This document shows positions 1 through 64,000 of a stretch of DNA of 64,000 bases, piece by piece. The position numbers were made by a program, and so were the translations under genes. The DNA lies in assembly GCA_018266295.1 (NCBI GenBank), contig JAFEAQ010000004.1:434001-498000 (forward strand), in the 5' to 3' direction. Each line of letters begins with the position of its first letter. Position 1 is the stretch's first letter. The notes under the pieces are model-generated. The model saw only the letters and a list, made by a program, of their open reading frames with translations, was not told the DNA's origin and did not search any database. This stretch comes from Bdellovibrionales bacterium (GTDB taxonomy: Bacteria; Bdellovibrionota; Bdellovibrionia; Bdellovibrionales; Bdellovibrionaceae).

Positions 1-1
1 A

Positions 2-793
2 GAGTTGATTAAGAAATATTCTTACTCGACAGAATACCGAATCGCGCTGGCTGAGATCTATCGTGCGGATGAAAAGTATTCGCAAGCTCAGGAATTTTAT
101 GAGCAAGTGACCGAGGCAGATCCCCGCAATAAGAAAGCCTTCATCGGCTTAGGCGAATGTTATAAAGCATCTGGTCTAGATAAGCAGGCTTTAAAGGCCT
201 TTTTGTCGGCGGCGGTTTTAGATCCGTCGGATGGCGAAGCTCTGTTCCAGGCGGCGAAGTTGCAGCTTGAAACCAACGAGTACGAAAAGGCCATCGCGCA
301 ATTTAAACGGGTTCAGTCGATTAATCCGAACTTCCCGCGCACTTATTACTATATCGGCAAAGCCGCGGTGCTTGCTGGTAACTACAACATGGCGCTGGAA
401 GCGATTAAAAGAGAGAAGCAGGACAACCCGAACTTAGCCGACAGTTATTTGTTGGCCGGGGAAATCTATGCGGCCAAGAAGCAATTTGCTGAGTGTGCGG
501 CGGAGTATTCTCAGTCGATGAAGCTCAGATCCCAAGGGGCGGATACTTATGTGAAAGCCGCTCAGTGTTATCGCCTGTCTGGGTCTGTCGATATTGCTCA
601 AGATTTGCTATCTATGGCATCAAGCCGCGAGTCGGGCTATGCTGATATATATAAAGAGCAAGGCGCGATTTATGAAGTGCGTGGAGACATTCGGGCAGCC
701 GTTCAGTCTTACAATAAATACTTAGCGCTCTCGCCAAATGCTCCGGATCGTGCTGAAATTGAAAATCGCATCAACCGAATTGGTGGCGGTTAA
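2..793 (+). CDS. TPR-repeat protein (5' end outside window)
   Basis: The reading frame is open from the first bases of the window and the codon before the first TTG is still coding, so the true start lies upstream. The visible 262 residues are almost entirely tandem tetratricopeptide repeats with the usual W/Y-G-Y-A-F-P spacing (for example around residues 20-50, 55-85, 90-120 and 215-250). TPR arrays act as protein-binding scaffolds. No catalytic motif is visible. The next gene starts 11 bases after the stop and serS follows, so it may share a transcript with them. The specific partner cannot be read from sequence. Confidence 0.8.
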   Translation, partial: ELIKKYSYSTEYRIALAEIYRADEKYSQAQEFYEQVTEADPRNKKAFIGLGECYKASGLDKQALKAFLSAAVLDPSDGEALFQAAKLQLETNEYEKAIAQFKRVQSINPNFPRTYYYIGKAAVLAGNYNMALEAIKREKQDNPNLADSYLLAGEIYAAKKQFAECAAEYSQSMKLRSQGADTYVKAAQCYRLSGSVDIAQDLLSMASSRESGYADIYKEQGAIYEVRGDIRAAVQSYNKYLALSPNAPDRAEIENRINRIGGG

Positions 794-803
794 AGGGGAA
801 AAC

Positions 804-1112
804 ATGGGGATCTCAGATAAAATGCAGGGTTTTTCGACCAATGTTCAAGATGGAGTGAAAACTTCGTCGGTGTCCTTGATCTGCCTCACCCTTCGTGTGC
901 TGACTGGATTTATGCTGGGTCTAACGCTGGCGTTGATTGGCCAAGAGCTGATTGGCTATGGAACTCTGGCGCTGGTTTTCATGATGGTGGTTGTGATGGG
1001 CTTGGTGCTCAAGACGACATCGGGATGGAACATTGGCAAAATCCTCATTTTAGATCTCATTCTCGTCCTTGTGGCTATGCTCCTCAGGATGTATATTCTC
1101 GTCGCTCCGTAA
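804..1112 (+). CDS. small integral membrane protein, three TM segments
   Basis: A 102-residue protein starting at ATG 804, chosen because AAGGGGAA lies just upstream; an in-frame start at 738 would run deep into the preceding TPR gene. The N-terminal 22 residues are polar. Three hydrophobic segments follow at about residues 23-45, 50-69 and 78-98, with a short basic loop before the last. I do not recognise a family. It sits between a TPR gene and serS with short gaps on both sides, so all three may be cotranscribed. Confidence 0.75.
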   Translation: MGISDKMQGFSTNVQDGVKTSSVSLICLTLRVLTGFMLGLTLALIGQELIGYGTLALVFMMVVVMGLVLKTTSGWNIGKILILDLILVLVAMLLRMYILVAP

Positions 1113-1130
1113 TTTAGAAAGGACTGCAAC

Positions 1131-2426
1131 ATGATCGACATTAAACTTCTCGAGAAAAAAGCCGAGAACGGCCCTAGCTATTTTGATGAATACAAGCAAT
1201 CCCTTTTGAATCGCGGCGCTTCGGCAGAAGTGCTTGAGCAAATCGTTGAGCTCAATAAAAAACGCCGTGAGATGATCACCATTGCTGAGAGCGAAAAAGC
1301 AAAACAGAACAAACTCAGTGGTGAAATCGGCAAACTCAAGCGCGAAGGTGGCGACGTTTCTACGATCATGGCTGAGGTTGAAAAACTTAAGGGTACAGTG
1401 AAGGATCTCGAGGCGAAAGCGGCCGAGATCGACTTGCAAGTGACGAACATTGCTTTGACGATGCCGAATAAGCCGAACAGCTCTGTGCCGGTGGGTGCTT
1501 CTGAAAAAGAAAACAAAGTGATGAAAACTTGGGGAACGCCTCCGACTTTCGGGTTCAAAGTAAAAGAACACTGGGAGTTGGGTGAAAGCCTCGACATCAT
1601 TGATTTTGAACGTGCTGGTAAAACCACGGGAACTCGCTTTGCCTTCTTGAAAGGTGCGGCGGCTCAGATGGAACGTGCTTTGATCCAATTCATGATGGAT
1701 ATGCACTCTACGAAGCATGGTTATACTGAGATGATTCCGCCGTTCATGGTGAACAGCAATAGCTTGCTGGGAACAGGTCAGTTTCCGAAGTTTAAAGAGG
1801 ACGTCTTTAATTTGTCTGGGACGGATTTATACCTGATTCCGACAGCGGAAGTGCCGGTGACGAATTACTATAATAATGAGATTTTGAATGAAACCGATCT
1901 TCCTAAGAGCTTCTGTGCTTACTCTCCGTGCTTCCGTTCTGAAGCCGGCAGTGCCGGTCGAGACACCAAGGGTTTGATCCGTCAGCATCAGTTCGACAAG
2001 GTGGAGCTGATGACGTTTGCTCACCCGGATAAGTCTTATGAACACCATGAGGCCCTCACAAGCCATGCTGAGCAGGTTTTGATCGATCTGGAGCTTCCAT
2101 TCCGTCGTATGCTTCTTTGTACGGGGGATATGGGCTTCGGATCTGCGAAGACCCATGACTTGGAAGTATGGCTTCCGGGCCAGAATACTTATCGCGAGAT
2201 CAGTTCTTGCTCTAATTTTGAGGACTTCCAGGCTCGTCGTGCGAACATTCGCTTCCGCCCAGCGGGTGGTAAGCCTCAGTTCGTGCACACTCTGAATGGT
2301 TCTGGTTTGGCTGTCGGCCGCACCCTCGTTGCGATCTTAGAAAACTATCAGCGCGAGGACGGAAGTGTGGCTATTCCGAAGGCGCTTCAGAACTACATGG
2401 GTGGCCGCAAAGAGATCCGAAAATAA
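1131..2426 (+). CDS. serS: Seryl-tRNA synthetase
   Basis: Cytoplasmic class II aminoacyl-tRNA synthetase that charges tRNA-Ser with serine. It has 431 residues, the normal bacterial length. The N-terminal roughly 110 residues are Lys/Glu-rich and form the long coiled-coil arm that grips the tRNA-Ser variable arm. The catalytic core carries motif 2 ([14 protein letters not shown]) and motif 3 ([18 protein letters not shown]). ATG 1131 follows AGAAAGGA at good spacing. A tRNA-Ser gene lies 60 bases downstream, a fitting neighbour for this enzyme, although that tRNA appears to have its own promoter. Confidence 0.97.
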
Positions 2427-2450
2427 ACACCGCGTTAAGTTAACAACTGC

Positions 2451-2479
2451 TTGAACCAGCTCACCAAAACCAATAAAAC
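2451..2479 (+). promoter_or_regulatory. Sigma-70-type promoter for tRNA-Ser(UGA)
   Basis: TTGAAC at 2451-2456 and TAAAAC at 2474-2479 are separated by 17 bases, ending 7 bases before the mature tRNA start. This is the expected place for a tRNA promoter. Confidence 0.55.
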
Positions 2480-2486
2480 GGTCGAC

Positions 2487-2576
2487 GGAGAGCTGGTAGA
2501 GCGGTTGAATACACCAGTCTTGAAAACTGGCAGGCCTTCGCGGGCCTCGAGGGTTCGAATCCCTCGCTCTCCGCCA
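2487..2576 (+). tRNA. tRNA-Ser(UGA)
   Basis: Acceptor stem GGAGAGC pairs with GCTCTCC, followed by discriminator G and an encoded CCA. The anticodon loop CTTGAAA is closed by CCAGT/ACTGG and gives anticodon TGA. A long variable arm (GGCCTTCGCGGGCC region) identifies the serine class, and the T-loop TTCGAAT is intact. It lies directly downstream of serS. Confidence 0.95.
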
Positions 2577-2698
2577 TTTTGGTCTCATAAGCTTCTTAGC
2601 TGATTCTCACTGACAAAATCCTAATAAAAATAACCGCTTGTAGTGCTTTGGTAGCATCAGTTTTGCATTCTTTCTCAGTTACATCCTGGAGACTTTGA

Positions 2699-3781
2699 AT
2701 GCGATTTAAAGCCCTTTTTCTGTCTTTTGCTTTTACAGTGATGACCTTTTTAGGTCAGGGGCACGCTTTGGCTGTCGAAAGCTGCTCTGCTGTTTTTAGC
2801 GGAGAGAAGGCTTCCTCCCAGGTCGCACATTACGAGAAAGAATTTGAATATGCGGATGGAAAAAACCCGCGCCTTTACTCTGTTCTTCAGTCCTTTATCT
2901 CAGACGCTAAAAAACAGCATTTGCAACTTCCGTCGGATCTGCTCGGCACATCCGAAGGCGAAGCAACAAATAATTTAAAGTTGGCGCGGAAGTGGATCAA
3001 GAATGCGCAAATCGAAGCAGCGAAAGGGCCGAATCTTTCTGTCCCAGAAAATAAAATGAGCTTTTTGGGTCTAGCTGCAAGTGATGTTTATCTTGTGCGC
3101 TTAAAGGGAGACGAAAAAGTTATTTTCCGTCCTGGCATTGAGCATGTTGAAAACTCAAACGGAGGACGCTACGAAAATACTGATGGTGGAAACATTACGA
3201 TCATTCGTAAAACACTCCTTGCTTATAAACTCAACCGTTGGTTGGGATTGAAATCCGTACCTGATGCTTGGATAGGTACTCTTAATGGGCAGGTTGGATT
3301 GTTCTCGGAGTTTATCAAGCACCCTATTAGCGATAATGCCTGGAGCTATGAAGTGCACAAAAGTAACGATTCAAGGCTGAAGCGTTTTTACGATATGGAA
3401 GCTTTCGAATTTCTTATTGGCAACTACGAAGCAGAGTGGGGGTTCAATGTTTTGAGCCGCACGAAGAATAAAGACATGCGTGATGGCGAAGGTGCAATTT
3501 CAGCGTTAAGTGAAGTGGATCCCGTTGTTATTGATCATGATCCAGCGTTCATTCCGGGGCTTTCGCACAAGAGTTTGAGTTACTCTGCTAGCACCGGTTC
3601 GAACTTGCCTACACGCTATACGGCGTCTTTTCTGCAGAAACTTAAAGCCCTGACACCTGAAGCCGTCGCTGAAGTTCTAGGTTCCGATGCGACGCCAAGT
3701 GAGGTGTCTGGGATTCTCTTCCGTCGCGCGCTCATGCTGAGAGATATTGAGCTGCATGGCGCGGAATCTATTATTAAATAG
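2699..3781 (+). CDS. Secreted protein with possible HipA/PI-kinase-like fold
   Basis: A 360-residue protein with a signal peptide (residues 1 to about 25, ending near HALA-VE) and a GGAG ribosome site before ATG 2699. A stretch near residue 145 (KVIFRPG) could be a phosphate-loop or lysine strand. Residues about 231-255 contain FLIGNYEAEWGFNVL and residues about 275-285 contain VVIDHDPAF. This order resembles the catalytic GNxDRHxxN and DxD motifs of HipA, Fam20 and PI-kinase-like enzymes, but the catalytic Asp-Arg-His is not conserved. It may be an exported pseudokinase or only a fold relative. Confidence in the gene is high and in the function low. Confidence 0.6.
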   Translation: MRFKALFLSFAFTVMTFLGQGHALAVESCSAVFSGEKASSQVAHYEKEFEYADGKNPRLYSVLQSFISDAKKQHLQLPSDLLGTSEGEATNNLKLARKWIKNAQIEAAKGPNLSVPENKMSFLGLAASDVYLVRLKGDEKVIFRPGIEHVENSNGGRYENTDGGNITIIRKTLLAYKLNRWLGLKSVPDAWIGTLNGQVGLFSEFIKHPISDNAWSYEVHKSNDSRLKRFYDMEAFEFLIGNYEAEWGFNVLSRTKNKDMRDGEGAISALSEVDPVVIDHDPAFIPGLSHKSLSYSASTGSNLPTRYTASFLQKLKALTPEAVAEVLGSDATPSEVSGILFRRALMLRDIELHGAESIIK

Positions 3782-4223
3782 CGTCTTCAATGCTGGATGA
3801 GAACCAGCGGCGGATCGTGTCCTCTCCAAAAAGTTCGTAGTTGTAATCCAAGAACTTTTCGAGATTCGTTTCAAACTTAAAGCCATTCTTTTCAAAAAGC
3901 GGAACTAGATCCGGCTGATGGTGTAAGTAAGTGCCGAAGTATTTCTCGCAGTAGTTCATATAGTCACGGGTATAAAGCAAGAAAACGTGCCACATCTGAT
4001 CGATCTCGCGCATGTCATCGTCCATGATGTAGAAAAAATCCAACTCTTCGTTTTTTGGACTCGCTTGACGATCGAGGTCGTGCTTTTTGGTGCCCCAGAA
4101 AAAGCGCATCAGGTCTGTAAAGATGTCTTCGGCGCGGTCAGCTTTGTTCGGGTGTTCTTTTTGAAAACGACGAACAACAGGTAGGTTTTTGTATTCTAAA
4201 ATTTCTTCGAGGGTGCAAAGCAT
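3774..4223 (-). CDS. GRDP-like (glycine-rich-domain-protein-like) protein
   Basis: A 149-residue soluble protein starting at ATG 4223 after AAGGAG. The centre (about residues 75-105) reads IDQMWHVFLLYTRDYMNYCEK, then FGTYLHHQPD. The MWHxFLLYTxxYxxFC...LHHxP signature resembles the GRDP-like/DUF1399 family (PF07173), whose function is unknown. It has no signal peptide or membrane segment. It lies 53 bases downstream of a 28-codon Cys-rich peptide gene, separated by a hairpin, and probably on the same transcript. Its last 8 bases overlap the convergent upstream gene. It could be a maturation, binding or immunity partner of the peptide, but that is inference from position. Confidence 0.7.
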   Translation of the reverse strand: MLCTLEEILEYKNLPVVRRFQKEHPNKADRAEDIFTDLMRFFWGTKKHDLDRQASPKNEELDFFYIMDDDMREIDQMWHVFLLYTRDYMNYCEKYFGTYLHHQPDLVPLFEKNGFKFETNLEKFLDYNYELFGEDTIRRWFSSSIEDAI

Positions 4224-4240
4224 ACTTACTCCTTTATACG

Positions 4241-4270
4241 AAGGGCGACGAGGAAGGACTCGCCGCCCTT
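4241..4270 (-). terminator. Intercistronic hairpin without U-tract
   Basis: AAGGGCGACGAG and CTCGCCGCCCTT form a 12-bp stem (one mismatch) around a 6-base loop between the peptide gene and the GRDP-like gene. There is no T-run, so it may act as an attenuator or as 3'-end protection that sets unequal expression of the two genes. Confidence 0.55.
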
Positions 4271-4276
4271 AGCAAA

Positions 4277-4363
4277 TTAACGAACGATAGCGCAACATTT
4301 TCCGAAACACTTATCTTTGGCTTTTTTATTGGTCATGATGGTTTGAATAAGACTTTTTTTCAT
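4277..4363 (-). CDS. 28-residue Lys/Cys-rich peptide (possible modified-peptide precursor)
   Basis: The gene starts at ATG 4363, preceded by a near-perfect GGAGGA Shine-Dalgarno, and ends TAA at 4277-4279. The product is basic. Its N-terminal half begins MKKSLIQTIM and its C-terminal part is KDKCFGKCCAIVR, with three cysteines. A TATAAT -10 box sits 37 bases upstream of the start codon. A strong ribosome site, a short basic leader-like half, a Cys-rich tail, a following hairpin and a linked small protein gene resemble ribosomally made peptide or metal-binding peptide operons. No modifying enzyme is visible nearby, so the role is open. The gene is too short for routine callers. Confidence 0.6.
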   Translation of the reverse strand: MKKSLIQTIMTNKKAKDKCFGKCCAIVR

Positions 4364-4399
4364 GGGTCCTCCTTTCAAAAACAAAGCTAAACAAGATTA

Positions 4400-4405
4400 A
4401 TTATA
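4400..4405 (-). promoter_or_regulatory. -10 box of the Cys-peptide operon
   Basis: A perfect TATAAT on the minus strand lies 37 bases before ATG 4363. The position 17 bases upstream has no good -35 hexamer, which would fit activator-dependent transcription by the divergent LysR protein. Confidence 0.45.
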
Positions 4406-4435
4406 AAAAATAATTGAAAATGAGGGTCTGTATGA

Positions 4436-4458
4436 TAGGTAAAAGTCTATGATACCTA
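4436..4458. promoter_or_regulatory. Possible LysR operator (TAGGT-N13-ACCTA)
   Basis: An interrupted inverted repeat TAGGT/ACCTA covers the lysR start codon, and the hexamer ATGATA occurs at 4432 and 4449. It fits the loose T-N11-A style of LysR sites but is short. Confidence 0.25.
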
Positions 4459-5294
4459 CACCGACCGAAATCACTTACTTTTTAGAGGTCTACCAAACGA
4501 AACACGTGTCCAAAGCGGCGATGCGACTTGGCATTACTCAGCCGACGTTGACACAGGCGCTGCAAAAGCTTGAGGAAAAGCTCAAAACCACGCTGTTTCA
4601 TAGAACAAAGCAAGGGGTTGTGCCAACGACGAGTGCGACGGTGTTCTATAGCCGTGCTAATAGTTTAAAAGAATGCTGGAGCGATATCCAAGATGGCGTC
4701 TTTAACTCTGACACAGAGATAGAAGGCTCGTTCGTGGTTGGTTGCCATCAAAGTGTGGGTGCTTATACAGCGCCAAGGCTTTTAAAGAACTTAGAGAAAG
4801 AGGCTCCGAAGCTCCATGTAAAATTTGTGCATGATTTTTCTCGTAAGATTACAGAGAAGGTCGTCTCCTACGAAGTCGATATGGGTTATGTCGTAAATCC
4901 TGCAAAGCATCCAGACCTAGTGTTCAAAAAGCTCGGCGACGATAGAGTAACGTTCTGGAAAAAGAAGGGTGCCGAGAATTTACCTAAGAGAATTTTTGCC
5001 GATGGCAGTCGCGCACAAACTGAAGATCTGCTTGGTAAAACGATGAAGAAACATTTTGGTGATTGGAAGATTGTCGAATCCACCAGCTTGGAACTGATTC
5101 GTACTTTGACGAGTCAAGGCTTGGGAGTTGGCGTTTTGCCAGAACGTGTGGCACATGCGGAAAGCAAGGATCTCGTGATTTTTGACAAGTCGTTGCCATC
5201 GCGCCCGGATGAAATTTATCTCGCCTATCGTAAGGAAGTTCTTTCTTCGAATGCAGGCCGCGAGCTCTTAAGACTTGCGACTTTCCCACTCTAG
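4449..5294 (+). CDS. LysR-family transcriptional regulator
   Basis: A 281-residue regulator with the LysR N-terminal winged helix-turn-helix: residues 5-60 read TEITYFLEVYQTKHVSKAA, then RLGITQPTLTQALQKLEEKL. A substrate-binding domain follows from about residue 90. It is transcribed divergently from the Cys-peptide/GRDP-like pair with 85 bases between the start codons. LysR proteins commonly control the divergent operon, so this pair is the likely target. No ligand can be inferred. The 3' end overlaps by 4 bases the end of the convergent acyltransferase-like gene. Confidence 0.9.
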   Translation: MIPTPTEITYFLEVYQTKHVSKAAMRLGITQPTLTQALQKLEEKLKTTLFHRTKQGVVPTTSATVFYSRANSLKECWSDIQDGVFNSDTEIEGSFVVGCHQSVGAYTAPRLLKNLEKEAPKLHVKFVHDFSRKITEKVVSYEVDMGYVVNPAKHPDLVFKKLGDDRVTFWKKKGAENLPKRIFADGSRAQTEDLLGKTMKKHFGDWKIVESTSLELIRTLTSQGLGVGVLPERVAHAESKDLVIFDKSLPSRPDEIYLAYRKEVLSSNAGRELLRLATFPL

Positions 5295-6352
5295 GGGTTT
5301 TTCGATGTCGCAACTTGTATGTTTCTAAATAAGCTCACGATAACACGTGTACTGAGTTCGGTGGCAACTAGAATGAAGATCCAAAAAAGATCCATCAAGC
5401 GCGGGCTATCAACGAACTTGTCATTCCACTGAAGCGCCAATGGCATAAAGGCGAATTCGATGAAGTAGCAAAGCCCGAAGTGTCGGTTCCAGCTAAGACT
5501 CGAGAGCCATCGAACAAAGACAAACTTACCGAGGAACTCGTTTACGCTATCAAGCCAGCTGAGTCTGAGCCAAATTAAAATGACAGCAAACCGACTCCAG
5601 AAAAACCACGGAGTGCCGGAAAACACATAATAATAAAACCCGGTGTTTGTGATCGAGATATTGTCATTAAAGGGAAAGAGCGCGATGAAAACCACAGCGA
5701 TGATGAGTAATACCGGAAGTTCCCACTTCAACCCTTTGTAAGCAACCGAAGTTTGTGGGAATTGACGAAGTAGGCGACCGATGGAAAACCCAAGAACCGG
5801 AATCGCTAGCCATGGTAGCAAGCCCCAACCGATGGTTTTATCCACATCCAAGTCACCTACAATGATCTGGCCGCCAAGTTCGCTAAAATTATTTTTTAAG
5901 CCCTGCCAATAATCCACCGGCACAGCCAAAAGCCCCAGCGAAACAAGGCTTAAGAGAGTTAGAATAACCTTATTCGATGGAATGAATTGCACGACAATAA
6001 TACTTAGGAACAAGTAACCGTAGAGATTCCACTCCCAGCTTGAAGGGTCCGAGAAATCAAACCTGTCATGGGCAAGCATCCCGATAAAACCGACGGTGAT
6101 AAGCAAATATCTTTGCCAGTTCAGACGTTTTTTTGAGTAGCCGATCAAGAAGAACGAGATAAATGCCAGAATGATTCCTGAATAACCCCAATAGTTCAAA
6201 AAGAAATCTGTCAGAAGGCCAAAGAAGGATTGTGTGGGGCCGAAGATCATTTTCTCTTGGCCGAAGCTTGTTTCCCAAACATGGTAAAACGTGACGACCA
6301 AGATGCAAAAACTACGAAAGATATCTAAAGCATAAAAACGCCGAGAGCTCAT
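5291..6352 (-). CDS. Acyltransferase-3-like polytopic membrane protein (paralog A)
   Basis: A 353-residue protein with about ten hydrophobic segments. The first helix reads ALDIFRSFCILVVTFYHVWE. The D-x-x-R then (F/Y)HVW pattern matches the start of acyltransferase-3 / OafA-like enzymes, where the Arg and His are important for acyl transfer to cell-surface substrates. It is clearly paralogous to the protein at 13209-14240 (shared FFLIG, DPSSWEW/DPSTWNW, GWGLLPWL/GWNILPWL, and SSLSWNRHFGLCYF against SSLRWNQRLGFCYL). ATG 6352 overlaps the stop of the aminopropyltransferase-like gene (ATGA), showing translational coupling. The acyl acceptor is unknown. Confidence 0.75.
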   Translation of the reverse strand: MSSRRFYALDIFRSFCILVVTFYHVWETSFGQEKMIFGPTQSFFGLLTDFFLNYWGYSGIILAFISFFLIGYSKKRLNWQRYLLITVGFIGMLAHDRFDFSDPSSWEWNLYGYLFLSIIVVQFIPSNKVILTLLSLVSLGLLAVPVDYWQGLKNNFSELGGQIIVGDLDVDKTIGWGLLPWLAIPVLGFSIGRLLRQFPQTSVAYKGLKWELPVLLIIAVVFIALFPFNDNISITNTGFYYYVFSGTPWFFWSRFAVILIWLRLSWLDSVNEFLGKFVFVRWLSSLSWNRHFGLCYFIEFAFMPLALQWNDKFVDSPRLMDLFWIFILVATELSTRVIVSLFRNIQVATSKNP

Positions 6353-7890
6353 TCCTCGAGTCTAGGCAATGTCGGTTTAAAAAGCGAGTGAACAAATTCG
6401 TCTTGCGCAGGGGGTAGTTCCGTTTGCGTGAACTCTTTTTTGAATTCTTCTAGTTTTAAGGAGCTTTCAGGAAGGTCCGAAGCAAAGACAAAGGTTTCAC
6501 CTTTTTCATAGGCGATAATGGAGCGAAACGGAACTTTGCGAAGGGTTGAATGAACAACGTCAGAACTCCCGCGAACTGGAAAGTCGAAGACGATGAACGA
6601 CTCAGGAGCCAGCCGCTTATGAAGCATACGATAGAATTCAAGGCTGAATAACTTTGCGACCTCATAGCTAAATGGATAAGGGAAATCGAGGAAAACGGCA
6701 TCCCAGGCTTCTTTGGTTTCGCGTAAGAAATGGAAGGCGTCGTCAGTAATTAAATGAACTTTGGGATTTAAAAGCGAGTTGCGGTTTAAATCCGTCCAGC
6801 GCGGATCTTCTTTAGCAAGACGAAGAATCATTGGATCTAGTTCCACCATCGTAATTTCCGTGGCGTCCGGTAGAGTCGCAAGTATGTCTCGCATCAAAAG
6901 GCCGTCGCCCGCACCCAAGATCAAAATCTTTTTGGGCGTAAAAGGGGCTAGCTTCAGCGCGCCCTGCAAAAAGGCATAGTGATACTCCTTTTCAAAGCGC
7001 GAATCGAACTGGAATTGACGGTTGAGATAAAGCTGAAAGAAAGGCCCATCGTCGTCAATACCATCAACGACATCAATTGCTTGGTAAGGGCTGAGAATCC
7101 GTTGGACTTTGATTTTATGAGCGAGATCACTGAAGTAACCCCCGATCTCAGAGAAAGAAGTCACTCTGTTGGGAAACCCATCGTAATAGGTCATCCTGAG
7201 TGCGATCTGCTGAAGGCTACTATGTGCCGCCGCAAGAACTGCGATAAAGAAAAAAGCTCCGATCAAAGAGGCATGGGCCGAAGCTTCTTTCTTAGGAAAA
7301 TGTGTGTAGATACTTAGGCAGAGACACCCGCTTAAGAAGGCGATCACTAAGGCACTGCCGTAAATTTCTAAATGAGGAATAACAAACACAGGAATGAGGA
7401 TCGAGGCCACCAGAGCACCGAAGTAACTAAAGGCAAGAATCTGGTTGAGGCCTTTTGGGTCTTCAGGTTGAGCGCGCATTCGAAAAAGCAAAGGAGTTTC
7501 GTACCCCGTGAGCGCACCCAGAATCAAAGATGTCATCCCGGAGCCCAAGGCAAAAAGCAGAGCAAGTGGAATCAGGCGAATCGAAAAATCACCGATTTGA
7601 ATATGGCGAAGCCCCGGCAAAAACGACAAGTAAGTGACAACCAAAGGTGAAACCGCACCAAGACACATCAGCATGAGCTCAATCTTGAAAAGACTATGCA
7701 AAGGATCCTTTGCTTTTGCAGACCGCTTACTGCCAATACCTATACCTAAGATAAATAGTGCGCTCGATAGGCAGAAACCGATGATCTCTTCACCTAAAGT
7801 CACCGCGAAGGTTTTTGCCATCAGACTTTGATAGGCAAACCCACAGAAGGACAGTGCGAATGATAGTACTTTTAATTTCCGATCACCCAT
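6349..7890 (-). CDS. Membrane-anchored spermidine-synthase-like protein
   Basis: A 513-residue protein starting at ATG 7890 (MGDRKLKV), which overlaps the end of the upstream gene by 19 bases. The frame stays open upstream, but that part is a shadow of the neighbour. Residues 1 to about 210 hold seven or so membrane helices. A Rossmann methyltransferase-like domain follows with ILILGAGDGLLMRDI and VELDPMILRLA, the pattern of spermidine synthases. Expected catalytic parts are altered: SRFEKEYHYAF stands where SxDExxYHExL is usual, and DFPYP replaces DxxDP. It may transfer an aminopropyl-like group to an unusual acceptor or be inactive. Confidence 0.75.
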   Translation of the reverse strand: MGDRKLKVLSFALSFCGFAYQSLMAKTFAVTLGEEIIGFCLSSALFILGIGIGSKRSAKAKDPLHSLFKIELMLMCLGAVSPLVVTYLSFLPGLRHIQIGDFSIRLIPLALLFALGSGMTSLILGALTGYETPLLFRMRAQPEDPKGLNQILAFSYFGALVASILIPVFVIPHLEIYGSALVIAFLSGCLCLSIYTHFPKKEASAHASLIGAFFFIAVLAAAHSSLQQIALRMTYYDGFPNRVTSFSEIGGYFSDLAHKIKVQRILSPYQAIDVVDGIDDDGPFFQLYLNRQFQFDSRFEKEYHYAFLQGALKLAPFTPKKILILGAGDGLLMRDILATLPDATEITMVELDPMILRLAKEDPRWTDLNRNSLLNPKVHLITDDAFHFLRETKEAWDAVFLDFPYPFSYEVAKLFSLEFYRMLHKRLAPESFIVFDFPVRGSSDVVHSTLRKVPFRSIIAYEKGETFVFASDLPESSLKLEEFKKEFTQTELPPAQDEFVHSLFKPTLPRLEE

Positions 7891-8567
7891 TTTTCCAACT
7901 GTTCCTGATAAAGATTGAAATAGCTGACGATAAACCAAGCTATGCCGAGAAATCCCGCGCCGATCGCTGAAACTTCCAGCGTGTGAATTTTCTTTTGGTG
8001 AAATCCCCAGACTATTCCACACACTAGTGCGAGTCCTAAATTGGCTAGCGCTAGCCACAGACTTGTTTTCAGAGTCCCCAATAAGCGATTTAAAAAAAGT
8101 GCAAACAGCAGTCCGGCAAAGAACATTCCCAGATAGTCTGTAAAGAGAGCTCGCTCCGTCTTGGCTTCTTCTTCGCTGGACTCGTTTAAGATTCGAAGAA
8201 TTAGCGGAAGCTCCATTCCGGAGAGGAAGCCAATAAGAATGATGAATAAGTAACTCACGAAGCTTGCATGGGCTCGGTATTCGATATCGGCGCCGACAAG
8301 GCAAAAAGGTGCAGCAATAGCTAAGCAAGATAAGGCGACTTCAATCCAGATGAAGCGCCTTTCAGCGGAGCCACGAATCGGAGTTAAGAAAGCCCCAACG
8401 CCCATCGAAGCAATATACACGCCGGTGGTGACAGTATATTGAAGAACGACGTCGCCCCAAAGAATGGAGAGAATTTGCGCAAGAACCAACTCATACGCGT
8501 AGCTACAAAAAGCTGTTATAAAAATCAAGGACAGTAAAAAACGAAAACGTCCAGCCGCTGTCATCAC
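7872..8567 (-). CDS. Polytopic membrane protein related to the membrane half of SpeE-like proteins
   Basis: A 231-residue protein with about seven hydrophobic segments. Its first helix, FCSYAYELVLAQILSILWG, resembles the start of the membrane domain of fused spermidine-synthase-like proteins, and the next gene begins similarly (FCGFAYQSLMAKTFAVTLG). The two genes therefore look like a split or duplicated pair: one membrane unit alone and one fused to the Rossmann domain. It overlaps the prepilin gene upstream by 4 bases and the downstream gene by 19, so all are translationally coupled. Confidence 0.7.
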   Translation of the reverse strand: MMTAAGRFRFLLSLIFITAFCSYAYELVLAQILSILWGDVVLQYTVTTGVYIASMGVGAFLTPIRGSAERRFIWIEVALSCLAIAAPFCLVGADIEYRAHASFVSYLFIILIGFLSGMELPLILRILNESSEEEAKTERALFTDYLGMFFAGLLFALFLNRLLGTLKTSLWLALANLGLALVCGIVWGFHQKKIHTLEVSAIGAGFLGIAWFIVSYFNLYQEQLEKWVIGN

Positions 8568-9337
8568 CAGCCTTGGGTTGTCGCTGCTGGTTTAGAGAAT
8601 AAGTAAGTTTGACGGATTAATTCGTTGGCCGCGCATGCGCCGCCATTTTTCACACAGAAAGAAACTTTTAAACATTGAAAGGGGTTTGCAGCTCCAGGTG
8701 TGCAGTCCGGAGCTTCGGGACGGCTTCGAACGCCCATGTTCATAACAATACTATTTACTGAGGAAGCTGCAGGCAATCCAGGCATAAAGGTCTCGAGATT
8801 GGCTTTGGCCTCAGGAATTGCCCAGTCCTTCATAAAGGCGACGCTGGCTTCTTTGAAGAGGGCCCATTTTTCGTCATTTGAAAGCGGTGTTGGTTCTAAA
8901 GCGACTTCCCATTCATTGGGAGTTTTCATACGCACTTGGAGATTACTTTGATCAATGCAGATATCCAAGCTTGTGCCCGCTGCGCGTTTTGTGCAGAGGT
9001 TATTGAATTCCCAGCAGAGACGGATCGGAGCGGCTGTTCCCGCACCGATTGTTGTGATTTTACCAGGGCAGCCGTAGTCATCTGTCGCGGGACTGCCAGC
9101 AGTTTGGGGCCGTAAATCTTGCAGATAATTTGCGCGGTCGTAAGCGTTCTTTAAAGAGACCGAGAACTTCTCAATCGCAATTTCAGAGTCAAAGAACGCG
9201 CGTGATTTGTCGTAAGTTTTTGTGAGGTCACCCATCTTGTGAGTAATGCCGACGATCATAATACCCACGATCACGGCGATTGCGATCACAAGCATCGCCC
9301 CCACATACCCGCGCTGATTTTTTAAGAAGGATTTCAT
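8564..9337 (-). CDS. PilX-like minor prepilin
   Basis: A 257-residue protein with the N-terminus MKSFLKNQRG-YVGAMLVIAIAVIVGIM: a short basic leader, a Gly cleavage site and a hydrophobic helix, as in class III-type prepilin substrates. The Glu at mature position 5 is missing, as in some PilX or GspK-like subunits. The exported domain holds several cysteines (GCPGKI, RLCWEFNNLC, ICID, DCTPG, CLKVSFC). It lies 9 bases after the second prepilin gene and overlaps the next gene by 4 bases. It is likely a minor pilin or initiation-complex subunit. Confidence 0.75.
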   Translation of the reverse strand: MKSFLKNQRGYVGAMLVIAIAVIVGIMIVGITHKMGDLTKTYDKSRAFFDSEIAIEKFSVSLKNAYDRANYLQDLRPQTAGSPATDDYGCPGKITTIGAGTAAPIRLCWEFNNLCTKRAAGTSLDICIDQSNLQVRMKTPNEWEVALEPTPLSNDEKWALFKEASVAFMKDWAIPEAKANLETFMPGLPAASSVNSIVMNMGVRSRPEAPDCTPGAANPFQCLKVSFCVKNGGACAANELIRQTYLFSKPAATTQGW

Positions 9338-9346
9338 ACGTGCTCC

Positions 9347-10375
9347 TTAATTGCGTTTCAGCTGACCTGATGGGTAAGAGGGTTTTAGGAAATATACTAA
9401 GTCGAAGGGACGACGATTCATCGGGCGGCGCAAGTTGCGAAGGGATGTCGGAGTTTCGCTCGTCACCTGCATTTGTGCCGACGACAAGCCAATGATGTTA
9501 TTTCTGAAGATGACACGAATCACGCGCTCGACATCGCGGTAAGGAGTCGTGGTCTGGCATTGAGCGGTCGTCATGTATGTTGGCGGACACCATGTGTATC
9601 CGCGGGCGTCGTTGCCTTTAGGTAAATACTCGCGCACGGTGACCTTAAAACTCACGGAAGAGAGACGTCTTCTGCCAACGGTTGTCTGATCTGCATCTGG
9701 GTTATCAACATCGAAAGGAATAGATTCAGCTTCAACGGCTTTAAAATCTACGATGGATCCAAACCACAAATCATCACGCGTTGGCGAGAGCGCAACAGTG
9801 CCGCCGGCTTGTGACTGACCAAGATCAATATAGAGGACACCGAAAGTGCGTGGTGTTGGGCGCTGAAAATAAATCGCTGTCGGCATATAGCGATCAGCCG
9901 GAGCAGGAGCAGCGCCGGTGTAATCACTCTGCAAATTGTCTCGAAGAAAGAACCCAATGGTGTCGATATTTGCTGCCGCTGTTGCAGGATTAAACGTCGA
10001 TGCGAAATCGTAATCCCCGCGGACCCAACCAATGTTCTCTCTTGTACCCGAACCTGATCTATTGTTCAGATCAACACCGGGGCTATATTCGACGTTCACT
10101 CCCATGGAGAGAACGTGTTTGAGATAAAAAGAAATCTCGTTAATTTGAGCTTCAGATTGAATGCGATTTGTGAGTGACTCATTCTGGGTCGCCGCCATGT
10201 TCATGAGTGTTCCAATTCCGTAGAGTAACACCGAAACAAGCACAACTGCGAGGAGGACTTCCATCAGGGAAAAGCCTTGTTGGCTCAACAAGATACTGTT
10301 AGACTTTAAACAACGGCAACTTGTTGTATTTTCGGGGGCTTTTGGATGTTTCGGGGGAACAAATCGTATTGTCAT
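9347..10375 (-). CDS. PilW-like minor prepilin
   Basis: A 342-residue frame with the type IV prepilin motif SQQG-FSLMEVLLAVVLVSVLLYGIG, including Glu at mature position 5. From ATG 10375 the leader is about 34 residues, unusually long. A TTG start at about 10291 or 10288 would give a normal 6-7 residue leader (LLSQQG) and would also remove the head-to-head overlap with the divergent gene, but neither start has an obvious ribosome site. The exported domain is typical of PilW/GspJ-size subunits. It heads the operon that continues into PilX-like and aminopropyltransferase-like genes. Confidence 0.8.
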   Translation of the reverse strand: MTIRFVPPKHPKAPENTTSCRCLKSNSILLSQQGFSLMEVLLAVVLVSVLLYGIGTLMNMAATQNESLTNRIQSEAQINEISFYLKHVLSMGVNVEYSPGVDLNNRSGSGTRENIGWVRGDYDFASTFNPATAAANIDTIGFFLRDNLQSDYTGAAPAPADRYMPTAIYFQRPTPRTFGVLYIDLGQSQAGGTVALSPTRDDLWFGSIVDFKAVEAESIPFDVDNPDADQTTVGRRRLSSVSFKVTVREYLPKGNDARGYTWCPPTYMTTAQCQTTTPYRDVERVIRVIFRNNIIGLSSAQMQVTSETPTSLRNLRRPMNRRPFDLVYFLKPSYPSGQLKRN

Positions 10376-13222
10376 AACCGTATATCGGGCTTCTCATCTC
10401 TTGAGATGATGGTGGCGATTGGTATTCTTGCTACTATCTTTATTCTAGCAATGCCTTTCTTTAGCCAACAAGGAAAAATTGTTAAACAACTAAGAACCTC
10501 TGCAAACTGCCAGGCTATTCTTGACACTGCTTTTGCGCGCGTGAATTCATTCGGAAATTCTTTGGATGGTCACCAAGCTTTGGTGAATCCGGCGATGACA
10601 CTCACAACGGGCGCAAATGCTGCGACCTTATTGGCATATCAAATTCCTGCTGTTCAGCCTAACGCCTATGACCCGGCTTTTGCGTCACAAAGAGCGACAA
10701 TGTATGGTCTAGCTCCGGGTGGAGCGCTTTATACTGAGAACGGTCCGAAGAATGTTCTTCTTCCTCCGGATACAGCTCCGGTTACACAAACAATTCAGCA
10801 TGATGGTGTCACTTTATATACTCCGCTTTTGCTCAAAGGTTCGATGGAGTACTTGGCGACGAAATACAATGCGGGTCACTGCGATGCTTTTGCCCCTGTT
10901 CAGCTTTTAACAAACACGGATTCAAATGCTTTGAGTAGTTTGTTTCAAGGTGGCCTCAAAGATCTTCGTTTAAGCATGAAGGTTAGCCGTTATGACATTG
11001 CTTCGAATCAGTTGAACGGAGCATCTTGTGGAACATTCTGGCCGCGTCCCCGTAACGGCGCGCGCTCAAGCATCGTGTATGAACCGCAATTTGGTAATGG
11101 CGTCACAGCACCAAGACAAATCATCGGACAATTCCCCGCTTGGATTCAAGATACTGATGGCTTCCGTGTTACTATGCGCGCGCAGTATACGAATGATAAA
11201 GGTCAGACTGAAGACTGCGACGGCACGAAAGACTTCTCTTTGCCAGAAGACAAGCAAAACGTTTCTGATTATTTCTATGACGTCAGCTATGTGAAAGCTT
11301 CGCCGGTAGATACTTCAAAAATCGTCGATGATTACTATCGCATGAGAAATGGAACAGTCTGTAACGGTGGAAACTGTTTGGGTCACCCGTTCGAAACCAT
11401 TTATACCAACTTACAACCATACAATGCTGCGAATCCAGATTGGCCGGAAAATCGTGATAGACCTCTGTGTTCGCAGACTCCGGCTAACAACACGAGCATG
11501 GTTGTCAGCATCCGCGTTTATAACACTCAAAAAGAACCGGGCCTTGTGCCGATGTGTATGGATACTTCGAACCAGTGGTTCAAAAACTATTCTGGCAATT
11601 GGTGTCCTGGATCATATAACGGTGGAGCAGAACAAAGTTTCGATAAGAGTTGGAACATGCGTTACACAGGCTGGGTGCCATGTGAGCACATGCAGTTCTG
11701 CAACTCGCGTCCTGACCGCGTGGAAGTTGTTAAGAGCACAGGAACGAACAGCAAAATTCCTGGCGCCGGTGTTTCTGGTCAGCCTTACGTAGAATACAGA
11801 TATCACTACGACAATATTTCTGGTGATAAGAACAACCCGCGTATGTGGGGTTGTGAAATGAAATTTGGCGTGGCGATGCTCGATATGGCCGGGAATTTAA
11901 GTTACGTTCCAGCTGTTGAAGGTATTCAAGCCGATTCTTATATTGCGGGTGATAAGCGTCCGCCGATTAAAGAAATTAATCCGCATGTCTATTTCAAGCC
12001 ACCTCCTTGTTACACTTGTAACTGTAAGCCTTGTAAGGGTGGTAAAGGCCTCTTTGGTGGTTTATTCAACTGGTTCTTATTCGTAGTTCTTGTTGTCGTG
12101 AGCGGTGGTTTGTTCGGGGTTATCGGTGCCGTGATTGTCGGTGCGATGTGCTTGAACGGTGGCCTCGGCTGCTACAGTGGCGGTGGCACCAACTATGCTC
12201 CTTCCACCAGTGGAGGGAAATACAGGTCCTGCGATGACAGTAATAACGGATGTAAGTGCGGTCAGAAGTGTAATGCGATTAAACCGCCGGCTCCGCCATG
12301 GTCTTCGCCTTGGATTGAAGGCTTTGATATTTCTAAGCTTGAACAAAACGCCTGTGCGCCAGGAAGTACTTTCTATTACAATGGCGCCCCAATGAATTCT
12401 GTTGGCGGTATGACTCCGACTCTTGCGTACAAAGTTCCAAAAGGAACTGGTGGTGCTGGTTACGATTACATGACCAATGCGACGACGGATAAGATCCAGC
12501 CGGGTGATGAAGTGATGTGGTCGGCGTTTGATGCGGCCAACTCTCGTTTCTGTTATGTAGCGACTCGTTGTGCTCAAGGAAAACTGCAAGTGATCAAGGA
12601 AAGCAGTGAAGTTCCTGGAGATAACAACTTGTATCCGCTGATGGGCTGTTCAACAGTACGAACGGGTAAGAAGATTGCCTTCAATAACAGTCAGTACGGT
12701 ATTGCTCAAGGTGGTAACGCCTGCTTGGAAGTGGAGTTCATGACGGGTCCACAAAATCCGAGTGGCACAGCGCTTTGGAATTGGTCTAAGTATAACGAGC
12801 AATGCTCATTGACGAATTCAACAGGGAATATCTCAACAGATCCTCGCGTTGTTGGTGGGAACTGCCCTCAGAGCTCGCCAATTGCGACAAACAGTATGAC
12901 CGCCGGCGCGACGCAAATGCAGAACGGGCCCGGTTGTGCCAAGGGAACTCAGGATCCAAATGATCCGGATACAATCAACTTTGCTTGTAAGGCGACGAAA
13001 CTTTACTGGGATGGATGTGCGGCGGCCGGCGCGAAGGGCGCAAGCTCTAGCTGCTATATGTGGTGCTATGCGGAGTGTACAGTTCCAACGTATATTCCAG
13101 AGCATCCATGGGTAGATGATCCGAACCATAAGTCTCAACGTTACTATGAGCCAATGGCTGCGGGTGATGCAAACTTGCCATTCTGTACAATGGATAGAAA
13201 ACAGTTCGATGCAGGCTTCTAG
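10346..13222 (+). CDS. Very large Cys-rich prepilin-like protein
   Basis: A 958-residue protein starting at ATG 10346 after a GGGGG ribosome site. The N-terminus carries a prepilin motif, ISG-FSSLEMMVAIGILATIFILAM, so it should be processed and inserted like a pilin. The exported part is very long and Cys-rich, with clusters CYTCNCKPCKGG (about residues 552-564) and CDDSNNGCKCGQKC (about 626-642). Between them, at about residues 566-610, is a second long hydrophobic Gly/Val stretch. No known tip-adhesin domain is recognised. The size suggests a pilus-tip subunit. The gene overlaps the following acyltransferase-like gene by 14 bases. Confidence 0.75.
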   Translation: MFRGNKSYCHNRISGFSSLEMMVAIGILATIFILAMPFFSQQGKIVKQLRTSANCQAILDTAFARVNSFGNSLDGHQALVNPAMTLTTGANAATLLAYQIPAVQPNAYDPAFASQRATMYGLAPGGALYTENGPKNVLLPPDTAPVTQTIQHDGVTLYTPLLLKGSMEYLATKYNAGHCDAFAPVQLLTNTDSNALSSLFQGGLKDLRLSMKVSRYDIASNQLNGASCGTFWPRPRNGARSSIVYEPQFGNGVTAPRQIIGQFPAWIQDTDGFRVTMRAQYTNDKGQTEDCDGTKDFSLPEDKQNVSDYFYDVSYVKASPVDTSKIVDDYYRMRNGTVCNGGNCLGHPFETIYTNLQPYNAANPDWPENRDRPLCSQTPANNTSMVVSIRVYNTQKEPGLVPMCMDTSNQWFKNYSGNWCPGSYNGGAEQSFDKSWNMRYTGWVPCEHMQFCNSRPDRVEVVKSTGTNSKIPGAGVSGQPYVEYRYHYDNISGDKNNPRMWGCEMKFGVAMLDMAGNLSYVPAVEGIQADSYIAGDKRPPIKEINPHVYFKPPPCYTCNCKPCKGGKGLFGGLFNWFLFVVLVVVSGGLFGVIGAVIVGAMCLNGGLGCYSGGGTNYAPSTSGGKYRSCDDSNNGCKCGQKCNAIKPPAPPWSSPWIEGFDISKLEQNACAPGSTFYYNGAPMNSVGGMTPTLAYKVPKGTGGAGYDYMTNATTDKIQPGDEVMWSAFDAANSRFCYVATRCAQGKLQVIKESSEVPGDNNLYPLMGCSTVRTGKKIAFNNSQYGIAQGGNACLEVEFMTGPQNPSGTALWNWSKYNEQCSLTNSTGNISTDPRVVGGNCPQSSPIATNSMTAGATQMQNGPGCAKGTQDPNDPDTINFACKATKLYWDGCAAAGAKGASSSCYMWCYAECTVPTYIPEHPWVDDPNHKSQRYYEPMAAGDANLPFCTMDRKQFDAGF

Positions 13223-14240
13223 CGTTCAACTTATTAAACGCATTTACGGATTTGATCTTTTAAGAATCGCCACAGTGTTGGCGATTCTTTATTTTCACGT
13301 GTGGCAGTTTTCATTCTTCGAAGACGTGATCACTCTGCCGCCAGAAATTTCAGGCTATCACAACCTGACCGACTGGGTGGGGCCGGTGTTTAAGTACGGC
13401 GGACTTTTTATTGTCGCTCTTTCGTTCTTCCTTATTGGTTTTAAAGCAAAGTCCCATCACATTAGCCGGTTCTTTATTCTGATCATCGGTGTGATTGGCT
13501 TACAAATTCTGAGTGCTGAAGATCCCGCAGACCCGAGCACTTGGAACTGGGATGTCTATTCCTATCTGGTGTTTTCTTACATCTTTGTAATGTTGGTGAC
13601 GAAGAACCTTTATGTGCGCCTATCGCTGATGATTGCGAGCATTGCGGTGTTAAGTATTCCCTACGAAGTCTATGCGCCGCTGTTAAAGATCCCCGACTCT
13701 GTTCAGTTCACGGGTTGGAACATTCTTCCGTGGCTGGGATTGCCGGTGTTATTCCATTCCCTTGGACTTCTCTGGCGGGAGAAAGTTCCGGGAACATTCT
13801 TGAAACTTCAAATATATGAATGGCCGATTTGGATTGCTTTGATCGCGACCTTTTACTTTTTGTCACCGGACGCGGGAGCATTCCCCGCGGGACCTGGGTT
13901 TGAAGCATTCGTTTTTAAGCAGAAACCGTTGCTGTTCTGGCTCCATATGTCGGCTTTTACCTTTTTAATGCGCCTGAGTTTGGATCCGAGAGTGAACCAG
14001 TTACTATCCCAAGCGAAACCAGTTGAATGGGTTTCATCCCTCCGCTGGAATCAGCGCCTGGGTTTTTGCTACTTACTTCAGTTTGTTTTCCTTCCGCTCG
14101 GCCCGATGATGATGAGTTTTTGGGGGGAACACCCTCGTGCCTTCGACTGGTTATGGCTTTTCATTTTTATTGCCGTCGAGCTTGTTGCACGCGTTGTGCT
14201 AAACAGCAAAGTGCTGTTTAAGCGAATTGGCCTGATGTAG
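13209..14240 (+). CDS. Acyltransferase-3-like polytopic membrane protein (paralog B)
   Basis: A 343-residue protein starting at ATG 13209 inside the last codons of the giant prepilin gene, which implies translational coupling. The first helix, GFDLLRIATVLAILYFHVWQF, has the D-x-x-R...FHVW pattern of acyltransferase-3 enzymes. About ten hydrophobic segments follow. It aligns along its length with the protein at 5291-6352. Two paralogs, each at the end of one arm of a divergent prepilin locus, suggest two related acyl or surface modifications, or a heteromeric enzyme. Confidence 0.75.
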   Translation: MQASSVQLIKRIYGFDLLRIATVLAILYFHVWQFSFFEDVITLPPEISGYHNLTDWVGPVFKYGGLFIVALSFFLIGFKAKSHHISRFFILIIGVIGLQILSAEDPADPSTWNWDVYSYLVFSYIFVMLVTKNLYVRLSLMIASIAVLSIPYEVYAPLLKIPDSVQFTGWNILPWLGLPVLFHSLGLLWREKVPGTFLKLQIYEWPIWIALIATFYFLSPDAGAFPAGPGFEAFVFKQKPLLFWLHMSAFTFLMRLSLDPRVNQLLSQAKPVEWVSSLRWNQRLGFCYLLQFVFLPLGPMMMSFWGEHPRAFDWLWLFIFIAVELVARVVLNSKVLFKRIGLM

Positions 14241-14263
14241 TCCGCGAAAATCCACCCTGCCGA

Positions 14264-14291
14264 TTGACTAGAGTCTTTACCCTGATAATAT
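14264..14291 (+). promoter_or_regulatory. Sigma-70-type promoter of the deaminase gene
   Basis: TTGACT (14264-14269), a 16-base spacer and TAATAT (14286-14291) form a strong promoter about 40 bases before the deaminase start codon. Confidence 0.6.
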
Positions 14292-14295
14292 CGGC

Positions 14296-14323
14296 CCTTC
14301 GCCCCTGTGAAAAACGGCGAAGG
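14296..14323 (+). promoter_or_regulatory. 5'-UTR hairpin covering part of the ribosome site
   Basis: CCTTCGCC (14296-14303) and GGCGAAGG (14316-14323) form a perfect 8-bp stem with a 12-base loop. The 3' arm includes AAGG of the AAGGAG ribosome site for the GTG start at 14331, so folding could limit translation. The predicted transcription start is near 14298, which may shorten the 5' arm. Confidence 0.4.
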
Positions 14324-14330
14324 AGCCTCT

Positions 14331-14798
14331 GTGAACAAAGACTTTATGAAACAAGCCATCAAGTTATCCTTGGATAATATGCGCAAAGGCGCCGGCGGTC
14401 CATTTGGCGCTGTCGTTGTACAAGATGGAAAAGTCATTGGCGCAGGCTGGAACAAAGTCACTTCGACGAACGATCCAACAGCACACGCTGAAGTGGTGGC
14501 GATCCGCGAAGCTTGTCAGAATCTCGGAAACTTTGATTTGTCAGGCGCTGAGATTTACACAAGCTGTGAACCATGTCCGATGTGTTTGTCAGCGATCTAC
14601 TGGGCGCGTATCAATAAAATTTACTACGCAAACACCCGTCAGGATGCCGCTGATATCAACTTTGATGATGATTTTATTTATCAGGAAATTCCCAAAGACC
14701 TCAACGACCGTAAGGTTCCGATGGTTCAGTGTCTTCATGATGAAGCTTTGACTGTCTTCCAAGAGTGGAAAGAAAAACAAGACAAGGTTACTTACTAG
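14331..14798 (+). CDS. Nucleoside/guanine deaminase of the CDA fold
   Basis: A 155-residue cytoplasmic zinc hydrolase. GTG 14331 is chosen because AAGGAG lies 5 bases upstream; an in-frame GTG at 14307 has no ribosome site. Zinc ligands are visible in HAEVVAIR (His, with the catalytic Glu) and CEPCPMC (two Cys). The N-terminal GGPFGAVVV and the C-terminal YQEIPKDL region are typical of guanine deaminase (GuaD) and related nucleoside deaminases. It may deaminate guanine to xanthine, but tRNA-adenosine or other purine substrates cannot be excluded. It ends with a 4-base convergent overlap with the next gene. Confidence 0.85.
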   Translation: MNKDFMKQAIKLSLDNMRKGAGGPFGAVVVQDGKVIGAGWNKVTSTNDPTAHAEVVAIREACQNLGNFDLSGAEIYTSCEPCPMCLSAIYWARINKIYYANTRQDAADINFDDDFIYQEIPKDLNDRKVPMVQCLHDEALTVFQEWKEKQDKVTY

Positions 14799-15559
14799 GG
14801 CCTTACGGTTTCTTCCAGACCGTATTTTTTGTACAAATTTGAAAGCAATTTTTTCTGTTCAAGCTCAGCGACGGCCTTGTTAACGGACTTTATTTTTTCA
14901 GGGGCAAGTCTTTTATGAGCAAAAAGACTGACCACAAATTCGTGATGGAACTCACTAAATTCCTTAAAAGACATGCTTGCATAGCGCGAGTTTTGTATTT
15001 CAAAGTAAAATAGTTCCCGAGTGGTACAGATTGCTGAAATACGTTTTGCAACAAGCATCTTCAGAGCCTGTGGTGTATCTTTGTATTCGTAATAGCGAAT
15101 TTTCTTTTCTTGTTGTTTATTAAAGAGCGGACAGTAAGTGTTCGGAGCTTTACCGATAACGAGTGGCCCGTTTTTGAAATCGATTTTATCAACCATTCCA
15201 ATCAGGATGACTTTCATTTTGTGAAAGCGTGCGATCTCTAGATACTGCCCTTCAGCCTCTGGAATGCCCGAGATGCCCATAAAGAAATCGTACGTTCCTT
15301 TCGTTGCATGATGAAGCATTCTCGTCAGTGGCATCGTATCGAACTGAGGATCTAAACCCGCGCGTTGAATAAGCTCGGCCAGGTACTCTTGATAGATACC
15401 ATGTAAGTGTCCATCGCTTTCAAGAATGACAAATGGATTGTAAGGTGTAATCGCAAATGAAACACGCGGAACGGACTCCGTTTTCGGAGTAATCGCAGCA
15501 TGAACGGCCGATGCCGCCAGCCAAATTAGAAATAGAAAAGATAGTTTCAAAGATCTCAA
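14795..15559 (-). CDS. Periplasmic solute-binding protein, family 3
   Basis: A 254-residue protein with a signal peptide (MRSLKLSFLFLIWLAASAVHA). The mature part has the SBP_bac_3 layout: an early FAITPYNPFV strand, GIYQEYLAELIQRAG, and MLHHATKGTYDFFMGIS. This family binds polar amino acids or similar ligands in the periplasm. There is no ABC permease or ATPase nearby, so it may be an orphan sensor protein. A second member with the same layout lies at 34974-35726. Confidence 0.8.
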   Translation of the reverse strand: MRSLKLSFLFLIWLAASAVHAAITPKTESVPRVSFAITPYNPFVILESDGHLHGIYQEYLAELIQRAGLDPQFDTMPLTRMLHHATKGTYDFFMGISGIPEAEGQYLEIARFHKMKVILIGMVDKIDFKNGPLVIGKAPNTYCPLFNKQQEKKIRYYEYKDTPQALKMLVAKRISAICTTRELFYFEIQNSRYASMSFKEFSEFHHEFVVSLFAHKRLAPEKIKSVNKAVAELEQKKLLSNLYKKYGLEETVRP

Positions 15560-15648
15560 TTCGTCACCGCAGGTAAAAAGCTACCATAAATATTTGATAG
15601 TTTATAGTCATGTTACGATTGTGTGAAGACGAAAATAGCGTTGTTTGC

Positions 15649-16959
15649 TTAAGAATGTTTCAAGGGAATTGTGACGAAAAATACAGTGCCTTTGCCAAGA
15701 GTGCTTTCAACATCCAGCTGGCCCCCCATGAGCTCCACGAGTTTTTTTGAAATCGCAAGGCCAAGGCCGCTGCCGCCATATTTGCGCGCTGTTGATGAGA
15801 ACTCTTGAGTATAAGGACTAAAGATTTTGTTGAGATTGTCTTTTTTAATGCCAACACCAGTATCTTCGATCGACCAGCAATAGATATTGCCTTCAGGGCA
15901 TTTCTTTTTAAGTTTGACATAGATTCCGCCAGCGTCAGTGAACTTCACAGCATTGCCGACAATGTTAGTGAGCACTTGGCGAATGCGATGAGAATCGCCG
16001 ACGAGTTCTTCAGGCACTTCACTGGAAATTTCGAAGTGGAAGTTCAGTTTTTTCTTTTGGCACTCGAGAGAGAAAACATTCTCAAGGTATTCTCGGATTT
16101 CTTTGATTTTAAAAGTATGTGGGTCGATATCCAGACGTCCGCTGTCGATACGGCTGAAATCCAAAAGATCATTAACGAGTTTTAACAAAGTATCCGAGCA
16201 TTGCTTAATGATCGAAACATATTCCTTTTGCTCGGCAGGAATGGGAGACTCTTTCAAGAAATCCGAAAAGCCAATAATGCCGTTTAGAGGAGTGCGAATT
16301 TCGTGGCTAATTACAGAGAAGAATTGAGTCCGCTTGATATTGAGGGTTTCAGTATCAAGGCGAGCGTTCATTAGTTCCCAATGCGTGACCGCGGTTTGTT
16401 TCATTTCGCGGGTTGATTGCACACACGAGTAGATCAGAAACAGATCTTCAAAGAACACCCAGCCTGCGTGTTCAAGCCAGCGCCACTCGACTCCGGTGCT
16501 TACGCCATAAAGAGAGAATGGAAAATAAAATCCGCGTATAAAGTGGTCAAGGATAATGACGGCTGAAGCCAGGACAAGAATACGCCAATTGCGATATGTT
16601 GCCAGAAAGGCCAGCGAACCAAAGACATGAAAGTGTGCCTCAATCCTTCCGCCCATGAGATGAATGATCAGCGCAGAAAAACACATCTGTGCAACGCCAA
16701 TAACATAGCCACCGAAATTTTCGCCGGGACGGGCAAAGGAAAAATAAAGTGGTAAAGATGAAATCACACCGCCCAAAATAATGGCGAGCCATACGTGCAT
16801 ATGAAGCGACTGACTTTCGCCGGTCCAAGTGTATGGAGTGAGAGTGATCGCGAGCAGAATGCAAAAAGCCCATTGACCCAGCATAAGCCAGCCGAAAGCG
16901 CGATCAGTGCGCTTTCTGAGGCTGTGCAGGTTTTCTTCAAAGAGCTTGTTTACTTCCAC
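15649..16959 (-). CDS. Membrane-bound histidine kinase
   Basis: A 436-residue sensor kinase starting at GTG 16959 behind GAGGAGGAG, overlapping the upstream gene by 10 bases. Residues about 18-175 form five to six membrane helices. The HisKA domain has FFSVISHEIRTPLNGIIGFSDF, with the phospho-accepting His near residue 219. The HATPase domain has the N box (NIVGNAVKF), G1 (IEDTGVGI) and G2 (GGSGLGLAI). There is no receiver domain and no response regulator gene adjacent. Coupling to a thioredoxin-fold protein suggests it might sense a redox or membrane signal. Confidence 0.9.
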   Translation of the reverse strand: MEVNKLFEENLHSLRKRTDRAFGWLMLGQWAFCILLAITLTPYTWTGESQSLHMHVWLAIILGGVISSLPLYFSFARPGENFGGYVIGVAQMCFSALIIHLMGGRIEAHFHVFGSLAFLATYRNWRILVLASAVIILDHFIRGFYFPFSLYGVSTGVEWRWLEHAGWVFFEDLFLIYSCVQSTREMKQTAVTHWELMNARLDTETLNIKRTQFFSVISHEIRTPLNGIIGFSDFLKESPIPAEQKEYVSIIKQCSDTLLKLVNDLLDFSRIDSGRLDIDPHTFKIKEIREYLENVFSLECQKKKLNFHFEISSEVPEELVGDSHRIRQVLTNIVGNAVKFTDAGGIYVKLKKKCPEGNIYCWSIEDTGVGIKKDNLNKIFSPYTQEFSSTARKYGGSGLGLAISKKLVELMGGQLDVESTLGKGTVFFVTIPLKHS

Positions 16960-17567
16960 GCTAGTTTCTCCTCCTCTTCGTGTGTAAAAAGACTGCAGCC
17001 ATAAATCTGCGTTTTCTTTATTGAAGAGGCCCCCGTTTGAACTGCTTCGACAATAGATTGCGTCCCATGGTTTTCACCGATGTGTCCACGAGAAGGAGTG
17101 ATTCCTCCTTCAAACAGCAGTTCTCCTTCTTTGGAGTAAAGCAGAGTTTCACCGGACACGCGGGCGCTGAACATTTTTGCCATCATACCGCGAGGATCTG
17201 CGAGTACTTGAGCATCCGGAATCTTCTTCGCCAACGCCCACGAAGAAGATTCCACCCAGCCTCTGTCCTTAGAAGCTGGGTGGATAAAGAAAATTTTGAT
17301 GTTCACGTGGCCTCGTAGCTTTTGCGCGATCCCTTGAAGTTCTGTGATGCTTGCTTTTGTGCAGGGACACTGCGGGTGAGCAAACATAATAAGGGTCGGC
17401 TGCTGCGAAGTCAGTTGGATGAGACTCGTGTTGAGAATTCGGGTTGTTTTCTTTTGTTGTACGCCAGGTGTGGTCTGATAGTTCCAGAGAATTTTCAAAC
17501 CAACACCTAACGATATAAGCCATACTGCTAGAGCGAGTACCTGCCACCGAAAAAGCTTATTTACCAT
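16950..17567 (-). CDS. Membrane-anchored thioredoxin-fold protein (RedB-like)
   Basis: A 205-residue protein with one N-terminal membrane anchor (about residues 9-29) and an exported thioredoxin-like domain. The active-site-like motif is AHPQCPCTKAS near residues 65-75, a Cys-x-Cys rather than CxxC. LADPRGMMAKMF and SKEGELLFEGGIT follow, as in peroxiredoxin/TlpA-like folds. A lone Cys occurs near the end (YGCSLF). Its stop overlaps the start of the histidine kinase by 10 bases, so the two are made together. Confidence 0.7.
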   Translation of the reverse strand: MVNKLFRWQVLALAVWLISLGVGLKILWNYQTTPGVQQKKTTRILNTSLIQLTSQQPTLIMFAHPQCPCTKASITELQGIAQKLRGHVNIKIFFIHPASKDRGWVESSSWALAKKIPDAQVLADPRGMMAKMFSARVSGETLLYSKEGELLFEGGITPSRGHIGENHGTQSIVEAVQTGASSIKKTQIYGCSLFTHEEEEKLAWK

Positions 17568-17682
17568 GTAAAGCGATATGCCCCTACATCAAGAAAAGCG
17601 CAAGAAAATTTAAACAAACTGGAATTTATTTTACTCTGCGGCGAGAATGTTGACGAGCGAAGTTCCAAGCCTGGAGCTTGTT

Positions 17683-18417
17683 TTAGAATATATACTGGAT
17701 TGCCAACAATAGACCTGAGAAAGTCGCCTCATCGACTTTGAGGTTTAATCCAGGGCTGTCGATTGTTCCTTGCAGTCGCAAAACACGGTAGCTCAGCTCA
17801 CTCGAGATATGGCGTGAAAAAACATAGCCGCCACCGAATTGATAGCCCGGAAGTCCCTTCATCGAGTCGCCGTTGCCACTTGCGAACGGATAGTTAAGAC
17901 CCACATACAAGTATATATGGGAGTTCAGTGAGTAGTTGCCATTTGCGGCCAGAGTTAAAACGCTGTTACTGGGAGCCCCCTCGTAAGTTCCGTGGACCCC
18001 CTGATTGCCGATCATGCCTTCAACGCCACTCGATGTTCGTGGCAGTTCGTATGTCAGTTCTCCGCTGTAACCAAGCTTACCGGCCTCGCGAACCATATAG
18101 CCTCCGGCGAACCCGAAAGCTCCTGTGGTGCTTTCAGTTGCTGTGAATGCTGTCGGCGTTCCTAGCAAATCAGCGCTGCCTTTGTATTTGATTGCGTTGG
18201 CGGAGCTATAAAGACCTGTAATATAGAAATACTTCGCAGGTGGAAGTTCAGGGACCGCCAGGGGCTCCGGCGTTGGTGCTGGTGAATAGTTATAAGACGG
18301 ATGTGTCGAAGGCTGAGTTTTGCGTGGGCGGGTTTTGCTCGTAGATTTGCTTTGAGCAAAAGTTTCTGCGCTCAAACCGGAAACCAAGAATGCCGTGACA
18401 AGAAGAAGTTTGAGCAT
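17683..18417 (-). CDS. Outer-membrane beta-barrel-like protein
   Basis: A 244-residue protein with a signal peptide (LLLVTAFLVSGLSAETFAQ), a Pro/Thr-rich linker (about residues 22-58), and then alternating aromatic/Gly strands (FGFAGGYMVREAG, YLYVGLNYPF, YQFGGGYVF) ending in QYIF. The terminal Phe is typical of outer-membrane barrels. It follows the lipoprotein gene at 18428-18856 by 10 bases, so the two probably form an operon. The role is unknown. Confidence 0.75.
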   Translation of the reverse strand: MLKLLLVTAFLVSGLSAETFAQSKSTSKTRPRKTQPSTHPSYNYSPAPTPEPLAVPELPPAKYFYITGLYSSANAIKYKGSADLLGTPTAFTATESTTGAFGFAGGYMVREAGKLGYSGELTYELPRTSSGVEGMIGNQGVHGTYEGAPSNSVLTLAANGNYSLNSHIYLYVGLNYPFASGNGDSMKGLPGYQFGGGYVFSRHISSELSYRVLRLQGTIDSPGLNLKVDEATFSGLLLAIQYIF

Positions 18418-18427
18418 CGGGTAAAAC

Positions 18428-18856
18428 CTATTTCAGATTGGTGCAGTTGCTGGCGTTCAGGCAGATCTGCAAAAGAGAAGCACTTGATTTGGTGTAATTA
18501 CCGGTCAGGTTAAATGAACCACAATCTGAGTAAGTTCCTGCGCAACTTGAGAAGGCCATGGTGCCGGTGGTCTCTGCTCCTTGAGCTAGAACCTTGCAGC
18601 TACAAGACTGGCCACCGAGAGCCGTCGTGATCGTGACGTTGGAGGAAACCCCAAACTGCACTGAGCGCAAATCCATTTGGTAATAGTTATTGGCTTCAGT
18701 CCACACACTGAAGAGTGCTTTTGATGAATTAGGGTCACTGGTGCTTGAAGTGGAGGCCGGGGGATCTAAAGTAAGGTTCAGGGTGCCGCCACTTTTTCCG
18801 CAGGCGGTGAAAAGCAAGGCCGTGATGACAAGGCTGAAAATGCCAGACAGTCTCAT
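18428..18856 (-). CDS. Small Cys-containing lipoprotein
   Basis: A 142-residue protein with a lipobox (ITALLFTAC-GK), so it should be lipid-anchored. The mature part is rich in Ser/Thr and contains several cysteines (QSCSCKVL, SSCAGTYSDCG, QICLNASNC) suggesting disulfides. No family is recognised. It is the first gene of a pair with the barrel-like protein downstream. Confidence 0.7.
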   Translation of the reverse strand: MRLSGIFSLVITALLFTACGKSGGTLNLTLDPPASTSSTSDPNSSKALFSVWTEANNYYQMDLRSVQFGVSSNVTITTALGGQSCSCKVLAQGAETTGTMAFSSCAGTYSDCGSFNLTGNYTKSSASLLQICLNASNCTNLK

Positions 18857-18987
18857 AGGTCCCCCTTACATGAACAATGAGGCTCCTATCAGTTTAGCAT
18901 TTTAGTGTGGAGACCGCGCGATCGAACAAGCGATGTCTCAATTTGAGATTGCTCAATATATAGAGGAATTAACGAGAAGGTGAGAAA

Positions 18988-19078
18988 TGGCGGAGAAGGA
19001 GGGATTCGAACCCTCGGTACACTTTTGGTGTACGAGCATTTAGCAAACGCTTGGTTTCAGCCACTCACCCACCTCTCC
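18988..19078 (-). tRNA. tRNA-Ser(GCU)
   Basis: On the minus strand the acceptor GGAGAGG pairs with CTTCTCC (one wobble), with discriminator G and an encoded CCA. The anticodon loop TTGCTAA gives GCT. A long variable arm (CGTACACC...GTGTACC) marks the serine class, and the T-loop TTCGAAT is present. Confidence 0.93.
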
Positions 19079-19187
19079 GCGCGAGCTTTGGGTCAGCTTT
19101 TTAGGGCAGACCAAGAGAAACTGCCATATGGACCCCTTATAATCAAGCTTAGACCCCAATTCTTTTTGCAAAAGTGCGTAAAGGGCC

Positions 19188-19216
19188 TTGATTTTTTGGT
19201 CGCAGAGTCCTATTAA
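19188..19216 (+). promoter_or_regulatory. Sigma-70-type promoter for tRNA-Arg
   Basis: TTGATT (19188-19193) and TATTAA (19211-19216) are spaced by 17 bases and end 30 bases before the tRNA. Confidence 0.5.
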
Positions 19217-19246
19217 TACCGTCTCTTTCGGATTTTTATCCTACGT

Positions 19247-19323
19247 GCAGTCGTAGCTCAGCTGGATAGAGTACCTGACTACGAATCAGGTGGTCGGAGG
19301 TTCGAATCCTCCCGTCTGCACCA
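19247..19323 (+). tRNA. tRNA-Arg(ACG)
   Basis: A 77-base tRNA with anticodon loop CTACGAA (ACG, read as ICG after deamination), T-loop TTCGAAT and encoded CCA. The acceptor GCAGTCG/CGTCTGC contains a T-T mismatch at pair 5-68; the other six pairs are Watson-Crick. Confidence 0.93.
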
Positions 19324-19526
19324 ACTTTTCTTCCAAGCCTTATTCGATCACTTTTCCCATTTAACGTGTAAATAACTGAAAACAGGCACTTTTACGTTAT
19401 CTTTGAAAACTTATTGAGTCCTAGCTAGACGGTCTGACTAGAGTCCAAAAATACGAGCCTGCAGAGCCTTACATTCAATCCCCGAACCCTTTCGCATATC
19501 CTGAAGAGAGCGAGAGGGAATTTGCT

Positions 19527-20474
19527 ATGAAGATGCTTTTGGGGATTTCGACGGTATTGTCTTTGGTTTCTGTGGCCGCGTGGGCCGAGCCGATGTACGG
19601 CGTATTGATGGTGGTTAAGGGCTCCGTCAAAGTTCAAAACGCGAGCAAGCAAACAACCGACGCCAAAGTCGGCAGTAAAGTTGCCGAGGGCGACACGGTC
19701 ATTACAGCGGCGGACTCCCGCGCAAAGATCGTGATGTCAGATCGTAACGTCATCAACGTGAATCCTGATACGCAAGTACAAATCGCAAAATACGAAAACG
19801 ATGCCGCTTCTGGAAAGAAGAACGTCGAGATGAACCTGCTGCAAGGTAAAGTTCGTAATAACGTCGAGCAAACTTATGACGGTGAGAAGAACAAGTTCTT
19901 GATCAAAACGCCCACCGCGGTTGCAGGTGTGCGTGGAACGCAGTTCTTGGCGGGCTTTGACCCAAAAACGAAAATGACTTCGATCGTGACTTTCAAGGGG
20001 GCGGTGACGCTTGCTTCGATCGGCGCGAACGGTGCCATGATCGGAACTCCTGTGGTTATTAAAAAAGGTGAAATGACTCAATCGGCTCCGGATAAAACTC
20101 CAGAAGCGCCAAAGGCCGTACCTAAAGAAGACATGAAAAAGATGGATGGCGAATCCACAGCTAGTAATAAAGAATCAAAAAAAGATGGCGATCAAAAACG
20201 TGAAGTAGCTTCGGAGAGCTCTTCATCATCAAAGGAAACCGCTAAAGAGGGTGTTCCCGCTGGATTGCCGCCAGCTCCGGCTCCGATGGTTGATGCAAAA
20301 GACATGGATGCGGGCGCAATCAGTAAAGACATCAAAGTGCAAACGAGCGTTGTCGGCACACCTCCACCAACAGCTCCGACGCCTCCAAAGACAGCTCCAA
20401 CGGCGACACCGATTCAAGTGCGTAGTGGGAATACTCTTTTGAAAGTCGTACCGAAGTTACCACCATCGAATTAG
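19527..20474 (+). CDS. Secreted FecR-domain protein
   Basis: A 315-residue protein with a signal peptide (LLGISTVLSLVSVAAWA) and a FecR beta domain at about residues 25-185, with the hallmark TPTAVAGVRGTQFLAGFD. The C-terminal 130 residues are low-complexity Lys/Glu/Ser/Pro and probably disordered. There is no iron-transport gene nearby. FecR domains of this type are common beside CHASE2 cyclases and TPR outer-membrane proteins, as here. The TPR/barrel gene follows after 15 bases, so the two are probably cotranscribed. Confidence 0.85.
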   Translation: MKMLLGISTVLSLVSVAAWAEPMYGVLMVVKGSVKVQNASKQTTDAKVGSKVAEGDTVITAADSRAKIVMSDRNVINVNPDTQVQIAKYENDAASGKKNVEMNLLQGKVRNNVEQTYDGEKNKFLIKTPTAVAGVRGTQFLAGFDPKTKMTSIVTFKGAVTLASIGANGAMIGTPVVIKKGEMTQSAPDKTPEAPKAVPKEDMKKMDGESTASNKESKKDGDQKREVASESSSSSKETAKEGVPAGLPPAPAPMVDAKDMDAGAISKDIKVQTSVVGTPPPTAPTPPKTAPTATPIQVRSGNTLLKVVPKLPPSN

Positions 20475-20489
20475 AAAGCCGACACCACC

Positions 20490-22502
20490 ATGAAAAGAAT
20501 CACGCTGTTTCTGCTGGCCTTTGTATTTGCACCGGTTACTTTTGCTAAAGAAAATAAAATATCGCAGTCCCAAGCGATTATGGTTGAATTGCGTGACGCT
20601 ACCGGAGAAGCCGAAGAGCAGACCATTCGCGTGAAAGAAGTAGAATCGGGTAAAATTACTCAACTGACACTGAGTAAAGATCCATCAACTCCGCAGGTTT
20701 GGAGTGGATACTTCGTGATCCAGTTTTTTAAAGGTGATACCTCGACGAAAACTTTGGATTTCCAAACTCAATCGGGAGAATCTTTTAACGCGGCTATTTC
20801 TCAAGGCAAAGCGGTTCAGAAAGTCACCTTGTTTAAAACTCCTGAGGAACTCGCTCTTTATGAGGCTACGCAGGTAGAAGAGAAACAGAAGATCGCCGAG
20901 AAACAAATTGCTAAGCAAATTCAAGTAGCAAAACCGAAAAATCCCGCGATACCGATTAATAAAGAAAAAGTAGAGCAGTTAGTTCGGCAGCAAGGTAAAT
21001 TGCAAGAGGCTGCGCAGCTTTCGTTAGAAGAAGCTCAGGCTAAAAAGCGAATGGCTTTAATTGAGCAGCAGCAAAAAATGTCTGAAGAAGCTAAGAAGAA
21101 AAAGAAAGCAGAAGCTGCAGAAATCGTGAAGAAAGCAGATTCTCTTTACGCCAGCAAAGACTACGCTGGCGCGGAAAAGCTCTATTCTCAAGCCACGGAT
21201 TTAGATCCAGCAGAGGAGTCTTACCTTTATCGTTACGGGGTGAGCCTCTATAAAATTGGCAACTACAATAAATCTTTGGCGACCCTGTCACTTGCAGATG
21301 TCGACCAAGAACAAACTGTAGAAAAAGACTACTATGTTGCACTCAATAATTTAAAACTGAAAAACTATGACAAAGCTTTGAGGCAGCTGGTGGAAATCCG
21401 TGAGGAAAACTCGCCAGAGTTAAGTCCGATTGCCTCGTTTTTTGCTGGTAATATCGAAGTTCAGCAGCAGAAGTTTATCGAAGCACGCAGAAGTATGGAG
21501 TATGTGCTCGACAACTCCAAAGATCCTAAACTTGATAAATCTGCAGAAGCGATGCTTGAGCAGATCGATAAGATGGAAAGTTACTACGAGAGTAAGAAAG
21601 AAAAATATCGTCTTTCTGCATTCGCCGGGCTCTTATATGATACGAATGTTCTAAATACGGCGGAGAATAATGCCGCTACAGATACCAAGGCTTGGCGTCT
21701 AAACTATGGTGCGAGCGCATTGGCTATCTTAACTCGGACTATGACTTCAGACTTTGGGGCTAAGCTTTCTTACTCGGATTACTATAGCATGGATTCAAGC
21801 TTCCAAAAGAATGCAGATATTCAAGCTGCTGATACGATGGAAGTGGGTATTACACTGCCCTATCACCTTGATTTTAAGAGTGGCAAAAGAGACTTCAATC
21901 TGGAAGTCATTCCTGGATACAAAAACACGTATATACCAAACACCAGTGGCGTTCGCGAGGTGGCGTTGAAAACGACGGAGATGTCTACAACGCTTTCGAC
22001 GCCAATGAAACAGGATTTGTATCTTTCAGGTCGATTAGACTTGGGTTCTGATCAAAACTTCTTAGAAACAGCCACTGGAGATGACGATCTTTCGGCAACT
22101 CGTTATGGATTTACTTTGATTCCAACTCAGATGTTAGACCTTAAAGGTGAAAAAACTCTCATTGGAGAGCTTGGTTATTTGTACAACAATGCAACTGGAA
22201 AAAATAATCGCTATAAAAAGCTAAGCCTTGCGGCGACGGTTTCGTATCCGACTTATTTTAAAGGCACCAGTTCATTACGTGCAGACTATGCGATCCAAGA
22301 CTATAGTGATGCAGCGACTCCGCGCAAAGATACCAATATTGCACTGACAGCAAGTTATACCAAAGATTTGAATAAGCAGTGGAACATGCTTTTAAGTATT
22401 CAAGCGACAACGGCCAACTCCGACGTGGATACTTATAAATATAATAAGTTCCTCGTTACGAGTCTTTTCACCTATACAACGAGCATTTTGGATAAAAAGT
22501 AA
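20490..22502 (+). CDS. Periplasmic TPR / outer-membrane barrel protein
   Basis: A 670-residue protein. The signal peptide is MKRITLFLLAFVFAPVTFA. A beta-rich N-domain is followed by a Lys/Glu/Gln-rich coiled coil (about residues 125-215), TPR repeats (about 215-365; for example KKADSLYASKDYAGAEKLY), and a C-terminal region of amphipathic strands that looks like a surface barrel (about 375-670). It follows the FecR gene closely. The layout suggests an outer-membrane assembly or secretion factor whose periplasmic TPRs bind partners, perhaps the FecR protein. Confidence 0.75.
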   Translation: MKRITLFLLAFVFAPVTFAKENKISQSQAIMVELRDATGEAEEQTIRVKEVESGKITQLTLSKDPSTPQVWSGYFVIQFFKGDTSTKTLDFQTQSGESFNAAISQGKAVQKVTLFKTPEELALYEATQVEEKQKIAEKQIAKQIQVAKPKNPAIPINKEKVEQLVRQQGKLQEAAQLSLEEAQAKKRMALIEQQQKMSEEAKKKKKAEAAEIVKKADSLYASKDYAGAEKLYSQATDLDPAEESYLYRYGVSLYKIGNYNKSLATLSLADVDQEQTVEKDYYVALNNLKLKNYDKALRQLVEIREENSPELSPIASFFAGNIEVQQQKFIEARRSMEYVLDNSKDPKLDKSAEAMLEQIDKMESYYESKKEKYRLSAFAGLLYDTNVLNTAENNAATDTKAWRLNYGASALAILTRTMTSDFGAKLSYSDYYSMDSSFQKNADIQAADTMEVGITLPYHLDFKSGKRDFNLEVIPGYKNTYIPNTSGVREVALKTTEMSTTLSTPMKQDLYLSGRLDLGSDQNFLETATGDDDLSATRYGFTLIPTQMLDLKGEKTLIGELGYLYNNATGKNNRYKKLSLAATVSYPTYFKGTSSLRADYAIQDYSDAATPRKDTNIALTASYTKDLNKQWNMLLSIQATTANSDVDTYKYNKFLVTSLFTYTTSILDKK

Positions 22503-22508
22503 GGCAGC

Positions 22509-22532
22509 TGCCTAACCCTTACGGGCTAGGCA
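22509..22532. terminator. Hairpin between convergent genes
   Basis: TGCCTAACCC and GGGCTAGGCA pair around TTAC with one mismatch, covering the stop codon of the minus-strand gene. There is no clear T-run on either strand. Confidence 0.35.
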
Positions 22533-25500
22533 CGATTCCTGTTGATGTTCTTGGCTGGAGTGGGCTACCTGAAGCATTCAGTAAATTTGTCGATCCCTGA
22601 ATCATTGCCGTTAAGAATACACTTACGTAATTTGTAGCAGATGGGATGCTTGTCGGCGCGCCATCGTATGGATAGTCACAAGATTGGTTGTCAAAGGTAC
22701 CTACAGTTCCGCCACCAGAGCTTACCGTCAAGCTGACGCTTTGATCAGCTCCAATAACAACAGAATGATCGGCATTATCTACAACGGATACTAAGTAGGG
22801 CTGACAAACAACCGCTTTCATGGAGGACATGCGGCCTGTGAACATATAGCTATAAGCACTTCCAGTTGCAGATGTGTTTGTTGCAACATTTAATGAGGTC
22901 GAAACCAGCCCATTTGATGGAATAACTGTAATCGCACTGCTTGTGTTAGAATTAGGTTGTTTGAAATAGAATGCGGAAATTCGATTATTGGTATTCATCA
23001 TCTGACTTGTTGAAGCTGCAATAGTACAATTTGCATCCGTATAAATCGTCGCACCGTTATCTGTAGTCAGAGTATAGCTGGTTGGTGATACGACGGATGT
23101 TGCACCATCCGTCGTTTCAGGAATAACTGCAAAGATTTGGCAACCATTCGGTGGGAGGCTGCTTTGAGCTGTCATGTAAACGTTAAGCATTGTTGCGGGT
23201 GCAAATGTTTTTACAGGAAGAGTATTGCCGTAATAAGAGCCGGCGTTTAAGCTCACATAAATATCCGTATATGAATTATCCGGAAGAAAGCTGATTCCTG
23301 TTGCCACGCCATTAGTGAAGAGTATTCCGCCTGGTGTTGGCATCGAAGCATTGTTGATGTTGCCTGAAGTTAAGTAATAGCCGTTTGCAGTCGTATCTAT
23401 CATGCCATTATATTTTACGAGATAGATGTCAAAATAGCTTGGTGTACCTTGCGGAACTTTATTCGGAGTCCCTTGTACACTCATGCCATAAGCGGCGCCA
23501 TTCACGAATGTTTGTCCTGGCATGATAATGGCGATCTGATTAAATGTTGCAGGAGCTACTGTTGTATTTCGAGTGACTGACATTACCGGTGAAGTTGAAC
23601 TTGCAGTGAAGGTGCCTGTGCCCGCAGCGACGGCTTTAAAATAGACTGTTGAATTGATACTTCCGCTAGACATACTTATTTGAGTCAGCTGCGTTGAACA
23701 GTCAGCCATCGTATAAAAGGCGCCAGAAAGTGTTGTTGCAAGGTCGACGAGTACAGAAGATGCCAAAGGAGCGGTGCGGCCGCTCGAATCAGTTGAGCGA
23801 ATCATGACAGGCGTGCACTGTCCTTCTGATAAAGAGGAAGGCATATTGAAATCCAATGTTGAAGCAGCACCCGGTTGAATAACTGTAATGTTATTTCCAC
23901 CGACGATGTCAGCTGTTGTGACTTGCGATGGAGTGATTGCTGTGGGCTGTAAGTTCAAAGTGGTCGCACTCCCCGTATATTTAACATACAGAGAAGTCTG
24001 AGGACTACTTCCTAATGTAACAGTCGTATATCCTCCAGTGCCGCAATCTCCGCTGTAATAGAAACCAACTCCGGGAGTAGTCGGAAGCGTGAGGGTGAAG
24101 CTTGTGGCATAGCTGTCATAAAAGTTCACCATATAGAGATTGCTATGCCAGCTTTCGAAAGAGACGGGATAGCATTCATATGCCGAGATCGTTGACGGCA
24201 TGTTGATATTCACCTTAGGAATAAGCGTTCCAGGAACATCATAAAAATCGATTATGGATGTAGCAGAGGTAAGACCATTTGCACTCGCCATTATACTTTT
24301 ACCAGCCATGGCGCCAGTCGTAGATCTTTTAACATAAATAGTAGTATAAGAAGAACCAGTTTGAAGCGAGGTAATAGAGCCAGTGCAACTTGGGGAGTTA
24401 GAGAACTGTGTATTTCCATCGCCCGAAGAAAGTGTAATAGTTGTCGGACCAGGCAAGTAACCGACTGCATCGCTTGCTGTGCGGGCTTCGATGGTCATTG
24501 GAGTACAAACGTTGTTTACGAGGGCGCCCGTGCCAGGATTCTTTTGCGGGGCTACGAAAGCTAACTTAGTGGCCGGACTGCTGGCTCCCACGCCATTAGA
24601 GCCAATATTGAAATTCCACTTGCTTAAGAAGACGCCGGATGGACCAACGATGCCGTCCTTTACAGGGCACAAGACTGCTGAAACACCACTAGTACCTTGA
24701 GCGGCTGTGATATTTGTAGTTACAGAGACATTGCCGCCCGCAGTGGGTATCGGAGTATCCGCACCAGCCGGGCCAAAATCTTGTCTTGCTAGGTCATTAC
24801 AATCAGGATTTTCGAGGCGGAAGTCATCGTTACCCAAGCGTTTGAAAACGCGCAAGCCGTTGAAAACTTGCTCTACGCCCGGAAGAAGATCGCCAGAAAT
24901 TACTTTTGGATCAGCACTAGAAACGGTGACCGCATTGTTATTGCTGTTAAGTCTGAAGACGCCATTGAAGCCTGCGACGCTGTCGCCGCCGTTGCCATCA
25001 ATCATATTCAAAGTAATTTTTTGGAAGTTCGTGAATTGGTTTGCAAAAGTATCTGCGAAACTATCACAGCCGGAGGACATGCTTACGCCACCTTGGAACA
25101 CAACATAGCTGTATGGGTTCGCCGTATCGGTAAGTTGTGTTTTCGTTGGAACTGAAAGATTCCAGTTAATATAGTGGCTAACGCTTAATGGATTTGAGCC
25201 AGAAGGATCACCAGTTTTATATTGTCTCAATCTTTGTGGTACTGGTGAAGAATCCAAACCTGAAGTACAAACTTTTTTGCCGGCGGCCCCTGGACCCCAG
25301 TATCCCCAGACATAAGTTTCAGCATCTTGAATTGAGTAAGTGGTCGCGCCGTTATCGTTTCTTTGCTCAATATGCACAGGCAGTAAGGCACGCACGCGTT
25401 GATCAAAATAAGCCCCAGAGTTTTGGGCAGGATCAAACATCGGAGATTCTAAGCTTAGCTCTTGACCCCAAAGTACTTCGCCCGTTTGACGAATAGAGTA

Positions 25501-26100
25501 TTGCAGACTAGCTCCCGAGAGCATGAACATCGAGAACCAACCGTTGACGATAGACGCCTTATCAACAATCAAGGGTTGTTTGCCGCTACCTGGATTGTAC
25601 TTGATATCAATCAACCCAGTCGGACCACCAGTTGCGGTATTGAAATAACGGCCGGCAACTCGGCCGCCCGTGATATTACCTGAACCCACTTTGGCGACAT
25701 CGATTGCAACCGTTGTCGCCTCAGAAGAGGTGAGGTCTTTGGTAACGTCACCATAATAGAAACTCATTTGATTCGTGCTTGAATCTTTATACACAGCAAG
25801 GATTTGGATCAGACGGCCCGCGCCCATAGGCACTGCCATGTCGAAACTTGCAGGAATGATTGTTGGCGCAGAACAGTCTTGGCAGTTATCCCAGGTAAGG
25901 ATCTGAGGAACCGATATTCCAGTACCAGTGACGTTGATTGAAACGTGGGAGAGAACTTGTGTGGCGGCAAGTGTGCCTTGTCCATCAACGCTTGAAGCGA
26001 TGGTTAGATTTAGTTTGGCCGCGTCCTTGGCAGCGCGTGTACAGCCCATAAAACCCAAGGCCAGCACACTTACTACTAGCATGAAGATGTTCGTCCGCAT
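22519..26100 (-). CDS. Giant surface lipoprotein with repeated beta-domains
   Basis: A 1193-residue protein starting at ATG 26100 after GGGAGAAG; a longer frame to 26175 lacks a signal and is rejected. The N-terminus MRTNIFMLVVSVLALGFMGC is a lipoprotein signal with lipobox. The mature protein is rich in Ser, Thr, Asn, Gly and Val and contains repeated units with CxP(V/M)xxE-type strands (for example CTPMTIEARTAS, CYPVSFESWHS, CTPVMIRSTDS, CQIFAVIPETTD, CQPYLVSVVDN), probably Ig-like domains. It follows the CHASE2 cyclase gene by 75 bases, likely in one operon. It may be an adhesin or surface-display protein. Confidence 0.7.
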   Translation of the reverse strand: MRTNIFMLVVSVLALGFMGCTRAAKDAAKLNLTIASSVDGQGTLAATQVLSHVSINVTGTGISVPQILTWDNCQDCSAPTIIPASFDMAVPMGAGRLIQILAVYKDSSTNQMSFYYGDVTKDLTSSEATTVAIDVAKVGSGNITGGRVAGRYFNTATGGPTGLIDIKYNPGSGKQPLIVDKASIVNGWFSMFMLSGASLQYSIRQTGEVLWGQELSLESPMFDPAQNSGAYFDQRVRALLPVHIEQRNDNGATTYSIQDAETYVWGYWGPGAAGKKVCTSGLDSSPVPQRLRQYKTGDPSGSNPLSVSHYINWNLSVPTKTQLTDTANPYSYVVFQGGVSMSSGCDSFADTFANQFTNFQKITLNMIDGNGGDSVAGFNGVFRLNSNNNAVTVSSADPKVISGDLLPGVEQVFNGLRVFKRLGNDDFRLENPDCNDLARQDFGPAGADTPIPTAGGNVSVTTNITAAQGTSGVSAVLCPVKDGIVGPSGVFLSKWNFNIGSNGVGASSPATKLAFVAPQKNPGTGALVNNVCTPMTIEARTASDAVGYLPGPTTITLSSGDGNTQFSNSPSCTGSITSLQTGSSYTTIYVKRSTTGAMAGKSIMASANGLTSATSIIDFYDVPGTLIPKVNINMPSTISAYECYPVSFESWHSNLYMVNFYDSYATSFTLTLPTTPGVGFYYSGDCGTGGYTTVTLGSSPQTSLYVKYTGSATTLNLQPTAITPSQVTTADIVGGNNITVIQPGAASTLDFNMPSSLSEGQCTPVMIRSTDSSGRTAPLASSVLVDLATTLSGAFYTMADCSTQLTQISMSSGSINSTVYFKAVAAGTGTFTASSTSPVMSVTRNTTVAPATFNQIAIIMPGQTFVNGAAYGMSVQGTPNKVPQGTPSYFDIYLVKYNGMIDTTANGYYLTSGNINNASMPTPGGILFTNGVATGISFLPDNSYTDIYVSLNAGSYYGNTLPVKTFAPATMLNVYMTAQSSLPPNGCQIFAVIPETTDGATSVVSPTSYTLTTDNGATIYTDANCTIAASTSQMMNTNNRISAFYFKQPNSNTSSAITVIPSNGLVSTSLNVATNTSATGSAYSYMFTGRMSSMKAVVCQPYLVSVVDNADHSVVIGADQSVSLTVSSGGGTVGTFDNQSCDYPYDGAPTSIPSATNYVSVFLTAMIQGSTNLLNASGSPLQPRTSTGIVPSP

Positions 26101-26175
26101 TGTAATCTTCTCCCTTGCAATCCTACGTAATCTCTTCGGATTTGCGCTAATTCGACTAAAACAATCTGTGTTCAT

Positions 26176-28818
26176 TTACTTCGTTTTCATCACAAAGACT
26201 CCGTCCCAATCTTCAGGTGGAGCTGAATCGAGATAGTCTTGGCAGCGTTCGATATAAAGTTCTGAAACAGGATCGTTCTGAGACACAGCAAATGCTTTCT
26301 TGAATAGATCCTGAGCCTCACTAAACTTTTTCTGATGGTAAAGCTCATAGCCTTGCCCGAAGAGCTTTAATGTCTCTGCAGTTTTATCTAAGGGCTCACC
26401 TTCGCAGACGAGTTCAAAAATACGCACAGGCTCATACTTTCCTTTCACACGGACTCGATCAATCTCGCGTGCGGTGAAAGCGTCTTTTGCTTCTTCGTAA
26501 GTGAATTGGCTGATGATGATTCTTGTGCCGTACTCTTTATTAATACCCTCAAGGCGGGCCGCAAGATTTACAGAGTCACCCATCACCGTATAGTTCTGTA
26601 CGATGTTGGATCCCATGTTTCCTACGCTCATCGCACCGGTATTGATACCAATCCCGATATCAATATGCGGAAGTCCTTGGGCTTCGAATTCTTTTTGCAG
26701 CTCTTTGAGCTTTTCAAGGTTCTGCAAGGCACATCGACAAGCCTCTTTCGCATGCTGAGGATGTTTGATTGGCGCACCAAAGAACGCCATAATCGCATCA
26801 CCGATATATTTATCGAGGGTTCCGTTATTTTTAAATACGATCTCGGTCATCGGAGTGAGATATAAATTCAACACACGCGAGAGTTCTTCCGGCGGCAATT
26901 TCTCGGAAATCGTTGTAAAGCCGCGCACGTCCGAGAAGAACACACTCATATGCTCTTTACGGCCACCGAGTTTCAGGTTCTCAGCATCCTTTAGAAGTTC
27001 ATCAACAACTGCAGGCGAAACGTATTTTGAGAACGTCGATTTGAGTTCTCGCTTTTTCTTTTCTTCAGTGAAGTAACGGTATAGTTGAATACTAAAGAAA
27101 CAGAATATCACTAGCACATATGGCAGGAACGTGTGGATCATCATCTTCTTTTGTAAGAAGAAGAACAGATCAACTCCAAGTCCGATGATAAGAGCCACCA
27201 ACAAGACCGAGAATGAGACCACAGAATCGACATAAGCCCAAATTACCGTGAGTGTGATACCTAAGATCAGGAAGAACCACGGCATCACCGCATTTTCCTT
27301 ACTCCACGCCGTGAGGAAGTTTTGCTCGAGTAAGTTCGCGAGCATCGTTAAATGCAGCTCTGGCCCAGGGTAGTTGGCTTCAACCGGTGTATTACGCAAA
27401 TCGTAGAGTCCCACGGCCGTCGCGCCCACGAGGACACTGCGGCCCTTAAAGAATTCTTTCTTATCGACTTCAGTTTCTAGGATCTGCAGTTGCTTACCTT
27501 CAGCAGTTTTGATTCCTCGCTGAACGTGAACTGTCGGTTTGTCATTGAAAAGCTCCCGAGCCGAAACATAGGGTAAAGACATTTGGCGGCCGTAGAAGTT
27601 CACGAGGACTTCCCCAGACTTATCCACAGGGATGCTCATCACTTTCGTCTCAGGATTTGCATCCATGTTGTAGATATTAAATTCTTCAAGCTTCTTTTCG
27701 CCATTCGAGCGCAACCCCATTTTTACTTCAGCACGATAGGGACCTGACAGTAAATAGCTTTCAAGCGCGAGGGACGGAATGAAGCTCGAGCCGAGTTTGT
27801 TGCCCGAGCGATAGTAAAGCGGGTAACGACGAACATATCCATCGGCATCGAGCATCGCAATGAAGCTTGCCGTAAACGCGGCGGGGTTTTGCATGATAGG
27901 AACATTCGGCGTCCACTCCCCATATTGAGGAATCGGGTGGTTCTTGTAAGAGCTTTTTACTTTCTCAGCGAAATCCCTAAAAGAAAGTCCCGAGAGTTCT
28001 TTATTTTCCGCAGTGAGTTTCAGATAAAGCGGCTCAACCCGTTCGACCACTCCGGGCTCCATAAAAACATCCGACTTCGTCAGCCAAGTTTTGCAGTAGT
28101 CAAACAACGCCTGCGACTTTCTGGCGCTGAGATTATTTTTCTGAAACGCAGAAAGATCATCGACGCTTTTTTTCCCGAGAGAAGCGAGCGCTTCCTCTTG
28201 TGTTTGTTGCTGAACGTTTTCAAAAAACAGATTAAAAAGCGGAGCCCAGTTTAATTCATCAATCGCATTCCCCGGCTCATCAATGGCAAACTTCGGATTG
28301 AGTTTTGCAACCTGATCTCCGCCATTTTTCAAAAACGCTTCAGCAACACAAAGATCTTGATAAGGTTTATAGTCATGCTGATTTTCACTGAAGGTTCCTA
28401 AGATGATTTTATCTGGATTTTTTTTAATGAGGTCGCCAAATTTTGCGTCGGCTTCAAGAAATCCTTTTTCAGGCTCAGAAAAGATCACGTCGAATCCGAC
28501 AGAGCTCACGCCACTGTCGATGAGTTTGCTGGTCATTTCAGATACGAGTTCGCGGCTCCAAGGCCAGCGACCGATTTCACGAACGGAAGCATCGTCGATG
28601 GCGATCAAAGCCACGGGGGCTTCGGATTTCACGGGCTTACGGAGTTTATATTTCAAGTCGTTAAAGCGTAGATCAAGGACCTCAACGGTTTCCATAAATG
28701 GACTGTCGGTGCGGCGAACGGTCGGCGTTTCTTTGTATTTGTAATATTGAAGGGAAAAGGCAAACACACAGATGGTGATGGTAAAGCCGATAAGTAAGCT
28801 AATTCGTTCTGTTTTCAT
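26176..28818 (-). CDS. CHASE2-domain adenylate cyclase
   Basis: An 880-residue class III nucleotide cyclase. An N-terminal membrane helix (about residues 6-26) is followed by a large extracytoplasmic CHASE2 domain (about 35-490; FNDLKYKLR, ALIAIDDASVREIGRWPWSR), three membrane helices (about 500-580), and a cyclase domain (about 610-810) with metal-binding FSDVRGFT and LDKYIGDAIMAFFGAP, and YTVMGDSVNLAARLE. The Lys in LDKYIGD fits ATP use. A short TPR-like C-terminus follows. It probably makes cAMP in response to a periplasmic signal. The giant lipoprotein gene follows, and FecR and TPR/barrel genes converge from the other side. Confidence 0.9.
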   Translation of the reverse strand: MKTERISLLIGFTITICVFAFSLQYYKYKETPTVRRTDSPFMETVEVLDLRFNDLKYKLRKPVKSEAPVALIAIDDASVREIGRWPWSRELVSEMTSKLIDSGVSSVGFDVIFSEPEKGFLEADAKFGDLIKKNPDKIILGTFSENQHDYKPYQDLCVAEAFLKNGGDQVAKLNPKFAIDEPGNAIDELNWAPLFNLFFENVQQQTQEEALASLGKKSVDDLSAFQKNNLSARKSQALFDYCKTWLTKSDVFMEPGVVERVEPLYLKLTAENKELSGLSFRDFAEKVKSSYKNHPIPQYGEWTPNVPIMQNPAAFTASFIAMLDADGYVRRYPLYYRSGNKLGSSFIPSLALESYLLSGPYRAEVKMGLRSNGEKKLEEFNIYNMDANPETKVMSIPVDKSGEVLVNFYGRQMSLPYVSARELFNDKPTVHVQRGIKTAEGKQLQILETEVDKKEFFKGRSVLVGATAVGLYDLRNTPVEANYPGPELHLTMLANLLEQNFLTAWSKENAVMPWFFLILGITLTVIWAYVDSVVSFSVLLVALIIGLGVDLFFFLQKKMMIHTFLPYVLVIFCFFSIQLYRYFTEEKKKRELKSTFSKYVSPAVVDELLKDAENLKLGGRKEHMSVFFSDVRGFTTISEKLPPEELSRVLNLYLTPMTEIVFKNNGTLDKYIGDAIMAFFGAPIKHPQHAKEACRCALQNLEKLKELQKEFEAQGLPHIDIGIGINTGAMSVGNMGSNIVQNYTVMGDSVNLAARLEGINKEYGTRIIISQFTYEEAKDAFTAREIDRVRVKGKYEPVRIFELVCEGEPLDKTAETLKLFGQGYELYHQKKFSEAQDLFKKAFAVSQNDPVSELYIERCQDYLDSAPPEDWDGVFVMKTK

Positions 28819-28934
28819 GGCTTACGTGTCGGCAAAAAGGGGGGCCTATCGGAGACTAGGAAAGCGCTCGAAATTGGCCAGGAGGTTTTGCCCCCGAACT
28901 GGACTTCATCCGGCGAGTAAGCTAGCTTTAGGTC

Positions 28935-29087
28935 ATGAACAAGTTAGTACTTCTAAAAATCTTGGTGATGGTCATGGCTCTCTACATGGTCCTTTATGCG
29001 ATGCGCGAGTTGCGCCAGCCGTCCGGGATGATGCGGGCAAACAGCAACAACCCGATTTTTTTACTTTTCGGCGCTAGCAACAAATAG
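28935..29087 (+). CDS. Small membrane protein, 50 residues
   Basis: An ORF of 50 codons from ATG 28935 to TAG at 29085-29087. The product has one Leu/Val/Met-rich helix (about residues 4-22) followed by a basic segment (MRELRQPSGMMRANS) and an FLLF stretch. The ribosome site is weak (TTTAGG). Codon content looks coding, and it fills the gap between the cyclase and tRNA-Asn. No family is recognised. Confidence 0.4.
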   Translation: MNKLVLLKILVMVMALYMVLYAMRELRQPSGMMRANSNNPIFLLFGASNK

Positions 29088-29094
29088 AAAAAAT

Positions 29095-29123
29095 TTGACT
29101 TTATAGGCCACGGGCCCTAATTT
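29095..29123 (+). promoter_or_regulatory. Sigma-70-type promoter for tRNA-Asn
   Basis: TTGACT (29095-29100), 17 bases, TAATTT (29118-29123), ending 16 bases before the tRNA. Confidence 0.6.
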
Positions 29124-29139
29124 GGCCCTTCCGACGCGT

Positions 29140-29215
29140 TCAGAAGTAGCTCAGTCGGTAGAGCAAGCGGCTGTTAACCGCTGGGTCGGGGGTTCGAGTC
29201 CCTCCTTCTGAGCCA
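29140..29215 (+). tRNA. tRNA-Asn(GUU)
   Basis: Acceptor TCAGAAG pairs fully with CTTCTGA, then G and an encoded CCA. The anticodon loop CTGTTAA inside GCGG/CCGC gives GTT. The T-loop TTCGAGT is intact. Confidence 0.95.
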
Positions 29216-29426
29216 TTTTTTCATACCTATTTTTCCACAGTCATTTTAAAACCGTCCCGCGAACATTTAGTTAAAGAATTTTTACTATTTTCTTTACTAA
29301 TTCCACATATTTGTGTTTTTTTGCTTTAGCGTCGGGGTGGATATCCTGATGCTAAATTGCTTAATTCTTGCTCTACTTGAGCCTGCAATTAAGCGTTTGA
29401 TTAAAGCAATTAGCGCAAGAGGATCG

Positions 29427-30893
29427 ATGGCTTTTAAGCACCCAATTATTATTCAAGGTGGTATGGGGATCGCGGTTTCGAATTGGAAATTGGCGAGAAC
29501 TGTATCTAAAACTGGTCAGCTCGGTGTTGTCTCAGGAACTGCAATTAACTCCGTGATCGTTCGTCGTCTTCAAGACGGTGATGTTGACGGAACCGTCAGA
29601 CGTGCGCTTGCCGCATTTCCTTTACAAAGTGTCACTCAAAAAATCCTCGAGACTTATTTCATCGAGGGTGGTCGTGCTCCAGATAAAGCTTACAAGCGTG
29701 CTCCGATGTTCTCTGTGGAGTCCCCAAAAGCACTTTTGCAACTGACGGTTGCATCCAGTTTCGTTGAGGTATGGCTTGCAAAAGAAGGCCACAGCGGAGT
29801 GGTCGGCATTAACTTGCTTGAGAAAATTCACTTGCCGAACTTGGCTTGCCTTTATGGTGCCATGCTTGCGGACGTGGATTATGTCATCATGGGCGCGGGG
29901 ATTCCGCGTGAAATTCCAGGGGCTCTCGATGCCTTTGCAAACAATGAAAAAGCCGGTTTGAAAATCCCTGTTGAGGGCGGCGATGACGTTGTTTCTTGGT
30001 TTGATCCAAAAGAAGTGATGGAAGGCATGGAGTTCAAAGCTCTGAAGCGCCCGTTCTTCTTCCCGATTGTTTCTTCTGCTGTATTGGCAGCAAGCTTGAA
30101 AAAGAAATCTACGGGTCGTGTAGACGGTTTCATCGTCGAAGGACCTCTCGCGGGCGGACACAATGCTCCTCCGCGTGGACCAATGAAACTCAACGATCGT
30201 GGCGAGCCTATTTACGGTGAGCGTGATGTGGTTTCTCTTCAGGATATGGCAGCCTTGGAGCTTCCGTTCTGGATGGCTGGCGACTACGCAACACCTGCGA
30301 AGATGAAAGCCGTTCGTGATCAAGGCGCGCATGGCATTCAGGTGGGAACTCTGTTTGCGTTCTCAGACGAATCCGGCGTTGATACGAAATTGCGTTTGGA
30401 AGCCATTCACACTGTGATGAGTGAAACCCCACCTCCGGGAGGTTGGATCTTTACAGATCCACGTTCCTCTCCGACGGGCTTCCCGTTCAAAGCGGCGCGC
30501 ATTCCTGGAAGTATTTCTGAGCCGGCGATTTACGAAGCTCGTAAACGCATTTGCGATCTCGGTTACTTAAGACATCTTTATAAAAAAGAAGATGGAACCG
30601 TAGGCCAACGTTGTCCTGCGGAACCAGTCGCGGACTACGTGAAAAAAGGTGGCCTCGTTGAGGACACTGTTGGCCGTAAGTGCTTGTGCAATGCTCTGAT
30701 GGCTGACGTCGGCATGGCGCAAATCCAAGCCGGTGGCGCAAAAGAGGTTCACTTGCTAACAGCGGGTGATGACTTGAACAACGTTTCTCGTATGATGAAA
30801 CGCGGTCGCATGTCTTACAGTGCGACGGAAGTGATCGAGTATCTTCTCAGCGAGGAGCTGCCCAGGCTAAAGGAAGCTGAAACCACATTGTAA
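29427..30893 (+). CDS. Nitronate monooxygenase-like flavoprotein
   Basis: A 488-residue TIM-barrel flavoenzyme of the 2-nitropropane dioxygenase family. ATG 29427 is chosen because AGAGGA precedes it and the family motif begins directly (HPIIIQGGMGIAVS); the frame upstream looks non-coding. FMN/phosphate-binding parts are visible: FIVEGPLAGGHN, PFWMAGDYATPAKM, and GAHGIQVGTLFAFSDES. It is longer than small bacterial members, with an extended C-terminal part containing a Cys motif (GRKCLCNAL). It oxidises alkyl nitronates or acts as a related FMN reductase. A clear terminator follows. Confidence 0.85.
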   Translation: MAFKHPIIIQGGMGIAVSNWKLARTVSKTGQLGVVSGTAINSVIVRRLQDGDVDGTVRRALAAFPLQSVTQKILETYFIEGGRAPDKAYKRAPMFSVESPKALLQLTVASSFVEVWLAKEGHSGVVGINLLEKIHLPNLACLYGAMLADVDYVIMGAGIPREIPGALDAFANNEKAGLKIPVEGGDDVVSWFDPKEVMEGMEFKALKRPFFFPIVSSAVLAASLKKKSTGRVDGFIVEGPLAGGHNAPPRGPMKLNDRGEPIYGERDVVSLQDMAALELPFWMAGDYATPAKMKAVRDQGAHGIQVGTLFAFSDESGVDTKLRLEAIHTVMSETPPPGGWIFTDPRSSPTGFPFKAARIPGSISEPAIYEARKRICDLGYLRHLYKKEDGTVGQRCPAEPVADYVKKGGLVEDTVGRKCLCNALMADVGMAQIQAGGAKEVHLLTAGDDLNNVSRMMKRGRMSYSATEVIEYLLSEELPRLKEAETTL

Positions 30894-30902
30894 TTTAAAT
30901 CC

Positions 30903-30931
30903 ATGCCGGGTGTTCAAACCCGGCATTTTTC
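30903..30931 (+). terminator. Rho-independent terminator
   Basis: ATGCCGGG and CCCGGCAT form an 8-bp stem with an 8-base loop, followed by a T-run, 9 bases after the nitronate monooxygenase stop. Confidence 0.85.
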
Positions 30932-31049
30932 TATTTCGTCAAAACTCCGCAATCAAAGCTTCTAAAAATTTAGGTAGATCGTCACTACGAAGCATCCGAA
31001 ACTTTTGCATAATTCTCTCTTCAACAATGAAAACACCGAAGGAGACTTT

Positions 31050-31400
31050 ATGAATAAGTTCATGTCATTGCTTTTGGCCTCATCATTCCTAGCTGCAGCT
31101 CCGGTATTTGCCTTCGAGGGCGTATCAATGGTTGGCAACGAAGAATATGTTATGCCTGAAATCGATCCAGGTTTTGGACCTATCAACACCCCAGAAGATG
31201 AAATGTATGCTCGCCGTAGTTGTCCTCGCGGCTGGGATCGCGTTCCTCAGTATCGCTGGAACCATCGCAGCCATCGTTGGGAGTTCTCTGGTTGGACTTG
31301 CCGTCGTAGGCACGGTCGGGGCCCAGGTAACCCAGGTCACGGCGGCGGCGGTGGCTACCCAGGGAATCCAGGTCACGGTGGTGGTGGCGGTCGTCACTAA
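31050..31400 (+). CDS. Secreted Gly/His-rich small protein
   Basis: A 116-residue protein; ATG 31050 follows AAGGAG. The signal peptide is MNKFMSLLLASSFLAAAPVFA. The mature part has an acidic segment, two cysteines in a basic aromatic-rich core (CPRGWDRVPQYRW to GWTC), and a C-terminal tail of two 12-residue PGNPGHGGGGG repeats. The Gly/His tail may bind metal or polymer. The core resembles a small disulfide-linked module. No named family is recognised. Confidence 0.7.
   Translation: MNKFMSLLLASSFLAAAPVFAFEGVSMVGNEEYVMPEIDPGFGPINTPEDEMYARRSCPRGWDRVPQYRWNHRSHRWEFSGWTCRRRHGRGPGNPGHGGGGGYPGNPGHGGGGGRH
31323..31394 (+). repeat. Tandem 36-bp coding repeat (PGNPGHGGGGG)
   Basis: Two adjacent 36-base units encode near-identical 12-residue blocks at the end of the secreted Gly-rich protein. 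The second unit differs mainly at third codon positions and its last codon. Confidence 0.8.
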
Positions 31401-31416
31401 TCATTTTGCGGACAGT

Positions 31417-31450
31417 GCGCCCACTTTTCCGGTGGGCGCTCTTACTATGG
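31417..31450 (+). terminator. Hairpin after the Gly-rich protein gene
   Basis: GCGCCCAC and GTGGGCGC form a perfect 8-bp stem with a 7-base loop; the following bases are only weakly T-rich. Confidence 0.5.
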
Positions 31451-31544
31451 GCCTGTTCCTTGAAAGTTCCTAACTAAGCTAAATGTCTGTATTTTTACTC
31501 GCTAACTTGAGTTAAAACTCGAAACCCTATAACTTTTAAGTTAG

Positions 31545-32081
31545 ATGGGTATTAGACGCCACTTTCTACTTCTTAGTTTAACTCTTATTGCTGCATGCTC
31601 CCCGGGGAGCTCGTCGAACTCTTCGTCGCCAACCCCCAATGATGATCAAAGAAAAACTGGGACTGGCGAATCTGCTCACGGAGTGATTAACGGTCAGCTT
31701 TGGAATTTCCGTAGCGGGCGAGCGTACCTTAAAAAATCACAGCCGAATTTCATGATCGTTCAGCTCTGGAATGATCCGATCTCTAAGCCCTGCCAAGAGA
31801 AGACTGGCTCCATTCTGCAAATGCGTCTGACAGCGCCTAATGAAGTGGGCACTTGGACGATCACTCCTGAAGATCCGTTCAACGCCAACCTTTCGATCTT
31901 TTTCGCCGACCTCGATTTCGAGCTTCAGCCGCGCGATAATATGCGTGCGGATCATGGCGAGATCACCTTCCTTTCTATCGATAAAGACCAAGTCAGCGGG
32001 GTTGTGATCGGCTCGTTTCAAAATCCAAGGGTGGGAGGCACCCGCGTAACAGGCGACTTTGCCGTCCCTTTTTGCCCATAA
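31545..32081 (+). CDS. Lipoprotein of unknown function
   Basis: A 178-residue protein with a lipoprotein signal (RRHFLLLSLTLIAAC-SPG). A Ser/Asn/Pro-rich linker (about residues 22-45) leads to a compact beta-rich domain (GVINGQLWNF, FMIVQLWND, VGTWTITPEDPF, VSGVVIGSF) with Cys near residues 81 and 177 that could pair. No family is recognised. It is probably monocistronic and has only a weak ribosome site. Confidence 0.7.
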   Translation: MGIRRHFLLLSLTLIAACSPGSSSNSSSPTPNDDQRKTGTGESAHGVINGQLWNFRSGRAYLKKSQPNFMIVQLWNDPISKPCQEKTGSILQMRLTAPNEVGTWTITPEDPFNANLSIFFADLDFELQPRDNMRADHGEITFLSIDKDQVSGVVIGSFQNPRVGGTRVTGDFAVPFCP

Positions 32082-32240
32082 TCTAAAAGCTTAGCGCGGA
32101 CAATTTTGGGGGCTTAAAGGCCCATTATTGTTCCATATTTCAGCTTAAAGCCTTTATATTTGACCTGACGCGTCTCAAGCTGAGGCACAGTCCTTGAAAG
32201 GTAGCCCCCTGGATACTGTACGTGTTTGCGGAGGCCTTTC

Positions 32241-32780
32241 ATGCTTAAGAGTTCACTTCTATGTTTGCCATTTTTGATGTGCATCGCTGTGTCTTTGGAC
32301 GCGAGCGCCGCCGCCCACGAGTCCATTAGAACGGCGGCCCCGATGGGTGCGCCGGCCGTTGAAACTGCTAAAACTAAGAGCTTCCGTGAATGGAAGAGTG
32401 AAAAAGTCCAAGATGCCCTCGGCAAAGTGACCGCTACTAAAACCAAAATTCAGATCGCAAAAACCAAAGACCCTAATTTAAATCGTCGCAAGGGTGCTCT
32501 AGAGGCCACCTCCGGTGCCAATAGTGAAACTCTCGAAGAGCAATTAGAACAAGACCAAGCAACCCTTGAAATGGCCAAGGATCTTTCCGTGACGGATTAC
32601 TTTGTCGGTTATCTGACAAAGGTGCAGGATAAGAAGGCCGCTTTCAATGAAGTTGCAGGCAAATTGACCGCCGAAGAAGTGGCCGAACTCATGGCTGCTT
32701 ATGCGAACAGTGTTTTCGGAACACACTCCTCGGATCTGGCTCCCAGTGCCAGTGTCCTGTCTGCCGATCGCGTAAAATAA
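32241..32780 (+). CDS. Secreted Ala/Lys-rich helical protein
   Basis: A 179-residue protein; ATG 32241 sits 6 bases after a GCGGAGG ribosome site, so the TTG frame start at 32226 is rejected. The signal peptide is LKSSLLCLPFLMCIAVSLDASAAA. The mature part is predicted mostly helical with Lys/Glu/Gln repeats (LEEQLEQDQATLEMAKDL) and a C-terminal LTAEEVAELMAAY helix. No family is recognised. Confidence 0.7.
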   Translation: MLKSSLLCLPFLMCIAVSLDASAAAHESIRTAAPMGAPAVETAKTKSFREWKSEKVQDALGKVTATKTKIQIAKTKDPNLNRRKGALEATSGANSETLEEQLEQDQATLEMAKDLSVTDYFVGYLTKVQDKKAAFNEVAGKLTAEEVAELMAAYANSVFGTHSSDLAPSASVLSADRVK

Positions 32781-32849
32781 GTGTCGAAGTAAGTTCTTAA
32801 AAACATTAAATTTACGCGCCCCGATATCAAGAAATTTACCCCATATGCC

Positions 32850-32877
32850 TTGACATAATTACGAGGCAATTCATATT
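32850..32877 (+). promoter_or_regulatory. groESL promoter
   Basis: TTGACA (32850-32855) with CATATT (32872-32877) at a 16-base spacing, about 40 bases upstream of groES. No CIRCE element (TTAGCACTC-N9-GAGTGCTAA) is present. A CCCCATAT string just upstream resembles a heat-shock sigma -10 but has no matching -35. Confidence 0.5.
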
Positions 32878-32918
32878 AGCTCCGTTATAGATGCATAATC
32901 ATTTCGGAGGTATTTTAC

Positions 32919-33218
32919 ATGGCTAAAGAGATTGGCGTTCGCCCTCTTCATGATCGTATTTTGGTTCGTCGCATGGCTGAAGAAGAAAAAACCGCTGGCG
33001 GTCTTTTCATTCCAGACACTGCTAAAGAAAAACCTCAAAAAGGTGAAATCGTTGCTACCGGCAAAGGCCGTGTCACTGAAGACGGAAAAATTCTTCCGCT
33101 TGAAGTGAAAGCTGGCGACAAGGTTCTTTTCAGCAAGTACGCAGGCACAGAGTTGAAACTCGATGGCCAAGAGTACTTGATGATGAAAGAAGAAGATATC
33201 CTCGGTATCTTCCACTAA
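32919..33218 (+). CDS. groES: Co-chaperonin GroES
   Basis: The 10-kDa cap of the GroEL chaperonin, 99 residues as usual. It shows the N-terminal [12 protein letters not shown], the mobile loop ([13 protein letters not shown]) that contacts GroEL, and the C-terminal [15 protein letters not shown] 32919 follows CGGAGG. groEL starts 53 bases downstream in the same operon. Confidence 0.97.
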
Positions 33219-33259
33219 TCGTCCACACTATCTAGCTTATTTCTAAAAGTTTTATTTAA

Positions 33260-34915
<1,656 letters not shown>

Positions 34916-34946
34916 GTTTAGACTTACAACTAAGCACATTCACAAA

Positions 34947-34976
34947 AACCCTCGGTGATGAACCGGGGGTTTTTTA
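34947..34976. terminator. Bidirectional terminator after groEL
   Basis: AACCCTCGGT and ACCGGGGGTT pair (one wobble) around GATGA, followed by a run of T on the plus strand and preceded by A-rich sequence, so it can serve groEL and the convergent gene. Confidence 0.8.
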
Positions 34977-35726
34977 TTTTCCGGACATCATGGCCATGTA
35001 ATCGCCGTGATGTTTGAAGAAAGTTTGCTCGACAAAGTTTTTGATTTCTGGAGAGAGTCGTTTTCTGAAAGCAAGATAAACCTTAAAAGGTTCTTCGGGC
35101 AGTTGTACGACTTTGAGTGAGTCTCGGTACTTGCTATTCTTGACGATGAATTCGGCCACTTGATTCTGATGAACAAAAACTCCATCGATCCTTTTCTTGT
35201 CGATCAAAGAAAGAGTGCGGCTTGTGATATTGGCACCCGTTAGCGGAAATATCTGAATCTTATTCGCGGAAAATGATGCTGGCTGAGCAACACCTAACAT
35301 CACTCCGATGGTTTTATTTTTCAAAGCTTGTAAATTTTGAACCTCATGGCCCGGTATAAAATCTTTCCGGACAATCAGGGAGTTTCTTCCGATCAAAAAG
35401 GGTTCCTTAGAGTAGTCATAGATTTTTTCGCGTTCTGGATTTTTGCTGAGGAAGCAAAGGACGTCGAGATCGTCGGTCTCAAGCTCGTGCAAGAGTCTTG
35501 AAGCAGGAGCTTGGTGCCACTCAATATCCAGGCCAAATTTTTCTTTAAGGCTTTTTTGTAAGTAGAGATCAACAAACTTCGGGACCAGTCCACCTGGCCG
35601 TGGGCTGTTTGAATCATAGATAATATGAGGTGCGCCCTCAAGGCCTGAGATTCGTAGTGCCTTCGCTTGGCTCATAGAGAACGAAAGTAGGAAAAAGCAA
35701 CCAAGAAGCAACTTCATAAGTTGCAT
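34974..35726 (-). CDS. Periplasmic solute-binding protein, family 3 (second copy)
   Basis: A 250-residue protein with a signal peptide (KLLLGCFFLLSFSMSQAKA) and SBP_bac_3 layout (LVPKFVDLYLQKSL, RLLHELETDDLDVLCFLSK, LKNKTIGVMLGV, RIDGVFVHQNQVAEF). It lacks any adjacent ABC transporter, like the protein at 14795-15559. It starts 35 bases downstream of the stop of the barrel protein gene on the same strand and may share its transcript. Confidence 0.8.
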   Translation of the reverse strand: MQLMKLLLGCFFLLSFSMSQAKALRISGLEGAPHIIYDSNSPRPGGLVPKFVDLYLQKSLKEKFGLDIEWHQAPASRLLHELETDDLDVLCFLSKNPEREKIYDYSKEPFLIGRNSLIVRKDFIPGHEVQNLQALKNKTIGVMLGVAQPASFSANKIQIFPLTGANITSRTLSLIDKKRIDGVFVHQNQVAEFIVKNSKYRDSLKVVQLPEEPFKVYLAFRKRLSPEIKNFVEQTFFKHHGDYMAMMSGK

Positions 35727-35761
35727 TGGATCATACTTATAGCCGCTTGGGTTACGTTTCT

Positions 35762-37336
35762 TTAGAAAAGATATTCAATACCACCCATAATGCTGGTCAT
35801 TTTCTGAGTCGTATTGGTGGAGGTGTGCGTACCGGACCCCGCGCCCGAGAAGTCAGAAGAATAATACTCGAAATTGATCTCGCCGCGAATTTTAAAGCGG
35901 CTTTTCAAATGGTAGACACCGAAGAAGCCAAATTGGTTGATCGAACTTTTTGAAGAGTCACCTGAGGCTGTGGATTCACTCATGCTCGGGCTCATGAACA
36001 TATTGAACTGAGCTCCCAGGTCCATTGGTACTTCTGTCGTCAGCGGGAATTGGCCAAGCAAGCCAAAGACCAGACCGCCGTAGTTCATATTTGTAAATGC
36101 CAGCGGTGTGCTTTGATCTGAGTGCGAGTTGTAAGTTGCATAGCCGGCGCTGAGCTGAATCTTAGGGCCGAAAAAGTCTTCGCTCATCAAGAAGTTGTAA
36201 GCGCCCATCACGCCGTAAGATGACAAGGACATGTTCAGTTTTCCAGGCGTTGAACCAGCGAGTGGATTTGAAACACTAAAGACCGACTGACGAATGTTGT
36301 ACAAGATGTTCCATTCGCTGCTGATCCAGAGCTCGCCCTTGACGGCGATTTCAGGAGCCATGGGTGTCGAGGCATCAATTGAACCTGACGAGAGATTTGT
36401 TGAAATGCTGTAATTGCCAAGGCCGGCTAAAATCGCGATGCGGCCATACTGTGGGGCTTGCTGTGGCAGCCACTCACGAGGGTTGTCGCCATAACTGAGG
36501 TCACGGTCTTTGCGGTTTTCTAAACCTGGTATGACTTGGCCGTTCTGAACAACGGGCTCCGCATATTGAATGAATTCCTGTGGCAGGAGTTTCGCCGTTG
36601 GCTGAACTGTGCCAGGCTCTTTTTCGTAAGTCACATAGGCGAAGCTTAAGTACTCATCTGTTTTGTAAACTTTAATTTTGCCGAGAATTTCTTTTTCGGT
36701 GCTAATCATGAATTTTAATTTCGGGTGACGATTCACTTTGAGGATTTGGATCACCGAAATCTCATCGTTGTTTTTTAGACCATTTTTAAAACCGAGGTTG
36801 ATAGTGACCTCTTGGCCCCGACGGCTCAGGATCATCCCGCGGTATGGTAGGCGGGATTTGATTTTTTCGTACATGCGCTGAACTTGCTTTTCAAGATCTG
36901 CGATTTCAAAACCCTGATAGTCAGAGAGCTCTTCTTGCAAAAGGGGCATGCCCGAAGAGCCTACGAAGAAATACATTTTTCCGTTAAGTCCCTTGGGACC
37001 TTTTGTTATACGGAATGAGAACAAGCCTTGAGCTTTTGCGGAATTAAGAAAGCCTTTTACAGCGTTTGGATTTTCATCAAGATCCAGCGGAGTGACGGTT
37101 TTGTCGGGAAGAGCTTCGTAAGACCAAGATTTGTCGTTGGTAAGAAGCTCTTGGAATTTCTTATAAAGTGGATTTGCGTAGATGCCTTTGATGTTGTCAG
37201 TAAACGGAACTGCGGTGACGGTCTTAATCGTTAAGTCTTGGTCGGCTGCACTTACGAAAGCAGAGTTCGACTGGGCTCTAGTCTGTAGTGAAAAGAGAAC
37301 GACGAATGGAAGCAGGACGCCAAGATATTTTTTCAT
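35762..37336 (-). CDS. Outer-membrane protein with C-terminal barrel
   Basis: A 524-residue protein with a signal peptide (LGVLLPFVVLFSLQTRAQ). An N-terminal soluble region (about residues 25-290) is followed by a run of beta strands ending in SIMGGIEYLF, with a terminal Phe as in outer-membrane barrels. The middle region (SRRGQEVTINLGFKNGLKN) could be a small beta-domain used in peptidoglycan or protein contact. No family is recognised. It is divergent from the gene at 37414. Confidence 0.7.
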   Translation of the reverse strand: MKKYLGVLLPFVVLFSLQTRAQSNSAFVSAADQDLTIKTVTAVPFTDNIKGIYANPLYKKFQELLTNDKSWSYEALPDKTVTPLDLDENPNAVKGFLNSAKAQGLFSFRITKGPKGLNGKMYFFVGSSGMPLLQEELSDYQGFEIADLEKQVQRMYEKIKSRLPYRGMILSRRGQEVTINLGFKNGLKNNDEISVIQILKVNRHPKLKFMISTEKEILGKIKVYKTDEYLSFAYVTYEKEPGTVQPTAKLLPQEFIQYAEPVVQNGQVIPGLENRKDRDLSYGDNPREWLPQQAPQYGRIAILAGLGNYSISTNLSSGSIDASTPMAPEIAVKGELWISSEWNILYNIRQSVFSVSNPLAGSTPGKLNMSLSSYGVMGAYNFLMSEDFFGPKIQLSAGYATYNSHSDQSTPLAFTNMNYGGLVFGLLGQFPLTTEVPMDLGAQFNMFMSPSMSESTASGDSSKSSINQFGFFGVYHLKSRFKIRGEINFEYYSSDFSGAGSGTHTSTNTTQKMTSIMGGIEYLF

Positions 37337-37413
37337 ATTTTAATTCTGCCTGGAGTCGAAAAACTCGTCAATTTCACATCAAGTAAATGGCCTTTGAATC
37401 CGAAAAATCTGGT

Positions 37414-38520
37414 ATGAAGTTCGTATCTCGCGCGTTTATTTTTACTGCTGCTTTTATACTTCCGGTACTTTCTTATGCTCAGTTGGATTCTTCCTATGAG
37501 CTATTGCTCGGAAACTCTCCGTCGCCATTGCTAGCGCCGAAGAAGCAGGCTCCAGTTGCTCAGAAGGTAGCCCCTAAAAAGCGTAGGCCGTCGAATGACG
37601 ATCAGACCAATGTCCAGCCAGCGGCGTTGGATAAAGTCACTCCGACTGTGGCTGAGAAGAGCGAAGTTCCGCAAGGCCGTCCGATGCCAGTGAAAATGCA
37701 ACCTACCGAGGAAGAACCGACAATCACTCAGCAGGCTCAGAGTATTTTTTCCGCCGATCCAGAGCGCGTATTGGATTTCTATCAATCTCAATTTGATGAA
37801 TCAGATCCTCGTCGCAATAAAATTGAAATCAGCTTTGCTCCTAGTTACGTCACTAACGATTCTTCTTCGAACTATTCATACCGTGATTATCGCTCGGTGT
37901 TTACCGGCATGAACTTGGGTGCAAATGTTTGGTTAACTCCGGCAGTGGGTATCGGTGGAAACTTTATGTTTTCGCTCGGTGCAGATACTAGCGGGGATGC
38001 AGTTTCTGACACGCGCTCGCCAGCTCGTTATGAGTTCTTGGATGCGGGTTTGAAGTTCCGTCAGTTCTTTGGGTTTTCACAGACATCGAAGTCTTTGGAA
38101 TTTGATGTGTTGTATAGTGATTATAAGTTCAACGTGGACTCTGATGATACTTACCGTACGAAATTGAAGACGACGGGTCTAGGTTTGAAAATGACTCTGA
38201 GACTTCCTTCAAGCAATGACGTTGCTTGGTTGATCGGCGGCAGCTTCTATCCGCGCCTTCAGCATACCGAGCAAAAAGCGGGTGCTGATATTGGTTCTGG
38301 CAATAATAAAGAAAACGTCCGCATGGGCGTGCAATTGGGTTCTGAAATCAAGCTTTCACGCGATTCTCAGATTTTTTATGAGGCGTCAGCGACTTCTGAG
38401 AAGAACTTGTTTGATGGAGCTGCCAAGTCGGTCGACCCTGCTACGAGTCTGACTCCAAAGAACGTGAGTGTCACAAATACGTTCTACATGTTCTCTTTAG
38501 GTTATCGCTGGGGGAACTAA
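37414..38520 (+). CDS. Outer-membrane barrel-like protein
   Basis: A 368-residue protein. ATG 37414 is preferred because a normal signal peptide begins there (KFVSRAFIFTAAFILPVLSYAQ); an upstream in-frame ATG at 37387 has no better ribosome site. A Pro/Lys-rich, likely disordered linker (about residues 35-110) is followed by strands typical of an 8-12-strand barrel, ending FYMFSLGYRWGN. Function is unknown. Confidence 0.7.
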   Translation: MKFVSRAFIFTAAFILPVLSYAQLDSSYELLLGNSPSPLLAPKKQAPVAQKVAPKKRRPSNDDQTNVQPAALDKVTPTVAEKSEVPQGRPMPVKMQPTEEEPTITQQAQSIFSADPERVLDFYQSQFDESDPRRNKIEISFAPSYVTNDSSSNYSYRDYRSVFTGMNLGANVWLTPAVGIGGNFMFSLGADTSGDAVSDTRSPARYEFLDAGLKFRQFFGFSQTSKSLEFDVLYSDYKFNVDSDDTYRTKLKTTGLGLKMTLRLPSSNDVAWLIGGSFYPRLQHTEQKAGADIGSGNNKENVRMGVQLGSEIKLSRDSQIFYEASATSEKNLFDGAAKSVDPATSLTPKNVSVTNTFYMFSLGYRWGN

Positions 38521-38591
38521 CAATCCCCTCGCTAAGTCGAGTCCAGTCGAAAGCGCTTAGACAATTCCCCTAGAAATTTCGATAATGAACT

Positions 38592-38975
38592 ATGTCCTTT
38601 CGCTATATCGTGATTGATGATGCCGCGTTCGTTGGTGAGCTTGTTAAGAATATTCTTAAAGGCGCAGGTGCTATTTGTGTCGGGCAAGCGTTGAATGGTG
38701 AAGAAGGCTTTCGCCTTTTTGAAAAGACACTGCCTGATTTAGTTATTCTAGATATGGTGATGCCGAAAGAAAACGGCATTGAGCTTGCTCGTAAAATTCG
38801 CGAGGTCTCGCGCGAAACGATTTTGATCGCCTGCTCTACACTCGATGATCGCAACATTATCGACAACGCGATGGATGTAGGCTGCAATGAATATGTTGTG
38901 AAGCCTTTTAGCAAAGAAGGTCTTCTTCAAGTTGTCGGAAAATATTTTAAGAATACGCCGGAGAAAACAAAATGA
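38592..38975 (+). CDS. Single-domain response regulator (CheY-like)
   Basis: A 127-residue receiver domain. Acidic pocket DD at residues 8-9 (VIDDAAF), phospho-accepting Asp in LVILDMVMP (about residue 54), Thr/Ser-type switch in LIACSTLDD, and Lys in EYVVKPFSKEG. There is no output domain. The next gene overlaps by 4 bases (ATGA) and encodes a small membrane protein, suggesting a coupled pair. Confidence 0.9.
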   Translation: MSFRYIVIDDAAFVGELVKNILKGAGAICVGQALNGEEGFRLFEKTLPDLVILDMVMPKENGIELARKIREVSRETILIACSTLDDRNIIDNAMDVGCNEYVVKPFSKEGLLQVVGKYFKNTPEKTK

Positions 38976-39235
38976 GTGAATTGATGTTTGTTCTAAAGAG
39001 CTTCATTATTACGGTGGTATTAATTGTGGCCATGCAAGTGAAGGTGGGAAATTCTTCACTGGAATCGTATTCGCAGTGGTGGCTGCAGAAATCTTCGGTT
39101 TCAATCTATATTCAAAGTGTCGCCGCGGGCGGGGCTTTGGCGCTCAAGAATCTCGTGACAGGGGTTAAAGGCAGCGTGACGGGAACGATCGATAGTTATC
39201 GCCAAGGATCGAAGGCTCAACAAGCCGGTCGCTAA
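38972..39235 (+). CDS. Small membrane protein coupled to the receiver gene
   Basis: An 87-residue protein overlapping the receiver gene stop (ATGA). An N-terminal hydrophobic helix (about residues 4-22, LKSFIITVVLIVAMQVKV) is followed by an amphipathic part and a Gly/Ser/Lys tail. No family is recognised. Translational coupling suggests a physical partner or target of the receiver protein. Confidence 0.65.
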   Translation: MSELMFVLKSFIITVVLIVAMQVKVGNSSLESYSQWWLQKSSVSIYIQSVAAGGALALKNLVTGVKGSVTGTIDSYRQGSKAQQAGR

Positions 39236-39249
39236 TTCATCAAAAATAA

Positions 39250-39283
39250 AAGCACTGGCCCTCGGGGGAAAGAACCAGTGCTT
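39250..39283 (-). terminator. Terminator of the small secreted protein gene
   Basis: AAGCACTGG and CCAGTGCTT form a perfect 9-bp stem with a 16-base loop. On the minus strand it is followed by TTATTTTT, so it terminates the gene at 39307-39519; it may also stop plus-strand transcription. Confidence 0.75.
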
Positions 39284-39306
39284 GTATCTGATCTTAAGCT
39301 AAGAAA

Positions 39307-39519
39307 TTACTTACGAGCTTTATGAGACTTAACTTTAGAAGTCGTCTCGCTCTTTGCAGAAGCGGAACTCTTGCTCACTGTTGCTCTTTCTGGATTTGTA
39401 TTGCCAGTGCGCGGAACTCCAGATCTAGAGTTGCAAGCACTTGAAGCAGACGCAGTCGCCGCCGCTGTGGCAATAGAAGCCAACATAACAAAAGACATCA
39501 TCAATTTAGAGATACGCAT
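39307..39519 (-). CDS. Small secreted Ser/Ala/Lys-rich protein
   Basis: A 70-residue protein starting at ATG 39519 behind GAGGAGGAG. The signal peptide (LMMSFVMLASIATAAATASA) leaves a mature piece of about 45 residues with one Cys and a basic tail (SKVKSHKARK). It lies downstream of the hit-like genes on the same strand, with its own terminator. High Ser/Ala content and the strong ribosome site suggest an abundant secreted peptide. Role unknown. Confidence 0.6.
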   Translation of the reverse strand: MRISKLMMSFVMLASIATAAATASASSACNSRSGVPRTGNTNPERATVSKSSASAKSETTSKVKSHKARK

Positions 39520-39726
39520 GTTCTCCTCCTCAGTAAGAGAGTCAATTCGTAGACCATTACAAAGACTATCTATAGCGAAGGACGTGCCAGAGTCGGGTTG
39601 ATTTTGGAAAGGGAAAAACCTAAGGGTTTAAATGACTTAGGAGAGGGGGCCCTCTCCTAAGGTGTACTTATATTAGACATGCGAGAAACGAAAAAGGGCT
39701 TGGTGTCTCACTATGAGACAAGCGTA

Positions 39727-40101
39727 CTATTGAGAACCGCCGTTAGATTTGCTGCCAGAACCAGGTGAAGCAGAGCCCGCGGAACTAGAGCCACCGCAAG
39801 AGCCTTTATTGCCTTCTACACACTTCGTAGCTGGGACCATGCGGCCGTTAGCTGCTGTGTTTTGGCCGCCAACCGTGTTTTTAAAGCAGGTGCCATCTGG
39901 GCATTTATTCCCGGCATTTCCAACACCGTTCTCACTATGGTTTGCGCCCCCCTCTTCAGAGGCCGATTTAGCAGGATCGGGGCTTGTTGCGCTTGTTGTG
40001 TGAGCGGGATCCAAAGGGACATTGATATCTGCCATTGCAACGCCAGAAAAGATCAGAACAGTTGCGAAAAAGCTCGTAATTGCAAGAATGAGGTTTCTCA
40101 T
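39727..40101 (-). CDS. Host-interaction (hit) locus small secreted protein, Bd0108-like
   Basis: A 124-residue protein. ATG 40101 follows GGAAGGA and starts a good signal peptide (RNLILAITSFFATVLIFSGVAMA); the longer frame to 40146 is rejected. The mature part is Ser/Gly/Asn-rich with four cysteines (KCPDGTCFKN, KCVEGNKGSCGG). In B. bacteriovorus, a small exported protein downstream of the YD-repeat gene and flp cluster is the hit protein, whose mutation permits growth without prey. Position, size class and composition match; identity is by synteny, not alignment. Confidence 0.6.
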   Translation of the reverse strand: MRNLILAITSFFATVLIFSGVAMADINVPLDPAHTTSATSPDPAKSASEEGGANHSENGVGNAGNKCPDGTCFKNTVGGQNTAANGRMVPATKCVEGNKGSCGGSSSAGSASPGSGSKSNGGSQ

Positions 40102-40117
40102 ATTATTCGATCCTTCC

Positions 40118-41767
40118 TTAGAATACTTCTGAAGTTGCCGGTGCAACGACGTCTAAGAGATTGTTAAAGGTGCTAGCAACCTGCATGGCAACGCTAGGGC
40201 CTTCTTTGCTTTCGACCTTGTTGATCTCACCACTTGGTTTGTATGTCACTTTAATAGTGCCAAGGCCCGGGCGAGTAACGACAGACGGCTTACCAAAGCG
40301 GTCTTCGTATTCAATTTTAACAACTTTCTTTGCTTGGTCCGTGATTGTTGCGATACGGCCTTTGTTGTCGTAGGTCATATTGATCTTTTGACCGTCGCTG
40401 TTCTGAGCGTAAACCAAGTTCCCCTTGTTGTCGTATTTGAACTGGGAGCTCTTGGATGTGGTTTTTACACCTTTATCATTATAGAAAGTGCTTGTGACTT
40501 GGCTGACCTTCTTGATGGTTGCATCGTACTCGAAGCTCATACGAACATTCGGGCTCGCTTTTACTTTCACTTGGCCATCTGGATAGTACTCGTAAGAAAC
40601 TTTCTCAGCATTGCGGCGGATTGAAAGCGGCTTACCGAAGACTTCATGGTAGCTGATATCTGTCGTGTTACCGTTCGTTGTCGAGAGAACGCGCTGTAAG
40701 TAGTACTGACCATCAGCGCGCTGCTTGTGCCAGAATTCGTACTTATTATCTGCAACTGTTTCTTTGCCACAGACTTTTTTAACGATCGACCAGTAGTGAT
40801 TCTTAGGGTCTTTGTTGTCTACATCGTAAGTATAAGACTCAACGCACTTTTCACGGTCTGTGAAGCTTGTAACCCAGTCATTCTTTCTATCGTATTTCAA
40901 TACGATCGACGTCTTATCTGGATAGTTCGCTTTGGTTAAGTTATGAAGGTCATCGTATTCGTAAGTATATGTCTTTAACCAAGCATTCTTTACGAGTGCC
41001 AAGTCATCAAGATTCGCAAAACGATACTCTGACATCAAACCGTTCGGACCAGAGATTGATTTGACCTTCTTATTCGGGAAATATTTGAACGTCAAACGGC
41101 GGCTATTGTTATCTGTGATGTTTTGAATGAGATCTTTCTCGTACTCGAACTTCAAGAAATTACCGTTCTTGTCGTACATATGAGTTAGCTTACCTTGCGG
41201 GCTAAAGCGCTGAGAGCTGCCATCCACTAACGTACGAGTGTAAAAAGTCTTGTTGAAAACGATGTTTTCGACTTCTCGGCCGTTGGCGAAGAACTTCGTA
41301 CCCTCTTTGATGGCGATATTAATACCGTACTGATGAGCGTATTCAGAGCGCGCGTTGTCGTCTTCCATTAACTGAGCTTGTAAATTCTTATAGAAGGACT
41401 CAGTTTGGCCGACCTTTTTATCAGCTTTCATCTTTGCGATAATATTAGAGATCGTGTTCTCAACGTCTTTTTTGGTGACTTCACGAGGAGAGAACGTCAC
41501 TTCAAGACCGCCTCCGCACTCTTTGATTTTGAGATTTCCTTCGGCAGTAATATCCATGGAAGTCTCGAAGTCAGAACACCAACCGAAACCAAAGATACCA
41601 TTAAAGAGCGATCGGCTGTTGTAGGTGCGCGAGATCTTAAGATCATAACCGCTACCAGGAACATCCATATCGATCCAAGTATTAGAGTAGTTGGCATTTT
41701 TCATGTCTACGAGAGCATGCGCTTGAACGGCTGCAAATAGCAGCAACACTGAAAGTGCTCTTTTCAT
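40118..41767 (-). CDS. YD/RHS-repeat exported protein, Bd0109-like
   Basis: A 549-residue protein with a signal peptide (KRALSVLLLFAAVQAHA). An N-terminal DUF6531-like segment (about residues 30-65, ISRTYNSRSLFNGIFGFGWCSD) starts the typical RHS shell, followed by many YD-type repeats (YDKNGNFLKFEYE, YEYDDLHNLTKANY, FKYDNKGNLVYAQNS, MTYDNKGRIATITD). It lacks the hypervariable C-terminal toxin of large Rhs proteins. The 16-base gap to the hit-like gene indicates one operon. Bd0109 of B. bacteriovorus is reported to act with Bd0108 in pilus-linked signalling, which fits the position. Confidence 0.75.
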   Translation of the reverse strand: MKRALSVLLLFAAVQAHALVDMKNANYSNTWIDMDVPGSGYDLKISRTYNSRSLFNGIFGFGWCSDFETSMDITAEGNLKIKECGGGLEVTFSPREVTKKDVENTISNIIAKMKADKKVGQTESFYKNLQAQLMEDDNARSEYAHQYGINIAIKEGTKFFANGREVENIVFNKTFYTRTLVDGSSQRFSPQGKLTHMYDKNGNFLKFEYEKDLIQNITDNNSRRLTFKYFPNKKVKSISGPNGLMSEYRFANLDDLALVKNAWLKTYTYEYDDLHNLTKANYPDKTSIVLKYDRKNDWVTSFTDREKCVESYTYDVDNKDPKNHYWSIVKKVCGKETVADNKYEFWHKQRADGQYYLQRVLSTTNGNTTDISYHEVFGKPLSIRRNAEKVSYEYYPDGQVKVKASPNVRMSFEYDATIKKVSQVTSTFYNDKGVKTTSKSSQFKYDNKGNLVYAQNSDGQKINMTYDNKGRIATITDQAKKVVKIEYEDRFGKPSVVTRPGLGTIKVTYKPSGEINKVESKEGPSVAMQVASTFNNLLDVVAPATSEVF

Positions 41768-41801
41768 CGTTGTACCTCATCCTTGAAGAACAAATAGAAA
41801 C

Positions 41802-42680
41802 TTACACTTTAATTGTAACAATCTTTTTGATCATGATGCCACCGATAATTTGCAGGCCTAGCATGGCAAAGATAAGGACTAGACCAAGGGTCGTGCTGAA
41901 CATCGGTTTGATGTAATTCGGATCAATCACCAGGAAAACCGCTGCCAATATGAATGGAATGGATGTGACGATAATCCCTTGCATAAGACCTTGGGCGGTG
42001 AGTGCTTGAATTTTTTTCTCTACTTTTTGTCTCTCGCGCACTGTGGTCACGATTGTTTCAAAAGTTTCCGCGAGATTACCGCCGGTTTCTTTCAAAATAT
42101 TGATCGCGGTTACAAACATCTGCACGTCAGGTCGAGGAATTCTCTCACCTAAGTCTAGGAGAGCTTCTTCGAAACTTTGACCGAATTGATGTTGAGTGAT
42201 CACTTGGCGGAATTCTTGGCTGATGGGATTTCCCATGATTTCAATCACGCGTTCCATACTTTGCATTGCATTCGATCCGCTCTTAATACCATTGGCCATG
42301 ATTGTAAGACCATCAACCATTTGATCCACGAACACGGTGCAACGTCGCTCGTACAAGTATCTCACAACAAGCAATGGAATAGACCAGCCAGCGATGGTGA
42401 CTGTCGCACCAAAGAGTGCGCCCAAGAATACGCTTGGCCAGAACAGAATGAAGAACAAAGAACCCATACCAAAACTAATGAGCAAAATCGCCCAAGTTAC
42501 TTGGCGCTCGTCGACCTCAACTGACATGAGTTTGAGGATCTTCATCACCTCTTCACGCTGACCGAGACTGCGTTTATAGAGGAAGTTGATCGCTTTATCT
42601 GCGAAGGCATAAACAATTAGCGCGATGCAGACGGCCACTGCAGGAATTACGAACCAAGGATTTAATAAAAATGATGGCAT
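41802..42680 (-). CDS. tadB: Tad pilus inner-membrane platform protein TadB
   Basis: A 292-residue T2SF-family (GspF-like) protein with membrane helices at both ends and the cytoplasmic T2SF domain (about residues 115-245; MVDGLTIMANGIKSGSNAMQSMERV and ETGGNLAETFETI). It forms the platform on which TadA drives pilin assembly. It lies 14 bases after the TadZ-TadA fusion. The usual partner TadC is not found next to it. Confidence 0.85.
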   Translation of the reverse strand: MPSFLLNPWFVIPAVAVCIALIVYAFADKAINFLYKRSLGQREEVMKILKLMSVEVDERQVTWAILLISFGMGSLFFILFWPSVFLGALFGATVTIAGWSIPLLVVRYLYERRCTVFVDQMVDGLTIMANGIKSGSNAMQSMERVIEIMGNPISQEFRQVITQHQFGQSFEEALLDLGERIPRPDVQMFVTAINILKETGGNLAETFETIVTTVRERQKVEKKIQALTAQGLMQGIIVTSIPFILAAVFLVIDPNYIKPMFSTTLGLVLIFAMLGLQIIGGIMIKKIVTIKV

Positions 42681-42694
42681 CCGATTCCTCCTTC

Positions 42695-44908
42695 CTAGCT
42701 AGTCTTCTTAATCGGGTTCAATGGGCCCATGGGTTTAGGTCCTTGAGGTGGTTTTTGCTCAGGCGTTCCAGCGGGGCGAGGCTCGTTAGAGAAGATCTCG
42801 CGTGGAATCACAACACCCTTGTCGCTGAGCTTTTGAATAAAGCTAGGCACCACACCTGTCGACTGGAAAGTTCCTTGGATGCGGCGGTTTTTATCATAAC
42901 CAGTTTCTTTAAAGCGAAAAATTTCTGCCAAAGTCACAACGTCGCCCTGAAGTCCAGAGACCTCGGTGATGCTGAGAACTTTACGGCTACCGTCTGACAG
43001 ACGAGAAATCTGTACGATCAAGTTGACGGCTCCAGCGACTTGTTCGCGAATCGCGCGGATTGGTAAATCCATACCTGACATCAAGCACAGAGTTTCCAAA
43101 CGAGCGATACATTCACGGGGGCTATTCGCGTGAGTCGTTGTCATTGAACCATCGTGACCTGTGTTCATCGCTTGCAACATATCTAAAGCGGCGCCGTCAC
43201 GGCACTCACCGACGATGATACGGTCAGGACGCATACGCAGGGCATTTTTAATAAGATCACGAATCGTAATGGCGTTCGTGCCTTCCATCGAAGCTGGGCG
43301 TGTTTCAAGACGCACAACGTGTTCCTGCTGAAGCTGCAGCTCGGCCGCATCCTCGACAGTAATCACACGTTCATTCGAAGGGATGAACGATGACAACATA
43401 TTTAGCAAAGATGTTTTACCGGAACCGGTACCGCCACTAATAACAACGTTGAGACCGTTTTCCACGCAGATACGGAGGAAGTCGATCATCGGTTTGGTGA
43501 TACTGCCATACTCAGCGTATTTCTCCGGAGAAATACCGCCCTTTTTAAATTTACGAATAGTCAGCGCCGGACCGTCAATTGCCAAAGGCTCAATCACGGC
43601 GTTTACGCGGCTTCCGTCTTTCAATCGGGCATCCACGTAGGGACTCGACTCGTTGATCTGACGACCCAGCGGAGTCACAATACGCTCAATAATGCGGCGA
43701 AGGTGATCATTCGAAGTGAAAGTCACGGGGCTCAATTGAACCTTACCGGCTTTCTCGAGGAAAATTTTCTTATGACCATTCACCATGATCTCTGTGACGT
43801 TTGGATCAGCAAGCAAGTCTTCGAGAGGGCCCAAGCCGAGAGCTTCTTCTAAAACCTCTTTGATGATACGCGAACGTTCATCACGCGGTTGATCTGGAGC
43901 TTCGCGGTCCGTGATCAAAGTAATTTCGCGACGAGTTTTTTCGCGAACTTCCTTTTCTTTATTTTCATCCCCCTTCGTATCGAGAAGGAGTTTTTTCAAA
44001 TCCACAGTGCGGATCAATTCCGAATGGATACGGAGTTTCAGCTGTGTTCGCGGATCATAACCTGAATTTGCGCCGCCACCTTGTGAAGAGGTATTTGACG
44101 AAGCTGATTCTGATGCAGCCGGAGCGGCAGGTTTTGGGCGTGCAAGAGTTTTAAGCTTTTGAATCACACCGCCGCTGAGTTTACGAACGACTTCGTAGTA
44201 AGCACTTGTGATGGGAGCTTTCGGCTGACCGATCACAAAGGGCTGATACTTTTGCAATGAAGCCATCGCTGTGATTTCATCCTGAGGAATAATACCCAGA
44301 GGAGCCAACTGCAGCTGGCCTGCGATGGCTTGTGGAGAAAGACCCGTTGGTGACGCTTTATTGATAATCAGCTGGAACATATCTTTCGGGAAAGTATTCG
44401 AAAGAAGTTCGTTGATTAGACGTAATGTCTGAGTCACAACGAGAACCTCAGGAGTCGTCACGATCATAATCGCGGTCGCTTCCTGAAGGATCGCCATTTG
44501 CAAAGGCCCCAGGTCATTACCGATATCAACAACGATAAACTTAAACTGACGACTAAAGAATTCAAGCTGCTTTAGCGCGAGATCCGGACTGATGTTCAGA
44601 GTCTCTTCAGGCCCGCGAACAGCTCCGAGATAGGCTAAGCCACTTGGATGCATCGTCAGCAAGGTATTCATGTTCTGAGCATTCACAGAACTTGTCATCG
44701 AAGCGAGCTCTTTCAGAGTTTTATTGGGTTTAATACCCATGATGACGTTTTGATCGCCGACGCTTTTGCTGTCGCCATCGATCAAAAGGACCTGAGTGCG
44801 GAGCTCAGACATCAAAGCAATAGAGAAGTTGGCAGCGAAAATACTTTTTCCGACGCCACCTTTACCACCGACAACAGCAATGAGATTACAATTCGGGTTT
44901 AATGCCAA
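42695..44908 (-). CDS. TadZ-TadA (CpaE-CpaF) fusion ATPase
   Basis: A 737-residue protein joining two Tad ATPases that are normally separate. Residues 1 to about 260 are MinD/ParA-like, with the deviant Walker A VVGGKGGVGKS, and match TadZ/CpaE. A Ser/Ala/Gly linker (about 262-290) leads to a complete TadA/CpaF secretion ATPase with Walker A SGGTGSGKTSLLN (about 490), Asp box and Walker B (RPDRIIVGECRDGAALDML), and His box (TTTHANSP). The frame is continuous with no stop or shift. It would localise and power Flp pilus assembly. A Pro-rich tail ends the protein. Confidence 0.9.
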   Translation of the reverse strand: MALNPNCNLIAVVGGKGGVGKSIFAANFSIALMSELRTQVLLIDGDSKSVGDQNVIMGIKPNKTLKELASMTSSVNAQNMNTLLTMHPSGLAYLGAVRGPEETLNISPDLALKQLEFFSRQFKFIVVDIGNDLGPLQMAILQEATAIMIVTTPEVLVVTQTLRLINELLSNTFPKDMFQLIINKASPTGLSPQAIAGQLQLAPLGIIPQDEITAMASLQKYQPFVIGQPKAPITSAYYEVVRKLSGGVIQKLKTLARPKPAAPAASESASSNTSSQGGGANSGYDPRTQLKLRIHSELIRTVDLKKLLLDTKGDENKEKEVREKTRREITLITDREAPDQPRDERSRIIKEVLEEALGLGPLEDLLADPNVTEIMVNGHKKIFLEKAGKVQLSPVTFTSNDHLRRIIERIVTPLGRQINESSPYVDARLKDGSRVNAVIEPLAIDGPALTIRKFKKGGISPEKYAEYGSITKPMIDFLRICVENGLNVVISGGTGSGKTSLLNMLSSFIPSNERVITVEDAAELQLQQEHVVRLETRPASMEGTNAITIRDLIKNALRMRPDRIIVGECRDGAALDMLQAMNTGHDGSMTTTHANSPRECIARLETLCLMSGMDLPIRAIREQVAGAVNLIVQISRLSDGSRKVLSITEVSGLQGDVVTLAEIFRFKETGYDKNRRIQGTFQSTGVVPSFIQKLSDKGVVIPREIFSNEPRPAGTPEQKPPQGPKPMGPLNPIKKTS

Positions 44909-44995
44909 GAGTCCTCCGAAATACTTATCGGAATTAGAGGAGCCTTCAATAAGACCAGGAAGCGGCTAGGTGACCCTAGCCTTTGGTCTTTAGTA

Positions 44996-46504
44996 CTAGT
45001 CTCTAAGACGGAACTTCTTTTTGATTTGCTCGGCACCAGCACTCGCAGACGTCTTGATAACCGGAGTTACGAAAACGACGAACTGGCTTTGATTGCGCTG
45101 GAAGTTCTTAGAAGCGTACAAGCTAACAATCGGGTTCTTTACTTCACTCGGCATACGGTTGTAACCGGTTGAAGAAGCATTACGGATCAAACCACCGATC
45201 GCAGCACTCTGACGGTCACGAATAACCACCGTCGACTGAATCGAGTTTGAACTTGTAATCGGCGCGCCGTTTTGGCCGGAGCCCAACAAGTTGCTCAAAG
45301 CGAAGTCCATATCCATGTGCACGCTGCCGGATTTTTCGCCCAAGATCACAGGAGTGATCGAAGACTTGATACCGACTTCGGCAAATGCAGTTCCTGGCTG
45401 ACCATCTTTACCGATGATCGAGTAAGGCATATTTGTGAGCTGCTTAATTTCACCTTTTTTACCGTCTTGGATAATCAAGCTTGTGCTTTCCAAGATACGA
45501 GCATGACCATGTTCTTTTGCCCAAGTTAACTTAGGTAAAAGATTTGATACCACGCCCGTCAAAGAGCTCACAACACCGCCGGCAGAGGAAGAGCCAGTTT
45601 GGAATTGCAACTGTGATCCGTCGTCTAACTGCGGAGTGAACTGGAATTTGAAAGCTTTCGAATAGTCTTTGTTGAGTTCCACGTAGTGAACAACCAACTG
45701 GATCATTTTTGAAGGAGGAGGCGGAGCCTGCTCTTTCACGGCGATCAAGTTGATTACGCCATCGTTTGCCGGCTTACGTTTTTTGATAACGCCTTTTTCT
45801 TCGGCGGCTTCAACAACGATATCTGGCACATAAGTTTTTGCAATGATCTCGGCACGGCTGCGCTCTTCATCTGAGTTTGCGTAACCTTGCAAGATGAACT
45901 TGTCATTCACTGCGCGAACTTCGATTTCTGGATTGTTGATATCGCGGGAAATGAACTCAGCGATTTTCTTTTGCGCCAGTGGGCTCAGGGTGACTAAAGA
46001 CGAAGCTTGGTCACCGAACTGTTGGATCACGTTGTAAATACGGCTGAGGTCGCGCGGCAGAAGAATCTGACCATCGACAACCACTTTGTTATTTACAACC
46101 TTGATGGTGATACCTTCGATATCACCAAGAAGGGCACGGATTTCTTTGACGACTTTATCGAGTTTTGATTTCTTAACATCGATGCGATATTCAGCGACGA
46201 CTTTGCCGGTCTTCTTATCGTGAATCGTCATCGTTGCAAAGCCTTCAGCTTTTGGTGTGAAGCGAATGACGTTAAGTTCTTTAGAGTGAGCGGCTGTTAC
46301 GATACGGCGGAAGTCACCTTTGAATTCGACGTTTTCAGGAATCGGCGGAAGCTTCTCATCTTGCTCGATACCTAAAGTCAAATTGACGAATGTGCGTGAA
46401 CGGAATTTCGTATCATCAGATTGCCCGTCGTCGTCTGTATCGACAGCGAAAGCAAATTGAAACGACAGAACGAGGACAAGTCCTAACAAGTACTTCAGCT
46501 TCAT
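44996..46504 (-). CDS. cpaC: Tad secretin RcpA/CpaC
   Basis: A 502-residue outer-membrane channel for the Flp pilus. Start ATG 46504 (MKLKYLLGLVLVLSFQFAFA signal peptide) is spaced correctly from AGGGGG; upstream in-frame starts overlap cpaB and lack a signal. N-terminal BON/POTRA-like segments (about residues 130-250) precede the secretin domain (about 300-490; VVIRDRQSAAIGGLI, FVVFVTPVI). It follows cpaB in the operon. Confidence 0.88.
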   Translation of the reverse strand: MKLKYLLGLVLVLSFQFAFAVDTDDDGQSDDTKFRSRTFVNLTLGIEQDEKLPPIPENVEFKGDFRRIVTAAHSKELNVIRFTPKAEGFATMTIHDKKTGKVVAEYRIDVKKSKLDKVVKEIRALLGDIEGITIKVVNNKVVVDGQILLPRDLSRIYNVIQQFGDQASSLVTLSPLAQKKIAEFISRDINNPEIEVRAVNDKFILQGYANSDEERSRAEIIAKTYVPDIVVEAAEEKGVIKKRKPANDGVINLIAVKEQAPPPPSKMIQLVVHYVELNKDYSKAFKFQFTPQLDDGSQLQFQTGSSSAGGVVSSLTGVVSNLLPKLTWAKEHGHARILESTSLIIQDGKKGEIKQLTNMPYSIIGKDGQPGTAFAEVGIKSSITPVILGEKSGSVHMDMDFALSNLLGSGQNGAPITSSNSIQSTVVIRDRQSAAIGGLIRNASSTGYNRMPSEVKNPIVSLYASKNFQRNQSQFVVFVTPVIKTSASAGAEQIKKKFRLRD

Positions 46505-46532
46505 AAACATCCCCCTCATCTCCCCAATGGAT

Positions 46533-47426
46533 CTATAGAGTCTTAAACCCATTGCGTCTTTGCGTCGGCGGCGCCACACGAGGCGCAGGTGCAGGCGGCA
46601 TCACTACAGGTGGAGCAACCGGAGTCGCGGGTGCATCCATATTCACGACCGGTTTTCCTAAAACGCTTTCTGCACTAGAGCTTGGCAAGCGTGGAGGAAT
46701 CGTACGATCGTTTGGATTTCTCAAGGTCAGATAAATATTTCCTGGAGCGGTTGATAAAATATAAACCAGATCTTGAGCCTCTTTTTGATTCGCCTCTACT
46801 GTAATTGTACTATATTTTGTGTCACTTGTGAGAGCAATTTGGCTCAAATTCTTACCACTCGAATCCAACTCGAATACACGAGGGATGTTGTTCATTACGT
46901 TTACACCAGTGGCTAAAACTACTACATCCTGCATGAGCGTCTGAACTTCTCTTCTCTGATTTACGCCCTTGCCAGTGTCGACAGCGGCAAGAATGTCGAT
47001 GCGATCACCTGGTCGGACCAATTTTGAGACACCACGGACTTCATCAACTGGAATCGCAATAGCACGCTTGCTAGGAGCGACTTGCAGAGAGATCCCAGTA
47101 TCTGGGCCGGGAGTCAGCAAGCTGTTCTTGAGGACGACCTGACCCTTTTTAATAGGGATCGCAGCGACGTTACCGACGACTTCGTCTGGATTTGAGACAG
47201 CATCTGGATCAACGAACTCACTAGGTCTTTCAATCGTTGTGAGCATTGTATCGTAAACCGTCCCCATCTCGACAATATCTTCCTTGGCGACGACGATGGT
47301 TTTCAGGGATCCGTATTTCTTATTATATTCGGCACGCTTCTCTTGCGACCAACTATACAGAAGGAACGCGGCGAAAACACCGGCAGCTATTGAGAGCCAT
47401 AGATTTCTTGTTTCATTCGATCCCAT
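46533..47426 (-). CDS. cpaB: Flp pilus assembly protein CpaB/RcpC
   Basis: A 297-residue protein with an N-terminal membrane anchor (LWLSIAAGVFAAFLLYSW), a SAF domain (about residues 43-110; TIVVAKEDIVEMGTVYDTML, IPIKKGQVVLKNSLLTPG) and the RcpC domain (about 115-230; VSKLVRPGDRIDILAAVDTG). A Pro-rich tail follows. It is thought to act with the secretin in the periplasm. It is the first assembly gene after the pilin and pseudopilin genes. Confidence 0.9.
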   Translation of the reverse strand: MGSNETRNLWLSIAAGVFAAFLLYSWSQEKRAEYNKKYGSLKTIVVAKEDIVEMGTVYDTMLTTIERPSEFVDPDAVSNPDEVVGNVAAIPIKKGQVVLKNSLLTPGPDTGISLQVAPSKRAIAIPVDEVRGVSKLVRPGDRIDILAAVDTGKGVNQRREVQTLMQDVVVLATGVNVMNNIPRVFELDSSGKNLSQIALTSDTKYSTITVEANQKEAQDLVYILSTAPGNIYLTLRNPNDRTIPPRLPSSSAESVLGKPVVNMDAPATPVAPPVVMPPAPAPRVAPPTQRRNGFKTL

Positions 47427-47435
47427 AACGTCCCC

Positions 47436-47918
47436 TTACTTTTCCCCACACTTAGTGTTCAAGCAGATGCCGTACTGCGGTCGTACCCAAACAGGCGTCA
47501 CACCACCTCCAGCGGTGTAGCGCTTGCCATCGACGGCGTCGTAGATCCTAGAGTTGTGTAAATCTGAGTTCCCGGTCGTATCCGTTTTAGACATAAAATC
47601 AATCGGGCGTTGAGTTGCGACGAACAACTGATCGCCTTTTTTATTTTCACTCACAGTTGCATGAATACGCATTCCTGTGTCTTTGTAGCTAATGATGTCA
47701 GTCTTCACATTTTCACGGAAGTAAGTCAGGTTCGAGCGATGACGGAAAGTTTCAAACGCATAGTTACGCGCCGACATCGAATTCAAGATACCCGTGTGAA
47801 TAACACCAAAGAAGCCGATAGAAAAATTGAACAAAAGAAGAATGATGATCATGATCGGAATCAACTCGATGATCGCCATGCCCTTTTGATGTTTTCGGGT
47901 TTGTTGAAGCGCTAGCAT
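47436..47918 (-). CDS. TadE-like pseudopilin
   Basis: A 160-residue protein with leader MLALQQTRKHQKG followed by MAIIELIPIMIIILLLFNF, a pilin-like helix with Glu at mature position 5. Two cysteines are near the C-terminus (ICLNTKCGEK). The gene overlaps the preceding pseudopilin gene by 7 bases. It is probably a TadE/TadF-type minor subunit of the Flp pilus. Confidence 0.75.
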   Translation of the reverse strand: MLALQQTRKHQKGMAIIELIPIMIIILLLFNFSIGFFGVIHTGILNSMSARNYAFETFRHRSNLTYFRENVKTDIISYKDTGMRIHATVSENKKGDQLFVATQRPIDFMSKTDTTGNSDLHNSRIYDAVDGKRYTAGGGVTPVWVRPQYGICLNTKCGEK

Positions 47919-48565
47919 CCGTTGTCCTCCATCGGAATGTAATCCGATTGGCTGGCAGCGCCGGCAATATGTTCAAAACGCTTATCAAGTTGCAAAATCG
48001 ATTTATAGCGATCGGTTTTAATCTGATCGCGGCATTCTTTCGAGGTCGGTTCGCGAATCATCATACCAGTCAGGAATGCTTTAAAACCATTGCCATCCGG
48101 ATCCGTCGGACCCAAAAGGGGAATTTTTAGATCGAGCAACTTTGCTTCGAAGTTCAAACGGATACCCACTTGCGGAATACCGCGAGTGCTATCAGCTGGC
48201 TTTGGATAGCGGTCGGTAAAGTCCTTGCCGCTTGCACCACCACCGCGGATATCGAGATTGCCGATCTCAAACCAGCCATTGCTGAAAAGAGGAGCCAGGA
48301 CTTTGTTTTTCTGTAATGAAGCGAATTTATCTTTCGCGGCTTTCTCTTGATCGTCTTGGGTCTTGTGACCAGCAGCATGCGCGCGCGAAACAGAGAAGGC
48401 GATGTATTGGCCGACCTCGACCATTGAAAGAGTAAAGCTGAGAGAGAAGAAGACTGCACAAAGGCAGCAAGCGATGACGATTGAAAATAGGAAATCAGCT
48501 GAAAGGAAGCCTTTCGAGTTGCGAAGTGCGTTTGCTGGATTTCCATTTCCAATGCCCAAATTCAT
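47912..48565 (-). CDS. Tad pseudopilin (second)
   Basis: A 217-residue protein. After the leader NALRNSKG comes FLSADFLFSIVIACCLCAVFFSLSF, a hydrophobic pilin-type helix with an acidic residue (Asp) at mature position 5. The exported domain is mixed alpha/beta with paired Cys near residues 178 and 217. It overlaps the next gene by 7 bases. Probable minor subunit or initiator of the Flp pilus. Confidence 0.7.
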   Translation of the reverse strand: MNLGIGNGNPANALRNSKGFLSADFLFSIVIACCLCAVFFSLSFTLSMVEVGQYIAFSVSRAHAAGHKTQDDQEKAAKDKFASLQKNKVLAPLFSNGWFEIGNLDIRGGGASGKDFTDRYPKPADSTRGIPQVGIRLNFEAKLLDLKIPLLGPTDPDGNGFKAFLTGMMIREPTSKECRDQIKTDRYKSILQLDKRFEHIAGAASQSDYIPMEDNGC

Positions 48566-48572
48566 ATTTCCC

Positions 48573-48839
48573 CTATTTCGGGTCCAAGCTCAGGCCTCGA
48601 TCGCCCTGGTTTGGATGTTTTTTTGCCGCTTCCTCTGCGGGTTTCCAAACACCGCTTTCAATCATTCCAGCGGTTTTCTCCCATGGACCGGAAACGAGGG
48701 TTGCCATGGTCTTGTTTTCTTTCAAATAGCGCAGGCCAAAAAGCAAAATACTGACGGACACAACCATCAGTAACACGGCTTCGATAACGAATTGCCCGCG
48801 CGCATTTTTCAGGAGGTTTATTCCAGAGTTTGTTTTCAT
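48573..48839 (-). CDS. Small Tad pseudopilin (third)
   Basis: An 88-residue protein. ATG 48839 follows CAGGAGG; the longer frame to 48911 overlaps the upstream gene and is rejected. The prepilin-type motif is LLKNARG-QFVIEAVLLMVVSVSILLF, with Glu at mature position 5. A short polar C-terminus follows. It lies between the leaderless Flp-like gene and the longer pseudopilins. Confidence 0.75.
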   Translation of the reverse strand: MKTNSGINLLKNARGQFVIEAVLLMVVSVSILLFGLRYLKENKTMATLVSGPWEKTAGMIESGVWKPAEEAAKKHPNQGDRGLSLDPK

Positions 48840-48858
48840 ACTCGAGACCTCCTGAAAG

Positions 48859-49047
48859 TTATTGTTCGGTTTCCCACTTGTTTCTGTCGCCGTTCGGCTT
48901 GAAACCATCACCCGTGATGAGTTGTTTCTCTACGCGCATGCCGAGGACCGGGCCCGATTTTTTAAAAGCATCCTGAGGAGCTCCCGAAAAAAATTTAAGC
49001 CCGATGAAAAACACCGCAATGAGCAGAAGAATGTACTCTACGGTCAC
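48859..49047 (-). CDS. Leaderless Flp-like small protein
   Basis: A 62-residue protein starting at GTG 49047, six bases after the stop of the Flp pilin. Its very first residues, TVEYILLLIAVFFIGLKFF, match the mature Flp helix (compare ATEYILLLVVVVALVM next door), but there is no basic leader or Gly cleavage site before it. The C-terminal half is Lys/Gly/Asp-rich. It may be a processed-like subunit, an assembly regulator or a decayed pilin copy. Confidence 0.65.
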   Translation of the reverse strand: MTVEYILLLIAVFFIGLKFFSGAPQDAFKKSGPVLGMRVEKQLITGDGFKPNGDRNKWETEQ

Positions 49048-49053
49048 GAGAAC

Positions 49054-49233
49054 CTACTTGATTTCGTTAATCATACCTTGAAGGTCGCCGAGTTTACCTT
49101 CCATTGTTGCTTTGATTTGATTTTTGAACATCATTACAAGGGCAACGACCACAACGAGAAGTAAGATATACTCAGTTGCGCCTTGGCCACGTTGGTTTTT
49201 GAACAACTTCTTAGAGAATGATTTGAACTTCAT
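49054..49233 (-). CDS. flp: Flp-type major pilin
   Basis: A 59-residue prepilin just under common length cutoffs. ATG 49233 follows AGGGGG. Leader KFKSFSKKLFKNQRG, cleavage Gly, then QGATEYILLLVVVVALVMMF with Glu-Tyr at mature positions 5-6, the Flp signature. A short polar tail (KATMEGKLGDLQGMINEIK) ends it. It is the first gene of the Tad operon behind a recognisable promoter and is the probable major pilus subunit. Confidence 0.9.
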   Translation of the reverse strand: MKFKSFSKKLFKNQRGQGATEYILLLVVVVALVMMFKNQIKATMEGKLGDLQGMINEIK

Positions 49234-49294
49234 AGTGTTCCCCCTATGCTATGACTATCGGCTTATTTCGAGATTATCTTAAGAGGGCCTTGCC

Positions 49295-49323
49295 TTTTTA
49301 GAAGAAACGATAGAATGTCTCAA
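49295..49323 (-). promoter_or_regulatory. Promoter of the Tad operon
   Basis: On the minus strand TTGAGA (49318-49323), a 17-base spacer, and TAAAAA (49295-49300), about 60 bases before the flp start codon. Confidence 0.5.
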
Positions 49324-49376
49324 CTCGATACAGTTTTTGTGATTTACCCTGTCTAGCCTTTTGTCGACACGACCTA

Positions 49377-49405
49377 TTGACGGGAAAAATTTGCCCATTT
49401 AGAGT
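49377..49405 (+). promoter_or_regulatory. Promoter of the 24-residue peptide gene
   Basis: TTGACG (49377-49382), 17 bases, TAGAGT (49400-49405), about 36 bases before ATG 49442. Confidence 0.5.
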
Positions 49406-49441
49406 ATGTGGAAACGGATGTATCAAGGAGAAGGAAAAGAA

Positions 49442-49516
49442 ATGTCAAAGCAGCTCGTCGTGCTCTACGTAGTTTGTGTCGTTGCTCTATTTTTAGTGAA
49501 CGTCGCTGTTAGCTAG
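49442..49516 (+). CDS. 24-residue single-span membrane peptide
   Basis: ATG 49442 follows an excellent AAGGAGAAGG ribosome site and a promoter-like pair, and TAG ends it at 49516. The product is MSKQ followed by a hydrophobic Val/Leu helix (LVVLYVVCVVALFLVNVAV). One Cys sits mid-membrane. It lies divergent to the Tad operon and convergent to hpt. Small membrane peptides of this type often tune neighbouring membrane complexes; no partner is known here. Confidence 0.5.
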   Translation: MSKQLVVLYVVCVVALFLVNVAVS

Positions 49517-49534
49517 TTTCCGTTTCCCAGCACC

Positions 49535-50053
49535 TTAGTTCTTAAGGTGGTAGATATCCGGATAGTTACGTCCCAGTTCTTCGGAATCCATGCCATATCC
49601 CACAACATAACGATCATCGATAGTCTTACCAATGTAATCGGCTTTGATAGGAAGCTCGCGGCGAGCTGGCTTATCTAAAAGGGTTACGATTTTGAGTGAT
49701 GCCGGTGCAGAAGCGAACAAACGGTTTCTGAGGAAGCTCAGAGTACGGCCTGTATCGATGATTTCTTCGACGATGATCACGTGCTTACCGGCGATATTTA
49801 CGGAAATATCTTTAACGATCTTGATGGCGCCGCCTTTTTCAACGGCTTTGACGTAGACGAAGTCCACTTGCTGAGGCAAATCCACTTTTCTCATCAAATC
49901 GGCGGTCAAATGAACAGATCCGCGGAGTGGGCAAATGAAAACAATCTCTTTTCCTTCGTAATCATACTCGATCTGTTGGGCCAAGCCATCAACAAGCTCA
50001 GCGATCTCTTCACGGGTGATAAAAGGAACCATTTCGTTTTTAATTTGTCCCAT
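49535..50053 (-). CDS. hpt: Hypoxanthine phosphoribosyltransferase
   Basis: A 172-residue purine salvage enzyme that converts hypoxanthine (and guanine) with PRPP to IMP (GMP). The PRPP loop VIIVEEIIDTGRTL is intact, and the substrate region (DDRYVVGYGMD) is typical. It is the last gene of an operon-like run with a TPR gene and bamD upstream. The nucleoside deaminase at 14331 could feed the same purine pool. Confidence 0.93.
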   Translation of the reverse strand: MGQIKNEMVPFITREEIAELVDGLAQQIEYDYEGKEIVFICPLRGSVHLTADLMRKVDLPQQVDFVYVKAVEKGGAIKIVKDISVNIAGKHVIIVEEIIDTGRTLSFLRNRLFASAPASLKIVTLLDKPARRELPIKADYIGKTIDDRYVVGYGMDSEELGRNYPDIYHLKN

Positions 50054-50065
50054 AGTCTTTTGCCT

Positions 50066-50788
50066 CTACAGTTCGATGGAAGTAATGCCAGCTGCTTGTG
50101 CCATTTTCAAATATCTCAATGCTTCAGGATGTTGTGGATCCCGCATCAAAATATTCTCCCACTGCTCGGTGGCCTCAGCAATATTGTTTGAGTTGTAATA
50201 GATAACTCCGAGCTTTAGGCGAGCTGGAATAAAGTGTGGGTACTCGCGAATCAGTGCGCGGAGGTCCTTGATGGCGCGTTCGGTTTGTCCCAATTGGACA
50301 TAGACCTCAGAAATACGCATTGTGATTTCAGCTTTACGGGTTGAAAGCTTCTGGGCCTTCAACAGTTGGTCGAGAGCTTCGTTATAGCGTTTGTACTGGA
50401 AGTACAAATCCGCGAGCTCTTCGTGCTTCGAAGAAAGCTTTTCATCGATGAAGGGGTCGTTCTTGCCACTTTTCTTTTCAAGTTGGTCCTGGGCATCGGT
50501 GAAAACTTGCTTACCTTCGTCATACTTACCCAAATCGTTCAAAATAATTGAAAGACCAACGCTGGCGTCGGTGTAAGTCGGATCGATTTCAAGCGCGCGT
50601 TTGAAAGTCTTGATGGCTTTACTGAACTGACCTTTATCGTAATAGATCGTTGCCAGCATTTGGTAAACTTCTGGGTTGCGGGTATTTTGCAAAAGCATTT
50701 GCTGCAAAATAGGTTCCGCCATTTTGTAGTTGCCGTCGATAAAGTACTCGCGGGCCTCAGCCAGCATGTCATCATTCAAAGATTTCAT
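50066..50788 (-). CDS. Cytoplasmic TPR protein
   Basis: A 240-residue protein of about five TPR repeats (for example YYDKGQFSKAIKTFKRALEIDP, YFQYKRYNEALDQLLKAQKL, YYNSNNIAEATEQWENILMRDP). There is no signal peptide. Its start overlaps the stop of bamD by 4 bases and hpt starts 12 bases after its stop, so all three are probably one transcript. Likely a scaffold protein. Confidence 0.85.
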   Translation of the reverse strand: MKSLNDDMLAEAREYFIDGNYKMAEPILQQMLLQNTRNPEVYQMLATIYYDKGQFSKAIKTFKRALEIDPTYTDASVGLSIILNDLGKYDEGKQVFTDAQDQLEKKSGKNDPFIDEKLSSKHEELADLYFQYKRYNEALDQLLKAQKLSTRKAEITMRISEVYVQLGQTERAIKDLRALIREYPHFIPARLKLGVIYYNSNNIAEATEQWENILMRDPQHPEALRYLKMAQAAGITSIEL

Positions 50789-51549
50789 AGCTTAACTTCC
50801 CTTTCAGCACTTTTCGCCTCAGACGAATTTGGGAACTTGGTCATCAATTCGTTCAAGTATTTTTTCGCTTTGAATGAGTCGCCGATTTTGTTGGCGCTGA
50901 CAGCCGCTCCGTAAAGAGCTTTTTCGTCAAAACCGAGTTTCGGGTATTTCGAAGCAAGACCCTCATAGCGAGGCAAAGCACTGTCGTACATTTCGCGTTT
51001 GAAATAGAAAGCTGCGATGTACTCTTCTTTACCGGCAAGCATTTTCAAGGTTTCTAACTTTTTGTCGGCCGCTTCGTTGATGTACTGAGAGTTCGGAAAG
51101 CGTTTCATCAAGTCATCAAAGCTTGCGAGAACTTCGTGAGCGACAGTGAGATCACGATCCAAACTTGTCGGGAGCTGATTATAGTAACTCATGCCGATGC
51201 GATACATAACGTAATCGATCTGCGGATGTTTTGGATGAAGTTCGCGGAAAGCTTGATAGCTCACCTGGGCTTCTGGATAAGATTCTTGTTTGAAGTAAAC
51301 ATCAGCGATGGCCAATTCCGCTTTTGTCGCAAAGTTGCTGTAAGGGAATTTGTTTTTCACATCGGTGTAGCGACGAATAGCTTCTTCATAGCGTTCGTCT
51401 TTATCGAACTCTTCAGCGATGCCGTAAGCACCTTCTGGAGTGTCACTATTTTTATCCATGGTAGAGCAAGCGAGCATGCCGGAAAAAACCATGAAACTTG
51501 CGATCAGGCTGTTTAACAAAAATGGAATAAATCTGCGTGTTTGCATCAT
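50785..51549 (-). CDS. bamD: Outer-membrane assembly lipoprotein BamD
   Basis: A 254-residue lipoprotein with signal and lipobox (VFSGMLAC-ST). The mature protein is five TPR-like repeats as in BamD/YfiO: the start GAYGIAEEFDKDERYEEAIRRY, KNKFPYSNFATKAELAIADVYF, FRELHPKHPQIDYVMYRIGMSYY with LDRDLTVAHEV. It works with BamA in inserting outer-membrane proteins. The downstream TPR gene overlaps by 4 bases. Confidence 0.9.
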   Translation of the reverse strand: MMQTRRFIPFLLNSLIASFMVFSGMLACSTMDKNSDTPEGAYGIAEEFDKDERYEEAIRRYTDVKNKFPYSNFATKAELAIADVYFKQESYPEAQVSYQAFRELHPKHPQIDYVMYRIGMSYYNQLPTSLDRDLTVAHEVLASFDDLMKRFPNSQYINEAADKKLETLKMLAGKEEYIAAFYFKREMYDSALPRYEGLASKYPKLGFDEKALYGAAVSANKIGDSFKAKKYLNELMTKFPNSSEAKSAEREVKL

Positions 51550-51583
51550 AAGGCCCTGAGTTTAATAAGGGCCCTTAGTCGAG

Positions 51584-52480
51584 TCAAAAGGCATTTTTGC
51601 CGGAAGTGCTCATCAGGCTGTCTTTTTTCACCCAGCCGGTGAGCCCGCCCGGGTAGCTGACCTGAATCCAATCATTTGCGGCGTTTCTGACAATCACCTC
51701 AAAGCCAGCATAGAGGTCAAAAAGCCCGGTTTGGCCGTCGCCAGGGGCAGTTTGGGCACTGACTTTGTCAGCAATGATGGTCGCGCGCGGGACTGTGAGG
51801 TCATAAATTTTCAAAAGTGTGAAAGAAAACGAAAGAATCAGGGCTAATCCCAGCAATAAACCGATGACCGGAGTGCTCGGAGGAGCTTGTTCTTCCTCAA
51901 AGGCTTTGCGACGGCGTCCCAAAAAGCGGAGCCAGATAAAACCACAGCTAAAAAGCAAGAGCGCGGTCAAAATGTGAAAACCATTCAGTGACGCAGAATT
52001 TAGAACAGTCGAGCGCAGGCGCTCATAGGTTTCTATTTGGTGAGGGATTTCTTTGACCTCTAGCTGCGACAAGACAAATTTCAGTGCTGCCTCCGCAACT
52101 GTTTGGGACGGGTCGATGTAAAGGGCGCGTCGGAACATGGCAACCGACAACCCTTTCTTTTGCAATTGGAAGTAGCTAAGACCCAAATCCGTTAACACAG
52201 TGGCGCTATCAGGATGAAGGTCTAGGGCCTTTTCGAAATTCAGAGTCGCGTCTTCGAACTTCTTTTCTTGATAACTCTTTGTGCCGCGCCCGAAGTATTC
52301 TTCGAAGCTCAGTTTAGTTGCAGACGCTGCGGGAACTTCGGGGCTTTTGTCTTGAGGAGCAGCGTTAGTTGTCTTCGCCTCATTCTCGATTGCTGTGGCC
52401 TGCGTCGTTGCTGGTTGTTCAGCGTAGACTGATGGTATGAAAGCCAGGAATATAAATAGAACTTTTAATAACGAAGACAT
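51584..52480 (-). CDS. TPR and SH3-domain membrane protein (BatE-like)
   Basis: A 298-residue protein with a signal peptide (LLKVLFIFLAFIPSVYA), TPR repeats (about residues 60-145; GRGTKSYQEKKFEDATLNFEK), two membrane helices (about 162-178 and 198-220), and a bacterial SH3 domain (about 235-293; VSAQTAPGDGQTGLFDLYAGFEV to GGLTGWVKKDS). This order resembles BatE-type proteins of aerotolerance operons, but no Bat partner is nearby. The SH3 unit may bind peptidoglycan. Confidence 0.75.
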   Translation of the reverse strand: MSSLLKVLFIFLAFIPSVYAEQPATTQATAIENEAKTTNAAPQDKSPEVPAASATKLSFEEYFGRGTKSYQEKKFEDATLNFEKALDLHPDSATVLTDLGLSYFQLQKKGLSVAMFRRALYIDPSQTVAEAALKFVLSQLEVKEIPHQIETYERLRSTVLNSASLNGFHILTALLLFSCGFIWLRFLGRRRKAFEEEQAPPSTPVIGLLLGLALILSFSFTLLKIYDLTVPRATIIADKVSAQTAPGDGQTGLFDLYAGFEVIVRNAANDWIQVSYPGGLTGWVKKDSLMSTSGKNAF

Positions 52481-52537
52481 GATTGGGAAATTGTACTAAA
52501 CTGCGAAAATCAGTCAATTACCAATGGAAGGTTAAAA

Positions 52538-53914
52538 ATGAATTCTCTTGTCGGGCGTAAAATCGCTGAATCTCCAAAAGTTGAAAGTCTTATTAAAGAT
52601 CTGGTTCAAGAAGTAACGAATATCAATGAACAAATCAAAGGACCACAAGCTCCTCAGCCTGAGTTTGTTGAGGCTGGTAAGAAGTGGTTTGATAAAGTGG
52701 GCCAATTCCGTGGCCGTCCTTTGCACTATCCTTACGTCGGGACTGGAGCTGGTCGTGGTCCTTTCGTAGAACTCGAAGATGGAAGCATCAAACTGGATTT
52801 GATTAACGGTATCGGTATTCACCTGATGGGTCATGGCAACCCACGCGTGATGAAAGCCGCTGTTCGTGGCGCTCTTTCTGACATTATCACTCAAGGGAAC
52901 TTGCAACCGAATCGCGAGTATGAAATCTTTCTCGAAAAAATTGTTCAGCTTGCTAGTAAGAACAGCCGTTTGAAATATGCATGGCTTTCTACTTGCGGAA
53001 CGATGGCGAATGAAAGCGCGCTTAAAATGGCTCGCCAAAAAAATTCTCCAGCGCGTTTGGTGATGAGTTTCAAAAATGCTTTCGCCGGCCGTTCTACGAT
53101 GATGGCGGAAGTGACTGACAATCCGGCTTACAAACAAGGCTTGCCAGATTATAACGAAGTTTTGCGTATTCCTTTCTATGATAAGAACGATCCACAAAGC
53201 GGCGCGAAGGCTCTTGCGACAATGAAAGAGCACGTTGCGAAGCACGGAAAAAATATCTGCGCGTTTGCATTTGAACCAATGCTCGGTGAGGGCGGTTATC
53301 AAGCAGCACCTCGCGAGTTCTTTGTGCCAATGCTTGAGTTCTGTAAAGAACAAGGCATCGCAGTTTGGGCGGATGAAGTGCAGACGTTTACTCGCACAGG
53401 CGAATTGTTCGCGTTTGAAACTTTGGGTATCGGTCAGTACATCGACATCTGCACTTTGGCGAAGACAGCGCAAGTGGGCTGCACGCTTTACACTGAAGAG
53501 TACAATCCAAAACCAGGTTTGATCGCTGGGACATTCTCAGGTTCTTCAACTTCTTTGAGCGTGGGTATCGAAATCCTCGATATGCTTCAAGAAGGTTACC
53601 TCGGTAAAAATGGTCGCATCATGCAAATCCACAACCGATTCATTTCAAAATTGAACGAGTTAAATGCAACGACTTGCAAAGGCAAAGTTCAAGATGCCGG
53701 CGGTATGGGCCTGATGATCGCGTTTACGCCGTTTGACGGTAAAAAAGAACAAGTCGATGCGCTCACGAAGAAATTCTACGCCAACGGTTTGATCGGCTTT
53801 ACTTGTGGTAAAGATCCAGTGCGTGTTCGTTTCTTGGTTCCTGCAGTTATTCAGGACACAGAAATCGATCTCGCGATCAAGATCATTGAAAAATCGATCC
53901 TTGAAGGCGTTTAG
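52538..53914 (+). CDS. Class III aminotransferase (succinyl/acetylornithine type)
   Basis: A 458-residue PLP enzyme; ATG 52538 follows GGAAGG. PLP-binding parts are visible: STCGTMANESALKMAR, AFEPMLGEGGYQA, WADEVQTFTRTGELFAFE, and the Lys in CTLAKTAQVG. In this operon (with AstA-, AstD- and deacylase-like genes) it most probably acts as the AstC-type transaminase, converting N-succinylornithine to N-succinylglutamate semialdehyde. It is longer at the N-terminus than E. coli AstC, and a lysine or ornithine aminotransferase role remains possible. Confidence 0.75.
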   Translation: MNSLVGRKIAESPKVESLIKDLVQEVTNINEQIKGPQAPQPEFVEAGKKWFDKVGQFRGRPLHYPYVGTGAGRGPFVELEDGSIKLDLINGIGIHLMGHGNPRVMKAAVRGALSDIITQGNLQPNREYEIFLEKIVQLASKNSRLKYAWLSTCGTMANESALKMARQKNSPARLVMSFKNAFAGRSTMMAEVTDNPAYKQGLPDYNEVLRIPFYDKNDPQSGAKALATMKEHVAKHGKNICAFAFEPMLGEGGYQAAPREFFVPMLEFCKEQGIAVWADEVQTFTRTGELFAFETLGIGQYIDICTLAKTAQVGCTLYTEEYNPKPGLIAGTFSGSSTSLSVGIEILDMLQEGYLGKNGRIMQIHNRFISKLNELNATTCKGKVQDAGGMGLMIAFTPFDGKKEQVDALTKKFYANGLIGFTCGKDPVRVRFLVPAVIQDTEIDLAIKIIEKSILEGV

Positions 53915-53927
53915 TTAGGAAGCTTGA

Positions 53928-55274
53928 TTGGATTTTATTGAGGCCTGCAGGAAACTCATCTCGATCGACAGCACGCCCACTCACGGCAATAAAGAAGCCG
54001 CGGAGTTTGTGGCAGAGCTTTGCCGTGCGAAGGGTCTTCAGGTTGAATTGCAGACAGATTTTGTGGGCGACACCGAGCAAGCCAATGTGATCGCCCGTCC
54101 TGTGAGTGAACGTCCGCCGTTGGAGTTCTTGCTACAAACTCACTTAGACACTGTGGATCCAGGGCCGTTTGCACTCTGGACACAGACGGAGTGCAACCCG
54201 TTTGATGCCACGATTATGGATGGAAACATTTATGGTTTGGGCGCAGCGGATGTGAAGCTTGATTTTTTGTGTAAACTTGAAGCGCTGGCTTCATTTGGTC
54301 TAAACCGCGCTTGGAAATTGCCACCAGTGTTAGTCGGTACTTACGGTGAAGAGCTTGGCATGCAAGGGGCGCTTCGCCTGATTCGCAAAAACAAAATTGC
54401 TGCAAAAATGGCGCTTATTGGGGAACCCAGCGATTTGAAATTGATCAATGCAGCAAAAGGCTTTGCTTCGGTTGAGGTGCGAATCCCGTTTGAAGCCGAA
54501 GAGGTTGAGTATCGACAAGAGCACAATCTCAAAGAGAGTACGTCAACGCAAAGTAAACTCTTTATCGGGAAAGCAGCACACTCGTCGACACCGCATCTTG
54601 GAGAAAGCGCTATCACAAAAATGCTTCAGTATTTGCAGCAACTGCCGGATTCTGTGACATTGATGGAGATTGACGGCGGGGTGAACTACAACTCTGTTCC
54701 AAGTCATGCATTGCTTGAGATCGATGTTGTTTCGAATACGACCAAGCCGATTATTACTAAAATTGTAAATATCTTCGAGGCCGTAAAGGTTCTCGAAAAA
54801 GAATTTTTAAAGCATTTGGATAAGGACTTTTTCCCGTCAGAGCCGACTCTGAACATCGGCTTGATCCGCACATACCAAGATCACGTGCTTCTAGCAGGGT
54901 CTTGCCGTGTGCCTCCGGTGATCACGAATGAGATCTATGAAGGCTGGATGGAAAAGTTACGCCAAGTGTGTGAAGCCAATGCCTCGCAATTCCGGGTCAC
55001 GGATTATAAAAAACCTTACCGCACGAACGAAACTTCGATGTTGGTAAAGGGCTGCCGTGATGAACTTCGCAATATGGGATTAGCAGACGGTCTGGCGACA
55101 CAGCCTTCAACCAATGAAGCCAGCATTTTTTCCCGCACGGGGATTGAATGTTTATGCTTCGGGCCCGGCAAACGCGAGGGGAATGTTCACACGCCCTCAG
55201 AACATGTTGCCGTGGAAGATCTGAAAAAGGCTGTGGAATTTTATAAACGTGTGATTGAAAGGTTTTGCTTATGA
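53928..55274 (+). CDS. M20-family metallo-deacylase
   Basis: A 448-residue zinc hydrolase with a TTG start at 53928 (TAGGA upstream). Metal and catalytic residues are visible: QTHLDTVDPGPF, GLGAADVKLD, GTYGEELGMQGAL, IGEPSD, KAAHSSTPHLG, and the C-terminal HTPSEHVAVED. M20 enzymes include ArgE and DapE. In this operon it likely removes a succinyl (or acetyl) group, taking the place of AstE, which is an unrelated family. The next gene overlaps by 10 bases. Confidence 0.8.
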   Translation: MDFIEACRKLISIDSTPTHGNKEAAEFVAELCRAKGLQVELQTDFVGDTEQANVIARPVSERPPLEFLLQTHLDTVDPGPFALWTQTECNPFDATIMDGNIYGLGAADVKLDFLCKLEALASFGLNRAWKLPPVLVGTYGEELGMQGALRLIRKNKIAAKMALIGEPSDLKLINAAKGFASVEVRIPFEAEEVEYRQEHNLKESTSTQSKLFIGKAAHSSTPHLGESAITKMLQYLQQLPDSVTLMEIDGGVNYNSVPSHALLEIDVVSNTTKPIITKIVNIFEAVKVLEKEFLKHLDKDFFPSEPTLNIGLIRTYQDHVLLAGSCRVPPVITNEIYEGWMEKLRQVCEANASQFRVTDYKKPYRTNETSMLVKGCRDELRNMGLADGLATQPSTNEASIFSRTGIECLCFGPGKREGNVHTPSEHVAVEDLKKAVEFYKRVIERFCL

Positions 55275-56308
55275 GTTTTGTTATTAGAGCCGTTCAGCAC
55301 GATGACCTGAACCAGCTTGTGGATTTGGCAAAGCAGTTTTCTTTGTTGAACTTGCCAGGCGATCGTAAAGTTCTCAGTCAAAAGATTGATCGTAGCGAAC
55401 AATCTTTTGCCGGAAAACTTCCGAAAGACCAGGCAGAGTACTTATTTGTCTTAGAAGACATCGAAGAAAAGATGATTGTCGGAAGCTCACTTGTGATCGC
55501 TAAACACGGCAACGACGAAGTTCCGCATTGCTTCTTTAAAATTTTGAAAAGAGACATGTTTAGCCAAGATTTGGGAATCGGATTTATCCACCAAGTTTTG
55601 CGCTTCCAGTTGGATTTTGACGGACCGACGGAAATCGGCGGTTTATTGGTTGATAAAACTTATCGCCGCCGTCCTGAGAAGCTCGGTAAACAAATCAGCC
55701 TCGCACGCTTCCTTTACATGGGCTTGCACCCAGAAAAATTTGAAAGCCGCGTGCTCTGCGAATTGACTCCGCCATTGACGGATGAAGGCCGCAGTGAATT
55801 CTGGGAAGCTTTAGGGCGCAGATTTACGGGCCTTCCGTATCAAGAGGCGGATTTGCTTAGCCAAAGCCACAAAGAATTCATCGAAAGCCTGTTTCCTAAG
55901 GATGACATTTATTTAGCGTTGCTCGATGGTAAAGCCCGTTTGGTTTTGGGACGCGTCGGTGAAGCAACTAAACCAGCCCAACACTTGCTCGAGAGCATTG
56001 GCTTTGAATATTTGGACGAGGTTGACCCATTCGATGGTGGACCTCATTATGGAGCTAACATCGAAGATATTTTGCCGGTGAAGCTGGGTCGTCGTGCGAA
56101 GTTGCAGGATTTTAAAGATGCAACCTTCAAAGAGCAGGGAATGTTAGGAACCGGCGGAGATACTTTCCGTGCGGCATTGGTATCTTATGATTTACGTGGC
56201 GGCGAAGTGGCGATTCCTAAAAAGGTTCGTGAAGCTTTGGGTGCCGAAATTGGTGATGAAGTGTTTATTTCACCATGGAACTACTCCAAGAGAAAGGAAC
56301 AAACATAA
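55265..56308 (+). CDS. astA: Arginine/ornithine N-succinyltransferase, AstA family
   Basis: A 347-residue GNAT-fold acyltransferase similar in order to AstA: N-terminal FVIRAVQHDDLNQLVDLAKQ, EIGGLLVDKTYRRRPEKLGK (acyl-CoA site), FWEALGRRFTGLPYQEADLL, and HLLESIGFEYLDEVDPFDGGPHYG. It would transfer succinyl from succinyl-CoA to the alpha-amino group of arginine or ornithine, the first step of the AST pathway. It overlaps both neighbours, so the four genes are coupled. Confidence 0.85.
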   Translation: MLMSFVIRAVQHDDLNQLVDLAKQFSLLNLPGDRKVLSQKIDRSEQSFAGKLPKDQAEYLFVLEDIEEKMIVGSSLVIAKHGNDEVPHCFFKILKRDMFSQDLGIGFIHQVLRFQLDFDGPTEIGGLLVDKTYRRRPEKLGKQISLARFLYMGLHPEKFESRVLCELTPPLTDEGRSEFWEALGRRFTGLPYQEADLLSQSHKEFIESLFPKDDIYLALLDGKARLVLGRVGEATKPAQHLLESIGFEYLDEVDPFDGGPHYGANIEDILPVKLGRRAKLQDFKDATFKEQGMLGTGGDTFRAALVSYDLRGGEVAIPKKVREALGAEIGDEVFISPWNYSKRKEQT

Positions 56309-57810
56309 TGGAAATCTATCCAATTAAATATCAAGGGGACTTTATTGCAGGTCGCTTTGTTCCTGTGGAAAAAGGCGATGGCGAATTCAAAGACGTCAGC
56401 CCGGGTGATTTGAACGATCAAATCATGACTGTAAAGTTTAAATACGATCATATCGATGAAGCTTGCATGGCGGCGAAGAAAGCCTTCATTCCATGGACGC
56501 GGTTGTCTTTGGATGAAAGAAAGAATTACCTCCTCAAGTTGAAGGAAGTTTTCGACAAGCACACTGAGCAAATGGCGCAGATCATTGCTCGCGATACAGG
56601 GAAGGCATTGTGGGATGCGATGACCGAAGCTAAAAACCTCGGTAACAAAATTGACATCACCATCAATAACTCGCTCAAGCTGATTAACGAAACCCACATT
56701 CCTAATGCTCTTCCGGGTGTCGAGGGTGTGGTTCGTCACAAAGGCCGTGGTGTGATGGCGGTGTTAGGCCCATTTAATTTTCCAGCGCACTTGCCAAACG
56801 GTCACATTATTCCGGCATTGATTTCTGGTAATACAGTGGTGTTCAAACCTTCAGAGCAAACTCCGGCAGTCGGTCAGTACATGGCTGAACTGATTGAGAA
56901 AGCCGGTCTTCCACCAGGCGTTTTCAACTTGGTTCAGGGTGATGGTGAATCTGGCCGCCGCTTGGCAGCAAACGAAAATGTGGATGGGGTTCTGTTCACG
57001 GGTTCTTACGAAGTCGGTTTGAAAATCAAGCAAGAGACCATGACTCACTACTGGAAGATCTTGGCACTCGAAATGGGTGGTAAGAACGCGACAGTTGTTT
57101 GGGATGACGCTGATTTGGATAAAGCGATCTATGAAACTTTGATCGGTGCTTACTTGAGCACGGGTCAACGTTGTTCGGGTACAAGCCGCGTGATTTTGCA
57201 CCCGAAAATCGCTGACGAATTTACTGAAAGATTCTACCAAGCGGCAAAGAAGCTCACGATCGGTCATTGGAGTGAAAATCCGTTCATGGGTTCTTTGATC
57301 AATGCCGCAGCGGTTGAGAAATACATCCGCTTCCAAGAAATCGCAAACCGCGAAGGCTGCGAATCGATGATGCGTGGTAAATCTTTGGATCTGAAGCAAA
57401 AAGGTTTCTATGTCACTCCAAGTATTCACTTGGTGAACAAATTTGATCCAAACTCAGTCTATCAAAAAAGTGAAATCTTTGGTCCGAACGTTGCCATCTA
57501 CAAAAGCGGCGACTTCGATGAGACCCTCAACATGGTGAACTCAACAGGTTACGGCTTGGTGATGTCGCTTTTCTCGAAGAATAAGTCTTTGTACGAAGAA
57601 TCTTTGTTGAAAGCGCGTGTGGGTCTTTTGAACTGGAACCGTACAACAAATGGAGCGAGCTCTCGTTTGCCATTTGGCGGTATGGGTAAATCCGGTAATG
57701 ACAGACCGTCAGCGGACTACGCGATTCAATACTGTACAGTTCCGGTGGCGAGCCTTGAAGACCCGACGCCATTTGATAAAACCAAAATGCTTCCAGGAAT
57801 CAGTCTATGA
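56308..57810 (+). CDS. astD: Succinylglutamate-semialdehyde dehydrogenase, AstD family
   Basis: A 500-residue NAD(P)-dependent aldehyde dehydrogenase; ATG 56308 overlaps the astA stop (TAATG). Motifs match AstD: GPFNFPAHLPNGHIIPALISGNTV, GLPPGVFNLVQGDGESGRRLA, catalytic Glu in LALEMGGKNA, and Cys in TGQRCSG. It oxidises N-succinylglutamate semialdehyde to N-succinylglutamate. It overlaps mltG by 4 bases. Confidence 0.88.
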   Translation: MEIYPIKYQGDFIAGRFVPVEKGDGEFKDVSPGDLNDQIMTVKFKYDHIDEACMAAKKAFIPWTRLSLDERKNYLLKLKEVFDKHTEQMAQIIARDTGKALWDAMTEAKNLGNKIDITINNSLKLINETHIPNALPGVEGVVRHKGRGVMAVLGPFNFPAHLPNGHIIPALISGNTVVFKPSEQTPAVGQYMAELIEKAGLPPGVFNLVQGDGESGRRLAANENVDGVLFTGSYEVGLKIKQETMTHYWKILALEMGGKNATVVWDDADLDKAIYETLIGAYLSTGQRCSGTSRVILHPKIADEFTERFYQAAKKLTIGHWSENPFMGSLINAAAVEKYIRFQEIANREGCESMMRGKSLDLKQKGFYVTPSIHLVNKFDPNSVYQKSEIFGPNVAIYKSGDFDETLNMVNSTGYGLVMSLFSKNKSLYEESLLKARVGLLNWNRTTNGASSRLPFGGMGKSGNDRPSADYAIQYCTVPVASLEDPTPFDKTKMLPGISL

Positions 57811-58880
57811 AGAAAGTGACATTGATTGCTCTGATCGCGGTTGTGAGCTTGATCGTTGCCGGCGGCGCAGCTGCTGGTTATCTTGCTCATGAGTTTTTAA
57901 ATACCGCACCAAGTTCTGACAGCACTGAAGTGATTTACGAAGTGAAGCCAGGCCAGAGTTTCAATGCCATTGCCAAAGATCTTGAGTCTCAAGGTTTGAT
58001 TAAGAACGCGTTTGCATTTTCTATGTACGCGCGTTTTACCAATCAACGTCAGCAGGTGAAACGTGGAGAATACGGTTTCCGCAAAGATATGATGCCGAGT
58101 GAAGTTCTCAGTATCATTACCTCTGGCAAAAGTATCGCCAAGCCATTTACTGTTGCCGAAGGTTTAAATATTTATGAGATCAGTGATCTCTATGAATCCC
58201 AAGGCTTTGGTAAGAAAGCTGATTTTTTAGCTCTCGTCAAAGACAAGGCCTTTGCGCAGCAGTTGCTCGGGGAGCCCGTTGACAGTCTCGAAGGTTACCT
58301 TTTCCCGGAAACTTACATGATTACAAAGTTTGATAGCACTCGTGATTTGATCTCTTCTATGGTGAAGAGGTTTCTTGCAGTCTACTCTGAGATTGGCGCT
58401 GCTCAAGCTCTGCCGGGTTGGAGCCGCAATCAAGTCGTGACCCTTGCCAGTATCGTCGAAAAAGAGACGGGGGCTAAAGAAGACCGCGCGCTGATTTCCT
58501 CTGTGTTCCACAACCGCTTAGGCAAACATATGAAGCTGCAAACCGATCCTACGATTCTATACGGGATGGCGGACATGACTGGAGTTATGCCTAACAATAT
58601 CCGTAAAGACGATATTCTAAAGCCAACCCGCTATAACACTTATGTCATCGGGGCGCTTCCTCCAGGACCAATATCCAATCCTGGCCGCGAGTCGCTTCTT
58701 GCAACGTTGAAACCGGCTTCGTCGAAGTATCTTTACTTCGTTAGTCGAAATGATGGAACGACAGTGTTCTCGGAAGATCTCGGAAATCACAACAAGGCCG
58801 TTCAAAAATTCCAAATAAATCCGAAGGCTCGCGAAGGAAAGTCCTGGCGCGATTTAAATAAGCCAGCAGCGAGCAAATAA
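57807..58880 (+). CDS. mltG: Endolytic murein transglycosylase MltG
   Basis: A 357-residue YceG-family enzyme with one N-terminal membrane helix (about residues 4-26) and an extracytoplasmic domain. The LysM-like segment KPGQSFNAIAKDLESQGLIKN precedes the catalytic part, LASIVEKETGAKEDRALISSVFHNRL, with the catalytic Glu, then QTDPTILYGM and YVIGALPPGPISNPGRESL. It cuts nascent peptidoglycan glycan strands. It starts inside the astD stop (ATGA), an unusual link to amino-acid catabolism. Confidence 0.93.
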   Translation: MKKVTLIALIAVVSLIVAGGAAAGYLAHEFLNTAPSSDSTEVIYEVKPGQSFNAIAKDLESQGLIKNAFAFSMYARFTNQRQQVKRGEYGFRKDMMPSEVLSIITSGKSIAKPFTVAEGLNIYEISDLYESQGFGKKADFLALVKDKAFAQQLLGEPVDSLEGYLFPETYMITKFDSTRDLISSMVKRFLAVYSEIGAAQALPGWSRNQVVTLASIVEKETGAKEDRALISSVFHNRLGKHMKLQTDPTILYGMADMTGVMPNNIRKDDILKPTRYNTYVIGALPPGPISNPGRESLLATLKPASSKYLYFVSRNDGTTVFSEDLGNHNKAVQKFQINPKAREGKSWRDLNKPAASK

Positions 58881-58952
58881 GAGACACGGCAGTATCTTTT
58901 TTAGATTTCCATAAAATCAATTCAAAACTTATTTACAAAACTGGTCGATGTG

Positions 58953-58975
58953 GAGTGCTTTTGATCGGAGCACTC
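58953..58975 (+). terminator. Hairpin after mltG
   Basis: GAGTGCT and AGCACTC form a perfect 7-bp stem with a 9-base loop, followed by TTATC. A likely weak terminator of the ast-mltG operon. Confidence 0.5.
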
Positions 58976-59074
58976 TTATCATCAAATTCTGAACAATTCC
59001 GTCAGTTTGCCTTCAGAAACTGAGACTTTTGCTCGAAATGTTAGGCATGAAGTCTATTTCGACGGAGGCGCAAA

Positions 59075-60769
59075 GTGAAAGCTTGGTTTAAGGGGATCAG
59101 AGGACGTCTTTTAATGGCAGCTTGTCTGCCTGTGGTGGCATTAGCAGTTGTAATCGGTATTTCTATGCATGCGAGCAATAAGCTGGGCAGCTTGTTGGAA
59201 GACTCGTATACGCGGATGATTCCGAACATGGATTCATTCATTGATATCATGAGTGCTCGCTCGAGCCTCGGATATTATTTCTGGGCGGCATATTCAAATG
59301 CACCTACTAATCCAGAGCTTTCTAAGGAGTTTGTTAATAAGGCAAAAGATTCTTTGAAGGAATTTAAAGAAGGTGTTGCTAAGTATGAAGCGGCCCCTTT
59401 CGGTGTTGACGAAGAAAAGCTGTACAATGAAATTAAAGGGAATAATCAGCGCTTCTATGATTTAACTGAACAAGTGATTGCGGCTCTTGAGAAAGGTGAT
59501 TCAGAGTCTTTAAAATTTGCCTATAGCCAAATGGCAAAAGGTGAGTGGCATACACTTGCTGATAAGATTAAGAAAACCTTCAATCCGATTTCTGACTTTT
59601 ATACAAGGGACGGAAAAGAAGGTCTGCAGACTCAAGCAGAAGTACGCGCGTTCAGCAAGAACCTTCTTCTTTTCACAGGTCTTCTCGCGATGTTCACAAT
59701 CTTTAGCATCTTGATGTGGATTGCTTATAGAGTTTCAAACTCAGTGGGAGATGTCGCAGCTAAATTGTCGGATTCTACGGGTCAGGTGACTCAGGCGATT
59801 GAGCAATTATCTGCCGCTGGCCATTCACTTTCTGAATCTTCAACAGAATCTGCGGCTTCGTTAGAAGAGACAGTGGCTTCGCTTGAAGAGATGACATCCA
59901 TGGTGCAAATGAATTCCGACCATGCACGCGAGGCAGCGGCTTTGGCGCAGACATCACGTGATTCTGCTGAAAAAGGCGAAAGAGAGATCAAAACTCTCGT
60001 GGAGTCTATGCAGGGTATTTCTCAAGCATCTAAGAAGATCGAAGAAATTATCCACGTTATTGATGATATCGCTTTCCAAACGAACTTGCTGGCGCTGAAC
60101 GCAGCGGTTGAGGCAGCTCGTGCCGGTGAACAAGGTAAGGGCTTTGCGGTCGTTGCTGATGCCGTTCGCACATTGGCGCAGAAGAGCGCAGAGGCTGCAA
60201 AAGACATCACGGGTCTTATTAAAGACTCCGTTTCAAAAATCGAAAAAGGCACTGACATCGCAGATAAGTCCGGTGTGGTCATGCAAGACATCGTTTCTTC
60301 AGTGAAGAAAGTGTCTGACCTCGCGAACGAAATTGCATCTGCTTCTTCTGAGCAGACAAGCGGTATTCAACAAATCAGCAAAGCCATGAACCAATTGGAT
60401 CAAGGTGCGCAAAGTAATGCGGCTTCTTCAGAGGAGATCGCGTCAACTTCAGAAGAAATTTCTTCTCAAGCCGTTCAAATGCAGCAATTGACCGAAACAT
60501 TAAATGAAGTCGTCCTCGGCACGAGTGGTGGTGCGGACGTTGTGGAAAAAGCGGTTTCTAAGAAAAAGGACGCCGCAGCTCCTGTCGTTCATGCGGAAAA
60601 AAAGCCGGTCTTGGCAAAAGCCAAGAACGTCGTAAAGTTCACTCCGAAGAAAGAAGCTGCGAAGAACAAAACAGCAGCTCAAGAAGTGATTCCTTTTGAT
60701 GAGGATGAATCATCGGCAGTTCCAGTGGCCAATGGCCGCGGTGATGTGGGCGACGTTTCCGGTTTCTAA
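59075..60769 (+). CDS. Methyl-accepting chemotaxis protein
   Basis: A 564-residue chemoreceptor; GTG 59075 follows CGGAGG. Two membrane helices (about residues 11-33 and 193-215) enclose a helical periplasmic sensor of the 4HB type ([18 protein letters not shown], ANNxQ-like [15 protein letters not shown]). The cytoplasmic signalling domain has the conserved tip [20 protein letters not shown] and [25 protein letters not shown]-like segment is not clear. A Lys/Ala-rich tail ends the protein. The ligand is unknown. No che genes are in the window. Confidence 0.93.
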
Positions 60770-60915
60770 GATTGATTTAAAGTTTTCAAAAAGTTGCACA
60801 GACTTTGTTGGCGGACCTTTTATGGAGAGGGTTCGCCAAATTTGTTTTTAGCTAACCCCTCAAAATCATTCCCATTTCCCCTTCGAATTAATTTTCTTAA
60901 AAATCGAACCATGTA

Positions 60916-60955
60916 ATCTTAATAAAATTAAGATAAATATTGATTTAATTAAGAT
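60916..60955. promoter_or_regulatory. Operator-like palindrome plus third half-site
   Basis: ATCTTAAT and ATTAAGAT form a perfect palindrome with a 3-base spacer (60916-60934). A third ATTAAGAT lies at 60948-60955, exactly 21 bases (two helical turns) from the second. It is 67 to 106 bases upstream of the DUF2089 regulator gene and is probably its binding site. Confidence 0.55.
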
Positions 60956-61021
60956 ACCGTGGCATATTAATTAAAGAAATGAAGCTGCGGGTTAAGAAAA
61001 TCAACCCCTGAAGGCACTGAA

Positions 61022-61393
61022 ATGAATAAAGTTAAAGATTGGAAAGAGCTGACGACGCTCACACAGAATAAGAGCCTCATCGTTGAAAGAGTGAGACTCA
61101 TAGAGAACGATATTGCGATCGAAGGACCTTTTGAGCTTCCAGCATTGGCAAAGTTGACGATCGAAGATCAAGTGTTCGTGATGGCGTTTGTGGGAACTCA
61201 TGGTTCCATCAAAGAGATGGAGAAGATTTTCGGTGTGAGCTATCCGACCATTAAAGGACGTCTGAACAAAATCTCTGAGCAGTTGCAATTGGTGGATATT
61301 AATCCGGCGCCTTCTAAGGCGGATATTTTAGAAAAACTAAATCGTGGCGAAATCACTGCACAGCAGGCGGCAGAAATGTTGAGGAATGTATGA
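61022..61393 (+). CDS. DUF2089-family regulator with SHOCT-like tail
   Basis: A 123-residue protein. The central part (about residues 45-85; LTIEDQVFVMAFVGTHGSIKEMEK, then FGVSYPTIKGRLNKI) is a helix-turn-helix of the DUF2089 type. The last 25 residues (ADILEKLNRGEITAQQAAEML) are a SHOCT-like helix repeated in the third gene of the operon. It may bind the palindrome upstream and autoregulate. Its stop overlaps the next start (ATGA). Confidence 0.75.
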   Translation: MNKVKDWKELTTLTQNKSLIVERVRLIENDIAIEGPFELPALAKLTIEDQVFVMAFVGTHGSIKEMEKIFGVSYPTIKGRLNKISEQLQLVDINPAPSKADILEKLNRGEITAQQAAEMLRNV

Positions 61394-61668
61394 TTCCTCC
61401 AATGCTGATGAAGTTTGCGATTTATGAAGGCGGCAAGAAAAAGATCAACTTTTGGATTCCGTTATTTTTCTTATACCTTCTTTTGTTGCCGCTATTTTTG
61501 ATCATTCTGCCTTTCTTAGTCGCAATGGGATTGATCGCATGGCTATTCGGGGGCGGAAAGACTCCGGTTTCATTGATGGGCTGGCTCTATGAGCTTTGGT
61601 GCGCAACAAGCGGAACGGTCATCGAAGTGGATTCAAAGAAAGATCGCGTTTTTATTCGAATTTTTTAA
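61390..61668 (+). CDS. Small membrane protein of the DUF2089 operon
   Basis: A 92-residue protein starting in the stop codon of the regulator (ATGA). Two adjacent hydrophobic helices (about residues 22-53; FWIPLFFLYLLLLPLFLIILP, and then FLVAMGLIAWLFGGG) follow a short basic N-terminus. The C-terminal 30 residues are polar with a beta hairpin (GTVIEVDSKKDRVFIRIF). No family is recognised. It is probably an envelope sensor or effector for the neighbouring SHOCT proteins. Confidence 0.65.
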   Translation: MIPPMLMKFAIYEGGKKKINFWIPLFFLYLLLLPLFLIILPFLVAMGLIAWLFGGGKTPVSLMGWLYELWCATSGTVIEVDSKKDRVFIRIF

Positions 61669-61686
61669 CTCTTTACGGAGAATGAT

Positions 61687-62103
61687 ATGTCTAACGAAAA
61701 GAAACAAATTTTAGAAATGCTTTCCCAAGGTAAAATCAGTGTTCAAGAAGCTGAATCGCTTTTGTCTGCGATCGGTGAAGCTTCAGTCTTGGGCGGCGGG
61801 ACAACGGGTCCAGCAAAAGAAATCAAATTCTTGCGTATTAGCGTCGATTCAAAAGAAGAAGGCGGAGATAAGGTAAACATTAAGATCCCGATTAAGTTTA
61901 TTAAGGCAGGTTTGAAGCTCACGGCATTTTTGCCGGACAAAGCTTATGAAAAAGTAAATCATGCTCTGGAAGAAAACGGCTTTCCGTTGGATTTAAAAGC
62001 AATGAAGGACGCGGATTTTTCAGAGTTAATTCAGGCCTTGTCAGACATGGATATTCACGTCCAAGATAAACAAGGGGAGACCGTTCGTATTTTCTGCGAA
62101 TAA
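61687..62103 (+). CDS. SHOCT-like / YvlB-type protein
   Basis: A 138-residue soluble protein; ATG 61687 follows ACGGAGAA. The N-terminus KKQILEMLSQGKISVQEAESLLSAI is a SHOCT-like motif as in YvlB/LiaX proteins. A Gly/Thr-rich linker leads to a beta domain (FLRISVDSKEEGGDKVNIKIPI, IHVQDKQGETVRIF). Such proteins are often linked to cell-envelope stress. The motif is shared with the end of the DUF2089 regulator two genes upstream. Confidence 0.75.
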   Translation: MSNEKKQILEMLSQGKISVQEAESLLSAIGEASVLGGGTTGPAKEIKFLRISVDSKEEGGDKVNIKIPIKFIKAGLKLTAFLPDKAYEKVNHALEENGFPLDLKAMKDADFSELIQALSDMDIHVQDKQGETVRIFCE

Positions 62104-62126
62104 AGGTGCCCCATTATGAGGGGCCT

Positions 62127-64000
62127 ATGAAAATCTGGTTATTGGTTTTAAGTACATTTTTAATTCAATGCTCAACTTTAACCAATACCCCGTTCGTCGG
62201 CCCACAAACTCGCGTGACCGCTTCAAGCAAAATGGTGCTGGATAAAAGCGGTTATCTTTATGACCCCCAAGATAAATCCTGTGACGGCTATCCACGCGTG
62301 ATGGTTGAAACGATGCCGGGCACTTGCTTGGGGATGGTCCTACCGCGTGATCGCGCTCTCGATGCGGCCACTCAAAAAGGTTTTGTTAAACCACGGACCA
62401 TTGTTCAGATTCCAAAGACAAACCAATTCCTCGTTGTCGATATGGGTGGGTGGAATCCAAAGAATGGCCGCTTATTTTGGCTTAAGCCTGGAAAAACAGG
62501 TAACTATGAAATTCAGCTCTTAAAATTCGCTTTGGATAATCCCCATGGTTTGGCAATGGGACCTGATGGCTTCTACTACATCGGTGAAAAAACACAGATC
62601 TCGAAATTTCATTTTGTGAATGGTCAAATTACCGATTGGCAAATCGTCATCGGAAATATTCCGCGCAAAGAGGGCTACATGCATCCTCTTTCACAATTTA
62701 CCTTCGATCCACGTAACGGGGATCTCTACATCAACTCAGGCTCTCCGAGCGATCACTGTATTGTGCAAGGAACGGGTGCTTACAAGTCTTGTCCAGAAGA
62801 GGCTGCTCAAGGAAATGGCGCTATCTACCGTATTCCGGGTGAGCAATTGAAACATCTTCCTGTCGGCGGGATTCGTTACTTCGAAGTGGCGGCCTCGGGT
62901 CTTAGAAACTCCATGGCGATGGCGATCTCGTCGCAAGGATTTTTAATTCAAGGCGAAAACAGTCGCGACTTCCCCGAGCTTGAAGAACCTTATGAAGAGA
63001 TGAACTTGATTGATCTAGACAATAAACGTGGCCTTCATTATGGCTGGCCTTATTGTTATGACTTTCATGCAACGTCTCCGGAGTGGCTGTTCCCTGAAAA
63101 CAAAACTCTCCCGATTCATCAGCAGTTTAAAAAACCGATTGATTGCACTGCGACTGATCCCCAAGGGCCGGGCGATTACCAAGCACCACTGGCGTTGATG
63201 CCACCACATGTGGCGCCTCTTCATATGGCTTACTACCGCGGAAATCTTTTTAAAGATCTCTTTGGTGGAAAGTTGCTGGTCACGTGGCATGGGTATCAAC
63301 CCACAGGTCATCGTCTTGTGGCTTATCCTGTGGATAACCGCGGAGTGCCTGTTACAAAGCCAGTGGATAAAACAGCGGTTTTTAATTTCAACCAACCCGG
63401 TACTTGTCCGACGAAGAAGCTCTTTGCTCCCCATGGCGGAATGGATCGTCAAGCGCCGTATGAAGAAGTCATTTCTAAATGGAATGAAGTAAAGAATGTT
63501 CGCCCTAAGGGCGCACCAGTTGCGTTTACCGAAGCTGAAGATGGGTCTTTGTGGATTGTTGAAGATCGCGAGAACCGCACGATTCTGCGCTTAGCAAGAA
63601 CTCAAACTGCGAATTATCAAGAGTCTTGCAATAAAGATGCTGCGACAGCGATTGATCCGAGCATCGAGCTTCTTGCTTGGCGCTCAATGATCAAAGCCAA
63701 CCCGGCATTAGATCAGGGTTACAAGCAAGTGCAGGCGGAGCTCGTACAAAAATACTGTCTTGGCTGTCACGGAAATCTCGAAGCCGATGACATTGCAAAA
63801 GACAGATTCAGCAATTTAGATTTCCTCGTGAAGAACGAATGGATTCAGCCTAAGAATCTTGAACACAGTAAAATGTACGGTGCAATTGCAAGGGTTGAAG
63901 GTTATACGCCGATGCCTCCGGTGGATAAGCCTCAGTTCTATGGCACATCTGAAGGTGAGCGACTGAATAAGATTGTGTCCCAATGGATTCAATCCATGCC
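62127..64000 (+). CDS. Lipoprotein quinoprotein-type dehydrogenase with cytochrome c domain (3' end outside window)
   Basis: The frame is open from ATG 62127 to the window end (over 620 residues visible). The N-terminus MKIWLLVLSTFLIQC is a lipoprotein signal. Residues about 70-490 form a beta-propeller-like domain similar to soluble PQQ glucose/sorbosone dehydrogenases (ALDNPHGLAMGPDGFYYIGE, ASGLRNSMAMAISSQG, LHYGWPYCYDF, GAPVAFTEAEDGSLWIVEDR). A c-type haem site, KYCLGCHGN, follows near residue 545. It probably oxidises an alcohol or sugar outside the membrane and passes electrons to its own cytochrome c domain. Confidence 0.75.
   Translation, partial: MKIWLLVLSTFLIQCSTLTNTPFVGPQTRVTASSKMVLDKSGYLYDPQDKSCDGYPRVMVETMPGTCLGMVLPRDRALDAATQKGFVKPRTIVQIPKTNQFLVVDMGGWNPKNGRLFWLKPGKTGNYEIQLLKFALDNPHGLAMGPDGFYYIGEKTQISKFHFVNGQITDWQIVIGNIPRKEGYMHPLSQFTFDPRNGDLYINSGSPSDHCIVQGTGAYKSCPEEAAQGNGAIYRIPGEQLKHLPVGGIRYFEVAASGLRNSMAMAISSQGFLIQGENSRDFPELEEPYEEMNLIDLDNKRGLHYGWPYCYDFHATSPEWLFPENKTLPIHQQFKKPIDCTATDPQGPGDYQAPLALMPPHVAPLHMAYYRGNLFKDLFGGKLLVTWHGYQPTGHRLVAYPVDNRGVPVTKPVDKTAVFNFNQPGTCPTKKLFAPHGGMDRQAPYEEVISKWNEVKNVRPKGAPVAFTEAEDGSLWIVEDRENRTILRLARTQTANYQESCNKDAATAIDPSIELLAWRSMIKANPALDQGYKQVQAELVQKYCLGCHGNLEADDIAKDRFSNLDFLVKNEWIQPKNLEHSKMYGAIARVEGYTPMPPVDKPQFYGTSEGERLNKIVSQWIQSM

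Follow-up and report, generated by a model that had tools for sequence, protein, structure and literature searches.

Several described systems resemble parts of the locus reported here. In Neisseria, PglI-type O-acetylation of the pilin glycan is carried out by an AT3 enzyme that acts on a pilin-linked group; however, the acceptor in that system is a glycan, and no aminopropyltransferase takes part. Tip pilins of the GspK/PilX type lack Glu5, and SpeD makes the aminopropyl donor, decarboxylated SAM (dcSAM). Membrane spermidine synthases of the PRK03612 (NF002956) type combine a 7-transmembrane-helix (7-TM) part with a SpeE-type Rossmann domain. In Kluyveromyces SpdS, three Asp residues have separate tasks, namely, capture of the aminopropyl group (Asp98), deprotonation of putrescine (Asp167), and positioning of putrescine (Asp170) (PMC10146546). 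DxxRx10H is a motif of AT3 proteins (PMC12423673). Genetics and models indicate that one large pilin and two smaller pilins form an interchangeable tip in the Kil pilus of Myxococcus (PMC12075869). In contrast to the present locus, neither an acyltransferase nor a spermidine synthase appears in the text of that paper, and a literature search covering few subscription journals found no description of pilins paired with spermidine synthase or aminopropyl transfer.

The window analyzed in the present study is a stretch of 64,000 nucleotides from a Bdellovibrionales bacterium with a genome of 4.2 Mb. Inspection of open reading frames (ORFs) identified seven tightly packed genes at 5291-14240, arranged in two divergent (head-to-head) arms. 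The left arm (minus strand) encodes a PilW-like prepilin, a PilX-like prepilin, MEM (the membrane half), SPEE (a SpeE-like fusion), and AT1. The right arm (plus strand) encodes the 958-aa prepilin BIG followed by AT2. The junctions of the left arm are a 9-bp gap (PilW/PilX), a GTGATGA overlap (PilX/MEM), a 19-bp overlap (MEM/SPEE), and an ATGA overlap (SPEE/AT1), and BIG and AT2 overlap by 14 bp. The initial annotation had described seven genes in two head-to-head arms with overlaps or minimal gaps, and this layout was borne out after the correction of two starts. SPEE starts at ATG 7890 (the mechanical ORF from TTG 8328 runs over the neighboring gene), and AT2 most likely starts at ATG 13209 rather than at 13116, as in the mechanical ORF. 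A promoter scan detected fewer promoter-like sites than in shuffled sequences and was, hence, uninformative.

Conservation of the gene order in relatives had been set beforehand as a check on the annotation, and four other family members, each a different species (genomes G013, G016, G018, and G023), carry all seven genes in exactly this order. SPEE and AT1 share 57-59% identity with their counterparts in these genomes, and BIG shares 62-65%. BIG was found in only seven of the 66 family genomes. The more distant G028 and G065 carry BIG with PilW, PilX, and AT, although G065 has no SpeE-type gene anywhere in its genome. In the island-bearing relatives, the island and three further genes sit between the conserved genes c1 and c2. 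Since other genes occupy this position in G003 and G009, the c1-c2 interval is a variable slot. The immediate flanks of the island in the window genome differ from those in the relatives; a deaminase gene at 14307 and the genes c16 and c17 near the island are also present in that chromosomal region in G024.

HMM annotation across Bdellovibrionota revealed a recurring set of MEM, SPEE, AT, a PilW-type prepilin, and a PilX-type prepilin, with stable content and variable gene order. The usual additional members of related loci are an N-terminally anchored protein of ~250 aa, a secreted protein of ~250 aa, and a 7-TM protein, and BIG is absent from most of these loci. The secreted protein, encoded between SPEE and AT in relatives, yielded no convincing family, and its gene is absent from the window. 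Prepilin-like neighbors were present at 25 of the 26 non-duplicate MEM/SPEE loci of the derived clade. The lone exception (L037) lies close to the end of its contig, and the genome in question carries AT with three prepilin-like genes on a different contig. With 19 prepilin hits grouped, by our own grouping, into about 13 clusters in 4.2 Mb, ~6% of random positions would fall within 10 kb of a prepilin cluster; since the loci are related, this figure is a rough yardstick and no formal test. Because the seven-gene order recurs in four genomes and the enzyme and prepilin genes are neighbors at nearly all of these loci, the arrangement is not due to chance. The pairing of MEM/SPEE with pilins is conserved across the phylum. 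MEM/SPEE also occur without nearby pilins in the basal lineages L060-L062 and at L059 and L066, both of which are short contigs. The enzymes and the pilins are, thus, strongly associated, although there are exceptions on both sides, and neither strictly needs the other. For this reason, the acceptor of the enzymes could be a lipid.

MEM (7872..8567, minus strand, starting at GTG 8567 or ATG 8564) is a second 7-TM half of 231 aa with a partial match to NF002956 (E 2e-36). SPEE (6349..7890, minus strand, 513 aa) consists of a 7-TM part and a SpeE-type Rossmann domain. MEM and SPEE form a single polypeptide in L033/L064, L035, L046, L051, L053, and L066, and these natural fusions are 731-833 aa in length. 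Because they are fused in several relatives, we read MEM and SPEE as halves of one machine; on this comparison, they make up a single bipartite protein. The initial annotation had tied a pilus-type assembly to membrane modifying enzymes. This interpretation is partly supported: a link of this kind fits the evidence, but the annotation had missed that the two SpeE-like genes encode halves of one protein, as well as the probable donor and the altered acceptor site described below.

SPEE matched PF01564 (Spermine_synth) with 57.1 bits, above the cut-off of 22.9, and SpeE-type proteins in a PDB profile search. The fused relative L064 has a predicted SpeE fold (Z 22.9). The cut-off of NF002956 (472 bits) was not reached by SPEE (234) or MEM (125), and an identity as the fused MFS/spermidine synthase NF037959 was rejected (19 bits; cut-off, 40). 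The MEM-paired SPEE proteins formed a clade apart from the PRK03612-like membrane spermidine synthases, with a support of 0.97-0.99. This clade keeps the GGGDG-type, VELD-type, and DDAF-type Asp residues, together with the Gln of SPYQ and the YH pair; neither the donor (GGGDG/GAGDG) Asp nor the catalytic Asp varies. In contrast to the donor site, which has the same motifs as PRK03612, the acceptor site is altered. The second Asp of DxxD, the acceptor Asp, is present in 72 of 72 PRK03612-like proteins and in both SpeD-SpeE fusions compared, whereas the corresponding DFPxP position in the MEM-paired clade is Tyr, Phe, Leu, Asn, or His. In the window, the motif is DFPYP (residues 402-406; 6673..6687, minus strand), with the catalytic Asp402 kept and Tyr405 in place of the acceptor Asp. 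Only L025/L065 keep the acceptor Asp in this clade, and a second SPEE copy in L030 (DFPEG), at the clade base, is an outlier. According to our own alignment, the lost residue would be the equivalent of Asp170 in Kluyveromyces SpdS. SPEE also differs from PRK03612 proteins in its pairing with a second 7-TM half and in its pilin and TmAT neighbors.

Other membrane SpeE-like genes were noted during these comparisons. The window genome encodes membrane-SpeE-like fusions of 743-751 aa without the GGGDG Asp (L008:7242-13038 and L007:6379-8616), and that of L007 is the last gene of a second large-pilin cluster. A separate PRK03612-type SpeE cluster at L032, L034, L036, L039, L040, L041, and L045 has zinc-ribbon-like proteins upstream and a protein of ~550 aa downstream (FAD/amine-oxidase-like in L040). 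Most of these loci share the 7-TM family of the pilin-linked module.

The genomic context of SpeD points to dcSAM as the donor. SpeD is fused to the N terminus of MEM in the Bacteriovorax-type loci L061:8886-9953 and L062:8904-9974, lies between MEM and SPEE in the Omnitrophota locus L060, and adjoins AT in L025 and L046. The window genome encodes one SpeD, as a fusion with a canonical SpeE, outside the island. No recognizable SpeD was found in six module-bearing genomes (G088, G151, G153, G216, G250, and G256), yet stand-alone SpeE is kept in them, which implies an undetected source of dcSAM. G277 (L053) and G223 (L050) encode a membrane SpeE-type protein, but neither a recognizable SpeD nor a stand-alone SpeE. 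We infer that dcSAM is probably the donor of SPEE in the window organism as well.

AT1 (5291..6352, minus strand, 353 aa) and its paralog AT2 (13209..14240, plus strand) share 33% identity. The DxxRx10H motif in TMH1 of the AT3 family is exact in both proteins (Asp10, Arg13, and His24 of AT1 at 6281..6325, minus strand; 13254-13298 in AT2) and nearly invariant in the AT family alignment. The Arg of TMH3 (RxxR) is not conserved across this alignment, which may set the family apart from the AT3/OafA-type, HGSNAT, and GWT1 members of the TmAT superfamily. Neither window protein matched any Pfam model over its cut-off, including PF01757 (Acyl_transf_3). Among the relatives, three matched HGSNAT_cat (PF07786) and two matched PF01757 weakly. 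The structures closest to the AlphaFold model of AT1 (pLDDT 71.6) were GWT1, at Z 10.2 for an alignment of 301 residues, and HGSNAT, at Z 7.9 for 292 residues, and the next, unrelated structures gave Z ≤5.4 over about 60 residues; for helical proteins, Z values of this size are weak on their own. The exact motif and the Pfam matches in relatives back the predicted fold and the ~10 TM helices shared with the superfamily, and we, therefore, firmly place AT1 and AT2 in the TmAT superfamily as predicted acyltransferases. The initial annotation, with its label "acyltransferase-like", had missed this motif and fold. A profile search of 291 genomes with the AT family was bimodal, with 27 at E < 1e-24 and the remaining matches at 1e-9 or weaker. 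A home-made AT3 profile from ten neighboring AT3 proteins revealed no link to the AT family (hhalign probability 22%), Foldseek alone found no significant match to the AT model, and there were no matches for the AT family in a profile search of the PDB or for AT1 and BIG in PHROGs.

The PilW-like protein (9347..10375, minus strand, 342 aa from the ORF start) scored 23.3 bits against TIGR02532 (type IV prepilin, GFxxxE domain; cut-off 16.3) and also exceeded the cut-off of PF07963. Its start is uncertain. The ORF reaching 10375 overlaps the BIG gene, and TTG 10288, which is kept in relatives and gives a typical short leader (MSQQG), is the likelier true start from the start alignment. The PilX/GspK-like prepilin (8564..9337, minus strand, 257 aa) is a member of a conserved family; it lacks Glu5. 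BIG (10346..13222, plus strand) contains 37 Cys and has orthologs in relatives; its prepilin-type N-terminal motif is visible (GFSSLEMMVAIGIL), and no curated model scored above its cut-off. A conserved CxxCxCxxC is followed by a Gly-rich hydrophobic stretch in the middle of the ectodomain (residues 567-602; 12044..12151, plus strand), which is conserved in relatives and exceeds the pilin helix in hydrophobicity. With Cys motifs on both sides, this stretch is reminiscent of membrane-inserting segments. The use of these three proteins in a pilus is suggested by their prepilin-type N termini only. None of the seven genes encodes a pilus ATPase, platform protein, or secretin, as judged by Pfam and curated models. 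The island resembles the Kil Tip complexes (KilL/M/N; PMC12075869) in combining a single large pilin-like protein with two smaller ones, in its many Cys, and in the presence of several paralogous sets per genome; however, the Kil pilins are of the TadE/F/G type, whereas the N termini in the island are of the PilW type. Four further clusters in the window genome (L006, L007, L154, and L155) encode a PilX-like protein of 837-992 aa with smaller prepilins and are possibly alternative pilus tips.

The evidence is best explained by a minor-pilin tip cassette that is bundled with a dedicated inner-membrane module for modification in two steps, aminopropylation and then acylation, a reading to which we give slightly less than an even chance. 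Arguments against it are the loci at which the enzymes or the pilins occur without the other, the module genomes without a recognizable SpeD, and the lack of BIG at most related loci. The pilus machine served would be of the type IV pilus type and encoded elsewhere in the genome. The tip would be assembled from the PilW-like protein, the PilX-like protein, and BIG, the last of which would be exposed. MEM and SPEE would act as one 14-TM enzyme, the Rossmann domain of which, presumably cytoplasmic, would transfer an aminopropyl group from dcSAM to an acceptor other than the usual free polyamines. Next, AT1 and AT2 would move an acyl group from acyl-CoA across the membrane to an extracytoplasmic acceptor, possibly the new amine, and the pilus tip would present or deliver the modified product. 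The main candidates for the acceptor are a tip protein and a membrane lipid. The more specific proposal, namely, that a tip protein or tip-anchored lipid is aminopropylated from dcSAM by the bipartite enzyme and then acylated through the membrane, is somewhat unlikely as it stands.

The enzymes may instead make a lipid-linked compound or a membrane lipid, aminopropylated and then acylated, that stays separate from the pilins, with the pilins delivering, sensing, or co-secreting it. The number of TM helices (14) points to an acceptor embedded in the membrane, the MEM/SPEE pair persists at L059-L062 without nearby pilins, and the known substrates of TmAT enzymes are mainly glycans and the GPI precursor (PMC12423673). 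However, the adjacency of prepilin-like genes throughout nearly all of the derived clade argues against this alternative, as does G065, in which AT stays with BIG, PilW, and PilX without a SpeE-type gene, and we consider it unlikely. It is, in our view, highly improbable that MEM-SPEE uses SAM to methylate protein amines, such as that of the mature pilin N terminus. The precedent is METTL13, the SpeE-related C-terminal domain of which methylates the N terminus of eEF1A (PMC6109062). The structure of METTL13 appeared at Z 18.6 in the structure comparison of the L064 fold, SpeD is missing in some module genomes, and the pilin N terminus lies at the cytoplasmic membrane face. However, all members of the MEM-paired clade keep the Asp responsible for aminopropyl capture in SpeE, several relatives carry SpeD as a fusion or as a neighbor, and prepilin peptidase already N-methylates pilins. 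The SpeE-type domain and the SpeD neighbors in relatives would also fit an enzyme that makes or modifies polyamines beside pilin genes whose proximity merely reflects the high gene density of the island, but this is very doubtful given the loss of the acceptor Asp, the canonical SpeE encoded elsewhere in the window genome, and the recurrence of the enzyme-pilin association in varied gene orders.

If the island is a tip cassette with its own modification module, polyamine-type chemistry would decorate a surface structure, and an unrecognized clade of SpeE-like membrane enzymes, in which the acceptor site is altered, would gain a testable role. The recurring package in Bdellovibrionota provides a defined gene set for knockouts, and the swapping of chemically tailored pilus tips would become testable.
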